Below, piece by piece: positions 1 to 64,000 of a stretch of DNA of 64,000 nucleotides. The position numbers were made by a program, and so were the translations under genes. The notes beneath the pieces were generated by a model that was not told the origin of the DNA, made no database searches, and saw only the letters and a program-made list of their open reading frames with translations. Within the stretch, counting starts at the first letter, position 1, and the number at the start of each line of letters is the position of its first letter. The DNA comes from Blastocatellia bacterium (lineage in GTDB: Bacteria; Acidobacteriota; Blastocatellia; UBA7656; JADIYM01), in contig JAJTWZ010000004.1 of the NCBI GenBank assembly GCA_021463145.1, positions 62,001-126,000 of the forward strand, given 5' to 3'.

Positions 1-383
1 GCCGGATCGGCCCGTTCGCGCGGATCCGTCCTGGGACGGAGCTCGGCGCCGGCGTCCACATTGGAAACTTCGTGGAAGTGAAGAACTCTGTGCTCGGCGC
101 GGGCGCGAAGGCGAACCACTTGACGTATCTCGGCGATGCCGAGGTCGGTGCGAATTCGAACATCGGCGCCGGGACCGTGACGTGCAACTACGACGGTAAG
201 AACAAGCACCGCACGACGATTGGGGAGCGGGTGTACATCGGGAGCGACACGATGCTCGTGGCGCCGGTGACCGTCGGCGACGGTGCGAAGACGGGGGCTG
301 GATCCGTCGTGACGAAGGACGTCGAGCCGGACACGCTCGTGGTGGGGGTGCCGGCGCGCGTCGTCCCGAAACCGAATTCCTGA
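1..383 (+). CDS. glmU: GlmU C-terminus (bifunctional UDP-GlcNAc pyrophosphorylase / GlcN-1-P acetyltransferase), 5' truncated by window
   Basis: Only the last 127 or so codons are present, read in the frame beginning at base 3. They show the left-handed beta-helix of hexapeptide repeats of the acetyltransferase domain. Residues typical of the GlmU active site are visible: the [12 protein letters not shown] segment, then [19 protein letters not shown], then [11 protein letters not shown]. GlmU acetylates glucosamine-1-phosphate and uridylylates the product to give UDP-GlcNAc for peptidoglycan and LPS. The gene lies upstream of glmS, the enzyme that opens the same pathway, which supports the call. 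The last 11 codons and stop are part of a 112-bp sequence repeated upstream of glmS. Confidence 0.95.
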
Positions 384-460
384 GCTCCGCGTCCTCTGCG
401 TTATCCGGGCGGTCTCACCGAGAAACTCGTGCCGACGGCCGGGTTACCCGCAGAGGCGCA
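349..460 (+). repeat. 112-bp direct repeat, copy 1 (covers glmU 3' end)
   Basis: This stretch aligns without gaps to 2509-2620, exactly 2160 bases downstream. I count 22 mismatches in 112 positions by eye, about 80 % identity. It spans the last codons and stop of glmU plus 77 bases downstream. Similarity ends sharply after a shared CAGA(G/T)GCGCA. Confidence 0.85.
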
Positions 461-914
461 CCGACGCGCGCTTTCTTGTCGAAGCGGAGTGGGCGCATTT
501 TCACGGGAAGTGCGTTCGGGATACTTGCCCACGTCAAGTGTTCGGATGACAGACGAATGAATCCTGTTGGATCGGATGCTACCCGACTTCTCTGGTCAGA
601 ACTCTGGAGGGACCGGGTCGAGGCAGAGAGTGTGCCTGGAACGACCATATATGCCACGAGCCGGGTGAAGGGATTTCTGACAAGCAATGACGGCGGCGAC
701 AGGAGGCAGGATGAAAGAATTAACGAAGAAACGCTAAACAGGGCCGATGCGAGCGTTAAGCCAAGTGTGGACGCGGCATCTGGCTAAGCGCATGCTAAGT
801 ACTAAGCGAAACAGGATCGGTATGATCCTCAGTCAGATCACGGTCGGAGGCCCAATCTGTGCCACAGCATTCGAGACTGACGGCACATAATTTCGGCTTC
901 TTCGAGCCTCTTCC
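461..914. other. Non-coding stretch inside the glmU-glmS island
   Basis: I find no convincing gene, RNA or promoter here. Short open frames exist on both strands but have no start signal or family-like sequence. The stretch looks more A/T-rich than its surroundings, for example around 712-745, which suggests a different origin from the flanking genes. Confidence 0.5.
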
Positions 915-1133
915 TTACTTCGCCTTCTTGAGCGTCGCCGGTTGGCCCTTGCGGCCTATCGGGATAATCGTCCCGCCCGCCAGGCGGACTTGAACCATCG
1001 CCCCGTCCGGAATCGGAATCGGCTCTTTCGGCGATTCGGACCTGGGACTGGTCGGCCTACGAAAGGTCCCTATCAAGAGCCCCTGCAATCTCGGGTCCGA
1101 AGGACTGATCGTTCCTAGTGTAAACTTCGCCAT
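915..1133 (-). CDS. Small hypothetical protein (72 aa)
   Basis: The frame opens with ATG at 1133, with a GGAGAG motif about 9 bases upstream. It encodes a basic, proline-rich 72-residue protein with no signal peptide or membrane segment. A central stretch, PIPDGAMVQVRLAGGTIIPIG, could form beta strands, and the C-terminus is lysine-rich (TLKKAK). I do not recognise a family. It lies in the island between glmU and glmS, on the opposite strand to both. A competing frame overlaps it from upstream, so reality as a gene is uncertain. Confidence 0.45.
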   Translation of the reverse strand: MAKFTLGTISPSDPRLQGLLIGTFRRPTSPRSESPKEPIPIPDGAMVQVRLAGGTIIPIGRKGQPATLKKAK

Positions 1134-1294
1134 TAGGGTCTTCTCTCCAGTTGTTTTCGGCCATCTCGACGTGCGCATCCTGCCAACTTCGCCCGCCAGA
1201 TGACAGTTGCATAGAATACGACTCGGGTTCCAGCGTTACAAGTACCGTTAGCTGTCCGACGTCGAGCATTGAGTAGCGGCCTCCGGCCCGGAGA

Positions 1295-1353
1295 GCCAGC
1301 GACAGGCCGGTCGTGCGGTCCACGTGGCACGTGACGGCCGGCCCTTCGCTGGC
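1295..1353. repeat. Inverted repeat with CACGTG-containing loop
   Basis: The arms at 1295-1310 and 1338-1353 are complementary except at two central positions (GCCAGCGACAGGCCGG against its mirror). The 27-base loop contains two overlapping CACGTG-type palindromes (CCACGTGGCACGTG). This could form a large stem-loop. No T-tract follows on either strand, so I do not call it a terminator. Confidence 0.55.
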
Positions 1354-1425
1354 GCTCCGGGTACGCCTCGCCAAGACCGTCCGTCGCGGTAGCCGCCAGC
1401 GCCAGTCTTGCTTCGCGTCAACTGA

Positions 1426-1489
1426 TGTCGCGAAGAAAGCGCGTCCCAGGGCAAGGCCGCAGAGGCTTGTCGCGAAGGAAGCCTGTCCC
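1426..1489. repeat. 22-bp direct repeat, two copies 42 bp apart
   Basis: TGTCGCGAAG(A/G)AAGC is followed by a near-identical tail ending GTCCC in both copies, at 1426-1447 and 1468-1489. They match at 19 of 22 positions. This is the source of a spurious internal repeat in the minus-strand translation. Confidence 0.6.
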
Positions 1490-1499
1490 CAAGAAACTC

Positions 1500-2051
1500 T
1501 CAATAGCGAGGAGCCCCAGGCCATCGCTCGAGCGGGGACAGGTAGGAATCACAAGCGCCCTCAAGCATCACGACCGAAGCCTCAGAGGGATAGACCCGTA
1601 GCACCTGCCGCGAAACAAGGGCAAACCAGAGCGCAGCACCAGTCGCGTATGTACCGATGAGCCAGGCTGCTAGAGAGGGCGCACAAAGTCGCGGCGATGT
1701 GATTGCAAGTGAGGTGGCGATCGAAGCAAGCCCGAAGGCACCAGCAATCAAGGCATACAATCTCGGCCCGTCGCGGCGAACTCGGTGAGAATCGCATAGA
1801 GGAAGCTCAACAAGCGGCATCTGTCCCGTGAATCGCTCGCTAAGATAGCTCACGATCGAAGTAGCCGGAAAGAAGAGACGTGCTTTGAGACCGTGAGGCC
1901 GATAGCTGAAGATCCGATGAACGGCTCGATTACCGTTCGAAGGCGAATGACATTGGACGCATCGATCCGGAATGCAGGCACCAGGTTCAACCACAAGTAG
2001 GTCGCCGTACTTCCAGACGGACTTTGGGATTGGGCCAGATGTGAAGAGCAT
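1500..2051 (-). CDS. Hypothetical membrane protein with CxxC motif
   Basis: The 183-residue product begins at an ATG at 2051; a TTG at 2087 would add 12 residues. It carries GDLLVVEPGACIPDRCVQCHS near the N-terminus, a CxxC pair typical of a widespread uncharacterised membrane family. Next come a Tyr/Arg-rich loop, the sequence VELPLCDSHRVRR, and two hydrophobic segments around residues 100-117 and 127-145. The C-terminus, beginning VMLEGACDSYL, also fits that family as I know it. Function is unknown. It lies inside the repeat-flanked island between glmU and glmS and points away from glmS, so it does not look like part of their operon. Gene reality is fairly sure, the start is not. Confidence 0.7.
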   Translation of the reverse strand: MLFTSGPIPKSVWKYGDLLVVEPGACIPDRCVQCHSPSNGNRAVHRIFSYRPHGLKARLFFPATSIVSYLSERFTGQMPLVELPLCDSHRVRRDGPRLYALIAGAFGLASIATSLAITSPRLCAPSLAAWLIGTYATGAALWFALVSRQVLRVYPSEASVVMLEGACDSYLSPLERWPGAPRY

Positions 2052-2508
2052 ACGTGGAAGCGCGAGCCTGGGGTGGTCGAACGACAAGCATCAGCGGGCG
2101 GGCGCAACGGCGTCAAGGAGAATCGTCGAAGTCTCGCTGCGCGCGCTGGATCGCATCGGGCGGGCGCGATCGGGGCGCCGAGGCGGCCGGGGAAGCGGGC
2201 GTAGGTCAGGGCTGCGTTACGTTCGATCGCGGGGCGCCCAACGCTCAGGCGATCGAACGTAATGCTCTTGTCGCATGATCGCTGACACGACGGCTCCGCG
2301 GTCCGCGTACATCCGCGGCTGAGCTGTCCAGGTAGTTCTACTGCACAGGGCTCGAGCGACGACTTCGAGTCGTGACTCGTGTCCTCGTGCAGGCGGTTTC
2401 GCGTCGCGCCAGCCGGACAACAGCGACCAGGAATGTCGCATCGAAAGCCGTGAATACGGGGAGGAGAGGTAGCCAAGGAGAGGAGGGGGGCACCGACGTT
2501 GCCTGCTT
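2052..2508. other. Non-coding stretch of the island, with stem-loops
   Basis: No gene is supported between the membrane-protein start and the second 112-bp repeat. The stretch contains a strong stem-loop at 2217-2262 and a small one at 2359-2373 (ACGACT-TCG-AGTCGT). Long open frames that cross it are antisense to glmS and not gene-like. Confidence 0.5.
2217..2262. repeat. Perfect 14-bp inverted repeat (stem-loop)
   Basis: TTACGTTCGATCGC at 2217-2230 is the exact reverse complement of 2249-2262. The stem extends to 17 bp with one mismatch. The 18-base loop itself holds the palindrome GGGCGCCC. It sits about 165 bp upstream of the minus-strand membrane-protein start. It could be an operator, a boundary of the island or a terminator; there is no T-tract. 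Confidence 0.65.
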
Positions 2509-2620
2509 TGCCGGCGCGGGCGGTCCCGAAGCCGAAAGCCTGAGCTCCGCGTCCTTAGCGCGATCCCTGCGGCCTCTGCGAAAAGCTCGTGCGAACGGCC
2601 GGGTTTCTCGCAGATGCGCA
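2509..2620 (+). repeat. 112-bp direct repeat, copy 2 (relic of glmU 3' end)
   Basis: This matches 349-460 without gaps. In the frame of glmU it reads PARAVPKPKA followed by a stop, against [10 protein letters not shown] and stop in the real gene. It is therefore a decayed copy of the glmU C-terminal codons, not an unrelated repeat. Upstream of 2509 the similarity disappears. Confidence 0.8.
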
Positions 2621-2650
2621 GGGAATTCGCAGAGTCGCGGAGAGGAGCTC
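2542..2650. repeat. Long imperfect palindrome ending in GAGCTC
   Basis: The element begins and ends with GAGCTC (2542-2547 and 2645-2650). Its arms of roughly 45 bases are imperfectly complementary and built from CTCTGCG/CGCAGAG-type units. The inner part pairs CTCTGCGAAAA with a downstream TTTCTCGCAGA, closing on a loop around GTGCGAACGGCC. Copy 1 near 382-460 has the left arm, loop and only the start of the right arm. This looks like a mobile-type palindromic intergenic repeat. Confidence 0.6.
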
Positions 2651-2726
2651 GACCAGGCCACTCCCTCCGCCTTCCGTGCATCCTGCCCCGGGCACACCAT
2701 CCCCAATTCGTCCCCGGAGCCCCTGA

Positions 2727-2756
2727 TTGTCCGCAGTCTTGCCGCTGTGGTACGGT
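2727..2756 (+). promoter_or_regulatory. Candidate sigma-70-type promoter of glmS
   Basis: TTGTCC (2727-2732) and TACGGT (2751-2756) are separated by 18 bases. The -10 sits in TGTGGTACGGTC, which is the same word found at the -10 of the promoter at 51818-51846. The glmS ribosome-binding site follows at about 2774. Confidence 0.45.
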
Positions 2757-2789
2757 CAGCGGTTCTCGCGAACGGAGGAACCCGGTCCA

Positions 2790-4667
2790 ATGTGTGGAAT
2801 CGTCGGCTACGTCGGTGGAAAGCAGGTCGTGCCCGTAATCATCGAAGGACTGAAGAAGCTCGAGTATCGCGGCTACGATTCGGCTGGAATCGCGGTCGTC
2901 GACGATGCGGGCGGGATGGACGTCCGGCGGGCCGAGGGCAAGCTCCGGAACCTCGAGGAGGCGCTCAGGCTCAAGCCGCTCGACGGTGTGTACGGGCTCG
3001 GACACACCCGCTGGGCCACACACGGCCGTCCGACGGAAGAGAACGCGCATCCGCACCGCGACTGCACCAGACGGCTCGTCGTCGTCCACAACGGCATCAT
3101 CGAGAACTATCTTCAGATCAAGCGGCAGCTCATCGACGAGGGCCACACGTTCGTCACCGAAACCGACACGGAAGTCATCGCGCATCTGGTCGAGAAGTAT
3201 TCGTACCGAATCCAGGAGGGAGAGCCACGGCCTCCACTGGAAAACGCTGTCCGCCGCGCCGCCGAGTACATGAAGGGCCTCTATGCTTTCGCCATCCTCT
3301 CCGCGGACGAACCGGAGAAGATCGTTGCCGTCCGCAAGGGGCCGCCCGTCGTGATCGGTCTTGGTCAGGACGAGTACTTCGTCGCTTCGGACGTCCCGGC
3401 AATCCTCTACCACACCCGCGACATTTTCTATCTTGGCGACAACGAGATCGTCACGCTCACGCGCTCGGGCGCGGAGGTGAGCGATTTCGAAGGCAACGCC
3501 GTCACTCCGGTCGTCCAGCGGATCACCTGGGATCCGATCATGGCGGAGAAGGGTGGCTTCAAGCATTTCATGCTGAAAGAGATCTACGAGCAACCGCGCG
3601 CGGTCCGCGATACGGTTGCCGGCAGGGTCTCGCTCGATACGGGCAGCATCTTCCTTGCGGACGTCCACATCTCGGAGGAAACGCTTCGATCGATCCGTAA
3701 CATCAAGATCGTCGCGTGCGGAACGAGCTGGCACGCCGCGCTCGCGGGCAAGTACCTCATCGAGGGTTTTGCGAGAATACCGGTCGAAGTCGAGTACGCC
3801 TCCGAGTTCCGGTATCGCGATCCCATCCTCGACGACAAAACCCTGACCATCGCCATCACGCAGTCCGGCGAAACGGCCGATACGATAGCGGCGGTCCGTG
3901 AAGCGAAGGACAAGCACTCGAAAATTCTTGCGATCTGCAACGTCGTCGGGTCGATGGTAACTCGCGAAGCGGACGGCGCCATCATCACGCACGCCGGCCC
4001 GGAGATCGGCGTCGCGTCGACCAAGGCCTTCACTTCGCAGCTCGTAGTGCTATACCTGCTGGGCCTTTACCTGGCGCAGGTGCGCGACCAGCTCACGGCG
4101 GATGAACGGAGGAAGCACGTCGAGGAACTGCTCGAGGTGCCTCTGAAGATGGAACAGCTGCTCGGTCACGACGACGAGTTGGAGCCGATCGCGAAGGAAT
4201 TCTCTCGAGCGTCGGACTTCCTCTATCTCGGTCGCGGGATCAACTTCCCGATCGCGCTCGAAGGCGCGCTCAAGTTGAAGGAGATCAGCTACATCCACGC
4301 GGAGGGCTACCCCGCGGGCGAGATGAAGCACGGGCCGAACGCGCTCATCGACGAGACGCTGCCTATCGTCGTAATTGCGACGCGCGAGAAGGGGAACAGG
4401 AATTCGGAACTGCTCTACGAAAAGACGCTGTCGAACATCACGGAAGTGAAGGCCCGCGAGGGTAAGGTGCTTGCGATCGTTACCGAGGGCGACACTGAGG
4501 TTGCGGAGCTCGTAGACCACGTGGTCGAAGTGCCGGCGACGACCGAGATGCTCTCGGCCGTGCTGTCGATCGTCCCTCTGCAGCTGCTCGCGTACCACAT
4601 TGCGGTGCGGCGCGGTTGTGATGTCGATCAGCCTCGCAACCTGGCTAAGTCGGTAACGGTGGAGTGA
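2790..4667 (+). CDS. glmS: Glutamine--fructose-6-phosphate aminotransferase (isomerizing)
   Basis: This 625-residue enzyme makes glucosamine-6-phosphate from fructose-6-phosphate and glutamine, the first step toward UDP-GlcNAc. The start is fixed by MCGIVGYVG: the cysteine after Met is the N-terminal nucleophile of class II glutamine amidotransferases. A GGAGGAA site lies 9 bases upstream. The N-terminal domain shows [16 protein letters not shown] and HNGIIENY. Two SIS sugar-phosphate isomerase domains follow, with CGTSWHA and QSGETADT in the first. The C-terminus [15 protein letters not shown] is the family hallmark. Length is slightly above the usual 610. It works directly with GlmU, encoded upstream across the island. 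No glmS-ribozyme-like leader was seen. Confidence 0.97.
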
Positions 4668-4750
4668 ACCGGATGCCCGCGGCGTGACGGTTGGGCGGCG
4701 CCGTGCTGTCCTGGTCGCGCAGAGAATCGGGCGGCGTTCGCTCGATCCGT

Positions 4751-5419
4751 TCAGTCGTTCGAAGCCGAGTCGGCTCCGCGATTCAGTTTGTCGACGAGAG
4801 CGCGAAGCTCGCGAAGGTTCCCCACGCGCCAGCGCGCGCGAACATCTGGCGCGACTCCGGGACGCACCATCTGAACTGTAGGCATGCCGAGGCTGGCTCC
4901 TGCGGCGATCTCGGATTCGGGGTTGTCTCCGACTACGAGGACTTCGGAAGCGGGCCATCCGTTCCGGTACAGGAGGTCTTCGAAAATCCGCAGCTTGCCA
5001 GCGCGCGAGATGGCGTCCAGGTCGTCGACGATCACCTCCACAAATCGGTCTCGAATTCCCAACGCGTCGATTTTGCTTTCCTGAAATGCCCGGAAACCTG
5101 TCGTAACCAGGAGCAGGGGGACTTCGAAGTCGTGCAGTTCGGTGAGGTCGCCGTAGCCGTGGAGTGGTCCTGGCATTCGAAGCGCCCGGAATGCGTCGCA
5201 ACCGGCTCTGGTCATCGATTCCGAAAAACCGTGCCGGGCTGCAACCTCGTCGAACGCAAGGCGCCAAATGTCCTCGAGCGCCGCGTCGAGTCCGTCGCCA
5301 TCGAACGGGCCGACGCCTGCGCTCCGGATTGCGGCGATTACCGGCTCGAGGAAGGAAACTCCGGCCTCTTCCGGGGCAGCGAGGCACTTGTCGAGGTCAA
5401 ATACGATTGCTCGCAACAT
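4751..5419 (-). CDS. HAD-superfamily hydrolase
   Basis: The 222-residue protein starts at ATG 5419 with GGAG upstream. Motif I is FDLDKCL, so both aspartates of DxD are present but the usual Thr after them is replaced by Cys. A cap region follows (residues 15-90), then LLVTTGF (motif II), a lysine in SRAGKLRIFED (motif III region), and GDNPESEIAAG as motif IV, which binds Mg. The order fits small phosphatases of the phosphoglycolate phosphatase/pyrophosphatase PpaX kind. The substrate cannot be told. It converges on glmS, with 83 bp between. Confidence 0.85.
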   Translation of the reverse strand: MLRAIVFDLDKCLAAPEEAGVSFLEPVIAAIRSAGVGPFDGDGLDAALEDIWRLAFDEVAARHGFSESMTRAGCDAFRALRMPGPLHGYGDLTELHDFEVPLLLVTTGFRAFQESKIDALGIRDRFVEVIVDDLDAISRAGKLRIFEDLLYRNGWPASEVLVVGDNPESEIAAGASLGMPTVQMVRPGVAPDVRARWRVGNLRELRALVDKLNRGADSASND

Positions 5420-5463
5420 CGGGGGTTCTCCGCGGACGAGTCTCGCCGGTTCCGCCAAAGGCT

Positions 5464-5507
5464 GTCCAGACGGGTGGCGATTGGAAGCGCGTTGTACTAG
5501 TCTGGAC
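5464..5507. promoter_or_regulatory. Inverted repeat in divergent promoter region (possible operator)
   Basis: GTCCAGAC (5464-5471) and GTCTGGAC (5500-5507) are perfect mirror arms separated by 28 bases. They lie between the divergently transcribed HAD hydrolase and septoil-knot genes, where a shared regulator could bind. Function is inferred only from position. Confidence 0.35.
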
Positions 5508-5621
5508 TGCAGTCAGGGTTTCGTTGGCCAATCGAGGCCGCCGCTTCGCTTTCGTCCGAACGCTTGCGCTCGCAGGACATCTGGGGGACGGAAGAGCGGA
5601 AAACCGAATGGAGGAATACAC

Positions 5622-5975
5622 GTGAAACGCACCTTCGTCATCATTGCGTCCATAGTCATCCTCGTCTGCGCGACGGCTCCCATGCGGGCGGACAGTTCGC
5701 GCGATGAAGTCGGCGCAGGGGCTTCTTTCGCTGCTGTCCGGCCGGCTCCGTGCAACCTGAAGGGAAAGGTCCAGTTCGTGGACTCGTTTCCGGATTACAA
5801 AATTCAGATCGTCGATTCGTTCCCGGATATCAAGGTCCAGAAGGTAAGTTCGTTTCCGGACGATCCCGGCGAGTGGCAGATCGTGGATTCTTTTCCTGAT
5901 TTCAAGGTCCAGGTCGTTGACTCGTTTCCCGATCTGAAGGTGCAGTACGTGGATTCGTTTCCGGGTTGTCCGTAG
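5622..5975 (+). CDS. Secreted 7(1) septoil-knot-type repeat protein
   Basis: Translation starts at GTG 5622, with GGAGG at 5610-5614. The 117-residue product has a signal peptide (MKRTFVIIASIVILVC, cleavage probably near residues 23-25). The rest is six tandem units of about 10-13 residues based on K-V-Q-x-V-D-S-F-P-D. The third unit is longer (SSFPDDPGEWQ). I recall this pattern as the 7(1) septoil knot domain family, widespread and of unknown role; that assignment is from memory. The product should be exported and small. Two cysteines (in PAPCNLKG and at the C-terminal GCP) flank the repeats and could form a disulphide. Confidence 0.8.
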   Translation: MKRTFVIIASIVILVCATAPMRADSSRDEVGAGASFAAVRPAPCNLKGKVQFVDSFPDYKIQIVDSFPDIKVQKVSSFPDDPGEWQIVDSFPDFKVQVVDSFPDLKVQYVDSFPGCP

Positions 5976-5995
5976 TCGCCACGCTCGGCCCACTC

Positions 5996-6026
5996 GCGGT
6001 CAGTACCGCGAGCGACGGCGAGCGGG
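5996..6026 (+). repeat. Dispersed intergenic repeat, copy A
   Basis: The segment from GCGGTCAGTACCG to GAGCGGG matches the reverse complement of 10385-10416 at nearly every position. It contains a small hairpin, CGCGGT-CAGT-ACCGCG, at 5995-6010. It lies between convergent genes. The word GATCGATACCGCA also occurs in both gaps (6099-6111 and 10442-10454). Confidence 0.65.
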
Positions 6027-6113
6027 CGTGCCGTGCGGAGCGTGCTTCACCGACGCCGCGTAGTGCCGATCGCGGATGCAGCGTGGGTAAGGCCAACGGA
6101 TCGATACCGCACG

Positions 6114-6155
6114 CGACGATTCGCGGATGGACATCAGTCAATCCGCGAATCGTCG
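6114..6155. terminator. Stem-loop between convergent genes (bidirectional terminator candidate)
   Basis: CGACGATTCGCGGA at 6114-6127 is exactly complementary to 6142-6155, with a 14-base loop. The stem lies between the septoil-knot gene (ends 5975) and the minus-strand gene that ends at 6196. No clear T-tract follows, so termination is inferred from place and stem strength. Confidence 0.55.
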
Positions 6156-6195
6156 CCCCGGTTCCAGCGGCCTTGCTGCTGCGGGGCCGCGGCCG

Positions 6196-6825
6196 TTATG
6201 TGCCGGAGATCGGTACGACCTTGACCCTCGTGCCGCTGAAAGGACCTGAATCGACACCCTCGATGATTTCACCGTCTGGCGTGATGAAATCGACAACTGA
6301 ATCGGCCGCGAACGTTTCGCCGTCCGGCGACAGAGTGATCGCGCACCTGACGCGTACGCGGCCCGCGGGCGCCTTCGTCCCCGGATCGAATACGAACAAT
6401 TCGAAAGTGAGCTGGTAGGAGTTCTTCTTTCCGCTCCACACGCCGTGCGCCGGACTCTCGGTCTGCGTCGTGAGCAGGTCCGAAACCTCTGTGAAGGTGC
6501 CGTCGGACGAGAACGTCTGGTAAGCATTGAACGGCGGCAGCCCGCCCGCGGACGTCGGGATCGCGACGCGCCACGTGCCGGTCAATCCCTTCACCTTTGC
6601 GGTGGCCTCATTGGCTTCTTCCTCGGCGATTGGAATCGTTGTGATCGAAGTGGAATCGTTGTCCGCCAGCTGCGGCGGCGTGATAGCGACAGAACCTGAG
6701 AGCGCCCGGGCTCCCCAGTTACCGCGACCGCTCGATGCATCTTTCGACTGCGCCGGCGCCATCGTGATCGAACAGAGGACGATTGCCGCAACCGCGAGCG
6801 GCGAAAGAATCTTAGATCGGCACAT
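6196..6825 (-). CDS. Secreted hypothetical protein, beta-rich
   Basis: The 209-residue product starts at ATG 6825, with AAGGAG about 9 bases upstream. A signal peptide covers residues 1-25 (ILSPLAVAAIVLCSITMAPAQ). The mature part contains GTWRVAIP, FNAYQTFSSDGTFTEVSDLL, GVWSGKKNSYQLTFELFVFD and GPFSGTRVKVV. This resembles small secreted proteins that form one beta-barrel and often appear as hypothetical proteins. The role is unknown. It lies upstream of and divergent from the sigma-factor/kinase pair, so it may belong to the same signalling neighbourhood. Confidence 0.75.
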   Translation of the reverse strand: MCRSKILSPLAVAAIVLCSITMAPAQSKDASSGRGNWGARALSGSVAITPPQLADNDSTSITTIPIAEEEANEATAKVKGLTGTWRVAIPTSAGGLPPFNAYQTFSSDGTFTEVSDLLTTQTESPAHGVWSGKKNSYQLTFELFVFDPGTKAPAGRVRVRCAITLSPDGETFAADSVVDFITPDGEIIEGVDSGPFSGTRVKVVPISGT

Positions 6826-7008
6826 ATTCCCGTTCTCCTTCTTCTGACAGTTCTTCGTTCGGACGGGTTCGATCCGTCTTCACACCTAAAGGCGTCGCGC
6901 AACGGTCAGAAGGGTCACCGAAGCCCGAAAAATGTTTCCGGCGGGCGACCGGAGCCGGTGCCGGTGCTACTATCGCCGTAGTTCTCACTGACTCCCGGTT
7001 GTGCAGGC

Positions 7009-7596
7009 ATGCCGATGACGACGCCCTCTTCGAGCGAGGTCACTCAGTTGTTGCTGGCGTGGGGCCAGGGCGATGGCACGGCTCTGGACCGGCTCATGCC
7101 TCTCGTTTACGACGAGCTTCACCGGTTGGCGCGACGTCACATGGGTGGAGAGCGCGAAAACCACGTGCTCCAGACGACGGCGCTGGTCAACGAGGCATAC
7201 CTGCGGCTCATCGACGCAAGCCGTGTGCAATGGCAGAACCGTGCTCATTTCTTCGCCGTCTCGTCGCAGCTGATGCGTCGTGTGCTCGTCGACACCGCTC
7301 GTGCCCGAGATCGCGACAAACGCGGTGGCGGGAGGATCCAGGTATCGCTCAACGAATCCGTCGTTGGAGGGGCTGAGCAGCGTGCCGACCTGATAGCCCT
7401 CGACGATGCGCTCACGCTCCTCGAAAGAACGGACGAGCGGGCGAGCCGCGTAGTCGAAATGCGCTTCTTTGGCGGTCTCGAGAACGAAGAGGTGGCTGAG
7501 GCCGTCGGCGTGTCGGTCGAGACCGTGAAGCGCGACTGGCGGTGGGCGCGCGCCTGGCTGCTCAAGGAGCTCGGCGAGCCGGGTGAGGAACGGTGA
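7009..7596 (+). CDS. ECF-type RNA polymerase sigma factor (Acidobacteria-type)
   Basis: The 195-residue protein has a region 2 starting near LLLAWGQGDGTALDRLMPLVYDEL with RLARRHM, and region 4 with VEMRFFGGLENEEVAEAVGVS followed by VKRDWRWARAWL, the HTH that contacts the -35 box. The signature LQTTALVNEAYLRLI and the RRVLVDTARARDRDKRGGG linker are typical of the ECF subfamily of Acidobacteria and Planctomycetes (TIGR02999-like). Its stop overlaps the kinase start by 4 bases, so the two are translationally coupled. The pair probably forms one pathway in which the kinase controls the sigma factor; there is no anti-sigma factor gene here. An in-frame ATG at 7015 is a possible alternative start. 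Confidence 0.92.
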   Translation: MPMTTPSSSEVTQLLLAWGQGDGTALDRLMPLVYDELHRLARRHMGGERENHVLQTTALVNEAYLRLIDASRVQWQNRAHFFAVSSQLMRRVLVDTARARDRDKRGGGRIQVSLNESVVGGAEQRADLIALDDALTLLERTDERASRVVEMRFFGGLENEEVAEAVGVSVETVKRDWRWARAWLLKELGEPGEER

Positions 7597-10253
7597 ACCC
7601 AGAGCGAACCATAAGACTTCGCGAGCTCTTCGAACGTGCCGTCGAGCTCGACACACCCGCGCGCGAGGCGCTTCTTTCGGAGACGCTGGCGGTTGACGAA
7701 GAGCTGGGGAGGGAATTGCAGACGCTGCTGCGACACGATGGTGACGAGGACCAGTTGCTGGACCGGCCGGCCGCGTCAGGTTTCGTACGCGAACCTCTTC
7801 GCGACAGAGACTCGTCCGTAACGATGCCCGAACTGCCCGGCTACCGGATCCTGTCGAGAATCGGAGCTGGGGGGATGGGGGAAGTATTTCTTGCGGAGGA
7901 CGAGACCCTTCGGCGTCGCGTGGCGCTCAAGCTCCTGCCGGAGCGCTTGTCGACGAGTGCCGAGAGCCTGGCTCGATTCAAGCGCGAGGCGCGTGCCGCC
8001 TCGGCGCTCAACCACCCCGGCATCATGACGGTTCACGAGATCGGTTCGTCGAACGGCGTGCTGTTCATTGCAGCCGAGTACATCGAGGGTGTGACGCTTC
8101 GAGAACGCCTTGCAGGCGGGCCCCTTCCAGTCGGCGACGTGCTTCGTATCGGCATCGACGCGTCGGAAGCACTTTCGGCGGCGCACGATGCCGGCATCGT
8201 TCATCGCGATATCAAGCCAGAGAACCTCATGGTCCGTCGTGACGGATACCTGAAGGTGCTCGACTTCGGTCTGGCGAAGAATACGGGCACGAAGGAACCC
8301 GGCATTGTTGCGGACGAGACCGCTGCCATCGAGACCGATCCGGGGCGGCTAATGGGGACCGTCGCGTACATGTCGCCTGAGCAGCTTCACGCAGCATCGG
8401 TTGATGCCCGGACCGACGTCTGGAGCCTCGGGGTCGTGCTCTACGAGCTCGTTAATGGCACGCGCCCGTTCAAGGGGACTTCGACCGCGGGAACGATTCA
8501 CGCGGTGCTGTCGAGTGAGGTGCCACCCCGGGAAGGCGAATCCGATCCGATCCTCCAACGGCTCGACTCGGTGATTCGCCGTTCGCTCGAAAAGGATGCC
8601 GCGCGCAGGTTCGACTCTGCTCGCGAAATGTGCGATGCCCTGCGATCGATACGATCGGATCTGGAGTTCGAAACGCGCGTTCGCCTGTCCTCGGGTGACT
8701 CGGTCGTCCACAGTCCATCGGACTCGACCGGTGAGGCGAGTGAGGCGCCATCGGACTCGAACCGGGTATGGTGGCGCCGCCGTCCAGCCTGGATCGCATC
8801 GACGATCCTGATCGTCGCATTGTCGGTCTCTGGAGCAGTCTGGCTTCGCTCGCCCGCCGCCGCTCCTCCTGCGGCCGGCGATTCGATCCGGTCGATAGCC
8901 GTCCTTCCGTTCCTGCCACTTTCATCTGGATCAGGCGACGATGCGCTCGAATTGGGGATGGCGGACACGCTCATCACGAAGCTCGGTAGCCTCGACAGGC
9001 TCGACGTGCGGCCGCTTAGCACGGTGCGGTCGTACCGCCAACCGGATCGTGATCCCGTCGCCACGGGCCGCTCCCTCGGCGTGGCGGCAGTACTCGACGG
9101 CACGGTGCAGCAGGCGGGTGACCGGCTCCGCGTCAACGTGCGTCTGCTGCGAGTCCGCGACGGCGCCGTTCTATGGTCGTCGGCGCTCGACAAGGGAGCT
9201 TCGGATATCTTCGACGTTCAGGACACGATATCGGAGCAGGTTCTGGCCGCGATCCGTATGGAGCTCTCGGGTGAAGAGCAGCGTCGCGTCGCCAGAAGGG
9301 GCACGGAGCGATCGGAAGCTTATCTGCTGTATCTGAAGGGACGCTATTTCCTCGATCGGCGTGGAACGGCGTGGCGTCAGAAGGGCGTCGAGGAGTTCTC
9401 GAAAGCCGTGGAGCTGGATCCGGTGTACGCGCCGGCGTACGCGGGCCTCTCGGATGCATACGCGGAGATGGTGTACTGGGGTGACAAGCCCGCGCTCGAA
9501 TACATGCCAAAGGCGCGCGCGGCCGCCGAGAAGGCGCTCGACATCGATGATGGGCTTGCCGAAGCACACACGTCGCTCGGCGCCGTCCTCGACGACTTCG
9601 AGTGGAAGTTCGCGGAGGCGGAATGGCATTACCGTCGTGCGATAGAACTGAATCCGAAGTACGCGCTAGCGCATCAGAGGCTCGGACAACTCTTTGCGGA
9701 AGGTGGACGGTTCGACGAGGCGAAGGCCGAGCATCGGATCGCGCTCGAACTCGAACCGCTGTCGCTCAACATCAACATGTCGAATGCGGCGATCCACTTC
9801 CTTGCACGCGACAACGCTGTGGCGATCGAGTATCTGAACCGGACGCTCGATCTCGATCCGGATTACGGGGTTGCTCGCGGTCTCCTGGGTTGGATTCACG
9901 TGCTTGATGGAAGGCCGGAGGAAGCGGTTCGCATCTGGCTCGGGGACTCGTCGTCCGCGCAAGCGAAGGAGATGCGCGCTCGGTTCGAGACGGGTGGGAT
10001 AAGGGCATACTTCGCCAGGGATCTGGAGCTTGCGTTCGAGCGGCAGCGTCGCGGCGAGCAGGTGGAGGTGTTCTCCGCGATGGAACTAGCCTATCTTGGG
10101 CGCAAGGACGAGGCATTTGCCATTCTGGGGCGAGCCTTCGAACAGAGGAACAGCTGGCTCGGAGAGTTGAACGTAGAACCATCGTGGGACCCGCTCCGCT
10201 CCGATCCGCGTTTCGGTGACCTCGCACGCCGTATCGGGTTGCCGCAGGTGTAG
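7593..10253 (+). CDS. Membrane serine/threonine kinase with TPR repeats
   Basis: The 886-residue protein begins at a GTG that overlaps the sigma-factor stop. Residues about 84-350 are a complete Hanks-type kinase: GAGGMGEV loop, Lys113 in VALKLL, HRDIKPEN with Asp206, DFG at 224-226, MSPEQ. One membrane helix lies at about 399-418. Beyond it is an extracytoplasmic region starting SIRSIAVLPF, a FlgO-like domain found in such kinases, followed by several TPR units to the end. The kinase faces the cytoplasm and probably acts on the sigma factor or its partners. This sigma-kinase architecture is common in Acidobacteria. All catalytic residues are present. Confidence 0.93.
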   Translation: MNPERTIRLRELFERAVELDTPAREALLSETLAVDEELGRELQTLLRHDGDEDQLLDRPAASGFVREPLRDRDSSVTMPELPGYRILSRIGAGGMGEVFLAEDETLRRRVALKLLPERLSTSAESLARFKREARAASALNHPGIMTVHEIGSSNGVLFIAAEYIEGVTLRERLAGGPLPVGDVLRIGIDASEALSAAHDAGIVHRDIKPENLMVRRDGYLKVLDFGLAKNTGTKEPGIVADETAAIETDPGRLMGTVAYMSPEQLHAASVDARTDVWSLGVVLYELVNGTRPFKGTSTAGTIHAVLSSEVPPREGESDPILQRLDSVIRRSLEKDAARRFDSAREMCDALRSIRSDLEFETRVRLSSGDSVVHSPSDSTGEASEAPSDSNRVWWRRRPAWIASTILIVALSVSGAVWLRSPAAAPPAAGDSIRSIAVLPFLPLSSGSGDDALELGMADTLITKLGSLDRLDVRPLSTVRSYRQPDRDPVATGRSLGVAAVLDGTVQQAGDRLRVNVRLLRVRDGAVLWSSALDKGASDIFDVQDTISEQVLAAIRMELSGEEQRRVARRGTERSEAYLLYLKGRYFLDRRGTAWRQKGVEEFSKAVELDPVYAPAYAGLSDAYAEMVYWGDKPALEYMPKARAAAEKALDIDDGLAEAHTSLGAVLDDFEWKFAEAEWHYRRAIELNPKYALAHQRLGQLFAEGGRFDEAKAEHRIALELEPLSLNINMSNAAIHFLARDNAVAIEYLNRTLDLDPDYGVARGLLGWIHVLDGRPEEAVRIWLGDSSSAQAKEMRARFETGGIRAYFARDLELAFERQRRGEQVEVFSAMELAYLGRKDEAFAILGRAFEQRNSWLGELNVEPSWDPLRSDPRFGDLARRIGLPQV

Positions 10254-10581
10254 AAAGCGTCCACCAAGCGCTCCGGGACACGTGCCGCGACCGGATATCG
10301 AGTGGTTCGGGCGAGTGCAGCGCAAGGATCGCGTAACTGTTTAGCGCGGTGGCGTCAGGGGCCGCACCCCCGGCCGTGAGGTGACCCGCTCGCTGTCGCT
10401 CTCGGTACTGAACCGCAGGTGTTGCTCGGGCCGGCAATTACGATCGATACCGCAAGCGGCAGCTAGCGGATACAGCCTCCTGACAGTACCCCAGCGACGT
10501 CGCGCGCCGCCTTTGGGCGCCCTGCTCGACTGGCGCATCTCCGGACTGCCGCCCGAGTAGCCGCCGGCGCGTGTGTGGGAC
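10254..10581. other. Non-coding gap between convergent genes
   Basis: No gene is supported in this 328-bp gap. It contains copy B of the dispersed repeat at 10385-10416 and the shared word GATCGATACCGCA at 10442-10454. I see no terminator with a T-tract. Confidence 0.5.
10385..10416 (-). repeat. Dispersed intergenic repeat, copy B
   Basis: Read on the minus strand this is GCGGTTCAGTACCGAG followed by AGCGACAGCGAGCGGG. It matches copy A (5996-6026) with one extra base and very few substitutions. Like copy A it lies between convergent genes. Confidence 0.65.
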
Positions 10582-10926
10582 TTACTTCTCCGCGTGGAGG
10601 CGGTGCAGGAAACGGTGCACTACCGGAGCGAAGGTAATCCCGGTCGTCGCTACCACCGCAAGGCCACTGTAAAGCGCATAAATGCCGGCGAACAGCTTCC
10701 CCCCAAAAGTCTGCGGCTGCGCGAGCGGTCCCATTCCGGAAAGGATCATCGATGCGTTCGCGAACGCGTCGATCCACGTCATCGACTCGAACCAGTGGTA
10801 GCCCCACATTCCGGCGAACAGCGATGCGAGAATTATCCCGAGGCCAATCGACGTCGATACGACCATTCGTCGCGCGAACCTTTCTCTCGACGAAACGCGT
10901 TCCGACTTGTGTTCGAATCTGAGCAC
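10582..10926 (-). CDS. Two-helix membrane protein, ion-channel-like without selectivity filter
   Basis: The 114-residue product has a basic N-terminus, a first helix (VVSTSIGLGIILASLFAGMWG, here split by family convention), and a pore-like amphipathic segment WIDAFANASMILSGMGPLAQ. A second helix, KLFAGIYALYSGLAVVATTG, follows, then APVVHRFLHRLH. The layout resembles two-helix potassium channels, but the usual TVGYG filter is replaced by SGMGP. Similar short proteins are known to me only as hypothetical. It converges on the kinase and is divergent from the next kinase fusion at 11073. Confidence 0.75.
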   Translation of the reverse strand: MLRFEHKSERVSSRERFARRMVVSTSIGLGIILASLFAGMWGYHWFESMTWIDAFANASMILSGMGPLAQPQTFGGKLFAGIYALYSGLAVVATTGITFAPVVHRFLHRLHAEK

Positions 10927-11072
10927 ACCCGGTCATTAGCACACTCCAGACCTGGCTGGAACCGAATTCAGCGGGCGATGGCCCGCGACACGGCCCGTAT
11001 CGAGCGGACGCGGCGTGCATCCCCGTCCTGACCGAGGTGCGCGTCGCCAGAATCTGCGCGATACTGGCCGGC

Positions 11073-14000
11073 ATGGGCGACGAGCGCAGTCCGAACTACT
11101 CCGACGACACCGAGCGAGTCGCGGACGTCACCGAAACGCCGGATCGCGCCTACCCGATGCCGACCGTCGTCTGGTCGCCCGGTCCCTCGAAGCCGGATCC
11201 CGTTGCGATCGGAACCGTGCTCGACGGCAAGTATCGAGTCGAATCGCTTCTCGGCGAGGGAGGGATGGGATCGGTCCTCAAAGCCGAGCAGGTCGCATTG
11301 CGCCGCCCTGTGGCGATCAAACTGATGCGGCGCGACAAGTCGCTGACGGCGATAGCGGTCGAACGATTTCGGCGCGAGGCGATTGCGCTCGCCCGGCTCA
11401 AGCATCCGCATATCGTCACCATTCACGACATCGCGGACTCTGGCGACCTCGGCACCTACATCGTAATGGAGCACGTCGAGGGAGAGTCGCTCCAGGCCGT
11501 TATCATGCAGAACGGCCGGATGGAGCCCTCGCGCGCCGTGTCAATCCTCAGGCAGGCGTGCGATGCCATCGAAGCGGCGCATCGGGCCGGAGTTCTTCAT
11601 CGGGACATCAAACCGGCGAACATCGTGCTGGAGAAGGATGGAGAGCGCGAAATTGCGAAGGTTCTCGATTTTGGAATTGCCGACCTGCGCGATGAGGAAA
11701 GCGGAATCCGGCTGCCCGAGGGCATCGTCGGCACGCCTCACTACATGGCCCCGGAGCAATGCGAAGGGCTTCAGGCCGACGCGAGAACCGACGTTTACGC
11801 GCTCGGATGCACGCTATACGCAATGGTCGTGGGACTGCCGCCGTTCGCGGACTCGGTTGGAGGAGTGACGGACGTCTTCTTCTGCCAGAGGAACGTGGTT
11901 CCCGTGCGCCCGTCCGATCGCGTGGCCGGACTTCCGCCGGCCCTCGAGACCGTGATCCTCAAGGCCCTTTCGAAGCGCCCCGAGGATCGATTCCAGACCG
12001 CGGTGGAACTTTCCGAAGCACTGTCTTCGCTCGCGGCTCCGACTAACCTGCCACGGCCGATTACTGCATTCGTCGGCCGCGAAGCCGCAGTCGCGGCAGC
12101 GACCGATACGGTCAGGTCGTCGCGGCTCGTTACGCTGTTCGGACCCGGCGGCATCGGCAAGACGCGTCTCGCGATCGCGGTCGCAAGTGCGATGGGCGAT
12201 TTCTTTCCGGATGGAATCTGGGTGGCAAACCTCGAGACCGTTCGTGATGCCTCGCTCGTGGCTCACGAAGTCGCGCGGGTGGCCGGGGTGAAAGACCGGG
12301 CGGGCGCCACGACTGTGCAACTGATGCGCGAGGCGCTCGCGACGAGGCAAGTGCTGTTGCTTCTCGACAACTGCGAGCACGTCGTCGATGCCGTGGCGAC
12401 GTTTGCTTCCGAACTGCTCGAGGCTGCTCCCGGTGTGCGCATCCTCGCCACCAGCCGCGAAGCCCTCGGTGTTCGTGGAGAGGCGGTCGTCCCCGTGCCA
12501 GTCCTGGATCTGCCTGCGGCCGCGGGCTCCATCTCGATCGGCGAATTGTCCCGAGTCGAATCCGTCCAGCTCTTCGTCGAGCGGGCCAGGCAGAGCAGGC
12601 CGGAATTCAAGCTGACGGAATCGAACGCTTCGAACGTCGCCGCACTGTGCCGCGAGCTCGACGGTCTGCCGCTCGCGATCGAACTTGCGGCCGCACGCGC
12701 TCGAACCCTGAGCACGGCGCAGATCCGCGAACGGCTCTCAGATCGCTTCCGGCTGCTTGGCACGTCGCGGGGGGCTGGGCGTCAAAGCACGCTCGAGGCC
12801 GCAATCGACTGGAGTCACGAGCTGCTGACTGCGGAAGAGCGCGAGCTGTTTCGCCGGCTGTGTGTGTTCGAGGGAGGCTGGTCGCTGGAGGCAGCCGAGG
12901 CGCTTTCGACCGCCGCCGGCCTGGCGTCGTGGGACGCACTGGACGGACTCGAGCGACTCGTCGACAAGTCGCTGGTCACATTCGAGAATCGAGGCGAGGT
13001 GACTCGCTACCGGATGCTCGAGTCAATCCGGCAATACGGCCGACGTCAGCTCGAAGCAGCGGGTGAGACGGCAAGATGGCGCGATTGGCATTCGTCGTGG
13101 GCAATAGAGCTTGCCGAGCGCGGAGAGAAGGCCCTGCTTGGCAGCGAAGCTCGAAACTGGCTCGAGTTGCTGGAGCAGGATCACGACAATGCCCGCGCGG
13201 CGCTCAGGACGCTGCGCGATAAGGGCGACCGTGCGAGTCTCCTGCGCCTTGCGACCGCACTGGGAGTGTTCTGGAGGGTTCACGGTTACTTCAGCGACGG
13301 CCGCCTGTGGCTCGCCGAAGCGCTCGCGGGCGCTGCGGGGCTTTCGGACGAGACGATCTCACGCGGTCACAACGCGCTCGGTGTGCTCGCTTACTATCAG
13401 GGCGACGTCGCCGTTGCGCGCCGGCATCTCGAAGCCAGTGTCGGCCTGTGCCGCGCTTCGGCGGATCGAGCGGCGCTCGCGCGAATGCTCTTCAACCTTG
13501 CCGCAATACGGAACGGTCTGGGCGAATATGACGCGGCGACGGAGCTTTACCGCGAGTGTCTCGCCATGTTCGAGGAGGCGGGACTCTCGACCGGCGTGGC
13601 GCGGGCGATCAACGGCCTCGGCCTGGTTGCCATGGACTGTGGCCGCAACGACGAGGCGAGGGCGCTGTTCGAGCGCTCGATTGGAATCTCGCGTCAGGCG
13701 GCGGACCAGCGCAGCGTCGCTGGGACGTTGCTGAATCTGGGCACCGTCGAACGCCGGGACGGTAATCTTGACCTGGCCCAGGGCTACACCGAAAGCAGCC
13801 TGCGAATGGCGCGCGACCTGGACGATCGGCAATTGATCGCAAATGCGGTGCACGGACTTGCGACAGTCCACCTTGACTTTGGTGACGTGAGCCGTGCCAG
13901 GTCCAGGTTCCGTGATGCATTGTCGATGAGCGAACAACTCGGTGCGGCGGATGGTATCGCCCTCGCGCTCGACGGGATTGCCGGCGTGGCCTCGCGGGCG

Positions 14001-14255
14001 GGAGACAATGAACGTACGCTTCGGCTGCTTGGGGCGGCCGATTCGCTTCGTGCGGACCGTGCGATCATCCTGCATCCGGCCGACGTCGCCGAGCGCGAGC
14101 GGATAGCCGCGGTGGCGACCTCTGAGCTCGGCAGAGAACGCGCGGAAGCGGCGCGACTCGCGGGACGCTGCCTCGACTCCGCGTCGGTTGCTGCGCTTGC
14201 GCGGGCTCGCGAAGCTGGCGGCCCGGACACTGCGCCGCTCGTCGGCGCCCCCTGA
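11073..14255 (+). CDS. Serine/threonine kinase - NTPase - TPR fusion regulator
   Basis: I chose ATG 11073 (MGDERSP); a GTG at 11037 would add 12 residues. The 1060-residue protein has three parts. Residues about 50-320 are a kinase with GEGGMGSV, Lys83, HRDIKPAN (Asp178), DFG (Asp199) and MAPEQ. Residues about 330-650 are a STAND/AAA-type ATPase with Walker A GPGGIGKTR (near 356) and Walker B VLLLLDNCEH, plus the sensor-like ILATSREAL. The rest, about 690-1010, is TPR-like (GLGEYDAATELYRECLAMFEE and others). No DNA-binding domain or membrane helix is visible. It is probably a cytoplasmic signal integrator with unknown targets. Confidence 0.9.
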   Translation: MGDERSPNYSDDTERVADVTETPDRAYPMPTVVWSPGPSKPDPVAIGTVLDGKYRVESLLGEGGMGSVLKAEQVALRRPVAIKLMRRDKSLTAIAVERFRREAIALARLKHPHIVTIHDIADSGDLGTYIVMEHVEGESLQAVIMQNGRMEPSRAVSILRQACDAIEAAHRAGVLHRDIKPANIVLEKDGEREIAKVLDFGIADLRDEESGIRLPEGIVGTPHYMAPEQCEGLQADARTDVYALGCTLYAMVVGLPPFADSVGGVTDVFFCQRNVVPVRPSDRVAGLPPALETVILKALSKRPEDRFQTAVELSEALSSLAAPTNLPRPITAFVGREAAVAAATDTVRSSRLVTLFGPGGIGKTRLAIAVASAMGDFFPDGIWVANLETVRDASLVAHEVARVAGVKDRAGATTVQLMREALATRQVLLLLDNCEHVVDAVATFASELLEAAPGVRILATSREALGVRGEAVVPVPVLDLPAAAGSISIGELSRVESVQLFVERARQSRPEFKLTESNASNVAALCRELDGLPLAIELAAARARTLSTAQIRERLSDRFRLLGTSRGAGRQSTLEAAIDWSHELLTAEERELFRRLCVFEGGWSLEAAEALSTAAGLASWDALDGLERLVDKSLVTFENRGEVTRYRMLESIRQYGRRQLEAAGETARWRDWHSSWAIELAERGEKALLGSEARNWLELLEQDHDNARAALRTLRDKGDRASLLRLATALGVFWRVHGYFSDGRLWLAEALAGAAGLSDETISRGHNALGVLAYYQGDVAVARRHLEASVGLCRASADRAALARMLFNLAAIRNGLGEYDAATELYRECLAMFEEAGLSTGVARAINGLGLVAMDCGRNDEARALFERSIGISRQAADQRSVAGTLLNLGTVERRDGNLDLAQGYTESSLRMARDLDDRQLIANAVHGLATVHLDFGDVSRARSRFRDALSMSEQLGAADGIALALDGIAGVASRAGDNERTLRLLGAADSLRADRAIILHPADVAERERIAAVATSELGRERAEAARLAGRCLDSASVAALARAREAGGPDTAPLVGAP

Positions 14256-14369
14256 CGAACCGCTATCCGACTGGTACACTCCGCGCTTGCGCGTGCCCGG
14301 GATGCAACGACAGACACAAGACAGGGCGGTCCGCCGGCTCGTTCAGGGTTCGGAAGAGGAAACTGCGAG

Positions 14370-16784
14370 GTGAGCGCTCCGGACTCCAGCCGCGAATCCG
14401 ATCTGCTCGCACGCCTCAATCCGCAGCAGCAGGAGGCGGTTCGTCACGTCGACGGACCGCTGCTCATCATCGCCGGGGCCGGGTCCGGCAAGACTCGCGT
14501 CATCACGCATCGTATAGCCTATCTCGTCGACGTCGTGGGCGTGCGGCCCGAGAACATTCTTGCCGTGACCTTTACGAACAAGGCCGCGCAGGAAATGCGC
14601 AACCGAGTGGACGGCTTGCTCTCGGGGGCGATGCGTACGGGACGGCCGCTCGTCTCGACTTTTCACAGCCTCTGCGTACGCATTCTCCGCCGGGACATCG
14701 AGCGGCTCGACGAGGGCTTCACGCGCAACTTCACGATTTACGACGCGGATGACTCTTCCCGGGTCGTGAAGGCCTGCATGAAGGGCCTGCGCGTCGACGA
14801 GAAGACGCTATCCGTTCGCGCGGCGCACTCGGCAATCAGCAGTGCAAAGAACCGCGGCATCGGTCCGAAGGAGTACGAGGCGCAGGCAGGCGGCGGCTTC
14901 GGCCCGGGCGCGGAGGAGAAGCGCCAGTACATAGCGCGGATCTACACGTTGTACGAGTCGCGCAAACGCGCGGCCAATGCGCTCGACTTCGACGACCTGC
15001 TGCTGTGCACGGTCCGTTTATTACGAAGGGACAAGAACACGCGAGCGGTATACAACGACCGGTTCCGCTACGTGATGGTCGACGAGTACCAGGACACCAA
15101 CGAGCCTCAGTACGCCTTGATTCGCCTGCTTACCGAGCGAACGCAGAACCTCTGCGTGGTTGGCGACGACGATCAGGGGATCTACGCCTGGCGTGGCGCC
15201 GACATTTCGAACATCCTGAACTTCGAGAAGCACTACCAGGGCGCGAAAGTCATCCGGCTGGAGCAGAACTACCGGTCGACGCAGACGATCCTCGATGCCG
15301 CGGGGGCGGTTATAAAGAACAACCGCGTCCGGAAGGGCAAGAAGCTATGGACCGAGCGGACCGGAGGCGAGAAAGTCTCTTACTACGAGGCAGTCGACGG
15401 GGAGGAAGAGGCGCGTTGGGTGATTTCGCGGGCTGCCGATGCATTAGCCAGCGATCCGGATACTCGCGTCGCCGTGCTCTACCGGATGAACGCGCAGTCG
15501 CGGCTCTTCGAGGAGTCGTGCCGGCGAGCCGGCCTCCGGTACAACATCGTCGGCGGCTTTTCGTTCTACGACCGCGCGGAGATCAAGGACGCCGTGTCGT
15601 ATCTCAGGCTCGCCCTCAATCGCGACGATACTGTGGCGTTCGGCCGGATCGTCAACACGCCACGCAGAGGCATCGGAAAGGCAACCCTCGACGCGATCGA
15701 CGCGGCGATGAAGAATGAAGGAGGCGGACTCCAGGAGACGCTTGCCGGAATGATCGCAAGCCGAACCCTGCCGGCTCGCGCAACGCAGGCACTCGAAGGA
15801 TTCGTCTCGACTATCGATGGGCTCGCCCACAAGGCCGGGCAGTTGCCGTTGTCGGAGGTCGTCCACGCCGCAATAGTCGACTCTGGTATCGAGAAATCGC
15901 TGATCCAGGAAGAATCGGAAGAGGCCGAGGGGCGATTGCTGAATCTCGAGGAACTCGTCAATGCGGCGGCCGAGTCCGAGGAGCAGGGCGAAACGCTTCG
16001 CGACTTCATCGATCGGGCTGCGCTGGCGTCGGACACGGACCAATACGACGGCAGCGCCAAGGTCACGCTGATGACGATGCACTCGGCCAAGGGCCTCGAG
16101 TTCCCGGTCGTGTTCATCGTCGGATTCGAGGACGGCCTCTGCCCGCACGCGCGATCGCAGGACGACGCCTCTCAGATGGAAGAGGAACGGCGACTCGTCT
16201 ACGTTGCCATAACGCGCGCCGAACAAAGGCTCGCGATTACTCACGCAATGCGCCGAAGGCTGTACGGAAACGAAATGCCGGCGGAGCCATCGCCGTTCCT
16301 CGACGAGTTGCCGATGGATCTGTTGAAGGACTACTCGGTCGGACCGAGCTGGCTGAGCTATTCCGGCAGTCCATCTACGACGCCCAGCCGCGGCGCAATT
16401 GCCGCGATGACGCGCGATCGTTCGGCGGAGCCGAAGCGGACGTCGAACTATTCGGGAGCAACGTACAACAGCGCTGATTCGATCAGGCAGTTCTTTGCCA
16501 AACGGGACGGTGGGCCGAGTCCTTCCGCCCAGACGCCTGCGGCACGTGAGCAATCGCCGCCGGCGCCGGTTTCCGCGAGACCGGCGCCGTCGCCCCGGCG
16601 CGATGCACCTGTGTCAGGACCCGCCGGTTTTCCCCCTGGCACGCGGGTGAAGCACGCGAAGTACGGCATAGGTCTCCTGCTTCGGCGGGAGGGAACTGGC
16701 GACGACGCAAAGCTGACGGTGTCGTTCCCCGGCTACGGGGCGAAGAAGTTCGTCGCGAAGTTCGCGCAACTCGAAAAGGTCTAG
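14370..16784 (+). CDS. pcrA: UvrD/PcrA-type DNA helicase (superfamily 1)
   Basis: The 804-residue protein starts at GTG 14370. It has the SF1 motifs in order: Q-motif LNPQQQEAV, Walker A GAGSGKT (residues about 36-42), AVTFTNKAA (Ia), DEYQDTN (II), VGDDDQGIYAWRGAD (III), LEQNYRST (IV), TMHSAKGLEFPVVF (V) and VAITRAEQRL (VI). Length fits PcrA (720-750) plus a C-terminal extension: a Ser/Pro/Ala linker and a small domain (GTRVKHAKYGIGLLL to the end), like the KOW-like tail of PcrA. It unwinds DNA in 3'-5' direction during repair and removes stalled RNA polymerase or RecA. It stands alone between the kinase fusion and panB. Confidence 0.94.
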   Translation: MSAPDSSRESDLLARLNPQQQEAVRHVDGPLLIIAGAGSGKTRVITHRIAYLVDVVGVRPENILAVTFTNKAAQEMRNRVDGLLSGAMRTGRPLVSTFHSLCVRILRRDIERLDEGFTRNFTIYDADDSSRVVKACMKGLRVDEKTLSVRAAHSAISSAKNRGIGPKEYEAQAGGGFGPGAEEKRQYIARIYTLYESRKRAANALDFDDLLLCTVRLLRRDKNTRAVYNDRFRYVMVDEYQDTNEPQYALIRLLTERTQNLCVVGDDDQGIYAWRGADISNILNFEKHYQGAKVIRLEQNYRSTQTILDAAGAVIKNNRVRKGKKLWTERTGGEKVSYYEAVDGEEEARWVISRAADALASDPDTRVAVLYRMNAQSRLFEESCRRAGLRYNIVGGFSFYDRAEIKDAVSYLRLALNRDDTVAFGRIVNTPRRGIGKATLDAIDAAMKNEGGGLQETLAGMIASRTLPARATQALEGFVSTIDGLAHKAGQLPLSEVVHAAIVDSGIEKSLIQEESEEAEGRLLNLEELVNAAAESEEQGETLRDFIDRAALASDTDQYDGSAKVTLMTMHSAKGLEFPVVFIVGFEDGLCPHARSQDDASQMEEERRLVYVAITRAEQRLAITHAMRRRLYGNEMPAEPSPFLDELPMDLLKDYSVGPSWLSYSGSPSTTPSRGAIAAMTRDRSAEPKRTSNYSGATYNSADSIRQFFAKRDGGPSPSAQTPAAREQSPPAPVSARPAPSPRRDAPVSGPAGFPPGTRVKHAKYGIGLLLRREGTGDDAKLTVSFPGYGAKKFVAKFAQLEKV

Positions 16785-16834
16785 CCGTCGGCACTTTCCC
16801 CCATCCAGGCAACTTTCTCCGGGTTCCCAGCTAT

Positions 16835-16859
16835 AAACTATCCCGATAGACTATCGCGA
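16835..16859. promoter_or_regulatory. Tandem 12-bp repeats upstream of panB (operator candidate)
   Basis: AAACTATCCCGA (16835-16846) and AGACTATCGCGA (16848-16859) agree at 10 of 12 positions, with starts 13 bp apart. Within them is the perfect small palindrome CGATAGACTATCG. A TATAAA that could be a -10 lies at 16832-16837, partly inside the first unit. Confidence 0.4.
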
Positions 16860-16936
16860 ATGAATAGTTCTGCCCAATTTGCGTGCGTGCTATTTTCGCG
16901 CACGTTTCGTCAGGGATTCGGTGCAGGGAGGTCTGC

Positions 16937-17833
16937 ATGAGCTACATTCCGGCTTCGGACAGGGCGAAGGTTACAGCGCCGGCGATTCAGGCACGCAAGG
17001 GTGGCGAGCCGATCGTCGCGCTGACGGCTTACGACTATCCGTCGGCGCGTCTCGTTGACGAAGCCGGCATCGACCTCCTGCTCGTTGGCGACAGCGTCGC
17101 GAACGTGATGCTCGGATACGAGTCGACGATCCCGGTCACGCTCGACGAGATGCTGATGGTCTCGCGAGCCGTGCGCCGCGCGGTCTCGACGTCCCTTGTC
17201 GTTGGCGACCTTCCGTTCGGGACCTATCACGAGAGTGTCGAGCAGGCGGTTCGTTCGTCGATTCGTTTCGTGAAGGAGGGCGGCGTGGAGGCCGTCAAGC
17301 TCGAGGGTGGGGCCAGGCGCGCGGCTGCAGTGCGTGCGATCGTGGACGCCGAGATTCCGGTTCTCGGCCACATCGGCCTCACTCCGCAGTCGGTCCACCG
17401 GCTGGGCGGCTATCGGGTACAGGGAAAGACCATCGATGCGGCAAGGGCGCTGATCGAGGATGCGCTTGCGCTCGAAGAGGCTGGCGCGTTCGCTATCGTG
17501 CTCGAGGCCGTGCCTGCCGAGATCGCGCGACTCGTGACGAAGCGGCTCTCCGTCCCGACGATCGGTATCGGTGCGGGGCCCCACTGTGACGGCCAGATCC
17601 TCGTCTACACAGATCTCATCGGGTTGTCGTTCGGCCATACGCCGAAATTCGTCCGCCAGTACGCGGACACCAAGGCCGTCATTGCCGGTGCGCTCTCGCG
17701 CTACACCCTCGACGTGCGTACGAAGGCGTTTCCTGCGGAGTCCGAGAGTTACGCGGTTGCCGAGGGGATGTCGGACCGCCTTCTGGAGATCGATATTGAA
17801 TCTGCCGGCGTTTCGGACGAGCGGACTGCCTGA
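16937..17833 (+). CDS. panB: 3-methyl-2-oxobutanoate hydroxymethyltransferase
   Basis: The start ATG 16937 has an AGGGAGG site 5 bases upstream. The 298-residue enzyme transfers a hydroxymethyl group from methylenetetrahydrofolate to ketoisovalerate, giving ketopantoate. The sequence shows LTAYDYPSARLVDEAGIDLLLVGDS (metal and substrate site, residues about 30-55), VGDLPFGTY, GHIGLTPQSVHRLGGY, VPTIGIGAGPHCDGQILV and LIGLSFGHTPKFVRQYA, all of the family. It is followed 2 bp later by panC and then panD, a pathway operon. The upstream spacer holds an operator-like repeat. Confidence 0.97.
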   Translation: MSYIPASDRAKVTAPAIQARKGGEPIVALTAYDYPSARLVDEAGIDLLLVGDSVANVMLGYESTIPVTLDEMLMVSRAVRRAVSTSLVVGDLPFGTYHESVEQAVRSSIRFVKEGGVEAVKLEGGARRAAAVRAIVDAEIPVLGHIGLTPQSVHRLGGYRVQGKTIDAARALIEDALALEEAGAFAIVLEAVPAEIARLVTKRLSVPTIGIGAGPHCDGQILVYTDLIGLSFGHTPKFVRQYADTKAVIAGALSRYTLDVRTKAFPAESESYAVAEGMSDRLLEIDIESAGVSDERTA

Positions 17834-17835
17834 AG

Positions 17836-18693
17836 ATGGAGATCGTCAAACGTACACCGCAGATGAAGGCGCTCGCCGAGCGCCTGCGCGACGAAGGTCA
17901 GCGGATCGGCATCGTTCCAACGATGGGTGCGCTGCACTCGGGCCACATGAGCCTGATGCAGCGGGCGCGTCAGATGAGCGACATAGTTGTGGTCACGATC
18001 TTCATCAATCCGATCCAGTTTGGACCGGCCGAGGACCTCGAGCGCTATCCAAGAGATCTGGCAGCAGATGCCGAAATGTGCGTGTCGCGTGGGGTTGATT
18101 ACATCTTCGCGCCGCTGATAGACGAAGTCTATCCGGAGAATTTCTCGTCGTACGTCATAGTGGAAGGACTGTCGGACAGGCTCTGTGGCGCGAGCCGCGA
18201 GGGCCACTTCCGCGGCGTCACGACTGTCGTCTCGAAGCTCTTCAACATCGTGAAGCCGCATTTCGCGTTCTTCGGCCGCAAGGATGCGCAGCAGGCAGTA
18301 ATCATCAAGCGGATGGTTGCCGACCTCTGCATGGATGCGGAGATCGTCGTCTGCCCGATTGTTCGCGACGACGACGGCCTCGCGCTCTCTTCGCGAAACG
18401 TCTACCTGTCGTCAGAGGAGCGGGGAGCGGCCACCGTGCTGCACCGCGCGCTCGAAAAGGCACAGGTTCTGTTCGGGGACGGCACGCGCGACGCCGAAAC
18501 TCTGCGGACGGCCATGGACGAGCTTATCGCGAGCGAACCGCTGGTGCGCATCGACTACATCGAGATCGTCGACGCTCACGACCTCGAGCCCGTCCAGGCG
18601 ATCGAGGACGGCCATCCTACACTCATTGCCCTGGCCGCGTTCGTCGGAAAGACTCGGCTGATCGACAATGTCGTACTCAACGGGGAGATCTGA
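17836..18693 (+). CDS. panC: Pantoate--beta-alanine ligase
   Basis: The 285-residue ATP-dependent ligase joins pantoate with beta-alanine to make pantothenate. Family motifs are present: [15 protein letters not shown] (HIGH-like nucleotide site), [54 protein letters not shown] (substrate loop), and [11 protein letters not shown] (KMSKS-like). It starts two bases after the panB stop, so the two are co-translated. Beta-alanine comes from PanD, encoded next. Ketopantoate reductase (panE) is not in the window and must be elsewhere. Confidence 0.97.
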
Positions 18694-18700
18694 ACCAGCT

Positions 18701-19063
18701 GTGGAACGAATACTTCTCAAGTCAAAGCTTCATCGGGCCGAGGTCACGGACGCCGACCTGCACTATGAAGGTTCGGTGACGATAGATGCGGACCTGATGG
18801 AGGCCGCCGACCTCGTAGAGCACGAGCAGGTGCAGATCTACAACGTGAACAACGGCAACCGCCTAACGACTTACACCCTCCGCGGGCCGCGGGGGTCCGG
18901 GTGTATCAAGGTGAATGGCGCGGCCGCGCATCTGGTGTCGAAGGGAGACCTCGTCATCATTGCGTCGTATGCGAATTACCACGAGTCGGAGATCGACGGT
19001 CACCATCCGACAGTCGTGCTTCTCGGCGAGGAGAATCGCATCAAACAGCTCGTGACCGAATAG
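18701..19063 (+). CDS. panD: Aspartate 1-decarboxylase
   Basis: Starting at GTG 18701 gives 120 residues, the usual length, and places Gly24-Ser25 in HYEGSVTID. That is the self-cleavage site that makes the pyruvoyl cofactor. Other family motifs are [13 protein letters not shown] at the N-terminus and [12 protein letters not shown] and [21 protein letters not shown] later. The enzyme makes beta-alanine from aspartate for PanC. A longer reading from 18668 overlaps panC by 26 bases and does not fit the family N-terminus. Confidence 0.95.
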
Positions 19064-19074
19064 CGGCCGTTCGC

Positions 19075-19090
19075 GCCCCGAACCCGGGGC
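19075..19090. terminator. Small GC stem-loop between convergent genes
   Basis: GCCCCG-AACC-CGGGGC forms a 6-bp stem at 19075-19090. It lies between the panD stop and the end of the minus-strand HEAT-repeat gene. No T-tract follows, so it is a weak candidate. Confidence 0.35.
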
Positions 19091-19109
19091 CAGGCGAGAC
19101 GCAGGCCGT

Positions 19110-19919
19110 TCAGTGCTCGCGCTGGCCGGGCCTCGGATTGATGTAGCGGTCGACGATCTGGCGAACCGAAGGATCGGGGTCTTCGACGGCCATCGCTTCC
19201 AGTCTCGGACGCGGCCGCGGGTCGCCGATTCGGAGGAGCGCGCGGGCGGCCGCACGCCGCAGCAATGCTTCCGGCGCGTCGAGCGCCGCGACGAGTGCTT
19301 CTACCGAACGAGAATCCTTGAGCGTACCAAGCGAAGCGGCGGCGTAGCTGCGCACGAACGCAGACTCGCCGGATCGCGACAGGAGCGTCGAAAGGAGCGG
19401 GACGGCGCGCGAGTCCTGCAGTTTACCGAGCGCAGTCGCCGCAGCACGGCGAACCGGCTCTTCGGCGTCGTCGAGCAGTTGCGCCATCTGCTCGAACGCA
19501 TCCGAAGCGCGGCATTCGGCGAGCGCGACGACGGCCCGCGCGCGTCGCCAGGGATTCGAATCGGCGAGCGCCAGGACGAGCCGGCCGACGGGCGGGGGCG
19601 AGAGCCGGCCGAGCGCCGTCGACGCTGCCGTTCCCGCGTTGAACGGATCGGAAAGCGCGGCAACGAGTGCTTCCGTGGCGGCAGGGTCGCCGATGTGTCC
19701 CAGCGCGACCGCCGCTGCTGCGCGCGCCGTGTGCTCGGGATTGGTCTCGTCCGAGGCATCCGTTGGACGAAGGAGCAGAACGCAGAGCGCTTCGACAGCC
19801 TCCCGTGATTCCGATTCGCCGAGCGCCCGCGCCGCTTCACGGCGGACGTGCGGGTCGTCGTGAGCGAGTTGCTCGATCCACTGGGCCGTTGTCGTCACCG
19901 CGCGATCATACGAGAGCAT
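19110..19919 (-). CDS. HEAT-repeat protein
   Basis: About 269 residues from ATG 19919, which has AGGA very close upstream; a GTG at 19898 is another candidate. The protein is a chain of HEAT-like repeats of about 30 residues: HDDPHVRREAARALGESES, ARAAAAVALGHIGDPAATEALVAAL, EPVRRAAATALGKLQDSRAVPLL and FVRSYAAASLGTLKDSRSVEALV. No catalytic domain or export signal is seen, so it is probably a cytoplasmic scaffold. Similar proteins serve as lyases for phycobilins or as electron-transfer scaffolds, but nothing here says which. It converges on panD. Confidence 0.88.
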   Translation of the reverse strand: MLSYDRAVTTTAQWIEQLAHDDPHVRREAARALGESESREAVEALCVLLLRPTDASDETNPEHTARAAAAVALGHIGDPAATEALVAALSDPFNAGTAASTALGRLSPPPVGRLVLALADSNPWRRARAVVALAECRASDAFEQMAQLLDDAEEPVRRAAATALGKLQDSRAVPLLSTLLSRSGESAFVRSYAAASLGTLKDSRSVEALVAALDAPEALLRRAAARALLRIGDPRPRPRLEAMAVEDPDPSVRQIVDRYINPRPGQREH

Positions 19920-20020
19920 TTCCTGAAGGACCAACACGCAACCTTCTACCCGTTTCGCTCGATCATGTGGGCGAGCAGGCCGCGACGGCGCCGCGCGAAA
20001 CATTGCTCAGGAGAATCGTC

Positions 20021-20953
20021 ATGCTGGAATCAGTTCCACCTGCGGCCGGGGGCGTGTCACCGCCACCCGATCCCGCCGCGTACCTCTACGTCGTCCGAAT
20101 CGGCGACACGCTCGAGTCCGTGCTCGAGCGTCACGGTCTGCGCACCGATGCCGACAGACGCGCGTTCTTCGACGCGAATCCCGGGCTCAATTCGAATGGA
20201 CAGCTTACGCCAGGACAGGTGGTTCGAATCCCACCGTCGCCGGTGGCCGCTTCCACAACTTTCAACCCGAATATTCAGACTTCCTGGACCAACGGCTATG
20301 GGCGAAATCTCGCCGGTCAGAATCGCTACAACGACGCCCTGCAAGCTGCGCAGAAGCGGTGGCCGGGGGTCGATCCGCTCATCCTGAAGTCGATACTCGC
20401 GCAGGAGACGGGCTTCCGCGAGCAGGCGTTCGCTGCGAATCCCCACGGCTATGCAGGTGTCGCCCAGCTTGGCATCGACGAGGCCCACGAAGCCGGGCTC
20501 GATACCGGGCGGTCGAGAATGGGAAGGAACGGGCGGGCGCCGTTCTACGATCGTGCTGCGGACGAACGATTCGATCCTGCCAAGGCTATCCCGGCCGCGG
20601 CTGTGATCCTCCGTAACAAGGAACGCGCGCTGGAGTCAGGCGCCAGGACTCGGTCCGGTGTCCGGCTTCACGGGTACTCGTTCTATGGCGAACCACGTGG
20701 CGACGATCGCTGGCGGCTGGCGGCAGCGGCTTACAACGGAGGGCAGGGCACCATCCTCCGGGCGATGCGTCATGCGTACGGCGAGACGCCCCCCGGCCAG
20801 GTCCGCTGGAACGACCTGTTGCGATCGCCCACCGGCAACATTCGCGATAGCCCCCTCTGGAGGGCCATAGCCGAAGTCGGAATGAACCCGGCGTCCAAGT
20901 ACCGGGAAATCGCCGAGTACGCGGCCAATGTAGTCGCCCGCGCCCGTCAGTAG
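20021..20953 (+). CDS. LysM-containing lytic transglycosylase (SLT family)
   Basis: ATG 20021 has AGGAG upstream (20009-20013) and gives 310 residues. After a short Pro-rich N-terminus comes a LysM-like peptidoglycan-binding unit (YVVRIGDTLESVLERHGL to QLTPGQVVRIPP, residues 20-65). From about residue 115 on is an SLT-type lytic transglycosylase domain with LKSILAQETGF (catalytic Glu), YAGVAQLG and AAAYNGGQGTI. It cleaves the glycan chain of peptidoglycan. No signal peptide is evident, so export could use an unusual route, or the protein may be secreted with the nearby secretion system. Not in an operon with neighbours. Confidence 0.85.
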   Translation: MLESVPPAAGGVSPPPDPAAYLYVVRIGDTLESVLERHGLRTDADRRAFFDANPGLNSNGQLTPGQVVRIPPSPVAASTTFNPNIQTSWTNGYGRNLAGQNRYNDALQAAQKRWPGVDPLILKSILAQETGFREQAFAANPHGYAGVAQLGIDEAHEAGLDTGRSRMGRNGRAPFYDRAADERFDPAKAIPAAAVILRNKERALESGARTRSGVRLHGYSFYGEPRGDDRWRLAAAAYNGGQGTILRAMRHAYGETPPGQVRWNDLLRSPTGNIRDSPLWRAIAEVGMNPASKYREIAEYAANVVARARQ

Positions 20954-20964
20954 CCGCCCACGGC

Positions 20965-21002
20965 AAAAATGGGGCCCGCACGAATTGCTCCGTACGGGCC
21001 CC
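20965..21002 (-). terminator. Rho-independent terminator for the minus-strand gene
   Basis: On the minus strand the stem GGGGCCCGTACG pairs with CGTGCGGGCCCC (one mismatch) over an 8-base loop, followed by ATTTTTG. It is just past the stop of the gene at 21029-22237. The same stem lies just after the LysM gene on the other strand, so it may serve both, but the T-tract favours the minus strand. Confidence 0.8.
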
Positions 21003-21028
21003 TCGAGACTGGACGCAGTCCGAAAGTC

Positions 21029-22237
21029 TCAGCGGTTCCAGTTGGCGCTGACGGACTGATTGCCGTTGTCGGCAATCAGAACTTCGTCACGCATTGCGGT
21101 CCACCGGCGAATTATCGATTCGGCGCGGTTCGATCGCGCGCGTGCCGCTGCGCGGTCGACCGAGCGCGCCTGTTCGATGACAATGTCGGTGGCGCCTTCG
21201 ATACCCTGCACATCGTCGGTCGTCCGGATCAGTTGCGTGTACAGCCTGGTTGCCGATGCCAGTGAGTTGAGCGCGAAAAGTAGTTCCACCTCGTTCTCAC
21301 GATAGTTGCGCGACGTGAAGGTCACCTGACCAGTGAAGAAGCTGTAACGCACTCCGAGCATCTTCGCGTAGTCGTAGAGCAACGACTGGACCTTCTTCTC
21401 AATCGCGGCGGCCTCTGAAGCCGTAATGGTCCCGGAGCCGATGCTGTTCGAACGGATCACGATGTCGTTGCCGAGGCTGTGTACGACGATCTCGTTGATG
21501 CCGCGCCACTCGACCGGCGCGAGTGTGACGACGAGTTCGTTCACGCCTCGCACGTAGCCCGCGCGGGTGCCGTTGACGAATATGTGCACCACGTCGCCAC
21601 GCCGTTCGTGCGTTTCCGTCAGCCTGAACACGTTGGTGTTCTGGGCGACGATCCGGACGAACATCTGTCCGGCGCGCGTCGACGCGGTAGCCGACAGAAT
21701 GCGGACGTTCGATGCCGGGGGATCGGTCTGTCCGTAAAAATCACTGTCGACCACGAACGACCGATCGAGGACGAATTTCAGTTCGGTTCCGCGTCGAAGA
21801 TTGTCGATGGTGTCCATCGGTTCGCCAGCGGGAGTCGTCAGGCCGCCGGTGACCGTCACAGAGGCGCCCGTCTGCGACTCGAGCCGATCGAAGGCCACGG
21901 TCACGCCACTCGATGTTCCCCAGGCCTTCGCGGCCGTGACCTCTTGTACGCTGCCCTTGAGGGTCGTGCCCGTGGGAATGACGACCGTGTCCTTGATACG
22001 GATTGGAGCGATGACGGTGGCGCGAACGGCGTCGCCCTCGCGAGCCGAGCCCGATTCGATCGTCGAGTCCATTTTCACGGCGATGGTCGTACCCGAAGGA
22101 ACCGTGACACGATCGCCAATCTGTGCCGAGGACGACGGCGCTATCATTCCGAGCGCCATCGTAAGACCAATCGCCAGAACCGCGGCGCGTCGCGCCGCTT
22201 TCTGAACGACGTTCGTCGAAGTGTGTGTGAAGTTCAT
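21029..22237 (-). CDS. Secreted hypothetical protein with VirB10/TrbI-like beta-barrel segment
   Basis: ATG 22237 follows GGAGGTGA at 7 bases. The 402-residue product has a signal peptide (residues 1-38, RRAAVLAIGLTMALGMIAPS). Next comes RVTVPSGTTIAVKMDSTIESG and IPTGTTLKGSVQEV, which resemble the beta-barrel strands of TrbI/VirB10-type and FlgD-like proteins. The C-terminal 150 residues are mixed, with FTSRNYRENEVELLFALNSLAS and a helical end. The protein should lie in the periplasm or on the surface. The family's role is unknown to me. A strong terminator follows the gene. Confidence 0.75.
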   Translation of the reverse strand: MNFTHTSTNVVQKAARRAAVLAIGLTMALGMIAPSSSAQIGDRVTVPSGTTIAVKMDSTIESGSAREGDAVRATVIAPIRIKDTVVIPTGTTLKGSVQEVTAAKAWGTSSGVTVAFDRLESQTGASVTVTGGLTTPAGEPMDTIDNLRRGTELKFVLDRSFVVDSDFYGQTDPPASNVRILSATASTRAGQMFVRIVAQNTNVFRLTETHERRGDVVHIFVNGTRAGYVRGVNELVVTLAPVEWRGINEIVVHSLGNDIVIRSNSIGSGTITASEAAAIEKKVQSLLYDYAKMLGVRYSFFTGQVTFTSRNYRENEVELLFALNSLASATRLYTQLIRTTDDVQGIEGATDIVIEQARSVDRAAARARSNRAESIIRRWTAMRDEVLIADNGNQSVSANWNR

Positions 22238-22374
22238 GATCGAGTCACCTCCGCAGGGTTTCGGGGCTCATCGGCAAGTAGCCGGTGTGCTGCCCGCGCG
22301 CCGCAGTGCGAATACCGTGCCAGAGAACGAAATGCCCGGTATGCCGCGCGATATGATCACGCCCTGCGTACGAA

Positions 22375-22389
22375 GCGCCGGTTTCCGGC
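22375..22389. repeat. Perfect 6-bp stem-loop (CGCCGG-TTT-CCGGCG)
   Basis: This lies in the 240-bp gap between two minus-strand genes, with an outer pairing GCGTA/TACGC adding length. It is about 90 bp past the dehydrogenase stop. No T-tract follows, so a terminator is only possible. I see nothing else in the gap. Confidence 0.35.
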
Positions 22390-22477
22390 GTACGCCGGCC
22401 ACGAGCGGCCCATACCATATGGTCGAGCCGTTGCACGCAAGCGGCCCGCCACATCCGCCGGTCGAGCGCCGTTCAGT

Positions 22478-24679
22478 TCACGCGTGATGCGTCAGGTCCG
22501 AGACTCCGAACTCGCGAAGCGCGCTCTTCAGATCGACCGAAACACCGGTTCGAAGTGACTCGAGGATCGCGAAAGTCGTAAGAGTGGTCGCGATCTGCGA
22601 GTCGAGCGGGATGGGCGACGGGCCGCCAGACCGCACGGAGTCCACGAACGAAGAGACCTCCGCCGCGTGCCCCTTGTCCTGGGGGCCGCCTTTGAGTTTC
22701 TCCTCGCGTCCCTCGCGATACACCGACGCGGACTTGAAATCGTCGAGCACTGCAGACGAGCCGTCGGCGAAGATCTCGTAGCGCTCCTTCGCCATTCTCT
22801 TGTCGCCAAGGGCGACGTAGACGATCGTTCCGACCGACCCGTCCGACATCTCGAGCGAAACTACCAGGCTATCGGCGTCCGTCTCCCTGCCGTTTCCCGA
22901 ACGAACGGAGACTGCTCCGGCGCGCGCTGGCGTCGATCCGGTCATGTACTGAACGAAGTCCACGAAGTGGCAGACCTCGCCTACTACCCGGCCTCCGCCT
23001 TCCACCGGGTCCTGCGACCAGTGCTCCCGAGGAACGAAGCCGGCGTTGATGCGCACACTTACGACCATCGGGCCGACACGTCCAGCGAATCTGTCCCTGA
23101 CCTGGCGAGCCAGCGGTGCGAAGCGACGATTGAAGCCGGTCAGAAGTGGACGTCCGCTGGCACGAGCTGCATCGACGACGAGCCTGAGACCGTCCGTGTC
23201 GAGAGCCAAGGGCTTTTCGACGAACACGGCCTTTCCTGCCGCAAGGGCCCGCGCGGCGAGCGATGAGTGGAGGTTGTGCCGTGTCGCCACGAAAACGCAC
23301 GAAGTCGACGAGTCATCGAGAATCTGCTCGATGCCCGAGGACATGAACGCGAACTGAAACTTGTCGGCGACACTGCGCGCCGTAAGTCCCGACGAGGTTG
23401 CGACGCCGGTGAGCCGGACCCGGTCGAGGCGCTTGAGCGGCGGCAGCAGGCTCGCGGTCGCAAAGTTCCCGGCACCAACGAAGGCGACGCCGACGTCGCC
23501 AGGTATGGAAGCCGATTTCGCACTTGAATGCTCCACGCGCTCTGAAAGCGCGGGAGCTCCCGAGTATTCGAGGAGGATCCCGCAAGGCGAATCGCCTGCC
23601 TTGCCAAGCACCACGTCATATGCGGCGACCGCCTCTTCAAGTGGAAACCGGTGCGTCGTCAGGTGCGACATCGCGATTCGACCGGATGCAAGCAACTCGA
23701 TGAAGGACGACATGTTGCGCCCTTCGGTCCAGCGCACGTAGCTGACCGGGTAGTCGATACCGTGTTCCTCGTAGGAGGGGTCATACCGGCCAGGCCCGTA
23801 CGACCTGGACATGCGCACGTCAAGTTCCTTCTCGTAATACGGTGAACGAGGCACGTCCATCGGCACAAGCCCGACGACGACGACGCGCGCTCGCATCCTC
23901 GCGATGCGTCCGGCCAGTTCGATCGGGTCGTTAGATTTCGCGCTCGCGGTAATCACCACCGCATCCGCGCCGACGCCGCCGGTGAAAGCGTCAATCTGCC
24001 GCTCGACGTCTTCCTTTCGGATGATTGCCAGATCCGCCCCTGACACGACGGCGCGAGCAACGGTGGCCGGATCCAGGTCGACACCGGCTACGCGACAGCC
24101 CGAGGCGCGAAGCAACTGCACCGTTATCTGTCCAATGAGGCCGAGGCCGATCACGACGACCGTCTCGCCGAGCCGCGCATCGGCTTGACGCACGCCCTGC
24201 ATCGCAATCGCGCCAATCGTCGTGTACGCCGCATCGTCGAACGAAACCGAGTCAGGAAGGGGAGTGCAGAGGTTGCGAGGAACGAAAATGAGCTCGGCGT
24301 GGTTTGCGTACGTCGCTCCGGCGCAGGCAACGCGGTCGCCGACGTGCAGGTCAGTGACGCCTTCGCCGACGGCCGCAACTACCCCGGCCGCGCTGTATCC
24401 GAAGGGCTTGAGCGACTCGAGCCGGGTCCGAACCTTGAGGACCGTAGCGCCGAGTCCTTCCTTCCTGACGTTGTCGACAACTTGTTTGACCAGGTCCGGA
24501 CGTTGGCGAGCCTTGCCGAGGAGTGAACTCTGCCCCACCGAGACGGTGCCGCGTTCCGTTCCAGCGCTGATGAGTGACCTCGAGGTCTGCACGAGCACGC
24601 CACCGGGCCTGCAGGCCGGAGGCGGCACATCGCCGACGCTCACCTCTCCCGACTTGAAATTCTGGAAGACCTGCTTCAT
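22478..24679 (-). CDS. Bidomain oxidoreductase: zinc-type dehydrogenase fused to GFO/IDH/MocA dehydrogenase
   Basis: A 733-residue fusion. The first half (about 1-360) is a medium-chain dehydrogenase with GYSAAGVVAAVGEGV, HVGDRVACAGATYANHAE and Rossmann VVVIGLGLIGQITVQLLRASG. The second half (about 390-700) is a GFO/IDH/MocA-type domain with GVAFVGAGNFATASLLPPLKR, VFVATRHNLHSSLAARAL and GKAVFVEKPLAL (the family's EKP motif). Such bidomain enzymes typically lie in polysaccharide-synthesis clusters and oxidise sugar derivatives; no glycosyltransferases are seen here. Substrate is unknown. The 42-bp gap to the zinc-ribbon gene upstream suggests co-transcription. Confidence 0.9.
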   Translation of the reverse strand: MKQVFQNFKSGEVSVGDVPPPACRPGGVLVQTSRSLISAGTERGTVSVGQSSLLGKARQRPDLVKQVVDNVRKEGLGATVLKVRTRLESLKPFGYSAAGVVAAVGEGVTDLHVGDRVACAGATYANHAELIFVPRNLCTPLPDSVSFDDAAYTTIGAIAMQGVRQADARLGETVVVIGLGLIGQITVQLLRASGCRVAGVDLDPATVARAVVSGADLAIIRKEDVERQIDAFTGGVGADAVVITASAKSNDPIELAGRIARMRARVVVVGLVPMDVPRSPYYEKELDVRMSRSYGPGRYDPSYEEHGIDYPVSYVRWTEGRNMSSFIELLASGRIAMSHLTTHRFPLEEAVAAYDVVLGKAGDSPCGILLEYSGAPALSERVEHSSAKSASIPGDVGVAFVGAGNFATASLLPPLKRLDRVRLTGVATSSGLTARSVADKFQFAFMSSGIEQILDDSSTSCVFVATRHNLHSSLAARALAAGKAVFVEKPLALDTDGLRLVVDAARASGRPLLTGFNRRFAPLARQVRDRFAGRVGPMVVSVRINAGFVPREHWSQDPVEGGGRVVGEVCHFVDFVQYMTGSTPARAGAVSVRSGNGRETDADSLVVSLEMSDGSVGTIVYVALGDKRMAKERYEIFADGSSAVLDDFKSASVYREGREEKLKGGPQDKGHAAEVSSFVDSVRSGGPSPIPLDSQIATTLTTFAILESLRTGVSVDLKSALREFGVSDLTHHA

Positions 24680-24721
24680 CGAGCCGTGGATCGCGCGCGA
24701 ACGTACAGGGTCATCGAGATC

Positions 24722-25720
24722 CTAGGCCGACGGCGCGTAGTTCGCGCGACGTTCGTGGCGGAACGCCTGAAGAACCTTGTGGACCTGTCGCGGCTTCAAC
24801 GATCCGCCGAGCGACTCGGCAATGGTCTGGTGCAGCCCCTTGTCGGGCGGGGTTGTCGACTCCAGATAGGACAGATACTGCCGGACGATTTCGTCGCGAT
24901 GCTCAGGTGCCGGATCCGGAACCGCCTCGAACGCCCGGGGATCGTCGTGAAGTACGTCAATCCATCGAAGAACCTGCCACCTGTTTGCATAACCGAGCGA
25001 GTCGGCAAGGGTCTGCGGCAATTCGTCGAGACTGTGCTCGCGTGCCTGAATCGCCAACCAGTAGGCCCGCTCGATCTCGAAGAGCTGCTGGCGCGAGAGC
25101 CTGGGCGTCGGACTGGCGGCATCCTGCTTCCGGGCCAGGTCGCGCACGGCGAGGATGACTTCCTTGATAGGTACGTTGAGCTGCGTTGCGATCGCACGGC
25201 GGCGGCCACCGGCCGGACGCTCGTGCCGCTCGACCATGTCCCGGTAGATCGCCCACGCCTGCTCGCGAAGCTCCGGCGTCAGATGAGCCATCTTCGCCGT
25301 GACGTCCTGGATGACTTCCGCCACCATCCAGCGTCGCACCCACAGCTTTTCCGCAATCGAGGCGTGCAGTTCGCGCAATGATTCGCTGCCGCCGTTGGCA
25401 AGCCCGAAGGCCTCGGTGATCTGTTGCCGGATCTCGTCCGTGAGGTCGGTCGGCTTTGGCGGCCGTGGTCCCTTCTTGACCTTCTTGACGAGCACCGGCG
25501 ACCGGGGGCGCGCGGCGTCGGCGACTGCCGCCCGGGGGCCTGCCTTTCGAACTTCGACCGCTGCCGGCCTGGCGGGCTTGCCGCCGGTCACGGGCGCGAC
25601 TGCGGGATCGGCGACGCCCATTCGCTTCGAACACTTCGAGCAATACAGAGCATTGCGGTTCGGCGAAAAGAACGTGACGTTGCACAAATCACAGCTCTTT
25701 CGAAACTTCATTCCGGCCAT
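24722..25720 (-). CDS. Zinc-ribbon protein with four tandem helical (HTH-like) repeats
   Basis: 332 residues from ATG 25720 (ATG 25711 is equally possible). Cys10-Cys13 and Cys27-Cys30 form a treble-type zinc ribbon. A basic Ala/Pro/Lys linker (residues 40-92) follows. The rest is four units of about 50 residues at roughly 93-141, 147-198, 208-260 and 272-324. Each has the pattern of a helix with R..I or R..., a loop, then LHxxIAxxL, then RxxVxxVI or similar. The shared frame (for example LHASIAEKLWVRRWMVAEVI and LHQTIAESLGGSLKPRQVHKVL) suggests helix-turn-helix units. I know no named family. It could bind DNA or RNA. It lies next to a zinc-ribbon pseudokinase upstream. Confidence 0.75.
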   Translation of the reverse strand: MAGMKFRKSCDLCNVTFFSPNRNALYCSKCSKRMGVADPAVAPVTGGKPARPAAVEVRKAGPRAAVADAARPRSPVLVKKVKKGPRPPKPTDLTDEIRQQITEAFGLANGGSESLRELHASIAEKLWVRRWMVAEVIQDVTAKMAHLTPELREQAWAIYRDMVERHERPAGGRRRAIATQLNVPIKEVILAVRDLARKQDAASPTPRLSRQQLFEIERAYWLAIQAREHSLDELPQTLADSLGYANRWQVLRWIDVLHDDPRAFEAVPDPAPEHRDEIVRQYLSYLESTTPPDKGLHQTIAESLGGSLKPRQVHKVLQAFRHERRANYAPSA

Positions 25721-25844
25721 AGCGGTGAATACTGTATCGAGCCCGTTTGGTCTGTCAAGGAATGGGAATTGAAGGAATACGGAGGCCTCGGGACAGCTTG
25801 AAACAGCGCCGAATCCGGCCGCTATCGGCAGGGACGAGGACTCG

Positions 25845-27002
25845 TCAGCTGTACTCGGTAACCTCGTCGTCGCCGTCGTCGTCCCGGCCCTCGGTCGCGC
25901 CGGTATCGCGCCCGTCAAGCGGGTCGGTGACTCGGACGGGAGCCGGCGCCGAAGAGTCCTCGATTATTCGCGACGCCTCGACGAGACGGGAGGAGCGGCG
26001 CTGCGGCTCCGCCCCGGGTTCGGGCATTATTGAAAGGTCGAGCTCGATCTCCTGCAAAACTTCGATGAGGTCGGTGATCGATCGATGACGGGCGTCCGGG
26101 TTGAGCTCGAGCGCCCTGAGCATCGACTGCTCCAGCGCGAGTGGAATGCCAAGTTCCTTGTTGAGCACCATCAGCGGCCTTGGATCCTCCGTGAGATAAA
26201 CGGCCGCGTCGCCCTCGATTGCTGCATCCGAAAACGGAATCCAGCCACTGAGCATCTGGTAACAGAGCGCGCCGAGCGAGAAGATGTCGGTCCGGTCGTC
26301 AGCTTCGACACCGCGGCCAGTAACGATCTCGGGCGCGAAATAGTTGTCGTAGTTCTGCAGTCGCAAAGCTCCGGCCGGTGCGGTCAGGGCGCGCGCGTTG
26401 TGAATCCGGATAGTCGTCGCAAGGCCGAAGTCTGCGAGCTTGACCGTCACGCCTCTCTCGGACCGATCGACGATGAGCACGTTCTCGGGCGTGATGTTCC
26501 CGTGGACGAATCCGGAGTGGTGAGCGCCGGTCAGCACGTCCGCCACGCGCAGCAACGTGGAAACGACGAATGGCGGCTTGAGAGGCGCCTCGCCGGTTAT
26601 GAGCTCGTCGAGCGGGATGCCGGGGAAGTCGGTGCTGAGCAGCGCGTATCGGCCATCTTCGAGCTGAATTGGAATGTAGTCACCCAGCACGTCCGGCTCT
26701 CGAAGGCCCTGAGCGAGTCTTTCGGAAAGCTGCAGTAGCGAGCCGAAGACCTTCGAATTGACAAGCCCGCGACGGAACAGCCTCAGCGCAAAAACCTGGC
26801 CTGGGTCGATCGCGTCTTCGACCCGGTACACCACGCCGAAGCGGTCCGTTCTCATTCTCTCGACGACGCGAAGACTCTCGTTGACGACGACTCCGATCGG
26901 CAGATAAGTCTCCGTTGTGTGAGGAATCAGCGGAAATCCGTCTGCCTTGCAGAAGCGGACTTCGTCCACGTAGACGGTATTGCACTTTGGGCAGACTGGC
27001 AT
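25845..27002 (-). CDS. Zinc-ribbon pseudokinase (Hanks-type fold)
   Basis: The 385-residue protein begins MPVCPKCNTVYVDEVRFCKADG, a zinc-ribbon-like start with Cys4, Cys7, Cys18. A kinase fold follows: FALRLFRR with Arg74 in the place of the ATP-anchoring Lys, VHGNITPEN at 166-174 where HRD has become HGN, then intact DFG (191-193), APE-like YFAPEIV and DIFSLG. The glycine loop is also absent (RTDRFGVVYR). With both the Lys and the catalytic Asp lost, catalysis is unlikely, so I call it a pseudokinase that binds or scaffolds. The C-terminus is acidic, Pro-rich and probably unstructured. It is upstream of the HTH-like zinc-ribbon gene. Confidence 0.85.
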   Translation of the reverse strand: MPVCPKCNTVYVDEVRFCKADGFPLIPHTTETYLPIGVVVNESLRVVERMRTDRFGVVYRVEDAIDPGQVFALRLFRRGLVNSKVFGSLLQLSERLAQGLREPDVLGDYIPIQLEDGRYALLSTDFPGIPLDELITGEAPLKPPFVVSTLLRVADVLTGAHHSGFVHGNITPENVLIVDRSERGVTVKLADFGLATTIRIHNARALTAPAGALRLQNYDNYFAPEIVTGRGVEADDRTDIFSLGALCYQMLSGWIPFSDAAIEGDAAVYLTEDPRPLMVLNKELGIPLALEQSMLRALELNPDARHRSITDLIEVLQEIELDLSIMPEPGAEPQRRSSRLVEASRIIEDSSAPAPVRVTDPLDGRDTGATEGRDDDGDDEVTEYS

Positions 27003-27028
27003 TCTCGTCCTGGCGACCCTGGCCGCTC

Positions 27029-28018
27029 CTAGTATCGGGATTTTGTCTGAGGTGCGGACAGAGACTCCGCAATTCGGCGCGCGACGAGTGGACCGACCCG
27101 CAACGCGCCCTTCATATGAGGCTCTCGCGTGATGTGCCCCGCGACGTAGAGTCCGGGAATGTTCGTCTCGAACGTCGCTGGATCGTACGCTGGCAACCCG
27201 TCCGCGTCGATACGCACGCCGGCCGACTCGAAAAGAGCGAGGTCAGGTCTGGTTCCGAGAAGGGCGAATATTGAGTCGCATTCGATCTCGATGGGCGCGC
27301 AGTCACCTAAGGCGACGGTTGCCGTTCGCTCGCCGATCGACAACAAGGATGAGTCGAATAGAATTTTGATCCGGCCCCGGGCCTCGAGTTCGGAAAGAGG
27401 ATTCGCAATCCACCACTTGATCTCGGGCTTGCCGGTCGCTTCGTCAGCGCCGAACCCGCTGCGCCGCATTGCGAGCGTGACCCGGCCGCCGACTTCCTCG
27501 AGGAACAGCGCGGTCTCCGCTGCCGAGTTCCCGCTTCCTACGACGAGGATGTCGCGTCCCGCGTAGGCAAACCCCTCCGAGAATCGATAGTTCACTCGCT
27601 CGGGCGATTCCCCGGGGACTCCAAGGCGCTTGCGGAATCCGTTGATGCCGGTAGCGAGAAGCACCGATCGCGCCTCGATCACTCCGGTCTCGGTTTCCAC
27701 CGTGAAACTGTCCTCGTTGCGGCGAACGGCGCGGACGCGAACGCCAGTCCGGACGTCCAGCCCTTCGTCGACAACGAAGCGAGAATAGTGGGTGAGGAGT
27801 TCCTCGCGCGTCGGTTTCGGACCGCGCGGCTCGAGAGTGCCGGGAGCCAGTTCCAACTCGTCCGCCGTCGAGAAGAGTGGTTTCCCGATCGGGTACTGAT
27901 GGACCGTTTCAGCGACCTGGCCCCGTTCGAGGACGACGACGCTGAGTCCGAGCCGCTGTGCCTCGATCGATGCCGACAGGCCGGCCGGACCCGCCCCGAT
28001 TATTGCAAGGTCGTGCAT
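27029..28018 (-). CDS. YpdA-type NAD(P)/FAD oxidoreductase
   Basis: I chose ATG 28018 (MHDLAIIGAGPAG); a TTG at 28060 gives a longer form without a start signal. The product of 329 residues matches the usual length of YpdA. FAD motif GAGPAGLSASIEAQRLGL lies at 8-25, NAD(P)H motif ILVVGSGNSAAETALFLEE in the middle, and LLATGINGFRKRLGVPGE plus GLYVAGHIT near the end. There is no CxxC, so it is not a thioredoxin reductase. YpdA reduces bacillithiol disulphide in Firmicutes; the substrate here is not known. It is divergent from lepB. Confidence 0.87.
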   Translation of the reverse strand: MHDLAIIGAGPAGLSASIEAQRLGLSVVVLERGQVAETVHQYPIGKPLFSTADELELAPGTLEPRGPKPTREELLTHYSRFVVDEGLDVRTGVRVRAVRRNEDSFTVETETGVIEARSVLLATGINGFRKRLGVPGESPERVNYRFSEGFAYAGRDILVVGSGNSAAETALFLEEVGGRVTLAMRRSGFGADEATGKPEIKWWIANPLSELEARGRIKILFDSSLLSIGERTATVALGDCAPIEIECDSIFALLGTRPDLALFESAGVRIDADGLPAYDPATFETNIPGLYVAGHITREPHMKGALRVGPLVARRIAESLSAPQTKSRY

Positions 28019-28172
28019 TGCGCCGTGAGGATACACGAATGATTTGGGGCGGTCAGCCAACCCGAAGCCGAAGCGAGACTGGAATCGAGTTCAATACGGG
28101 CTGTTTCCTTCATCATCAGCCGGCCCCTGGACATCACTCGGGAATGGCTGCAAACGACGACGGATGGGCGGT

Positions 28173-28202
28173 TTGACAACTTCTGACAGCGCAAAGTAGA
28201 GT
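28173..28202 (+). promoter_or_regulatory. Sigma-70-type promoter of lepB operon
   Basis: TTGACA (28173-28178) and TAGAGT (28197-28202) are 18 bases apart. The start codon follows about 40 bases later. It faces lepB and would drive the lepB-TPR-carA run. Confidence 0.65.
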
Positions 28203-28240
28203 CTTCTGCCGATCAAGCGATGCTGAGCAGTGAGGACCGA

Positions 28241-28894
28241 GTGACAGAACACGACGCGACCGATGCCTTGCCTGGGATCACTACGACGGACGGCATCGAT
28301 CTGGTTTCGGCGGACTCGGACAAGGCGAGTCAGGCCGTTCACGTGTGGGGCGAAGCAAAGGCCCTGATTCGGGATGTGCTTTTCGCGGCGTTGACCGCGA
28401 TCCTGCTTCTAGTGTTCGTCATTCAGCCCGTGAAGGTCGAGGGGACGAGCATGCTGCCGCGTCTTCACGACGGCGAGCGCATCTTCGTCAACAAGTTCGT
28501 CTACGCGGGAGCGGAGTTCCCCACGGCCCGGTTTTCGATTGGACACCCCATTCGCCGGGGGGATGTCGTGGTTTTCTGGTATCCCCGCGATCCGGACAAG
28601 TCGTTCATCAAGCGGGTCATCGGCCTGCCAGGCGAGGTAGTACGGATCGACACCGACGGAAAGGTGTTCATAAACGGACAGTTGCTCGACGAACCGTATC
28701 TTTCTCCGGAGTACTCGAGCGCGCCTCAGCGCTCTATGGTCAAGACGGTGAAACCGCATCGGTACTTCGTGATGGGCGACAATCGGGATCACAGCAACGA
28801 CAGCCGGCACTGGGGGCAAGTGCCGGAGAAGTACATTTACGGTCAGGCGGCGTTCCGCTACTGGCCTCTGTCGGGCATCGGCACGGTCGAGTGA
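28241..28894 (+). CDS. lepB: Signal peptidase I
   Basis: I prefer GTG 28241, with GAGG 5 bases upstream; ATG 28220 would add 7 residues but has no site. The 217-residue protein has one helix (residues about 45-62, [17 protein letters not shown]). Catalytic Ser70 lies in EGTSMLPRL and Lys124 in [26 protein letters not shown] is also present. It cuts signal peptides from exported proteins, for which many clients are encoded nearby. It leads an operon with a TPR membrane protein (28-bp gap) and carA. Confidence 0.94.
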
Positions 28895-28922
28895 TCGCAG
28901 TTGCCGACACCGCGGGCGAGCG

Positions 28923-30176
28923 ATGGCCTATCTGAATCAGCTCGTGCGGTTCTGCCATGACCCGCTCGGCGCGGCCGTATCCATCCGGTCTAGCCGGCCA
29001 GTCGGAGTCGCATTCTTCACGGCCCTTGGCGCCACCGTCCTCTACGGTTTCGTTCTCGGCGGCCTTCCGCGCGACCTGATGCAGTTGGCTCAACTCGGAA
29101 GCCGCGACGTTGGCGCAATCTCGATCCTGTTTCACCATATCCGCGGCGGAATGCGCGCGTTGGTGCCGATAGTCTTCCTGGTCGGGGTCTATGTGCCGGT
29201 CACGCTGCTCATACTTGGCGCATTGATTCCCCGCGATCGCCCGAGGGATCTGTTGCGCCGGGAGTTCGGCGCTTCGGTGGCCACGAGCCTGTCGGCCTGG
29301 GCCGCGGTGTTTCTCGTATGGAGCGTGCTGGCGCTGCTTCTCGCTGATCCGTATCGCCCACGCAGCGTCGCGATCTGGACGATGTCGCCGATAGTGGGAT
29401 TCGTGGTGCCATACGTGATCGGCTTTGCGCCGATTCCTGGTGCGGGCTTCTGGCGAGCGGCCCTTGCCGCATTTCTTGCGACGCCGTCTCTGGCATTGCT
29501 TCCGGTAGCAGCCTGGGCCTCGTATCTGGCGATGTCGCCGTTCGTCCTCATCATTCTCTTCTTCATTTTCCGCGGAGTCTGGCGGGACTGGTCGTCGACG
29601 CGCGACGCCAGGCTGCGCTACGAGCAGAACCTGAAGGCGGCGACCTTGAACGAAGCGGATTCGGAGGCGCACCTGAACCTCGGGATAGTCCTGGAAGAGC
29701 GCGGAGAGATCGACGAAGCCGCCGAGCGATACAGAACGGCGATTCGGATCAACCCGGATGAAGCTGATGCCCATTATCGGTTGGGGAGGATCGCGCGTCG
29801 CGCCGGTCGCTACGCCGAGGCAATCGACTGTTTCAATCGGGTCGTCGGCATCGACGAGAACCACGCTCAGCACGAGATCTGGCGTGAAGTGGGCGCCACG
29901 TACCTCGAAGCGGGACAACTGGAGGATGCAGTAGGTGCTTTCGAACGGTACGTCTCGACAAGGTCCACCGATGCGGAGGGCCTGTTTCTGCTGGGCATTG
30001 CGCTGAGCAGGCTGCGCCGGTACGACGAGGCGCGCGAGCAGATGCTAACGGTCGTCGAAATCGTGAACAGCGCGCCGGCCTTCAAGTTCCGGCAGGAACA
30101 GCGATGGCTGCACGAGGCCGAGGCATATCTGAAGCAGAATGAATCGCAGATGAGAAGGGGAACGGAGGCTACGTGA
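28923..30176 (+). CDS. Membrane protein with C-terminal TPR repeats
   Basis: 417 residues. The first 215 contain about five membrane helices (e.g. [18 protein letters not shown] and [20 protein letters not shown]), a layout like Yip1-type membrane domains. The C-terminal half has TPR units: [43 protein letters not shown] and [19 protein letters not shown]. It probably anchors protein-protein contacts at the membrane. Its TGA stop shares a base with the carA ATG, so they are translationally linked, although no functional tie is obvious. Confidence 0.82.
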
Positions 30177-31327
30177 TGACTGAAGCCATTCTGGCGCTCG
30201 AAGATGGACGAGTGTTTCGCGGCCGCGCGTTTGGCGCGCCCGGCGAGCGCTGCGGCGAAGTCGTGTTCAACACGGCAATGTCGGGCTACCAGGAGATTCT
30301 CACCGATCCCAGTTACGCAGGACAGATCGTCGTGATGACGTACCCGTTGATCGGCAACTACGGGATCAACGCGGAGGACGTCGAGGCTCGCGGAGTTTTT
30401 CTCGAAGGATTCGTCGTGCGCGAGGTCAGTCCGTCGGTCAGCAATTGGAGATCTGCGGGATCGATCGGCGACTACCTGGCGGAGAACGGAGTAGTAGGTA
30501 TCTCGGAGATCGACACACGGGCGCTCGTCCGCCACATTCGCGACAAGGGCGCGATGCGCGCGTGCATATCGACCGAGACTCTCGACGAGGCGGAGGCCGT
30601 GCGGCGCGCCACGTCCATCCCGGAGATGGCCGGTCGCGAACTTGCGTCGTCCGTGACTTGCGATGAGCAATACGCCTGGGGTGGCGACGTCACGGAGCGT
30701 CCGTTTGGCGCGCCTTCGCCGGCGGTCGCGGATGCGCCCGCGAGACGGCTTCGCATCGTGACTCTCGACTTTGGCGTGAAGTACAACAGCCTGCGTTACC
30801 TGAACGCTCTCGGCTGCGACGTCACGGTGCTGCCTTCGACGGCAACGGCCGAACAGGTGCTCTCGATCGAGCCGGATGGGCTGTTCATCTCGAACGGGCC
30901 GGGGGATCCGGCAACGCTTGACGGTCCTATTCGTCAGATTCGAGAGATCGTGGACGCCGGAATTCCGACGTTCGGCATCTGCCTCGGGCATCAGCTTCTC
31001 GGGCACGCACTGGGAGGTAAGACGTTCAAGCTTCCGTTTGGCCATCACGGGGGAAACCACCCGGTGAAGGACCTTAGAACCGGCCGGGTCGAAATCACCG
31101 CGCAGAACCATGGCTTCGCGGTTGAAGCCGAGTCGCTGCCGGACGATGTCGAGATCACGCACCTCAACCTCAACGACAACACGGTCGAAGGACTGCGCCA
31201 CAGGTCGAAGCCCGTCTTCGCCGTTCAGTACCACCCCGAGGCCGGGCCCGGGCCTCACGATGCGGAGCACCTTTTCGTCGAGTTCGTGTCGATGATCCGG
31301 GGTCGCCAGGAAATGGCCGCCGTGTGA
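30176..31327 (+). CDS. carA: Carbamoyl-phosphate synthase small subunit
   Basis: ATG 30176 lies 7 bases after GGAGG and gives 383 residues; the frame also opens 3 bases earlier at a GTG with poorer spacing. The N-terminal domain ([24 protein letters not shown]) is followed by a class I glutaminase with [15 protein letters not shown] (nucleophile Cys), [14 protein letters not shown], and the His-Glu pair in YHPEA. It supplies ammonia from glutamine for carbamoyl phosphate, used in pyrimidine and arginine synthesis. The large subunit (carB) is not adjacent here, which is unusual, since carB often follows. It converges on the DsbD-N/PEGA gene. Confidence 0.96.
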
Positions 31328-31395
31328 GACGTGTCGCCCTGGCGCCGGGAAGCGGGCGGCGGCGTGGCGCTACACGCGATGGCGGCCACGTGACT

Positions 31396-32352
31396 TCAGG
31401 GGCCGACGGGTCCCTTGCGCATTGCCGCGACGATTCCAATTCCGGCCAGGGCGGCGACGATGACGCCGCCGAGGATCCAGAGCAGCCAGCCTGAAGAGCT
31501 TGATTCCGGAATGGTGGCGGCGGCGTTCGTATTCACCGTCGCCGGAATAGGAGCCGGAGCCGCATTGGACGTGACGTTGGCATTAACCGGCGCGTTGGTG
31601 TTCGCGTTCGGATCGGCCGTCATTGCCGCGGCTAGCGTAGCGGGCTCATCGGCCTTGACCTCCACTTCCTGCTCGAACGGCAGGAAGCCCGTCGCCTCGA
31701 TGCGAACGCTGCGCCGGCCAGTGGCCACGTCGCGAACGATGGCGCGGCCCTGGGGACTTACTACGCCGGCGGCTCGGCCATCCACAAGGACCCTTGCCTC
31801 AGGGGGCGCGCCGGTCACGGTAAGCGTCTGCTTCGCTTCGGCCGCGCTCGCCGTTACCTCGACGGAAAAAGCAACATCGACGGTGGAAGGCGGCAGGCAC
31901 TGATCGTCATTGCAGGCCTGGAACTCGACCTTTGCCGGAATGCTGACCGTGCCGGCGGAGATGCCCGCATCCGCCTTCAATGTCACCGCGATCTGAGCCG
32001 TCCCGTCGTATACGGCGATCGGCGTTTCGGAGAAGCTGAACGTGCCCATTCTGGCCTTTGGATAGGTAGACCGGACGACACTGAATCCCTTCGGCGGAGT
32101 CACCGTGGCGGACGTGCCGATGAGGTACTCCTCGGAAGGCTTCTGTGCGTTGATGTGGTAGCCGGATCGGATCTTGAGGGCAATCGTCGCCGTGAAGGTC
32201 TCGCCGGAGGCCACGGGAGCCGCGGGGCCCTGTGCTTCGACGGTCACGACCGACTTCGAGCTCGTCTGGGCCTGGATCGCCACCGAAAGCAACCCCGCGA
32301 TGGCGACGGACACGGCAAGCAGAGACACGGTGCGGGCAACGGTGTGGTTCAT
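31396..32352 (-). CDS. Exported protein with DsbD-N-like and PEGA domains and C-terminal membrane anchor
   Basis: ATG 32352 gives 318 residues; upstream frame extends to 32397 without a better start. A signal peptide (1-29) is followed by a DsbD N-terminal-like domain with AQKPSEEYLIGTSATVT and FQACNDDQCLPP, the cysteine pair that exchanges electrons in DsbD. Then comes a PEGA domain (PPEARVLVDGRAAGVVSPQG to FLPFEQEVEV), an Asn/Ala/Pro-rich linker and a final helix (WLLWILGGVIVAALAGIGIV). The thioredoxin and membrane domains of DsbD are missing. It probably binds a redox partner or peptidoglycan outside the membrane. Confidence 0.83.
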   Translation of the reverse strand: MNHTVARTVSLLAVSVAIAGLLSVAIQAQTSSKSVVTVEAQGPAAPVASGETFTATIALKIRSGYHINAQKPSEEYLIGTSATVTPPKGFSVVRSTYPKARMGTFSFSETPIAVYDGTAQIAVTLKADAGISAGTVSIPAKVEFQACNDDQCLPPSTVDVAFSVEVTASAAEAKQTLTVTGAPPEARVLVDGRAAGVVSPQGRAIVRDVATGRRSVRIEATGFLPFEQEVEVKADEPATLAAAMTADPNANTNAPVNANVTSNAAPAPIPATVNTNAAATIPESSSSGWLLWILGGVIVAALAGIGIVAAMRKGPVGP

Positions 32353-32368
32353 AAGGTTGTCGATACGG

Positions 32369-32986
32369 TCACGAAGGGGAAATGGCTTCAATTTCAACTA
32401 TCATTCCCGCAAGCCGGGCGGATCGTCTCTCGACGCGAAATCCGGCGGCGCGGACGAGATCTTCGGTTCGGCGATTCAGGTTGCACCCGCCGGCAACGAG
32501 GCGCTGCAGCGGGGTCAGCAGGTCCTGTCCGATCGCGAGCACGCGCGACGAGCTTCGCACGTGTTCGAGCATCAGGATTCGCCCGCCCGGCACGAGGACG
32601 CGCGCGATCTCGGCGAGCGCATCGGCCGGGCGTTTGATCGTGCAGAGCACGAGCGCCACCAGAACGGTGTCGAAAGTTCGCGAAGCGAATGGCAAACACT
32701 CGGCGTCGGCTGCAGCGAGCAGCGGTTCGACCGGACACTCCCGGCGTCGTGACTGCACGAGCATTCGAGGCTCGAAGTCTACAGCGCAAAGTTGCCGGAC
32801 CGACGAAGAGATCCACTCGAAATTGGCGCCGGTACCGGCGCCCAGATCGAGCACTTTTCCACCAGCCCGTCCGGCAAGGCGCGCGCGGGCTTCTCGAAAC
32901 AAGGTTCGCTCGAGCGGCCCTATGCATCGGTCATAGTTCCGCACGAACCTGTCGTCGAAAAAAACCTGAACGCCGCCTGCCGCCAT
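32369..32986 (-). CDS. SAM-dependent methyltransferase (class I)
   Basis: The 205-residue protein has motif I VLDLGAGTGANF, an acidic residue in AVDFEPRM for SAM ribose, FDTVLVALVLC as motif II, and LVPGGRILMLEHV as motif III. Near the C-terminus GCNLNRRTEDLVRAAGF matches UbiE/METTL7-like enzymes that act on lipids. The N-terminus ends in an amphipathic start. The substrate is not clear. It lies 16 bp from the DsbD-N/PEGA gene and 8 bp from the TPR gene upstream, so the three are probably one operon. Confidence 0.88.
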   Translation of the reverse strand: MAAGGVQVFFDDRFVRNYDRCIGPLERTLFREARARLAGRAGGKVLDLGAGTGANFEWISSSVRQLCAVDFEPRMLVQSRRRECPVEPLLAAADAECLPFASRTFDTVLVALVLCTIKRPADALAEIARVLVPGGRILMLEHVRSSSRVLAIGQDLLTPLQRLVAGGCNLNRRTEDLVRAAGFRVERRSARLAGMIVEIEAISPS

Positions 32987-32994
32987 GGCCGGGC

Positions 32995-33474
32995 TTATAC
33001 CACAGCCGCGGCGTCCGTATCCTGAACGAGCTTGTCGGCGGCGATAGCGGCAATGAGGGCGCGCGCCCGGCAGGTCTCCGGACGCGTGAACCCGGGATCG
33101 GCCGACAGCGAACGTCCGAGCAGATCCGTGACCTCGTCCGCATCGCAGTCGTCGAGCCCCAACAGTAGTTCGGCCCGGTTTACGAGCGCCCCGGTCTCGT
33201 TGGGATCGATGGCGAGTGCGCGGTCATAGGCTGCCAGCGCGCCTTCGATGTCGCCAGCGCGCTGCCGGGCCGAGCCGAGCAACGCGTGGAAATAGGCGTG
33301 TCGCGGGTTCGATATGGTGAGCGATTCGAAGATCGCCTCGGCGGCATCGAGCCGGCCCTGGCCAAGCATCGTCCAGCCAAAGTCGGCAATGGCGTACGCC
33401 TCGGCAACGGTCAGTCCTTCGAGCTCCGCAAGCGTGGTTTCGCCAGCGGCAACGGCATCAATCGGTTCGTGCAT
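32995..33474 (-). CDS. TPR-repeat protein (SycD/LcrH-like)
   Basis: The ATG at 33474 follows AAGGAGG by 6-7 bases. The 159 residues hold three TPR units: AYAIADFGWTMLGQGRLDAAEAIFESL, AYFHALLGSARQRAGDIEGALAAYDRAL and ALVNRAELLLGLDDCDADEV (each partly quoted). The layout resembles the small TPR chaperones of type III secretion (SycD/LcrH), but no such system is seen in the window. It is more likely a general adaptor. It is the first gene of a short operon with the methyltransferase. Confidence 0.8.
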   Translation of the reverse strand: MHEPIDAVAAGETTLAELEGLTVAEAYAIADFGWTMLGQGRLDAAEAIFESLTISNPRHAYFHALLGSARQRAGDIEGALAAYDRALAIDPNETGALVNRAELLLGLDDCDADEVTDLLGRSLSADPGFTRPETCRARALIAAIAADKLVQDTDAAAVV

Positions 33475-33541
33475 GGGGTGCCTCCTTGGTTTCGAGTCAC
33501 CCCATGATCGAAGATTCGGCGAATTAGTTGCGTGCCTCGGC

Positions 33542-34933
33542 TCAATGATCGTGAGGATGAGCCATCTGCCTGAGGTTGAGCGCGCGGTCGAGATCCTCCT
33601 CGGAGACCAGTCCCTCCTCTAGTACGAGGTCTCGCAACGGGCGATGCTCCTTGAGCGCGCGCTTTGCGATCTCCGCGGCCTTCTGGTATCCGATGAGCGG
33701 GTTGAGTACGGTAACGTTCGAAAGCGACATATCTCCGTACATCCGGCAGCGGTCCACGTTCGCAGTGATGCCGGCGACGCACTTCGAAGCGAATGCCTCG
33801 ACAGCATTGGCCATGATCTTCGTCGAAAAGAAAAGATCGAACGCGATGACGGGCATCATGACGTTCAATTCGAGCTGACCGGCCTGAGAAGCGTAGTCGA
33901 CGACGGCGGCGTTTCCGATCACCTGGAAGCAGACCATGTTCAGCATCTCGGCGAGGACCGGGTTCACCTTTCCAGGCATGATGGACGAGCCGGGCTGCAC
34001 GGCAGGCAGGTCGATCTCGAAGAGTCCGGTCATCGGTCCCGAGCTGAGCAGCCTCATGTCGTTCGCGATCTTCGCGAGATCGAGGGCGAGGTTCCGAAGT
34101 GCCGACGACATCGCCACGATCGGCCCCATCGACTGCATCGCCGCGAACAGGTTTTCGGCCGGACGTACCTCGGTTCCGAGTTGCTCGGACAATGCCGCCG
34201 ACATCCGAGTCACGTACTCGGGATGGGTATTGAGGCCCGACCCTGCCGCCGATCCGCCAATTCCAAGCGCTCTGAGCTCGTCGGCCGCCGCAGTTACGAG
34301 GCGGCGATGATCGCGCACGATCTGCGCGTAACCGCCAAATTCCTGTCCGAGCGTGACAGGAACGGCGTCCTGCAGGTGTGTTCGTCCGGACTTGACGATG
34401 TCGGCAAACTCGCCGGCCTTGCGCCCCAACTCGATGGCGAGGTGGTCGAGCTTTGCGACGAGTTCCAGCGCGAGGACCAGCCCTCCGATCCGTATTGCCG
34501 TCGGAATCACGTCGTTCGTCGACTGGCCGTAGTTCACGTGATCGTTCGGATTAACGAGTGAATAGTCGCCACGCCCAAGGCCGAGAATCTCCGCCGCGCG
34601 ATTCGCGATGACCTCGTTGACGTTCATGTGGTGCGAAGTTCCCGCGCCGGCCTGAAAGACGTCCACCACGAACTGATCGCGAAACTGGCCGGCCAGGATC
34701 TCGTCGGCGGCCTGCACGATGGTGCGTGCCTGGTCCGCATTCAGAATGCCGAGGTCGCCGTGAACCCGCGCCGCCGCCTTCTTGATCTGGACGACGGCGT
34801 CCACGAACTCAGGCCAGGGACCGAGTCCGCTGATCTGGAAGTTGTGCACCGCCCGGCACGTCTGGACACCGTAGTAGGCATCGGCGGGGACTTCGAACTC
34901 ACCAAGGGAATCCTTCTCGATACGGGTCGACAT
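33542..34933 (-). CDS. aspA: Aspartate ammonia-lyase
   Basis: The start at ATG 34933 follows GAGGAGC. The 463-residue enzyme belongs to the fumarase/aspartase superfamily. The signature GSSIMPGKVNPV is complete and includes the SS-loop serine. GAGTSHHMNVNEVIANRA and the phrase GRTHLQDAVPVTLGQEF favour aspartase over fumarase C, which usually has ATP(L)TL in the same place. It converts aspartate to fumarate and ammonia, so it could supply nitrogen or fumarate. It stands alone among neighbours, with VWFA genes upstream. Fumarase is the main alternative. Confidence 0.88.
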   Translation of the reverse strand: MSTRIEKDSLGEFEVPADAYYGVQTCRAVHNFQISGLGPWPEFVDAVVQIKKAAARVHGDLGILNADQARTIVQAADEILAGQFRDQFVVDVFQAGAGTSHHMNVNEVIANRAAEILGLGRGDYSLVNPNDHVNYGQSTNDVIPTAIRIGGLVLALELVAKLDHLAIELGRKAGEFADIVKSGRTHLQDAVPVTLGQEFGGYAQIVRDHRRLVTAAADELRALGIGGSAAGSGLNTHPEYVTRMSAALSEQLGTEVRPAENLFAAMQSMGPIVAMSSALRNLALDLAKIANDMRLLSSGPMTGLFEIDLPAVQPGSSIMPGKVNPVLAEMLNMVCFQVIGNAAVVDYASQAGQLELNVMMPVIAFDLFFSTKIMANAVEAFASKCVAGITANVDRCRMYGDMSLSNVTVLNPLIGYQKAAEIAKRALKEHRPLRDLVLEEGLVSEEDLDRALNLRQMAHPHDH

Positions 34934-35035
34934 GGCGGCGCTCCTCAGGCTCGTGAAATCGATCAAGCCGGGGAGGGTAGCACGCGAATCGCGACGTGGA
35001 GAAGCCGTCCTAGTTGCCGCGCAAGGGCGCGAGTC

Positions 35036-36019
35036 CTATTCCTTGGCGGCCGTGTAACCGGCGCGCGTCCTGGCCGACAGCTTGTCGTCCGGCCGGCCGT
35101 CAGCGGCTACCATCCTGACATCGACCTTCCTGTACGTGCCGTCGCGCTTCTGGTTCGCCGGGTAGTAGCCGATCGCGTACACGGTCCGCAGGTCCTGGGC
35201 GATCTGTTCGGTGATTCCGTCCAGTTCCGAGACGTCCTTCGGGAAGAATGTCCGCCCCCCGGTCTCCGTGGCGATCTTGTTGAGCAATTGTTCCGCCTTG
35301 GTCTTCGTCGACTTCTTGAACAGGCCCCGAGACGAATCGAGGTCCTGGGTGAATCCAATGAAGTAGAGCCGCACGTCCTGCTCGCGGGCGTGGCTGACCA
35401 GCTCGTCGAACGAGTAGAACGAGCCCTTCTCGAGCCCATCCGTCACGACGACCAGCGCTTTTCGCCGGTGACGCGCTTCTTTGTTCACGTAATCGCCGGC
35501 AAGGATTATCGCGTCGAACAGCGACGTCTGTCCGTTCGAGATCAACCCTTCGAGCGCATCCTTCACGTCGTTCGTGTCGGCGGTGAACTCTTCGATCAGC
35601 TCTACCGTGTCCTTGAACTGGATCACCGCCGTCTCGTCCTGCGGCCGGCTCCCCTGAACGAGGTTCGTGACCGACTGGATGACCGAATCGAGCTTCGTCC
35701 GCATCGATCCGCTGGTGTCTACGGCGAGCCCGAGGCTGACGGGAGCAAGTTCCTTCGAGAAAAAGTCCACCTGCTGCGGCACGCCGTCCTCGAAGACGGT
35801 GAAACGCTCTTTGCCAATGTCGAATATCGGCCGGTTCGCGCGATCGACGACCGAGACGTCGAGCATCACCAGTTCGGTTCCCAGCCTGATGTCGCCGTCC
35901 TGGGCCGGGGGCGCTTCAGCCGGACGCTTCTGCGGTCCTCCCGCCGTGGTTGCCGAACCTGCGGAAAGCAGAATCGCGAGCGTTCCCAGGGAAAAGAGTA
36001 GTTGCAGGCGCGGATTCAC
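35036..36019 (-). CDS. Secreted VWFA-domain protein (Acidobacteria type)
   Basis: GTG 36019 gives 327 residues with a signal peptide (1-25). The N-terminal part (VMLDVSVVDRANRPIFDIGKERFTVFEDG, quoted partly) is the leader found in Acidobacterial VWFA-related proteins (TIGR03436). The VWA domain follows with MIDAS motif VDTSGSM (near residue 100), Thr in GQTSLFDAI and Asp in VVVTDGLEKGS. The C-terminal part has GGRTFFP and YAIGYYPANQKRDGTYRKVDV. The MIDAS binds a metal and so a partner protein. It is paired with a second such gene 67 bp upstream, which suggests a common role. Ligands are unknown. Confidence 0.9.
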   Translation of the reverse strand: MNPRLQLLFSLGTLAILLSAGSATTAGGPQKRPAEAPPAQDGDIRLGTELVMLDVSVVDRANRPIFDIGKERFTVFEDGVPQQVDFFSKELAPVSLGLAVDTSGSMRTKLDSVIQSVTNLVQGSRPQDETAVIQFKDTVELIEEFTADTNDVKDALEGLISNGQTSLFDAIILAGDYVNKEARHRRKALVVVTDGLEKGSFYSFDELVSHAREQDVRLYFIGFTQDLDSSRGLFKKSTKTKAEQLLNKIATETGGRTFFPKDVSELDGITEQIAQDLRTVYAIGYYPANQKRDGTYRKVDVRMVAADGRPDDKLSARTRAGYTAAKE

Positions 36020-36086
36020 GAACTTGTTGGTCCTCCCGAATTGATGCGGAGCCCTTGCGATGCTTCCGGCGCGCCCGTGCGTTTCC

Positions 36087-37040
36087 TCAGCGCTTCAGAC
36101 CGAAATAGCCTTCCTTGGCGCGAACCGAGAGTCTCGGCAAACCGGCGGGAGGATCGACCTTTACCTTGATCTTGTGCCAGCGCCCGTCCCTAATGTTCGT
36201 CGTCGGGTAATAGCCGATGCTGTACTGATGTCTGAGCTCGAGCGCGATCTGGGTGCAGACGTCCACGAGTTCTTCATCGCTCTGGGGGAAAAAGGCGCGG
36301 CCACCGGTGACCCGGGACAGTTCCTCGAGAATCGCCTGACCGGCGAGGCCGAGCGTGCCGTCCGACGCATCGAGAACTCCGATCGAGTAGAGCTGCACGT
36401 CGGCTTCCTTCACGAGGTTGCGGAGCTCGTTGAACGAATACCGGCTCGAATTGTCCTGACCGTCGGAGATCAGAAGGAGCGCCCGCTTGGTGTGGCGGCC
36501 CTGTTTGGCCTTTTCCACTCCCAGGTATGCGGCGTCGTAGAGCGCAGTCTTTCCCTGAGGCTGGACCAAAGCAAGGCTGCTGACGACGGATTCACCGCTC
36601 GTCGAGAAGTCGCGGATCAACTGCGCCCGCTGATTGAAACCGACCAGGAAAAACTCGTCGTCATTGTGGCTGGTTTCAACGAATCGTTTCAGCGCGTAGA
36701 GCGACCGCTGCAGCTTGGCCGTCATGCTTCCCGACACGTCGTAAACGATTCCGAGGGTTACAGGTGCGTCGTCATCGCTGAAAAACTCGATCTCCTGCTT
36801 CAGCTTGTCGTCGAAGATCTCGAAGTGGGACTGCTCGAGGCCAGTAACGAACCGGCCGTACGGATCCGAAACCGTGACGTGCACAGTCACGATGTCACGG
36901 CTCAATCGCACGTCGCCGTCAGGCTTCTGGGCTGGCGAAGGAGCCGGCGCGGGTTGCTGCTGCGCCCCAACCGGGGCGACTGCCAGCAGGAACGTGCCAA
37001 TGGCCAATCCGAGCACTACGACTGAGAGGTTAGTCCTCAT
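36087..37040 (-). CDS. Secreted VWFA-domain protein, second of a tandem pair
   Basis: ATG 37040 with GGGAGA upstream gives 317 residues; a longer reading lacks an export signal. Signal peptide 1-28 (VVVLGLAIGTFLLAVAPVGA) is followed by a Pro/Gln-rich stretch (QQQPAPAPSPAQ). The leader VTVHVTVSDPYGRFVTGLEQ matches the partner gene. The VWA domain has YDVSGSMTAKL, GKTALYDAA and LLISDGQDNSSRY, so all MIDAS residues are present. The end YFGLKR is basic. The pair probably arose by duplication. Both should be exported to the periplasm or surface. Confidence 0.9.
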   Translation of the reverse strand: MRTNLSVVVLGLAIGTFLLAVAPVGAQQQPAPAPSPAQKPDGDVRLSRDIVTVHVTVSDPYGRFVTGLEQSHFEIFDDKLKQEIEFFSDDDAPVTLGIVYDVSGSMTAKLQRSLYALKRFVETSHNDDEFFLVGFNQRAQLIRDFSTSGESVVSSLALVQPQGKTALYDAAYLGVEKAKQGRHTKRALLLISDGQDNSSRYSFNELRNLVKEADVQLYSIGVLDASDGTLGLAGQAILEELSRVTGGRAFFPQSDEELVDVCTQIALELRHQYSIGYYPTTNIRDGRWHKIKVKVDPPAGLPRLSVRAKEGYFGLKR

Positions 37041-37180
37041 TACCGGATCTCCCGAAGGGCGCCAACACCGATTTGACCAAGTTGCGGCCAGTCGCAAGCC
37101 GCTGAAAAACCGCCCGCCAACCTGTTTTTCCGAATGGACGAAGTGTACCACGCGACCGCAAGGACACCGCTCGAGTGGAT

Positions 37181-37196
37181 TTGTCGAACCGGACAA
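37181..37196. promoter_or_regulatory. Palindrome TTGTC-GAACCG-GACAA upstream of pil operon
   Basis: The two 5-bp arms are perfect. They end 15 bases upstream of the TATAAC box at 37212-37217, a suitable place for an operator. Evidence is positional only. Confidence 0.3.
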
Positions 37197-37211
37197 CTCG
37201 CGGTGCGTTGC

Positions 37212-37217
37212 TATAAC
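37212..37217 (+). promoter_or_regulatory. Possible -10 box of the pil operon
   Basis: TATAAC is a good -10 match. I see no convincing -35 at the right distance (CGGACA is the nearest), so a regulator may be required. Confidence 0.35.
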
Positions 37218-37279
37218 CCTGTGCAATGGCGATTCTTACAGGCCGTGTGGTAGCCTTTCGCCGCAATTTCAGGAGAGTT

Positions 37280-38503
37280 ATGGCCGAATTTACGTGCCGC
37301 CTGGGGACCGCCGGCGGCGATGTCGTAACGAGAACCCTCGAAGCCAACGCGGAGCGCGAACTGAGAGTTCGCCTCGAACGTGAGGGCTTTCACGTTTTCT
37401 CGATCTCGTCGAAGACGGAGAAGTCGTCCGTACTGTCAGGTCGAGCGGCGAAGCGCGTCAAGCTCACCGATTTCCTGACTTACAACCAGCAGCTCGCGGC
37501 GCTGCTTCGCGCCGGCATACCGATCCTTCAGTCCATCCAGATTCTTACGAAGCGGCAGAAGAACGAGACGCTTCGAATACTGCTGCAGGACGTCGAGGAG
37601 CGAATCAAGAACGGCGAAGCACTCTCCGATGCATTCGCGGCCCAGGGCGATTCGTTTCCGCGGATCTACGTCGCTTCGGTCAAGGCCGGTGAGCGGTCGG
37701 GAAGCCTCGACGAGGTTCTCAATCGCTACGTTTCCTTCACGAAGGGAATGGCCGAAATCAGCCGAAAACTGCGAAAGTCACTGACGTATCCCGCGATCCT
37801 GATCGTGGCCTCGATCATTCTTCTTATCGTCCTTACGACATTCGTCATCCCCCAATTCGCGCAGCTGTACAATCAGGCGACCAGCCTTCCGTTCATCACG
37901 CGCGTCGTGGTCGCGATTTCGAACTTCGTGACGTCGAACTGGCTTGTCCTGCTTCCAACACTGGCTGGCGTTGGAACAGTTCTCTATTTCTGGGTGCGAA
38001 GCGACTCCGGCCGGACCACGATCGATCGCTGGGTGCTCGGGCTTCCGATCGTTGGGCCTCTCGTGCGGGATATGACGATCGCGAGGTTCTCGCGAAGCAT
38101 GTCCACGCTGCTCGCGGGCGGCCTGACGGTGCCGGATGCCGTCGAGATAGCCTCCGATGCCATCACCAATCGCGAACTCGCGCGGCGGTCGGAGGTTGTC
38201 ATCAACCGGATCCGCGAGGGCAAGCCGCTGACCGAAAGCCTCGAGGAATCCGACTGGGTGCCGGAACTGGCACTGGACATGATCGGCGTTGGCGAGAGCT
38301 CCGGCGCATTGCAGCCAATGCTCGAAGAGGTTGCGAGCTTCTTCGACGCGGAGATCGACGTAAGACTGAGTGCGATGACGACGTTGATCGAGCCCGCTAT
38401 CCTGATCTTCATGGGAGGCCTCGTTATGACGATCCTCCTCGCCATCTACCTTCCTATCCTGCAGCTCGTCGGCGACCTCGGCCGCGGCAAGCCGGTGCAG
38501 TAG
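37280..38503 (+). CDS. pilC: Type IV pilus / type II secretion inner-membrane protein PilC/GspF
   Basis: ATG 37280 with AGGAGA upstream gives 407 residues. Two homologous cytoplasmic GspF domains flank membrane helices: the first around VKLTDFLTYNQQLAALLRAGIPILQSIQIL with GERSGSLDEVL, the second around FSRSMSTLLAGGLTVPDAVEIA with GVGESSGALQPML. Helices lie at ILIVASIILLIVLTTFVIPQF, at SNWLVLLPTLAGVGTVLYFW, and near the end. PilC joins the PilB motor to the growing pilus or pseudopilus. It is the first gene of an operon with pilB (24 bp downstream), the secretin, two pseudopilins and a PilM-like gene. Confidence 0.95.
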   Translation: MAEFTCRLGTAGGDVVTRTLEANAERELRVRLEREGFHVFSISSKTEKSSVLSGRAAKRVKLTDFLTYNQQLAALLRAGIPILQSIQILTKRQKNETLRILLQDVEERIKNGEALSDAFAAQGDSFPRIYVASVKAGERSGSLDEVLNRYVSFTKGMAEISRKLRKSLTYPAILIVASIILLIVLTTFVIPQFAQLYNQATSLPFITRVVVAISNFVTSNWLVLLPTLAGVGTVLYFWVRSDSGRTTIDRWVLGLPIVGPLVRDMTIARFSRSMSTLLAGGLTVPDAVEIASDAITNRELARRSEVVINRIREGKPLTESLEESDWVPELALDMIGVGESSGALQPMLEEVASFFDAEIDVRLSAMTTLIEPAILIFMGGLVMTILLAIYLPILQLVGDLGRGKPVQ

Positions 38504-38527
38504 TTCGGATCAAGGATCGTCACGGAA

Positions 38528-40219
<1,692 letters not shown>

Positions 40220-40358
40220 AGTCGATGGAACCGCCCGCGACGGCGGACGTTGGAGGCCTGTCGGACCCGCACCCGCCCGGCCGTCAGCCGGGCGTCTCGT
40301 GTGGTAAGCTGCAACGTTCGCCGGCAGTCTGACGGATTCTTTGGTGAGACCCATTCAA

Positions 40359-42917
40359 ATGATGATCAGCAGAAGCGGAGCGAGGTTCGTCTTGATTGCG
40401 GCACTGGCCGTGACGCTCGGGCTTCCGGGCGTTGCCGCGGCCGGCAACGGAAAGAAAGCGTTCAGAAAGGGTTTGGATCACGAGGAAGCGCAGCGCTGGG
40501 ATCGCGCTGCCGAGCAATATGCCGTCGCCCTTTCGGAGCAGCCCGAAAACGCCGAGTACAAGCTCCGATACGCCCGGGCCGTCACGATGGCTTCGATCAT
40601 GCTGACACAGCGCGGCGATACGCTGGCCGAGCAGAAGGATTACGGTGCGGCGTATCAGGCATATCGCCAGGCCGTCGCTTACGATCGGACCAACGAGCTC
40701 GCGTGGGCGAAGATGCGCTACATGATGCGCCTGCAGGGCCTCAACGAGCCCGAGGAGAGCGGTCCCGAGACGAAGCTGCTCAAGGCGAAGTACGAGCGCC
40801 GCCAGGCCACGCTGCAGATCCCGGAGTCCAGGCGAGTCAAGACCGACGTCGTTTATCGCGCGGCCAGTCTGAGGTCGATCGTCGACTCGTTGTCTGAGTC
40901 GCTCGGAATAAGCGTCATCTACGACAAGGAGTTCAAGGACGAGAAGAGCATCGACTTCGAGGTGCGCAACACCACGAAGGGCAAAGCACTCGAGTTGCTG
41001 TTGCTGACTAACAAGCTTTTCTACGTACAGGCGGACTCGCGGACGATCATCGTTGCCCCGGACCAGCCGCAGAACCGGGCGCGCTACCAGAACCTTTCCG
41101 TCAGGACGTTCTTCCTTCGCAACGCCGAGGTGGACCAGGTCCGAACGCTCGTCCAGCAGATCGTTGCCACCAAGTACCTGGTACCGAACAAGCAGCAGAA
41201 TTCGCTGACGGTCCGCGACACGCCGGCCAATCTCGAGCTCATTCAGTCGCTTGTCGCTACGGTGGACAAGGATCGCGCCGAAGTCCTCATCGAGGTCAAC
41301 TTCTACGAAGCCGATCACAATGACGTCCTCGAGCTCGGCAATCAGTTCAACGTGGATCCGAAGCAACCGGGATCGCTTGCGACGTTCATCGGCGGCATTG
41401 GACAGGACGCGCTCCGCGAGACGCCTGCGGCTTTGATCGGGCCGATCGGACTCGCGCTCGCTCTGCCTTCGTCGACGCTCAAGGCATTCCAATCGTCCGG
41501 CAAGACGAGGCTCCTGGCATCGACCCAGGTGCACGTCCTCGACAACGAGCAGCACACCATCAGGATCGGCCAGCGCGTTCCGATCCAGACAGCATCGTTC
41601 GTAGGATCGGGCACGACCGTCGTCACGGGACAGCCGAACAACAATAACAACAACCAGAACAACCAGAACTTCATCGGGGGCCCGGCGACGCAGTTCCAGT
41701 ACGAGAACGTTGGTCTGAACATCGATATGCAGCCCGTCGTTCACGAGGACCAGGTTCAGATCAAGATGAAGATCGAGACCTCCGACGTCGCCGCAAATTC
41801 CGGCGTCGGCGGTAATCCGGTTTTCACTCAGCGCCAGATGTCGTCGGTGGCCTCGATCAAGAACGGCCAGACGACATTGATCGCCGGAGTCGCGACGGAG
41901 AACAAGAGCGAGGGCCGGTCGGGACTTCCGCTGGTAAGCCTCCTGCCCGTAATCGGCCGCTTCTTCACTGTGCCGAAACAGTCGCGCATGCTGACGGATG
42001 TCGTCATCACGGTAACGCCATACATTCTGCGCGCACCGGTTTACGAGCCTGACGACCACATACCGGTTCCGGCGGGCACGGCGACGGCTCCTGACCGTCA
42101 GATCTCGATCGAAGAGATCGTCTATCGGGCCGAACTCGACGAGGCGGCACAGGCGAACCCCGACATTGCATCGGCGCCTGCCGCCGCGCCGGCGCCCCGC
42201 GCGCAGGTCCGTCCGAAGTCGACCGACCTCGAGGCCAACTTCGTCGACGACGGGACCCGTCCGGTCCGTGCGAGTTCGGGTGAAGTCATCCGTACCCCGG
42301 GTGGCCGTGCCCCCGCTCCTGTTGTAGCTCCGGAAGAGCCGGTTGCCGCGCCGCCGAAAGTCGTTCCGAAGGCCGAGCCTGAGAAGCCTGCAGTCGCTCC
42401 GGTGCCGGTAGCCGATCCTGGTCCAGTCGAAGAAGGATACGACGAGGAAGAAGACGACGAGGAGGAAGAGGAGCCTGAAGCGTCCAATGCGTCGTCCGGC
42501 AATACTATCGTCGCAATGCGGCTGACGGGCCTCCAGGCGAGCAATGTCGGAAAGCCGATGCCTGTCGCTCTGTGGACCTCCGGATCTAGCGGGATTTCGA
42601 ACGGAACGGTTGGAATTCAGTTCAACGAACAATTGCTTCGCGTGCTGAAGGTGGAGTCCACCGGGATGTTCGACGGAAAGCTCGGGAACAAGCTTCCGTT
42701 CGAAGTGCGCAACGGAATGTTGTTCATTTCGATGACGCGTCCTCCCGAGATGGCGAAGTCCCCGCTGAGTGGCCAGATGCTCAACATCACTTTCGAGGTC
42801 ATCGGTGCCGGGGCCGCTACGCTGGCAGTCGTGCCGTCGGCAACTAGGCTGACGACAGTCGAGAACGACACGGCGCTCGTGCGATTCGATTCGCCGATGA
42901 CCGTTGTCCTCCGGTAG
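40359..42917 (+). CDS. Secretin (GspD/PilQ) with TPR N-terminus and C-terminal cohesin domain
   Basis: About 852 residues from ATG 40359; TTG or GTG starts lie slightly upstream. A signal peptide (about 1-28) precedes TPR-like helices (residues 35-130). A secretin N0-type domain is near 165-235 and a NolW-type one near 245-310 (FFLRNAEVDQVRTLVQQIV). The secretin core runs from about 370 to 570, with VGLNIDMQPVVHEDQVQI and LPVIGRFF. It has an Asn-rich loop at 41635-41680. Then comes a Pro/Ala linker with an acidic run (DEEEDDEEEEEPE). The end, about 715-850, is a cohesin-like beta domain (NTIVAMRLTGLQASNVGKP to the stop). Cohesins bind dockerins, so it may recruit surface proteins. Confidence 0.9.
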   Translation: MMISRSGARFVLIAALAVTLGLPGVAAAGNGKKAFRKGLDHEEAQRWDRAAEQYAVALSEQPENAEYKLRYARAVTMASIMLTQRGDTLAEQKDYGAAYQAYRQAVAYDRTNELAWAKMRYMMRLQGLNEPEESGPETKLLKAKYERRQATLQIPESRRVKTDVVYRAASLRSIVDSLSESLGISVIYDKEFKDEKSIDFEVRNTTKGKALELLLLTNKLFYVQADSRTIIVAPDQPQNRARYQNLSVRTFFLRNAEVDQVRTLVQQIVATKYLVPNKQQNSLTVRDTPANLELIQSLVATVDKDRAEVLIEVNFYEADHNDVLELGNQFNVDPKQPGSLATFIGGIGQDALRETPAALIGPIGLALALPSSTLKAFQSSGKTRLLASTQVHVLDNEQHTIRIGQRVPIQTASFVGSGTTVVTGQPNNNNNNQNNQNFIGGPATQFQYENVGLNIDMQPVVHEDQVQIKMKIETSDVAANSGVGGNPVFTQRQMSSVASIKNGQTTLIAGVATENKSEGRSGLPLVSLLPVIGRFFTVPKQSRMLTDVVITVTPYILRAPVYEPDDHIPVPAGTATAPDRQISIEEIVYRAELDEAAQANPDIASAPAAAPAPRAQVRPKSTDLEANFVDDGTRPVRASSGEVIRTPGGRAPAPVVAPEEPVAAPPKVVPKAEPEKPAVAPVPVADPGPVEEGYDEEEDDEEEEEPEASNASSGNTIVAMRLTGLQASNVGKPMPVALWTSGSSGISNGTVGIQFNEQLLRVLKVESTGMFDGKLGNKLPFEVRNGMLFISMTRPPEMAKSPLSGQMLNITFEVIGAGAATLAVVPSATRLTTVENDTALVRFDSPMTVVLR

Positions 42918-42930
42918 TGGCTGGCCCGCC

Positions 42931-43437
42931 GTGAATCCGCCTCTCCATCGACGCGCTCGAACCCGTAACAGGCAATTCGGCTTCACGCTCCTCGAGATGG
43001 TGATTACGCTCACCATTCTCGCGGTGCTCGCGGGCGCTTCGTACCCGCTGCTGCGAAACTCGGTGCGCCGGGAGCGCGAGATCGAATTGCGCCAGTCGCT
43101 TCGAGAGATCAGGCAGGCGATCGACGCGTTCAAGAGATTCAGCGACATTTCCGGGGGAACGGCCATCCCCATCCAGTACCGCACCAAGACCGGCTATCCG
43201 AAGGAACTCAAGATCCTGGCCGACGGCTTCATTCCTGCTAACGTCGTCGGCACGGAAGCCGCGAAGGTGCGGTTTCTCCGGCGGTTGCCCGAGGATCCGA
43301 TGACAGGAGAGGAATGGGGCTACCGCAGCTCGCAGGATGAGCCGACGTCCACGTCGTGGAGCGGCGACGATATCTTCGACGTCTACACGAAGTCCGACGA
43401 GACGGCGCTCAACGGGACGAAGTACAGGGAATGGTGA
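42931..43437 (+). CDS. Type IV pilin-like pseudopilin
   Basis: GTG 42931 gives 168 residues. A basic leader ends in QFG, followed by FTLLEMVITLTILAVLAG, the class III signal with cleavage after Gly and conserved Glu at position 5 of the mature chain. The rest is soluble, with REIELRQSLREIRQAIDAFKR and a GspG-like EDPMTGEEWGYR. It should be cleaved by PilD peptidase (not in the window) and join the pseudopilus. The next gene overlaps its stop codon. The two pseudopilins share the EDPMTG motif. Confidence 0.9.
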   Translation: MNPPLHRRARTRNRQFGFTLLEMVITLTILAVLAGASYPLLRNSVRREREIELRQSLREIRQAIDAFKRFSDISGGTAIPIQYRTKTGYPKELKILADGFIPANVVGTEAAKVRFLRRLPEDPMTGEEWGYRSSQDEPTSTSWSGDDIFDVYTKSDETALNGTKYREW

Positions 43438-43847
43438 GCAGGCGCATCGATGCCCTGCGAAGGGAGGGCGGCTTTACCGTAGTCGAGCTCGCCATCGTGA
43501 TCACGGTCATCCTGATCATAATGGCCATTGCCGTGCCCGGTTATCAGCAGGTGATCAGGCACGCCAAGGAAGACACGTTGCGCGAGAATCTCCGAGTTAT
43601 GCGGAAGATGATCGACCAGTACACGGCAGACCGCGAGAAGGCCCCCCAGGCGCTGGAAGACCTGGTCGACAAGCACTACATACCCGAGATTCCCGAGGAT
43701 CCGATGACCGGCTCCCGGGACACGTGGGAAGTAATACTCGAGGATGTCGACGCTGTTGCGCTCAGCGGAGAGCGGGGCATTATCGACGTCAAGAGCGGCT
43801 CGAACGCGATAGACACGTCGGGCGAGCGCGCATACAGCGACTGGTAG
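43431..43847 (+). CDS. Second type IV pilin-like pseudopilin (GspG-like)
   Basis: 138 residues from ATG 43431; a GTG at 43434 is equally placed against the AGGGA at 43426. The leader ends in EGG and is followed by FTVVELAIVITVILIIMA, with Glu5. The soluble part has ADREKAPQALEDLVDKHYIPEIPEDPMTG, partly quoted, typical of the GspG major pseudopilin. It overlaps the end of the previous pseudopilin by a few bases. It probably forms the major or tip subunit. Cleavage needs a prepilin peptidase encoded elsewhere. Confidence 0.88.
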   Translation: MVSRRIDALRREGGFTVVELAIVITVILIIMAIAVPGYQQVIRHAKEDTLRENLRVMRKMIDQYTADREKAPQALEDLVDKHYIPEIPEDPMTGSRDTWEVILEDVDAVALSGERGIIDVKSGSNAIDTSGERAYSDW

Positions 43848-43856
43848 GCACACGGC

Positions 43857-44789
43857 ATGACGCTGCTTCATCGATTGACTCGGCCGCGGCTGCCGCGCGC
43901 GGCATTCTTCTTCGACGCCGCGGAACTGGCCGCCGTGGAACTGCGCCGGCGAGGCGAAAGGTTCTCGATTGGCGCGGCCTCGCGCGCGCCGCTTTCGCCC
44001 GGGCTGCTCGTTCCCAGTTTCGATCAGCCGAACATTCCGAACCTGGACGAGCTTGCCAACGTCGCCGACCAGACCGCGCGTGCGGCTGGCCTTGGCAGGC
44101 GCCAGCGATGGTCGGTACTCCTGCCGGAGCAGTCGGTGAAGTCTCTCGTGGTCACTTTCGACTCTCCGCCGTCTTCGCGCGACGAGTTGCGGGAGATGGT
44201 GAACTGGAAGGTGGAGAGAATGGTCGGCGTACCGGCGTCGGAGCTTCGGATCGCCAGGCAATTCGTCGGGACCGGGCGAACACCCAGGTTCCTTGCCGTC
44301 GCGATGCGCACGCCGGTCGCCGAGCAGTACGACGCGCTCGCGAAAACGCTAGGCTGGAATGCGGGATCGATGGTGCCGCGCTACATCGGCGAGGCCGCGT
44401 GGTTCGACTGGGACCAGTCGCGCGGTGACAAGCTCACCGTGGGGGCCCGGGGCGCGACGTCGCAGATTGCCGTGGTGCGCGACGGTGAATTGCTGCTCGT
44501 CCGATCCATCGATGGCGATCCCTCCAGGCTTGGCGACGAGATTTACCGATTGATGCTCTACTACCGCGATCGCATTGCCGATGCGCCGGAGCGCGCGGCA
44601 ATCTCGGCAATTCTGACTTGTGGCGCGGTCGACGCGGACCGCGTGTCGGCCAGTGTGGCCGATGCGCTTGGCTCGGCGCCGGCGGTCGTGCGTCCGGTTC
44701 CTGACCTGATTGACGATGTGGACGGCGCTACGCTCGTCCCCGCTTTGCTGGCGGCCGCCGGAATGGCAACGCAGGCCTGGGCCGGCTAG
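43857..44789 (+). CDS. PilM-like type IV pilus assembly protein
   Basis: 310 residues, starting 9 bp after the pseudopilin. FFFDAAELAAVELRRRGERF at the N-terminus and VLLPEQSVKSLVVTFDSPP are reminiscent of PilM-type actin-fold proteins; LREMVNWKVERMVGVPASEL fits too. Later, LTVGARGATSQIAVVRDGELLLVRSIDGD (partly quoted) resembles the second actin-like half. There is no membrane helix except a weak one at the C-terminus. PilM usually pairs with PilN, PilO and PilP, but none follow, so the set is either minimal or split. The call rests on weak motifs and position. Confidence 0.65.
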   Translation: MTLLHRLTRPRLPRAAFFFDAAELAAVELRRRGERFSIGAASRAPLSPGLLVPSFDQPNIPNLDELANVADQTARAAGLGRRQRWSVLLPEQSVKSLVVTFDSPPSSRDELREMVNWKVERMVGVPASELRIARQFVGTGRTPRFLAVAMRTPVAEQYDALAKTLGWNAGSMVPRYIGEAAWFDWDQSRGDKLTVGARGATSQIAVVRDGELLLVRSIDGDPSRLGDEIYRLMLYYRDRIADAPERAAISAILTCGAVDADRVSASVADALGSAPAVVRPVPDLIDDVDGATLVPALLAAAGMATQAWAG

Positions 44790-44851
44790 CCGGCCGGTTC
44801 TCCCTGATGAACACAGCTCGATAGGCGATTTGAGGCGCAGATCCGAGGTGC

Positions 44852-44880
44852 TTGACGCCCACGGACCCGCCCGGTAGCCT
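44852..44880 (+). promoter_or_regulatory. Sigma-70-type promoter candidate of lysS
   Basis: TTGACG (44852-44857) and TAGCCT (44875-44880) are separated by 17 bases. The start would fall about 44886-44888, only some 20 bases before the ATG, giving a very short leader. Confidence 0.5.
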
Positions 44881-44899
44881 CCCCCCTTTTGGAGGGAGG
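44878..44899 (+). promoter_or_regulatory. Hairpin covering the lysS ribosome-binding site
   Basis: CCTCCCCCC (44878-44886) can pair with GGAGGGAGG (44891-44899) over a TTTT loop, 8 of 9 pairs. The right arm is the lysS ribosome-binding site, 6 bases from the ATG. If the transcript starts upstream of the left arm, translation would be hidden. Confidence 0.55.
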
Positions 44900-44905
44900 A
44901 CGCTA

Positions 44906-46531
44906 ATGCAGCATTGGGCTGACAAGACGGCCGAGGCATTGATCGCCGGGCGACCCGATGTCGAGATCTACACCTGCGCATCGGGAATCAGTCCGTCAGG
45001 ACCCATTCACATTGGCAACCTGCGAGACCTCGCGACGATCGCGTTCGTCGGACGCGCGCTCGAGGATCGAGGCAGGCGCGTGCGTCTGATTCACTCCTGG
45101 GACGACTACGATCGCCTGCGAAAGATCCCGCGGCCCAAAGCGGCAGGCAGCACGGGACTGCCGCATTGGCTGGAAGAGCGTGCTCGAAGGATGCAGATCC
45201 CGGAGTCGTTCGAAGAACACCTCGGGCGTCCCCTGGCGAGCGTTCCGGATCCTCTAGGCGAGTATCCGTCGTACGCGGACCGATTCGAACGGGAATTCGA
45301 AAACGCCCTGGCCGAACTTGGTCTGAAGATCGAGATTCTCCGGCAGTCGAAGCTTTACCCGAGTGGTGTCTATCGCGACGCGATCATCGAGTCGGTCGCG
45401 TCTCGTGAACTGATATACGACATCATCGCGTCGTTCCGGACCCAGGCGCCAACGGAAGAGGAGAGAAAGGCATTTCTTCCCGTCACCGTCTACTGCAGTG
45501 CCTGCAACCGCGATACAACGAAGGCGTCGCTCGTATCCGGCTCCGAAACCGTGCTGCGCGTCGTCTGCGCGACGTGTCGCCACGAAGAGTCGCTGGACCT
45601 GCGCGATGCGGCAAACGTCAAGCTGCCCTGGAAGGTGGACTGGGCGATGCGCTGGCGCCACGAGGGAGTCGTGTTCGAGCCTTTCGGAAAGGACCACGCC
45701 ACTGCCGGCGGCAGCTACGAAGTTTCGAGCGAGATCTCACGACGCGTTTTCGGCGCCGAGCCGCCGATGCCGCAGCCATACGAGTTCATCGGCATCAAGG
45801 GACTGACCGGCAAGATGAGCGGATCGACGGGGCTGCTCCTCACGCCTTCCGACCTGCTCGAGATCTATCAGCCGGAAGTCGCGCTGTGGATGTACGCCCG
45901 CGTCGCTCCAATGAAGGTATTCGACGTTGCGGTGGACGATCAGGTGCTCCGTATGTACGACGAATTCGACCGCGCATTGGCCGGCGATCCGCAAATGGAA
46001 ACTGACTTGCGATCGCTCGAGATCGCGAAGACCCGCGACCGCGAGCCCAGGCCGGTTCCATTCCGGCAGCTCACGGGGTTCTGCGGGATCGTCCAGGGCA
46101 ATTCGGATGCGCTCGAGACCATTTTCGCGAAGATGGGCACGCCGTTCGTGAAGGCGGAGTTCGAAGAGCGGCTTCACAAGGCCGAGATGTGGCTCGAGCG
46201 CTTCGTTCCGCAGAATCGAGTCGTAATTCGCAGCGCGCGCAACGACGAGGTCTGGAGCTCGCTGAACGCCGGCGAGCGCTCCTGGATTCGTTCGCTCGCC
46301 GACTGGCTCGACCGGACCGAATCGTTCTCGATCGAAGATGCGACCGAAGCCGTCTACGAGATTCCGAAGAGCGCGGAGCAGACGGACAAGGAGCAGAGCG
46401 CCGCGCAGAAGCGGTTTTTCCAGATCGTTTACGCGCTCGTATTCGGTACGGCGCGCGGACCGCGTCTCGGCACGTTCCTCGCGGTCGTTCCAAAGGAGCG
46501 CTTCGTCGAGCTTCTGCGATTCAAGGACTGA
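44906..46531 (+). CDS. lysS: Lysyl-tRNA synthetase, class I
   Basis: ATG 44906 follows GGAGGGAGGA. The 541-residue enzyme charges tRNA-Lys with lysine. It is of class I, with PSGPIHIGNLRD as the HIGH motif and KMSGSTG as the KMSKS motif, not the class II type usual in bacteria. The middle contains a zinc-like pair CSAC and CATC, then PWKVDWAMRW and FGKDHATAGGSYE, both typical of LysRS1. The length fits the family (about 500-550). Known occurrence is in archaea, spirochaetes and some alphaproteobacteria. Nothing suggests a second copy, but I see only this window. Confidence 0.95.
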   Translation: MQHWADKTAEALIAGRPDVEIYTCASGISPSGPIHIGNLRDLATIAFVGRALEDRGRRVRLIHSWDDYDRLRKIPRPKAAGSTGLPHWLEERARRMQIPESFEEHLGRPLASVPDPLGEYPSYADRFEREFENALAELGLKIEILRQSKLYPSGVYRDAIIESVASRELIYDIIASFRTQAPTEEERKAFLPVTVYCSACNRDTTKASLVSGSETVLRVVCATCRHEESLDLRDAANVKLPWKVDWAMRWRHEGVVFEPFGKDHATAGGSYEVSSEISRRVFGAEPPMPQPYEFIGIKGLTGKMSGSTGLLLTPSDLLEIYQPEVALWMYARVAPMKVFDVAVDDQVLRMYDEFDRALAGDPQMETDLRSLEIAKTRDREPRPVPFRQLTGFCGIVQGNSDALETIFAKMGTPFVKAEFEERLHKAEMWLERFVPQNRVVIRSARNDEVWSSLNAGERSWIRSLADWLDRTESFSIEDATEAVYEIPKSAEQTDKEQSAAQKRFFQIVYALVFGTARGPRLGTFLAVVPKERFVELLRFKD

Positions 46532-46546
46532 GCCGGCACATTCGGC

Positions 46547-46981
46547 CTAGCCGATCTGGTCGATCTTCGCCGCAAGGATGAAGTCGTTTTCGGAGAGTCC
46601 GCCAATGGCGTGCGTCCAGATCGTCACGTCCACACGGTTGAAATGGACGCAGAAGTCGGGGTGATGGCCTTCGTCTTCGGCGACGTCGGCCATCGCGTTG
46701 CAGAAGTCCATCGCATCGACGAAGTCGAAAAAGGTCCTCGATTTGCGGAGCGTCTCGCCATCCACGGTCCATCCGTCGAGCTGAGGCAACAGCTTCGCGA
46801 TCTGTCCGGGCGTCAGTTTCGGAACCCCGCCTTCGCACGGAACGCAGGTTTTCGATGCAAGCCTGGACCGTGCTGCTCGAGGCGCCGCACTGGCGCCTTT
46901 CGCCTTCGGAGCCGAACGGGCCGCCCCCGCGGCCGAACCTATTGCCGGCGCCTCTTTCGGTGATTGGTTCTTCGCCTTCAT
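46547..46981 (-). CDS. phhB: Pterin-4-alpha-carbinolamine dehydratase
   Basis: The ATG at 46981 overlaps the thiD stop by 4 bases (ATGA), so translation is coupled. 144 residues include a basic, Ala-rich N-terminal extension of about 45 residues not usual for the family. The catalytic core starts at LASKTCVPCEGG and contains the active-site signature EDEGHHPDFCV with paired His, then VTIWTHAIGGLSENDF. The enzyme recycles 4a-hydroxytetrahydrobiopterin made by aromatic amino acid hydroxylases. Why it shares an operon with thiamine genes is unclear. It is only 15 bp from the lysS stop, convergent. Confidence 0.93.
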   Translation of the reverse strand: MKAKNQSPKEAPAIGSAAGAARSAPKAKGASAAPRAARSRLASKTCVPCEGGVPKLTPGQIAKLLPQLDGWTVDGETLRKSRTFFDFVDAMDFCNAMADVAEDEGHHPDFCVHFNRVDVTIWTHAIGGLSENDFILAAKIDQIG

Positions 46982-47772
46982 TTCTGCTCCAGGAAGTAGA
47001 AGTGGTTCAGCGGCCCGTGACCCTTGCCAAGACCGGGCGCCGAACGGATGGCGCGAGACACGTACGTCTTCGCGGCGGCAACCGCGACCGGAAGCGACCG
47101 GCCCAGCGCGAGTCCCGCCGCGATCGCGGACGCCAGGGTGCAGCCCGTCCCGTGTGTGCTCGTCGACTCGATGCGCGGCTCCGAGAACGTGTGCACGGCG
47201 AGCCCGTCGAACAGAACGTCGACCGCCTGACCGTCGAGGTCGAGGTGTCCACCCTTCACAAGCGCCGCGCGCGCGCCCAGCTTCACGATCGCCCGCGCCG
47301 CCAGCTCCATCTCGGCCTCGTTCGTCACGGGGTGTCCGGCGATGCGCTCGGCTTCGACTGCGTTCGGCGTCACGACGGAGGCCAGCGGCACGAGCTTGCC
47401 GACGAGCGCCGCGAGCGCCTCGTCGTCGATGAGGTCGAACCCGCTCGTCGAACGCACGACCGGATCGACCACGACAGGCGTGCAATCGAGGCGCGCAATC
47501 CGCTCGGCGGTGGCCTCGATGATCTCGAGTGTCGGAAGCATTCCCGTCTTCACGGCAGAGATGTCGAAGTCGCCGAGCAGGGGATCGATCTGCCGGAGCA
47601 GCGTCTCTGCGGACTGATGGTCGGCGCCCGCGACTCCCTGGGTGTTCTGAAAGGTCAAAGACGTGACCGCAGCGGCGCCGAAGCACCCCATCGCGGCAAT
47701 TGCCTTGATGTCCGCGAGAACCCCTGCACCGCCCGAAGGGTCGTAACCGGCTATGACGAGTACCGTTTTCAT
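46978..47772 (-). CDS. thiD: Hydroxymethylpyrimidine/phosphomethylpyrimidine kinase
   Basis: ATG 47772 (MKTVLVIAGYDPSGGAG) gives 264 residues, the normal length. The start motif binds the pyrimidine. VVDPVVRSTSG and THGTGCTLASAIAA (nucleotide site with catalytic Cys-type motif) are family hallmarks. It phosphorylates HMP and HMP-P to make HMP-PP for ThiE. A reading from 47841 adds residues with no family match. It lies between thiE and phhB in the same direction. ThiC, which makes HMP-P, is not in the window. Confidence 0.96.
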   Translation of the reverse strand: MKTVLVIAGYDPSGGAGVLADIKAIAAMGCFGAAAVTSLTFQNTQGVAGADHQSAETLLRQIDPLLGDFDISAVKTGMLPTLEIIEATAERIARLDCTPVVVDPVVRSTSGFDLIDDEALAALVGKLVPLASVVTPNAVEAERIAGHPVTNEAEMELAARAIVKLGARAALVKGGHLDLDGQAVDVLFDGLAVHTFSEPRIESTSTHGTGCTLASAIAAGLALGRSLPVAVAAAKTYVSRAIRSAPGLGKGHGPLNHFYFLEQK

Positions 47773-47848
47773 GATCTCGAGCGCGTGACCAGGCGGCCAA
47801 GAATAGCACGCGTGGCCTCGAGACGGCCCGCGCCGAAACATCGCCGGC

Positions 47849-48484
47849 TCATACCGAGCGAATACGGCGCACGAGGTCAGACAGAGCCTTGCGGCCTCCT
47901 TCGAGCCAGGCCGACTGGAATAGCCGGATGGCCGCGACGCCTTCTACCGACATCTTCGAATGGAATGCCTTCGCCGTGGACTCGTCGATGCCGCCGAGCG
48001 CATAGACGGGAACCTTCGACCGGGACGCGCAATCCGTGACGCCGTCGAATCCAAGCGTCCCCGCGCCGGTCTTCAGCGGTGAAGGAAGAACCGGTCCGCA
48101 TACCACGTAGTCGGCAGTTCCCTCGACGGCGCGGACTTCCTCGAGCGAGTGGGTCGACACTCCGATAACGAAGCCGGATGGCGTCGCGGAGCGAACCAAT
48201 GCGGCATCCATCCCGGATGTCGTCAAATGCACGCCGTGGGCTCCCGCCGCGAGGGCCACATCGAAACGGCCGTTGACGACGACCCTGGCGCTGCCCGCCG
48301 TCGCGGCATCGACGACGCGGCGTGAAAGTTCCAACGAAGCCCTTGCAGAAAGATCCTTCTCCCTGACCTGGATCAGGTCTATGCCAGCGAGCGCAGCGTC
48401 GCGCGCCAGTTCGACGACGGCATCGATCGCGCCCGGACCCGTGCCAAGGGCCGTCCTGTCAGTGATCAGACAGAGCCGAATCAC
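47849..48484 (-). CDS. thiE: Thiamine-phosphate synthase
   Basis: From GTG 48484 the protein has about 211 residues; a TTG at 48490 is also possible. It joins HMP-PP with thiazole phosphate. Motifs are LITDRTALG, LIQVREKDLSAR (pyrophosphate site), VVNGRFDVALAAGAHGVHL, VCGPVLPSPLKTGAGTLGFD and VYALGGI. The start overlaps the upstream membrane-protein gene by about 26 bases. HMP-PP comes from ThiD (next gene) and thiazole from ThiG (53 kb). Confidence 0.95.
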   Translation of the reverse strand: MIRLCLITDRTALGTGPGAIDAVVELARDAALAGIDLIQVREKDLSARASLELSRRVVDAATAGSARVVVNGRFDVALAAGAHGVHLTTSGMDAALVRSATPSGFVIGVSTHSLEEVRAVEGTADYVVCGPVLPSPLKTGAGTLGFDGVTDCASRSKVPVYALGGIDESTAKAFHSKMSVEGVAAIRLFQSAWLEGGRKALSDLVRRIRSV

Positions 48485-48755
48485 CGCCAAGCGACCGTAC
48501 CGTTCGCGAGAACGAGATTATTTCGCGGACTCCGATGAGGATGTTCACGACGCCGAGACCGGTCACGAACCCGCGAACCCAGCCGCTCACGATCCATAGG
48601 CGAAGCGATGGCCAGTCGAACCACTCCGCTAGCAGGAAAAGCAGGTTGTTTTCCTGCCAGGTACGGTGCCAGGGAAGGAAGACGAGCAGGGCGCCAATCT
48701 CGAAACACACCAGAATGTACAGGACGACCGTGAGCTTGGCCGAAAACGACTTCAT
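48459..48755 (-). CDS. Small membrane protein of unknown function
   Basis: 98 residues with two predicted helices, LTVVLYILVCFEIGALLVF and GWVRGFVTGLGVVNILIGV, and a loop containing LPWHRTWQENN and LLAEWFDWPSLRLW. I do not recognise a named family, but the sequence looks conserved. It sits between the large TPR gene (5 bp apart) and thiE, in one transcription unit. No catalytic motif is seen. It may anchor the TPR protein at the membrane; that is only a guess from position. Confidence 0.7.
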   Translation of the reverse strand: MKSFSAKLTVVLYILVCFEIGALLVFLPWHRTWQENNLLFLLAEWFDWPSLRLWIVSGWVRGFVTGLGVVNILIGVREIISFSRTVRSLGGDSALSDH

Positions 48756-48760
48756 GGGTG

Positions 48761-51700
48761 TCAGGAGTTCTTTCGGGCCGACTGCAATTCGCGGAGTTTC
48801 TCTCCGACGTCACGGTAATTGATGTCGATCGCGTAGACCTCGGAGAAGACATCGATTGCGGCGTCCACTTCGCCCTGCTTCTCGTACGCCACACCGAGGT
48901 CGAACCGGAGTGCCTGGTACTCGTCTTCAGGGCGGTTCGGAGTGTCGAGCCCCTTACGGAACCACATCACGGCAAGTCGCGGCATCTCTTTCGCCATGAA
49001 GCAGTGCCCGAGCATGTTGCAGCACTGGAAGTACCGGCCGTCAGGCGCCGTCGGCGATGTCGCGCGAATCGCTGACTGGAACTCTTCGATCGCGTCGTCA
49101 TAGAGCTCCATGTCGCGGTAGGCAATGCCCAGGTTGAAGTGCGTGTCGTAGTCCTGCAGCGTGTCGGTCTCGAAGGTACTCTTGAACTCCTCGAAGATGT
49201 CCTGCAGTACACTGTCTTCCTCGTCGGCGCCATCGAGGTCCACCGAGTCGACGCCGGCAGACTCGGTCGCGAGGCCGCCGGAAGCCGTGCCCTTCCTGGA
49301 CTCGATCGCGGTGAACTTGTCGTCGAGATTGTCGAGGAGGTCGTCGAGCAGGTCGCCCTCGGGCTCGGGCTCGACTTCGACTTCGGGCGGGATCGTAAAC
49401 CCACCGGCATCCGATGACTGAGGAATGTCAGCCGGGATGTCGAAAGTAGCCCCTGGCGAAGGCATCGAGAGCAGGTCGTCCGCGCTGACGGTTCTGATAT
49501 GCGGTTCTTCCGGCGCGGCGGTAGCAGGTTCCGCGTCGAACGAGATGTCGAAGCCGCCACCGCCATCCGTCGATATGTCGAAAACGCTCTGGCTCGAATC
49601 GCCAAGCGTGAGCGCCGAAAATTCGCCATCTGTCGGCGAGGATTCGGGTGGCTGAACAGACTCGAGCGGCGGCAGTTCGCTGGTCGAGAACGGCGACGGC
49701 CGGCTCCGGAGCGCGGCGGCATCGTCGGATCCCTCGCCCTCCGTAGCATCGATCGTGAACATCGACGAGAGATCGAATTCCGACTCGGCCGGTTCCTCCG
49801 CCTCCACTGCAGCGTCTGCAACCTCGCCCGTTCCGATTCGATCCATCTGCGCCTTCAAGTCCGCGGTAGAACGAAGCTTCGCGTACCGGCGCATTATCTC
49901 CGGATGGTCCGGGTATGTAGTCGCAAGCCGATCCAGAGTGTCGCGCGCGATTTCCAGATAGCCTTGTGCGATGTAGAAATCGACCCCTTCAAGCTCGTCG
50001 CGCAGGACGGCATCGGTCTGGAGCGATCCAGACACGGCCGGAGCCGATGGCGGCGCCGCCGAAGTCCACGAGAAGTCACCGCCGGAAGGAGCCGCCCCGG
50101 TGTCGAAGGCCCCAAGCGAGTCTTCGTCGGCCGAAATGGAGAACCCGCCAGCAATATCGAAGCCGCCGGCGCCGGCGTGTGGTTCTCCCGCGGATCCGAA
50201 TCCAGTCGCATCGAGCTCGAATGACGACTTCGACGCAATCGATACATCGCTGCCAAACGGCGAGGGCATTGGATTGAGCACCTCGGCCAGCTCTTCCATC
50301 TCGCGCGCCTTTCCGTACTCGCCGATGCGCGTGTAAAGCTGACCGAGGGCCTGGCACTGCACGGCGGCCCGATCCTCCATCCGCGAGGCGGTGTACAGCT
50401 GACGCAGGTGCTCGCGAGCGTCGATGCTCTCTGGCGATCGGTCGATGATCTGCTCGAGGATCATGATCGCCGATGTCATGTCGCCGCCACGCGCCATTCG
50501 CTCGGCGTCGCTGATGTCCCGCTGGATCGACGGGTCGTCGTCAAGCTCGACCGCGGCCGCCCGGCGTTGCGCGAAAGGCCCTGTCGGCGTCGTGGAGATG
50601 TCATCCGTGTTGACGCCAAGCGACTGCAGGCGCTGTCGATGCGTCTGGTTATCCGGCTCGAGCCTGACGAGTTGTTTCAGCGCGTCGATGGCCTCGACGG
50701 TCTGGCCGGAGCGGACTGCTCCCTCGACAAGCGCTTCGAGCGTCGCGATCAGGTTGTGATCCTCGCGAATGCGCTGGTAGATGTCTGCGAGCCGCTGAAG
50801 CGACGGAATGTGATTGGGATTCTTGTCGAGAAGCGTGTGCAGGAAGTCTATCGCCCGATCCTCTTCGCGCCGGCTGATGAGCACGTCGACACAGCGGTCC
50901 AGCTGTTCGGCGGCCCGGTCCAGTTGACCGGCCTGGGCGTACTTCCGGCCCACGTCGAGCACGTTGTGGTAACGCGACTTGTCGAGCTGAACGAGAGTCG
51001 TGAACGCACTTTCGGCCTCTCCCATCATGCCGGCGGCTAGATAGGTCCTGCCGAGAACCTCGATGAGTTCCACGTCGCCCGGATTCTTGTCGAATGCCGT
51101 CTTCAACAGGTCGATGGCGCGCATGGGCTCGCCACGCGAGATGTAGGCCTCCGAAACCGCGGACAGCGCCGTCTTGGACTCCGGATTGATTGCCAGCGCC
51201 TGGAGACAGGAATCGAGTCCGACGTCCACCTTGCCCTTACGGATCAACTCAGTGCCGGCGGCAACGTAAGCGTCGTGCGCTTGATCGCGCATGTTCTCGC
51301 GCAGGTAGGTTTCCGCGAGCTTGATACGGACAGAGGTGTTCTCGGGATCGAGATCCGCGATCTTCTGGTAAACCTCGAGCGCCTTCTGCGTCTTGCCGCT
51401 TCGAGCGTAGGAATCTGCGACCTGGAGATACTGTTGACGGGCCTCGACCAGCAGGCCCTGCTGCGAGTAGAGCGAGGCGAGTTTGAGAGAGATCTCGACG
51501 TTCTGGGGATTGAGCTTCGAGATCTTCTTGAACATCGCAATGGCCTTCAGGGTGAAGCCATTCTCGCGATAGCTCTCGGCGATCTTCGTGAAGTTGATGA
51601 TCGCCTCCTCGACGCGGCCCGCGCGCACGAGGAGATCTCCGAGCGTATTGACGACGGTCAGGTCCGAAGAGTCGAACTCGGCAATCTTCGTGTAGTCGTC

Positions 51701-51775
51701 GATCGCCGCGTTGACCTTGCCCTGCTGCACGTGCTTTTCAGCCTGGCGCAGAGCTTTCGCTTTGTTGAAGGTCAT
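48761..51775 (-). CDS. Large TPR-repeat protein (about 1004 aa)
   Basis: ATG 51775 (MTFNKAKALRQAEKHVQQG) is preferred over an upstream reading. The first 410 residues and two later stretches (residues about 480-540 and 870-1000) contain many TPR units, such as DLTVVNTLGDLLVRAGRVEEA and AIDFLHTLLDKNPNHIPSLQRLADI, partly quoted. The middle, about 540-870, is acidic, Ser/Pro-rich and probably disordered, with repeated segments such as GGFDIAGGFSI and GGFTIPPEVEVEPEPEGD. No signal or membrane helix is present, so it is a cytoplasmic adaptor. A clear promoter precedes it. Its role is unknown. Confidence 0.88.
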   Translation of the reverse strand: MTFNKAKALRQAEKHVQQGKVNAAIDDYTKIAEFDSSDLTVVNTLGDLLVRAGRVEEAIINFTKIAESYRENGFTLKAIAMFKKISKLNPQNVEISLKLASLYSQQGLLVEARQQYLQVADSYARSGKTQKALEVYQKIADLDPENTSVRIKLAETYLRENMRDQAHDAYVAAGTELIRKGKVDVGLDSCLQALAINPESKTALSAVSEAYISRGEPMRAIDLLKTAFDKNPGDVELIEVLGRTYLAAGMMGEAESAFTTLVQLDKSRYHNVLDVGRKYAQAGQLDRAAEQLDRCVDVLISRREEDRAIDFLHTLLDKNPNHIPSLQRLADIYQRIREDHNLIATLEALVEGAVRSGQTVEAIDALKQLVRLEPDNQTHRQRLQSLGVNTDDISTTPTGPFAQRRAAAVELDDDPSIQRDISDAERMARGGDMTSAIMILEQIIDRSPESIDAREHLRQLYTASRMEDRAAVQCQALGQLYTRIGEYGKAREMEELAEVLNPMPSPFGSDVSIASKSSFELDATGFGSAGEPHAGAGGFDIAGGFSISADEDSLGAFDTGAAPSGGDFSWTSAAPPSAPAVSGSLQTDAVLRDELEGVDFYIAQGYLEIARDTLDRLATTYPDHPEIMRRYAKLRSTADLKAQMDRIGTGEVADAAVEAEEPAESEFDLSSMFTIDATEGEGSDDAAALRSRPSPFSTSELPPLESVQPPESSPTDGEFSALTLGDSSQSVFDISTDGGGGFDISFDAEPATAAPEEPHIRTVSADDLLSMPSPGATFDIPADIPQSSDAGGFTIPPEVEVEPEPEGDLLDDLLDNLDDKFTAIESRKGTASGGLATESAGVDSVDLDGADEEDSVLQDIFEEFKSTFETDTLQDYDTHFNLGIAYRDMELYDDAIEEFQSAIRATSPTAPDGRYFQCCNMLGHCFMAKEMPRLAVMWFRKGLDTPNRPEDEYQALRFDLGVAYEKQGEVDAAIDVFSEVYAIDINYRDVGEKLRELQSARKNS

Positions 51776-51817
51776 AGAGCTCTTTTGTTCCCGGGATAGG
51801 CCTGCAACGATTGCCCG

Positions 51818-51846
51818 ACCGTACCACACGCGATATGGGGTGTCAA
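51818..51846 (-). promoter_or_regulatory. Sigma-70-type promoter of the TPR gene
   Basis: On the minus strand TTGACA (51846-51841) and TACGGT (51823-51818) are 17 bases apart. The -10 lies in TGTGGTACGGTC, as at the glmS promoter. It is about 43 bases upstream of the ATG. Confidence 0.7.
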
Positions 51847-51883
51847 TTTTGCGGCCGTTGCAAGTCCTTCGGGGGGTTGGGGT

Positions 51884-52549
51884 TCAGCCGATTCCGTCGA
51901 ACAGGTTCATCGTCAGAACGCCCTTGAAAGTGCGACGGTGAATCGGGCAGGGGCCGAGCCTGGCCAGGGCTTCGAGATGTGACGCCGTCCCGTACCCAAC
52001 GTGTGTGGAAAACCCGTACTCCGGCCACCGTTCCGAGTATGCCGTCATGAGGCGATCCCGCTCGACCTTCGCGACGATTGATGCGGCCGCGATACTGGCC
52101 GAGGAGGCGTCGCCCGCGATGACGGTCCGCTGCTCGCCTTTCCAGTCCGGCAGCGGTGCGTTTCCGTCGACGAGGAGAAAATCGGGGACGACGGGCAGCC
52201 GCGCGATCGCACGGGACATGGCGGCAAGGCTCGCGCGCAGGATGTTCGTGGCGTCGATCTCCTCTGCCTCGACGCAGACCGTCGCAACGCCGACAGCGGC
52301 CTCCAGAATTTCCGCGCTCAGCTCTTCGCGGCGCGATCTGGACAGCGTTTTAGAGTCGGCAAGCCCATTCGGGATCCGGCCCGGATCGAAAATGACGGCT
52401 GTGGCGACGACCGGCCCGGCCAACGCACCGCGCCCGACTTCGTCGAGCCCCGCAATTCGTCCGTAACCCGCGGACCACGCTTCCTGCTCGAAAGCAGTAT
52501 CGGCCAGCCTGCGCGGCTTGCCGGCGCTGCGCTGTCGAGGCGCGGTCAA
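51884..52549 (-). CDS. rnhB: Ribonuclease HII
   Basis: The start is TTG 52549 with GGGGAGA upstream; no in-frame ATG fits. 221 residues. GLDEVGRGALAGPVV carries the first acidic metal ligands, ADSKTLS follows, and LLVDGNAPLP and AASIVAKVERDRLM are also typical. It cuts the RNA strand of RNA-DNA hybrids and single ribonucleotides in DNA. It is the last gene of a thiamine-linked operon, 14 bp after thiG. That pairing is probably only a gene-order effect. Confidence 0.93.
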   Translation of the reverse strand: MTAPRQRSAGKPRRLADTAFEQEAWSAGYGRIAGLDEVGRGALAGPVVATAVIFDPGRIPNGLADSKTLSRSRREELSAEILEAAVGVATVCVEAEEIDATNILRASLAAMSRAIARLPVVPDFLLVDGNAPLPDWKGEQRTVIAGDASSASIAAASIVAKVERDRLMTAYSERWPEYGFSTHVGYGTASHLEALARLGPCPIHRRTFKGVLTMNLFDGIG

Positions 52550-52563
52550 GGAATCTCCCCGGA

Positions 52564-53337
52564 CTACTCGATGGCGCCAACCAGCGGGCTGCTGGCGTTG
52601 GCATACAGCCGTTTCGGCATCCGCCCGGCGCTGTGTGCAAGCCTTCCGGCACGAACGGCGAGTTTCATTGCCTCGGCCATCCGCACCGGGTCGCCGGCTT
52701 CAGCGACCGCGGTGTTCATGAGGATGGCGTCGACGCCAATCTCCATGGCCAGGGCAGCATCGGACGCCGTCCCTACGCCGGCATCGACGATCAAGGGAAC
52801 CGCCGTGATCTGCTCTCGGAGGATCCTGAGGTTCGTGAGGTTCTGGATTCCCAGTCCGGAGCCGATCGGCGCCGCAGCGGGCATTATCGCGGCGGCGCCC
52901 GCGTCGATGAGCCGGCGAGCCGTGATCAGGTCGTCGTTGAGGTAGGGAAGCACGACGAATCCGTCGCGTACGAGCTCGTCGGTTGCGGCAACGAGCCCGG
53001 CGTTGTCCGAGAACAACGTGCGCTCGCAGCCGATCACCTCCAGCTTCACCCAGTTCGTGTCCAGCGCTTCGCGAGCCAGTTGGGCAGTGCGAACAGCATC
53101 GGCGGCCGTGTAACAGGCCGCTGTGTTCGGCAACAAGTGGATCGACGGATCGATGAAGTCGAGCAGCGACTTTCCGGACCGGTCGGACAGGTCGATACGC
53201 CTGACAGCGACCGTGACCATTTCCGTCTCGGCCGCGGCGTACGCGTCGCGCATCATGTTGAAATCAGGAAACTTGCCAGATCCAAGGATTAGCCGGGACG
53301 TGAATCTACGGCCCGCGATTGAGTAAGTATCAGCCAT
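52564..53337 (-). CDS. thiG: Thiazole synthase
   Basis: ATG 53337 gives 257 residues. Motifs: SRLILGSGKFPDF, LPNTAACYTAADAVRTAQLAR, VKLEVIG (Lys forms the imine with the sugar phosphate), LPYLNDD, PIGSGLGI and VDAGVGTASDAALAME. ThiG makes the thiazole phosphate from deoxyxylulose phosphate, dehydroglycine and ThiS thiocarboxylate. thiS is 11 bp upstream. ThiH or ThiO, which make dehydroglycine, are not in the window. No TPP riboswitch is seen upstream of the operon. Confidence 0.96.
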   Translation of the reverse strand: MADTYSIAGRRFTSRLILGSGKFPDFNMMRDAYAAAETEMVTVAVRRIDLSDRSGKSLLDFIDPSIHLLPNTAACYTAADAVRTAQLAREALDTNWVKLEVIGCERTLFSDNAGLVAATDELVRDGFVVLPYLNDDLITARRLIDAGAAAIMPAAAPIGSGLGIQNLTNLRILREQITAVPLIVDAGVGTASDAALAMEIGVDAILMNTAVAEAGDPVRMAEAMKLAVRAGRLAHSAGRMPKRLYANASSPLVGAIE

Positions 53338-53348
53338 GTTCGGGATTC

Positions 53349-53561
53349 CTAGCCACCACCGACGAAATGGACAATCTCGATGCGGTCCCCATCCTGGATC
53401 TGGCATTCCGCCCAGTCCTGGCGTCGAACGACACGGCGGTTGAGTTCGACGGCGATTCGTTCGCGCGGGAGGTCGAGAACGGATATAAGTTGTTCGACGG
53501 TAAGTCCGGCGTCGACGGGCCTGGACTCCCCGTTCAGGGTAATCTGAATGCTGTCGCTCAT
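53349..53561 (-). CDS. thiS: Sulfur carrier protein ThiS
   Basis: A 70-residue ubiquitin-like protein. It begins MSDSIQITLNGE, has the core LTVEQLISVLDLPRERIAVELNRRVV and ends in HFVGGG, where the Gly-Gly carries the thiocarboxylate passed to ThiG. The start overlaps the upstream gene's stop by 4 bases, so translation is coupled. It is followed by thiG 11 bp on. Confidence 0.95.
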   Translation of the reverse strand: MSDSIQITLNGESRPVDAGLTVEQLISVLDLPRERIAVELNRRVVRRQDWAECQIQDGDRIEIVHFVGGG

Positions 53562-54460
53562 CGTCGTCGAATCAGGTGCTTGATCTCGCCATCTCCGTAC
53601 TTGGAAGAGGCCTGTACGACGACTGCCGCACTGCCGGCAGTGAAGGTCGGCAGCACTATATTAAAGGATGCGATGCCCTCGCGATCCGTGCGGCCCGGGA
53701 AGATCTGCGGTTTGAAGGCCGTCCCTATGACCTTCACGACGACCGAAGCTGCCTCGATCGGCTGACCGGTTCCCCTCGTGGCCTGCACCTGAAGGACGAC
53801 CGCGTCTCCGGCGAGGAAATCCGTCCGGCCGAGGAGCCTGAGCCGAAGCTTTTCCTTCTGGAGGCCGCTCTGAAGGTAGTCCGAGATGATCTTGTCGAGG
53901 TCCAGCTCGCCGGTGAGGGGGCCGGTGACCCGTTTGATGACGGCCCGGCCCGCCGCATCGAGCTCCGGAACGGGAACCGGCCTGGGCTCGCCGGGCTCGG
54001 TATGAGGAAATTCGGCTTCCCAGGCCGTCGCAGAAGGCGCTTCGGACACCGTAGCCGGCTCTGCGGGCTGTGCCGGCTCGGGTGCCATCGCCATCACCTC
54101 GACTTCCTCCGGCTCACGGGCCGGAGTCGGCTCGGCGGCTTGTTGGGCGGCGACCGGCGCTTCGTCGCCGGCGTCCTTGGACGCGGCCTTCTGCGATGCC
54201 CGCACGAGTTCCTCGACCTTTCCGGCCTTCAGAATGGCGACGATGATCTGGTGCTGTTTCTTGAGTATTTCGCCGAGGTCGGCGTCGTTGAGCGTGCCGG
54301 CCGCCAGTTGCGGAGCGTAGGACGTGCGCTTGGCGGCAATGATGGTGCCTCCACGATAGACGAGGGTCTCCAGCAACGCCTTGTCGCGTCCCTTGTCTTC
54401 GGTTTGTACGTGGAGGAGTTCGTCCCCGGCCTGGACGTCCTGATTGTATCCGGTGAGCAT
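53558..54460 (-). CDS. Conserved hypothetical protein with HVQTEDKG motif
   Basis: 300 residues from ATG 54460 (MLTGYNQDVQAGDELLHVQTEDKG). The first 100 residues are family-like: YNQDVQAGDELLHVQTED and ETLVYRGGTIIAAKRTSYAP. Similar openings occur in other uncharacterised proteins. An Ala/Pro/Glu-rich linker (residues about 105-180) leads to a beta-rich C-terminal domain (LAGDAVVLQVQATRGTGQPIEAASVVVKVIG, partly quoted) like an immunoglobulin-type fold. No export signal. It overlaps thiS by 4 bases, so it is in the same operon, but no thiamine role is known to me. Confidence 0.72.
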   Translation of the reverse strand: MLTGYNQDVQAGDELLHVQTEDKGRDKALLETLVYRGGTIIAAKRTSYAPQLAAGTLNDADLGEILKKQHQIIVAILKAGKVEELVRASQKAASKDAGDEAPVAAQQAAEPTPAREPEEVEVMAMAPEPAQPAEPATVSEAPSATAWEAEFPHTEPGEPRPVPVPELDAAGRAVIKRVTGPLTGELDLDKIISDYLQSGLQKEKLRLRLLGRTDFLAGDAVVLQVQATRGTGQPIEAASVVVKVIGTAFKPQIFPGRTDREGIASFNIVLPTFTAGSAAVVVQASSKYGDGEIKHLIRRR

Positions 54461-54620
54461 CGCGATTCCGCCGCAACCTAGCATACGAGTCGGACGGGAA
54501 TCAACGACTGGTAACACGCGCTTCCCGCATCGCCTCGATTCCTTGACATACCACGAGCCCGTTGACATTCTTGCCGCCTCGATCCCTGTACCAGAACCGA
54601 AGCAGTCAGCGAGTAGCCCT

Positions 54621-55181
54621 ATGAGCACTAATCAGTGTCCACGCTGCGGTATGCTGCCCGCGCCAAACGCCCGGGTTTGCACTCGTTGCGGAGGTCCAAT
54701 CGGAACTGTGGGGGCGCCGCGGAAGGGCAAGCTCTCGACAGGCGCGATCGTGGGAATTGCGGTTGCCGTTGTGGCGGTCGGTTTCGTCGCAGTCAGCATC
54801 GTCGCCGCAATCGCCATCCCTTCACTTGTTCGAGCACGCGCGGCGGCCGACGAGTCGGCGGCAATCGTCACTTTGCGGACCATCAACGATGCGGAGGTGC
54901 AATTCAGGTCGCGAAACGGCCGGTACGGCAGCTTCGATGAACTCGTACGCCAGGGGCTGCTCGATTCGACCTGGTCGCACGGAATGGTGCGAAACAGGTA
55001 TGAGATCCGCCAGGTGCGTGTTTCCACCGATGGCTTCGAGTTCAGTGCGGAACCGTTTGGTGGCAGGGCGCCCGTATCGGGAAGCCGGTCGTTCAACGTC
55101 ACCGAGGACGGCGTGATCCGCTCCAGCGACACGGCCGACCCGCCAACTGGCAAATCGGGCGATCCCGTAAGAGGCCGGTGA
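54621..55181 (+). CDS. Zinc-ribbon membrane protein with pilin-like segment
   Basis: 186 residues from ATG 54621. It starts MSTNQCPRCGMLPAPNARVC followed by TRCGG, a zinc ribbon of two CxxC pairs. A hydrophobic helix (residues about 40-62, AIVGIAVAVVAVGFVAVSIV) runs into AAIAIPSLVRARAAADESAAI, which resembles the mature N-terminus of GspG pilins. The rest, NDAEVQFRSRNGRYGSFDELV and FEFSAEPFG, is like a pseudopilin body. It has no cleavable class III leader, so it is a pilin-like fold fused to a cytoplasmic zinc ribbon. Two TTGACA words, at 54543 and 54562, lie upstream. Role unknown. Confidence 0.78.
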   Translation: MSTNQCPRCGMLPAPNARVCTRCGGPIGTVGAPRKGKLSTGAIVGIAVAVVAVGFVAVSIVAAIAIPSLVRARAAADESAAIVTLRTINDAEVQFRSRNGRYGSFDELVRQGLLDSTWSHGMVRNRYEIRQVRVSTDGFEFSAEPFGGRAPVSGSRSFNVTEDGVIRSSDTADPPTGKSGDPVRGR

Positions 55182-55193
55182 CGAGCGTCACAT

Positions 55194-55223
55194 TTGACAC
55201 GCTCCGTACCCTTGTACTAAGGT
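55194..55223 (+). promoter_or_regulatory. Sigma-70-type promoter of the nuo operon
   Basis: TTGACA (55194-55199) and TAAGGT (55218-55223) are 18 bases apart; TACTAA overlaps the -10. The nuoA start follows at 55295. Confidence 0.6.
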
Positions 55224-55294
55224 GCACAATCTCCTGAGAAACGCTCCGACGATGTCAGAAACCTTCCATACGTGGATACTTCGAGGAGGCTGGC

Positions 55295-55741
55295 GTGGGT
55301 GAGACTGTAGGACTTGCGCTTCTGCTTCAGCAGACGGCCGCGACAGGCGGCAGCAGCGTTCTGGTCAGCTACATTCCGGTTCTGATGATGCTGGCGATGG
55401 CGTGCGGGCTGGCCGCCATCCTTCTGACGACGTCACGGTTGATCGGTCAGAAGAAGCCGACGAAAGAGAAATTGATGCCGTACGAGTGCGGCAAGGATCC
55501 GGTTGGTTCCGCTCGCGAGCGCCATTCGGTCCGCTTTTTCATCGTCGCGATGATTTTCCTGCTGTTCGACATCGAGGCGATCTTCCTGATTCCCTGGGCG
55601 GTGGGATTCAGTCGCGTTCTCGACAGTCCGGACAAGGTGCTGCAATTGCTCTTCTACGGCGAGATGATGGTGTTCATCGGCATTCTGTTCGCCGGCCTCG
55701 TCTACATCTGGAAGAAGGGCGTTTTCGAGTGGAATCGGTAG
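55295..55741 (+). CDS. nuoA: NADH-quinone oxidoreductase subunit A
   Basis: GTG 55295 lies after GAGGAGG at 55283-55289. The 148-residue protein has three helices: [39 protein letters not shown] and [20 protein letters not shown]. The loop with [14 protein letters not shown] is the NuoA hallmark, and the [12 protein letters not shown] segment contains the conserved acidic residues. NuoA is part of the membrane arm at its junction with the peripheral arm. It begins the operon nuoABCDEFGHJK. Confidence 0.95.
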
Positions 55742-55781
55742 CGCGGGCGGCGCTCTGCGGCTCGCAAGCGAGGAATTGGCA

Positions 55782-56315
55782 ATGGGTCTCGAAAACAAGG
55801 TCGTAAACGCACTGCCGGAGGTACTGACGACTCGCCTCGACTGGATCGTCAACTGGGCACGCAAGTCCAGCCTCTGGCCCGCCACGTTCGGGCTTGCCTG
55901 CTGTGCGATCGAAATGATGGCGATCACGGCGCCTCGCAACGACGTCGCCAGGTTCGGGGCCGAGGCGTTCCGCGCCAGCCCGCGCCAGGCCGACGTGATG
56001 ATCGTGGCCGGACGTGTCTCGAAGAAGATGGCGCCAGTGCTCCGCCGAATCTACGACCAGATGCCGGAACCGAAGTGGGTGATCTCGATGGGCGTCTGTG
56101 CCTCGGTTGGCGGGATATTCGACAACTACGCGATTCTGCAAGGTGTCGACAAGATTGTTCCGGTGGACGTGTACGTCCCGGGTTGTCCTCCGCGTCCGGA
56201 GGGCCTGATTTACGCGATCATGAAGCTTCAGGAGAAGATCCAGACCGACAGCCTTCGCGATCGTCCCGACGTGCCTATGCTGGAAGAGCCGGCGCTTGCG
56301 GGCCGGGAGGCTTGA
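55782..56315 (+). CDS. nuoB: NADH-quinone oxidoreductase subunit B
   Basis: ATG 55782, AGGAA upstream. 177 residues. It holds the terminal [4Fe-4S] cluster N2, which passes electrons to quinone. The cysteines are visible: CC in [10 protein letters not shown], then in [14 protein letters not shown] and [10 protein letters not shown]. The [23 protein letters not shown] stretch, partly quoted, is conserved. It binds NuoCD in the peripheral arm. Confidence 0.97.
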
Positions 56316-56318
56316 ACG

Positions 56319-56798
56319 ATGGCCAAGGCTCCATCGGCGGAGGACATCGCGGCACTGCGGGAGCGGTTCTCCGAAGCTATCGTCGGCGTTCGGGAGGGAC
56401 TGGGTGAAGTGTCCGCCTACGTTGCGCCCGCGTTCCTCCTCGAGGTCTGCAGGTATCTTCGTGACGAACCCCGGTACCAGTTCAACCTGCTTTCGGATCT
56501 CACGGGAGTCGACCTTGGTCTCGATCAGGAACCGCGCTTCGAGGTCGTCTACCACCTCTATTCGATCCCGCTCGGTCATCGATTGCGGCTGAAGGCGCAG
56601 CTTCCGTCCGAGGGTCCGTCGATCGACTCCGTCACGCCGATCTGGAAGACCGCGAACTGGCACGAGCGCGAGACCTTCGACATGTTCGGGATCGTCTTCG
56701 AAGGACACCCCGACCTTCGTCGAATCCTGACGCCCGACGAATTTCAGTGGCATCCGCTCCGCAAGGATTTCCCCGTGCGCGGCTACGACGATTTTTAG
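56319..56798 (+). CDS. nuoC: NADH-quinone oxidoreductase subunit C
   Basis: 159 residues, starting 3 bases after the nuoB stop, with GGGAGG upstream. It has the 30-kDa subunit signature ETFDMFGIVFEGHPDLRRIL and then PDEFQWHPLRKDFPV. NuoC pairs with NuoD and stabilises it next to NuoB. It is separate from nuoD here, not fused as in E. coli. Confidence 0.96.
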   Translation: MAKAPSAEDIAALRERFSEAIVGVREGLGEVSAYVAPAFLLEVCRYLRDEPRYQFNLLSDLTGVDLGLDQEPRFEVVYHLYSIPLGHRLRLKAQLPSEGPSIDSVTPIWKTANWHERETFDMFGIVFEGHPDLRRILTPDEFQWHPLRKDFPVRGYDDF

Positions 56799-56808
56799 AG
56801 GGTTGAGA

Positions 56809-58098
56809 ATGGAACTCGATCAGGACCAGTTGCGCGAGCGCACGCGCCCGGGCCGCCCGCCGGCCGAGCGAACGATTGTCGCCGAAGACGCGTCCGGCAT
56901 CGTGGACATCAGCGAACTTTCGGGGCGCGAGCTCGGGTCGACGATGACGCTTTCGATGGGCCCGCAGCACCCGTCGACGCACGGCGTACTCCGCCTCGAG
57001 CTCGAGCTCGACGGCGAGGTCGTGCTGTCGACCAAGCCAGACATCGGCTACCTCCACACCGGGATGGAGAAGCTGATGGAGTCGAAGAAGTACCTGTCGA
57101 ACATCTGCATCACGGACCGGATGGACTACCTGAATCCGATGGGGAACAACCTCGGATACGTGCTTGCGGTCGAGAAGCTTCTGCAGCTCGAGATTCCGCC
57201 TCGCGCGCAGTGCATCCGTGTGCTCATGTGCGAGCTGCAGCGCATAGCCTCGCATCTGGTATGGATCGGCACTCACGCGCTCGATGTGGGGGCGATGTCG
57301 GTGTTCTTCTACGCATTCGACGAGCGCGAGAAGATCCTGAACATGTTCGAGGACGTGTGCGGCGGCCGGATGACGCCGTCCTATTTCCGCGTCGGCGGGA
57401 TGTTCCAGGACCTGCCGGCCGGATTCGATGCGAAGGTTCGCAGATTTCTTTCGGAATTTCCGGCGGCGCTGGACGCCTTCGACACCTTGCTGACCGGCAA
57501 TCGGATCTTCAGAAACAGGTTGCAGGGAGTCGGAGTCATCTCGGCCGAGGACGCGATCAGCTGGGGAATCACGGGGCCGTCGTTGCGCGGATCGGGTGTG
57601 GCGCACGACCTTCGCCGGGCCGAGCCTTATTGCGGCTACGAACTCTACGACTTCGACATTCCGACATTTCCCGAAGGCGACGTCTGGGCGCGTTACCAGG
57701 TCCGCCGGCAGGAGTTTCGTGAGTCGCTGAAGATCGTCCTGCAGTGCGTGGACAAGATGCCGTCCGGTCCGATCAAGGCCGACAACGACAAGGTCGTACT
57801 GCCCGATCGCGACGACATGAAGACGCACATGGATGCGCTGATCCATCACTTCCTGATCGCGGCGGATGGTTTCAAGGTGCCGGAAGGCGAGGTCTATCTG
57901 GCGATCGAAGGATCTAAGGGCGAGCTCGGCTACTACATCGTCAGCGACGGGTCCGAGCGTCCATTCCGCTGCCACGTGCGCGGGCCTTCTTTCGTGAATC
58001 TTTCGGCAATGCCCGACATGGTGAAGGGCAGTCTCATCGCCGACGTCGTCGCCGTGATCGGATCGATCGACATCGTTCTCGGCGAAATCGACAGGTAG
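56809..58098 (+). CDS. nuoD: NADH-quinone oxidoreductase subunit D
   Basis: ATG 56809 follows AGAGGG. 429 residues, the usual 49-kDa subunit length plus a short N-terminal extension. SMGPQHPSTHGVLRLELELDG (partly quoted), YLHTGMEKLME, and LMCELQRIASHL are conserved, and the C-terminal end SIDIVLGEIDR is typical. With NuoB it forms the quinone site. Alone from nuoC, as in most complex I operons. Confidence 0.97.
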   Translation: MELDQDQLRERTRPGRPPAERTIVAEDASGIVDISELSGRELGSTMTLSMGPQHPSTHGVLRLELELDGEVVLSTKPDIGYLHTGMEKLMESKKYLSNICITDRMDYLNPMGNNLGYVLAVEKLLQLEIPPRAQCIRVLMCELQRIASHLVWIGTHALDVGAMSVFFYAFDEREKILNMFEDVCGGRMTPSYFRVGGMFQDLPAGFDAKVRRFLSEFPAALDAFDTLLTGNRIFRNRLQGVGVISAEDAISWGITGPSLRGSGVAHDLRRAEPYCGYELYDFDIPTFPEGDVWARYQVRRQEFRESLKIVLQCVDKMPSGPIKADNDKVVLPDRDDMKTHMDALIHHFLIAADGFKVPEGEVYLAIEGSKGELGYYIVSDGSERPFRCHVRGPSFVNLSAMPDMVKGSLIADVVAVIGSIDIVLGEIDR

Positions 58099-58163
58099 AT
58101 AACAACTTCCGGCCTGAAGAGCCGGCAAAGCCCATTGACGATCCTGGCGAGTCAATCACTGCG

Positions 58164-58655
58164 ATGCTTACTCCCGAACGAGAAAAAAAGATAGACGAGC
58201 TCCTCACGAGGTATCCCAGTTCGCGGTCGGCACTCCTGCCCGCGCTCTGGGTCGCGCAGGAGCAGTACGGATGGATCAGCCTCGAGCTGCAGAAATATCT
58301 CGCGATTCGTCTTGGCATCACGCCCGAGCAGGTGCGCGAGGTCGTCACGTTCTACTCGATGTACAACGAACGGCCTGTCGGCAAGTACCACTTGCAGGTC
58401 TGCTGCACGACGCCCTGCATGTTGATGGGCTCGGACGACGTGATCGGCTACCTCGAGAAGAAGCTCGATATCCGGCGTGGACAGACGACGGCGGACGGGC
58501 TGTTCACGGTTTCGCAGGTCGAGTGCCTCGGTTCCTGCGGCACGGCGCCCATGCTTCAGGTCAATCGCGAAAAGTACGACGAGAACCTGACTTACGAGAA
58601 GGTTGACGCCCTGGTCGATCGGTTGCGGGCGCAGGCGGAGGGGGGCAATGGCTGA
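58164..58655 (+). CDS. nuoE: NADH-quinone oxidoreductase subunit E
   Basis: 163 residues, ATG 58164. It carries the [2Fe-2S] cluster N1a, with CCTTPCMLMG and CLGSCGTAPM giving the four cysteines. The N-terminal REKKIDELLTRYPSSRSALLPAL is family-like. It works with NuoF in the NADH-binding module. The nuoF start lies inside its last codons (8-bp overlap). Confidence 0.96.
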   Translation: MLTPEREKKIDELLTRYPSSRSALLPALWVAQEQYGWISLELQKYLAIRLGITPEQVREVVTFYSMYNERPVGKYHLQVCCTTPCMLMGSDDVIGYLEKKLDIRRGQTTADGLFTVSQVECLGSCGTAPMLQVNREKYDENLTYEKVDALVDRLRAQAEGGNG

Positions 58656-59937
58656 ACCGGTAAGAGTCGTTTCTAAGCGTTTCGGGATTCCCGACAGCCA
58701 TACTCTTGGCGTCTACCTCGAACACGACGGTTATGTGGCGCTCGAGAAGGCTCTCAAGTCCATGCAACCGGCCGACGTCATCGAAGAGGTGAAGAAGTCG
58801 GCGCTGCGCGGACGCGGCGGAGCAGGTTTCCCGACGGGAATGAAGTGGAGCTTCGTGCCCAAGGATTCGCCGAAGCCGAAATACATCGTCTGTAACGCCG
58901 ACGAGTCCGAGCCCGGCACCTTCAAGGACCGCGCCCTGATGGAAAACGATCCGCACTCCCTGATCGAGGGATGCCTGATCGCCGCCTACGCGCTGGGGTC
59001 GCATACCTGCTACATCTACATCCGGGGCGAGTACGGCTGGGTGCAAGACGGCATGGACGCCGCGATACGCGAGGCCTACGAGAAGGGCTACTGCGGCAAG
59101 AACATCCTCGGCACGGACTTTTCGTGCGACGTCTACACGCATCCCGGCGCCGGCGCTTACATCTGCGGGGAAGAGACCGCTTTGCTGAATTCGCTCGAAG
59201 GGAAGCGAGGCCATCCGCGGATCAAGCCGCCGTTCCCGGCCGTGGAAGGGCTCTACGGATGTCCGACTGTCGTCAACAATGTCGAGACGCTCGCTACGGT
59301 CCCGTGGATCGTCCAGCACGGCGGCGACGCTTTCCGCCAGCTCGGCACCGAGAAGTCGGGTGGCACGCGGCTCGTTTCCGTATGCGGCCACGTAAACAAG
59401 CCTGGCGTTTACGAGATTCCACTCGGTTATCCGATGAAGGACCTGCTCGAGAAGGAATGCGGCGGTATACGGAACGGCAACAAGTTGAAGGCGGTGATCC
59501 CTGGTGGCTCGTCCGTGCCGATCATAACGGCCGAGGAGGCCTACAGTGTAAAGCTCGACTTCGAGTCGATCGGTGAGGTTGGATCGATGCTCGGATCCGG
59601 CGGCGTCATCGTGATGGACGAGACGGCCGACATTTTCGAGTCCACGTTCCGGCTGGTCCATTTCTACAAGCACGAGTCCTGCGGGTGGTGCACGCCTTGC
59701 CGCGATGGCAGCGACTGGATGGAGCAACTCTTCGACCGGATCGCTATTGGTGGAGGCAGACAGGAAGATCTCGCCCTGATTACTTCGCTCGGCAAGAACA
59801 TCGAAGGGAAGTCGCACTGCGCGCTTGCCGATGCCCTCGTCTGGCCGATCACCAGTTCCATGAAGAAGTTCCCCGAGGATTACCAGCGCGCTATCGAACG
59901 CAGCAGGAAGTTGCTTCACGAGCCTGCGGCCGTCTAG
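58648..59937 (+). CDS. nuoF: NADH-quinone oxidoreductase subunit F
   Basis: ATG 58648 with a GGAGGGGGG site, 429 residues. GRGGAGFPTGMKW binds FMN and NADH, GAGAYICGEETALLNSLEG is the second part, and ESCGWCTPCRDG binds the [4Fe-4S] cluster N3 (its last Cys is in the later SHCALAD). It takes electrons from NADH. The presence of NuoE, F and G shows this is a complete NADH-oxidising complex, not a truncated 11-subunit type. Confidence 0.97.
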   Translation: MAEPVRVVSKRFGIPDSHTLGVYLEHDGYVALEKALKSMQPADVIEEVKKSALRGRGGAGFPTGMKWSFVPKDSPKPKYIVCNADESEPGTFKDRALMENDPHSLIEGCLIAAYALGSHTCYIYIRGEYGWVQDGMDAAIREAYEKGYCGKNILGTDFSCDVYTHPGAGAYICGEETALLNSLEGKRGHPRIKPPFPAVEGLYGCPTVVNNVETLATVPWIVQHGGDAFRQLGTEKSGGTRLVSVCGHVNKPGVYEIPLGYPMKDLLEKECGGIRNGNKLKAVIPGGSSVPIITAEEAYSVKLDFESIGEVGSMLGSGGVIVMDETADIFESTFRLVHFYKHESCGWCTPCRDGSDWMEQLFDRIAIGGGRQEDLALITSLGKNIEGKSHCALADALVWPITSSMKKFPEDYQRAIERSRKLLHEPAAV

Positions 59938-59954
59938 TTCAGGACCGGACCACT

Positions 59955-62201
59955 ATGAGCACCGACACAACAACTCAAACCTGCACGATCACCGTGGACG
60001 GAGTGCCCGTGGTCGTTCCGGCCGGGGCGCTCCTCATCGAAGCGCTGAAGATGCAGGGGATCGACATTCCGAACTTCTGCTACTACCACAACCTGCCGGC
60101 GCAGGCCTCCTGCCGTATGTGCCTCGTCCGAATCGAGAAGATGCCGCGCCTGCAACCCTCGTGCACGACAGTGGTTCGTGACGGAATGGCCGTCGAGATC
60201 AACACCCCGGAGATCCTCGACATGCGGCGCGGAATGCTCGAGTTCATGCTCGCCAACCATCCGCTCGACTGCCCGGTCTGCGATCGTGGCGGCGAGTGCG
60301 AACTGCAGGACAACGCTTTCAAATTTGGACGCGTCGACGCGCGCTTCACCGAAGAAAAACACCCGGCACCGGACGTCGACATCTCGCCGTTCATTTACAA
60401 CGACGCCCAGCGTTGCGTCTTCTGCTATCGATGCATTCGTGTCTGCGACATCTGGATGGACGTTGGCGCACTGGCGAAGCTCAATCGCGGAGCGCACGAG
60501 ACGATTGGAACGTTCGACGGCTGGCTCGATTGCGAGCACTGCGGGAACTGCGTTGACGTGTGCCCGACAGGCACGCTGCTTCATACGAGTTACAAGTTCG
60601 GCCCTCGCCCGTGGACCCTGGATGAAACCGAGACGACGTGTTCTTACTGCGCCGATGGCTGCCGTGTCCGGCTCGGATCGCGTGGAGACACGGTCCATCG
60701 CTCGATTGCGCGGGATGGAACTGGAATCAACGAAGAGTTTCTCTGTGTGAAGGGCCGGTATGGCTTCGGCTACATCAACAGCGGCGAACGAGTCACGCAA
60801 CCGCTCGTCAGGAAGAACGGCGAACTGCACCCAGCCACCTGGGACGATGCACTTGAACACGTCGCGAAGCGTCTCGGAGAAGTCTCGAAGGCGAAGGGTG
60901 CCGACGCAGTCGCGGTTCTCGGGTCTACGCGGATCACGAACGAGGGGAATTTTGCGGTAGCCGAGGTCGCAAAGGCGATCGGGACCCCGAATATCTCCTA
61001 CGAGCCCGACTACGATCTGTCGACATTCATGAAGTCGGTCGGGGGCCGCCTCGCCACCAAGGCTGACGTGCTGTCCGCCGACGTCATATTCGTCATCGGC
61101 GGAGATCCGAAGGAAGACCAGCCCCTCACGGCGCACCATCTTGTTCAGCCCGTGTTCAAGGGCAAGGCGGCGCTCTACGTCGCGAGTTCCAGGCTTGTCC
61201 GGATCAGGAAGCGGGCAAGCAAGTTCGTCCATCTGCGGCCTGGAGGCGAGGCGGCGCTCCTGCTCGGCCTCGCCGGCGGTTCGCTCGAAGTCGCGGCGAA
61301 GGCGGCTGGATGCGCTCCCAGCGACATCGAGTCGCTTCGTTCCTCTCTCGAAGGCGGTCGCAAGGTCGTCGTGATGGTCGGTTCCGATTGCCGCGGCGCA
61401 GCGCTGGAGGCCGCGTCCTCCCTCGGAACGCTGCTTGCGCAGGGCGACCGTGAGGTGACCTACCGGCCGCTCGTCTTCGACAACAATTCCATCGGTGCGT
61501 TCGATGTTCTCGGCCAGGGAGTGCCGTACGCTTCGATCACGGGCAGTCTGGGCGATTCGATCTCTGCGTTGTATGCAGTCGGGGCGGATCTGATGGACGG
61601 CGAGGACGCGGAAGCTGTTCGCGCGCGTCTTGGCCGCCTCGACTTCCTGGTCGTTCAGGACCTTTTCATGACCGACGCGGCTCTGCTTGCGGAGGTGGTA
61701 CTTCCGGCCTCGACCTATGCAGAGCAGGACGGCACTTTCACCAACATCGCCGGAGAAGTCCAGCGAGTGCACAAGGCTATCGATCCGGTCGGCTCCACGC
61801 GGCCGGATTGGTTGATCGCATCGCAGATCGCGAGGCTGCTCGGTGCGGAAGTCAAATATCGCGGATCGGTTTCGGCGGTTTATCGCAGTCTGACCGAGTC
61901 GAACCCGGCCTATGCGAACGCGACGTACGTCCGGATGATGACCGAGGGCGCGGTGCAGACCGAACGTCCGTCTGCATCGCCGGACAGGAGTGCCCTCGTG
62001 TCGGCGCTCACCTCCGCCACGGCCGCAACCGATACCACGGCGCGGCACAACGAGGTTCCCACGGAGATGGGCGAACGCCTGTTCCACCTGGGTACGATCG
62101 GCAAGTATTCGAAGCTCCTTGCCGATGCATTCGAGGACGGGAAGGCCAAGGGCCGGTCCGTAGAGGAAGAAGCGGCGCTGATTCCACTCAAATCGGTTTA
62201 A
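59955..62201 (+). CDS. nuoG: NADH-quinone oxidoreductase subunit G
   Basis: ATG 59955 gives 748 residues. A ferredoxin-like domain (1-80) has FCYYHNLPAQASCRMC for N1b. HPLDCPVCDRGGEC is the His-Cys3 site of N5. RCVFCYRCIRVCD and DCEHCGNCVDVCPTG bind N4. Then CSYCADGC, 27 residues and Cys make the CxxCxxxCx27C motif of cluster N7, found only in some bacteria. The rest is a molybdopterin oxidoreductase-like domain without obvious cofactor ligands. Electrons pass from NuoF through NuoG to NuoI. The start is clear from the family N-terminus. Confidence 0.96.
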   Translation: MSTDTTTQTCTITVDGVPVVVPAGALLIEALKMQGIDIPNFCYYHNLPAQASCRMCLVRIEKMPRLQPSCTTVVRDGMAVEINTPEILDMRRGMLEFMLANHPLDCPVCDRGGECELQDNAFKFGRVDARFTEEKHPAPDVDISPFIYNDAQRCVFCYRCIRVCDIWMDVGALAKLNRGAHETIGTFDGWLDCEHCGNCVDVCPTGTLLHTSYKFGPRPWTLDETETTCSYCADGCRVRLGSRGDTVHRSIARDGTGINEEFLCVKGRYGFGYINSGERVTQPLVRKNGELHPATWDDALEHVAKRLGEVSKAKGADAVAVLGSTRITNEGNFAVAEVAKAIGTPNISYEPDYDLSTFMKSVGGRLATKADVLSADVIFVIGGDPKEDQPLTAHHLVQPVFKGKAALYVASSRLVRIRKRASKFVHLRPGGEAALLLGLAGGSLEVAAKAAGCAPSDIESLRSSLEGGRKVVVMVGSDCRGAALEAASSLGTLLAQGDREVTYRPLVFDNNSIGAFDVLGQGVPYASITGSLGDSISALYAVGADLMDGEDAEAVRARLGRLDFLVVQDLFMTDAALLAEVVLPASTYAEQDGTFTNIAGEVQRVHKAIDPVGSTRPDWLIASQIARLLGAEVKYRGSVSAVYRSLTESNPAYANATYVRMMTEGAVQTERPSASPDRSALVSALTSATAATDTTARHNEVPTEMGERLFHLGTIGKYSKLLADAFEDGKAKGRSVEEEAALIPLKSV

Positions 62202-62259
62202 CCGCCGGCGATTCGGCAGTCCCGTTACCGGATTGCCGCACGGACACGCGAATTCACAC

Positions 62260-63330
62260 ATGACGCTCGAGATGTTCCTCATTACCGCGGTGAAGATTGG
62301 GCTGGTGCTCTTCATCATCCTGACGGCGGTCGCCTACTGCACGTACATGGAGCGACGCGTCCTCGCGTTCATCCAGGTGCGACTCGGACCGAACCGGGTC
62401 GGCCCGTTCGGGCTGCTGCAGCCACTTGCCGACGGCATCAAGTTCATCTTCAAGGAAGACGTCATTCCGACCGACGTCACGCGGTTCATCTACATCCTCG
62501 CGCCAATCACCGCGCTAGTTCCGGCCCTAATGACGTTCGCCGTCATTCCGTTCGGCGACCGGCTCGAGATTTTCGGCAAGGACATCTCGCTCTACATTAC
62601 GGGCTTCAACGTGAGCCTGCTCTTCGTATTTGCGATGACGTCGCTCGGCGTATACGGCATCGTGCTCGCCGGCTGGTCGTCGAACTCGAAGTATTCGCTT
62701 TTCGGCGGGCTGCGGTCATCGGCGCAGATGATCAGCTACGAGCTTGCGCTTTCGCTCTCGATCATCGGTGTGTTGATACAGGTCGGGTCGCTCGACCTCG
62801 TGAAGATCGTCGAAGCGCAATCGGGTTGGCACGGGTTTCAGTGGAACGTAATTGCGTTCCAGCCCATCGGATTCCTCATCTTCTTCATCGCCGTGCTAGC
62901 CGAGACGAATCGCGTGCCGTTCGATCTTCCAGAGGCGGAGACCGAGCTCGTTGGCGGATTCCACACGGAATACTCGTCGATGAAGTTCGCGATGTTCTTC
63001 ATGGCCGAATACTCGGCGATGATCACTGCGTCCTGCATGGCGACGGTGTTGTTTTTCGGTGGGTGGAACGGGCCGGGCACCCAGCTCGAGACGATCGGGC
63101 CATTCATTGGCCTGGCCTGGTTTACGCTCAAGGTCTTCCTTTTCCTGTTCACTTACATATGGATTCGAGGCACGCTGCCACGCTTCCGGTACGACCAGTT
63201 GATGGACTTCGGCTGGAAGCTGCTTCTGCCGCTCGCAATCTTCAACATCGTGTTCACGGCCACGTGGAAGTTCCTCTTCCACTACTACGATCTGGCGCCG
63301 TCGCTGCCGGCGTGGATGCAGGGCAAGTAG
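62260..63330 (+). CDS. nuoH: NADH-quinone oxidoreductase subunit H
   Basis: ATG 62260 gives 356 residues; a TTG at 62233 is less likely. About eight helices. Signatures: [20 protein letters not shown], partly quoted, then [15 protein letters not shown] and [20 protein letters not shown]. NuoH lies at the quinone entrance and links the arms. In other operons nuoI follows; here nuoJ begins 7 bases after the stop. Confidence 0.97.
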
Positions 63331-63337
63331 GCTAACT

Positions 63338-63970
63338 ATGGATACGATCACCAGCTACCTGTCGAGTCTGACGGCCGAGCACTACTTCTTCTTTCTGTTC
63401 GCGATCGTTGCGATCGCATCGTCGCTCGAGGTCGTCATGCAGCGAAGCCCGCTCTACAGCGCCATCGCGCTCGTATTCACGATGGCATCGCTTGCGGCGA
63501 ATTTCGTACTTCTGAAGGCACAGTTCCTCGCGGCAATACAGATCATCGTCTACGCGGGAGCGATCATCGTTCTCTTCGTTTTCGTGATCATGCTGCTGAA
63601 CGTGCGCGCCGAAGAGAGCAGGCTGGATCGCTTCGGGGCGTTGCGGTTCATCGCCGTGCCTTCGGCGCTGGTGCTTTTTCTGGGAGCGTTTGCGGCCATC
63701 CGATTCTCGAACCTCGACACGCTTTCGCCATCGCCGGCGTCGGCCGCTGCCGGTACGACCGAGCGGATCGCGGAGCTCATGTTCACGAAGTACCTCCTGC
63801 CGTTCGAGGCCGCGTCGGTCCTGATCATGATGGCGATAGTCGGCGCGCTCGTGCTGGCGTCACGCGCTCGCGACGTCGAAGCTGAAATGGCGGCAATCGA
63901 AGCTCCGGCCGAATCCGAAGCTCCTTTGCCCGAGCCCGAGGATCGGCTCGAGGAAGTGGAGGTCTCGTAA
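63338..63970 (+). CDS. nuoJ: NADH-quinone oxidoreductase subunit J
   Basis: 210 residues from ATG 63338, with five predicted helices. NuoJ motifs are present: VMQRSPLYSAIALVFTMASLA and FLAAIQIIVYAGAIIVLFVFVIMLLN (partly quoted). The C-terminus has an acidic, Pro-rich extension (EAPAESEAPLPEPEDRLEEVE), which is longer than in many homologues. It is directly followed by nuoK. Confidence 0.95.
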   Translation: MDTITSYLSSLTAEHYFFFLFAIVAIASSLEVVMQRSPLYSAIALVFTMASLAANFVLLKAQFLAAIQIIVYAGAIIVLFVFVIMLLNVRAEESRLDRFGALRFIAVPSALVLFLGAFAAIRFSNLDTLSPSPASAAAGTTERIAELMFTKYLLPFEAASVLIMMAIVGALVLASRARDVEAEMAAIEAPAESEAPLPEPEDRLEEVEVS

Positions 63971-63972
63971 GT

Positions 63973-64000
63973 ATGCTTCCAATCACGAATTTCATCCTGC
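63973..64000 (+). CDS. nuoK: NuoK N-terminus (cut by window end)
   Basis: ATG 63973 opens MLPITNFIL, followed by the end of the window. NuoK usually follows nuoJ and starts this way (M, x, P/L..., then hydrophobic). Only nine codons are visible, so the call rests mainly on position. Confidence 0.65.

Follow-up and report, generated by a model that had tools for sequence, protein, structure and literature searches.

The window analysed here, a 64,000-nucleotide stretch of a Blastocatellia genome, contains a reverse-strand gene for a protein of 332 amino acids, located between a protein-kinase-like gene and an oxidoreductase gene. The features of this gene and of its upstream region are as follows.

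25731..25758, reverse strand: sigma-70-like promoter, TTGACA-16-TACAGT; the -10 box ends 10 nt before the ATG
24722..25720, reverse strand: whole gene, 332 aa; zinc ribbon, basic linker and four helix-turn-helix (HTH) units
25613..25720, reverse strand: N-terminal zinc ribbon, residues 1-36; MxGMKFR..CxxC(13)CxxC; beta hairpin, then a short helix (sequence and AlphaFold2)
25460..25612, reverse strand: low-complexity basic linker, residues 37-87; net charge +9
25292..25459, reverse strand: HTH unit 1, residues 88-143; helices 95-108, 115-126 and 130-143; signature IAEKLWVRRWMVAEV
25112..25297, reverse strand: HTH unit 2, residues 142-203; helices 149-164, 173-181 and 185-201; invariant RPxxGRR loop; signature IATQLNVPIKEVILAV
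24929..25108, reverse strand: HTH unit 3, residues 205-264; helices 210-226, 234-242 and 247-257; F.IE[KR] motif; signature LADSLGYANRWQVLRWI; the most divergent unit
24731..24931, reverse strand: HTH unit 4, residues 264-330; helices 272-286, 296-303 and 310-326; invariant PP...LH and a QVH[KR].L...R recognition helix

The start codon was placed at the ATG at 25720, because alignments of the relatives begin at M1 (MxGMKF) and because this ATG is immediately preceded by a promoter-like element. A longer ORF from a TTG at 25918 was rejected, since the relatives begin at M1 and the promoter lies between the two codons. The families of Blastocatellia are designated here f1 to f9, f1 being that of the window and f2 its sister family. 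Both in the window and in 7 of 7 f2 genomes, a TTGA-type -35 box is followed after 16-17 nt by a -10 box (TACAGT, TAGACT or TACACT) that ends 9-12 nt before the ATG; the promoter of L009 was read by eye. With so short a distance, the mRNA is predicted to be leaderless or nearly so, and the gene to form a separate transcription unit. In f5 and f6 a TA-rich box is found 31-41 nt upstream, together with a purine-rich stretch that resembles a ribosome site; the homologues in these two families appear to be leadered, unlike the predicted leaderless mRNA of f1 and f2. No conserved operator was seen upstream of the gene beyond the promoter hexamers.

The upstream neighbour in the window (25845-27002, reverse strand) encodes a Ser/Thr-kinase-like protein. 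It carries an N-terminal CPKC motif; the Lys normally found in beta-3 is replaced by Arg (FALRLF) and HRD by HGN, and DFG is retained. Judged by its sequence, it looks like a pseudokinase. The downstream neighbour, 42 nt away, is an ADH/GFO-IDH two-domain oxidoreductase (22478-24679, reverse strand), which likewise lies 3' of the gene in each of the six f2 genomes that were examined.

The zinc ribbon consists of two CxxC knuckles, with all four cysteines at the positions given in the initial annotation (Cys10/13 and Cys27/30), and AlphaFold2 places a hairpin (strands 6-9 and 16-19) between the knuckles. The linker was likewise correctly described as basic, judging by its charge, and is in addition predicted to be disordered (pLDDT <50 at residues 38-84). 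In family f3 the ribbon is of the C-C-C-H type (CxxC + CxxH), with a histidine in place of the fourth cysteine. The ribbon and unit 1 are both absent from the members in f5 and f6, which have a basic N-terminal tail starting with an RLIKKG-like motif; since two families do without these parts, units 2-4 constitute the conserved core. The homologues without ribbon and unit 1 (L026-L033) have in common a short basic N-terminal motif, R-L-[IV]-K-K, which is possibly a linear binding motif substituting for the ribbon.

The initial annotation had proposed four units of about 50 residues with a shared helical pattern. Four repeats are indeed present, with lengths of roughly 50-65 residues rather than a uniform 50, and with unit 3 divergent. 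Profiles of the units were cut from an alignment of 28 relatives and compared pairwise by hhalign. Pairs among units 1, 2 and 4 gave probabilities of 96-97% and scores of 43-54, as against maxima of 13-18 after column shuffling, while pairs involving unit 3 gave 12-87% and 18-30 (shuffle maxima 13-16). In none of the six pairs was the observed score reached by any of 60 column shuffles. By their sequence profiles, units 1, 2 and 4 are clearly homologous. A profile of these three units matched its own genome at three places in the gene, with E values of 1e-19 to 1e-25, and had no significant match elsewhere in that genome. The window protein contains four copies of an HTH signature of the IA..LG.-turn-..V..V type, and none of 5,000 shuffles of its residues had more than two; the test is somewhat favourable because the pattern was written after the family had been inspected. 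The strict HTH pattern is found in only one or two units of the distant members.

The full-length AlphaFold2 model, built with four sequences, has a mean pLDDT of 76, with the unit blocks at about 70-94. It comprises a hairpin and helix (the ribbon), the disordered stretch 38-84, and three-helix units at 95-143, 149-201, 210-257 and 272-326; the pTM is 0.51, and the relative placement of the units is therefore not to be trusted. A model of unit 2 alone, made with 11 repeat sequences, reached a pLDDT of 86, with helices at 8-23, 32-40 and 44-61 and a three-residue turn before the third. The predicted units thus have the three helices, HTH turn and hydrophobic pattern of the HTH/homeodomain-like superfamily, and the suggestion that the repeats are HTH-like has stood up to structure prediction: four helix-helix-turn-helix units are predicted, with neither a missing turn nor unrelated folds among them. 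Foldseek comparison of the full-length model with the PDB gave no match at E <0.001; the third match, likewise not significant, was the Reb1-DNA complex 5eyb. The best 50 PDB matches of the unit 2 model are nearly all HTH proteins of homeodomain, transposase, MntR, ArsR, GntR, Myb or winged-helix type. Homeodomains, TnpE (second best), DUX4, MntR and Myb are among the best, and none is individually significant (best E 0.42).

The gene was found in 30 of 162 Blastocatellia genomes, in one copy each as far as assembly allows; the genome of the window has a single copy. It is present in f1 (1/1), f2 (7/7), f3 (9/10), f4 (3/4), f5 (6/6), f6 (3/3) and f9 (1/11), and was found in neither the one genome of f7 nor any of the ~119 of f8, the largest family (the totals for f7 and f8 derive from numbering ranges). 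Phyla other than Acidobacteriota were covered by a close-relative scan of the genome collection; the scan returned three relatives, all titled Blastocatellia. In a sample of 396 genomes from across the phylum, G230 alone holds a relative outside the class; of the four units this protein has only units 2-4, which it combines with a CxxC..CxxC ribbon of its own and a long Arg-rich linker. This relative (L071 / L086:4484-5800, reverse strand), from another class, has a linker of ~150 residues rich in Arg and Pro and sits on a very long branch; a gene for an RpoD-like sigma factor lies ~2 kb away. Matches of A2 in G179 and G314 were rejected as chance, their frames reading like an M3-type metallopeptidase. 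The gene tree groups by family with seven changes, the least possible, against a shuffled mean of 17.8, and this grouping fits mainly vertical inheritance. The single f9 copy (L013, genome G150; 1 of 11 genomes) branches beside f2 and may reflect horizontal transfer or differential loss. Searches of plasmids, phages and viral contigs revealed no relative.

Searches of Pfam, NCBIfam and, by sequence, the PDB returned nothing above cut-off for the window protein. PHROGs, NCBIfam and PADLOC gave no convincing match, and as to a function in defence, no PADLOC match was better than E 0.01. No description of the family was found in the literature. The remark that no named family has this order of parts therefore holds for all of the collections searched, and we regard the protein as a member of a genuine single-copy family, unnamed and so far undescribed, that is built from known modules. 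The best sequence resemblance of the units is to transposase and paired-type HTH domains. HTH_23 (PF13384) is the commonest weak Pfam match, occurring in 5 of the 10 members scanned with a best E of 1.5e-4; its cut-off is 24.6 bits, isolated units of relatives score 12.9-14.4 bits, and the window protein is unmatched. The unit profile also matches the Sleeping Beauty PAI domain among PDB sequences (E 0.008). Together with the rank of TnpE in the fold search, these matches raise the question whether the protein is the domesticated DNA-binding region of a transposase, a ribbon and HTH modules that remained once the catalytic domain had been lost. The N-terminal zinc ribbon of ISL3 and IS1 transposases is followed by an HTH, the same order as here. 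The window protein differs from all of these elements, as it has no transposase catalytic domain (Pfam, NCBIfam), no Pfam match to the ISL3/IS1 type, no signs of mobility, and four units instead of one or two. It also departs from the multi-copy habit of IS630/Tc1-type elements, being single-copy with a tree that follows the host families, and the lack of relatives on plasmids, phages or viral contigs further argues against this origin. We regard domestication as highly improbable; a transposase as remote ancestor could nevertheless be compatible with the DNA-binding reading set out below.

Conservation and charge are unevenly spread over the protein. All members, that of G230 included, share an invariant core to which unit 2 contributes R-P-x-x-G-R-R, unit 3 R...F..E and W...L, and unit 4 I...Y..YL....PP...LH and H..L...R; R168, P169, R173, R174, H297, H314 and R321 are invariant. 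The net charge across the family is +13 to +32, and the positive charge is concentrated in the ribbon, the linker, helix 2 of unit 2 (+3.0) and helix 3 of unit 4 (+3.4). Units 3 and 4 as wholes are near neutral, so contact with DNA is not required of every unit, and helix 2 of unit 3 is acidic. HTH folds are also used for protein-protein contacts, and the neutral units would suit a scaffold or RNA polymerase-associated factor that touches nucleic acid with its ribbon and linker only. Such a role would agree with the weak likeness of the unit profile to the C-terminal module of RPB5 (E 0.006-0.6 against PDB sequences) and of the window protein to FliG_N (E 0.08). It is quite unlikely, however, given that helix 3 of unit 4, one of the best conserved segments, is strongly basic, and that unit 2 has its invariant arginine loop. 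The Pfam matches listed for the members do not include RPB5. Membership of RPB5/archaeal RpoH was rejected, as a Pfam scan of the window protein with matches up to E 10 contained no RPB5, and the resemblance was for this reason treated as analogy or chance.

An RNA-binding factor, acting on rRNA, in antitermination or in ribosome assembly, is suggested by the position of the gene in some other genomes; here the ribbon and linker would hold RNA, and the HTH units would form an RNA- or protein-binding rod. In g7 of f3, which is most likely Chloracidobacterium, the gene comes directly after ribH-nusB. Two f2 genomes have it behind nusB-cheA-cheW (cheA and cheW read from translations), and in f6 a SpoU-type rRNA methylase lies upstream. 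One member weakly matches a 'Zn-ribbon RNA-binding protein' model (E 0.015), and the family profile weakly matches the eS31 ribbon (E about 1). The nusB gene of the window's genome is on other contigs, however, so that a functional link through the nusB operon cannot be general, and the great majority of the fold neighbours are HTH proteins that bind DNA; we therefore think an RNA-binding role unlikely. Since the neighbours differ between families, the context does not indicate one process, and no regulon emerges from it.

The reading that we favour, with a probability of roughly 60%, is that the protein is a lineage-specific, multi-HTH DNA-binding regulator or a nucleoid or architectural protein. 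It is preferred because no sensor or enzyme domain is apparent; the Pfam and NCBIfam scans detected no catalytic or ligand-binding domain. Nucleic-acid binding is suggested by the predicted fold class, by the positive charge of the ribbon, the linker, the second helix of unit 2 and the third helix of unit 4, and by the invariant Arg and His residues in these parts; that the target would be DNA rather than RNA, and the role regulatory or architectural, we only infer. Against DNA binding we count the lack of any individually significant fold or sequence match, HTH_23 included, which stays below its curated cut-off. The protein may lie along double-stranded DNA by means of its tandem homeodomain/Myb-like units, with the ribbon and basic linker as anchors. 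From conservation and charge, the RPxxGRR loop of unit 2 and the QVH[KR] helix of unit 4 would be the principal points of contact, with a more structural part for unit 3. Such a protein could serve as a dedicated transcription regulator or organise the nucleoid, and would do so without a domain for sensing small molecules.

Among known systems, Reb1/TTF1-type proteins also carry tandem tri-helical (Myb) HTH units in one chain; they are not known to have an N-terminal ribbon of the present type. They are eukaryotic, and no sequence similarity to the window protein was found; the DNA-binding region of TTF1 has been described (PMC11358750). Double homeodomains (DUX4, tandem engrailed) resemble it as well in their tandem homeodomain-like units, and both appeared in the fold searches; they have two units, are eukaryotic or engineered, and match at E about 1 only. 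A bolder version of the DNA-binding reading, which we hold to be very unlikely, makes the protein a class-specific four-homeodomain-like-repeat reader or coater of DNA, a bacterial analogue of the Reb1/TTF1-type roadblock or architectural factors that organises or insulates the Blastocatellia chromosome and is missing from one large family.

It is unusual for a single short bacterial chain, with neither a sensor nor a catalytic domain, to contain four homologous HTH units. The variable N-terminus, with ribbon and unit 1 either present or absent, offers a natural experiment on the role of each part. Acidobacteriota are a dominant soil phylum whose dedicated regulators and nucleoid proteins are little known; for this phylum, the single-copy and mostly vertically inherited multi-HTH protein described here is a concrete and testable candidate, with cultured Chloracidobacterium as a probable source.
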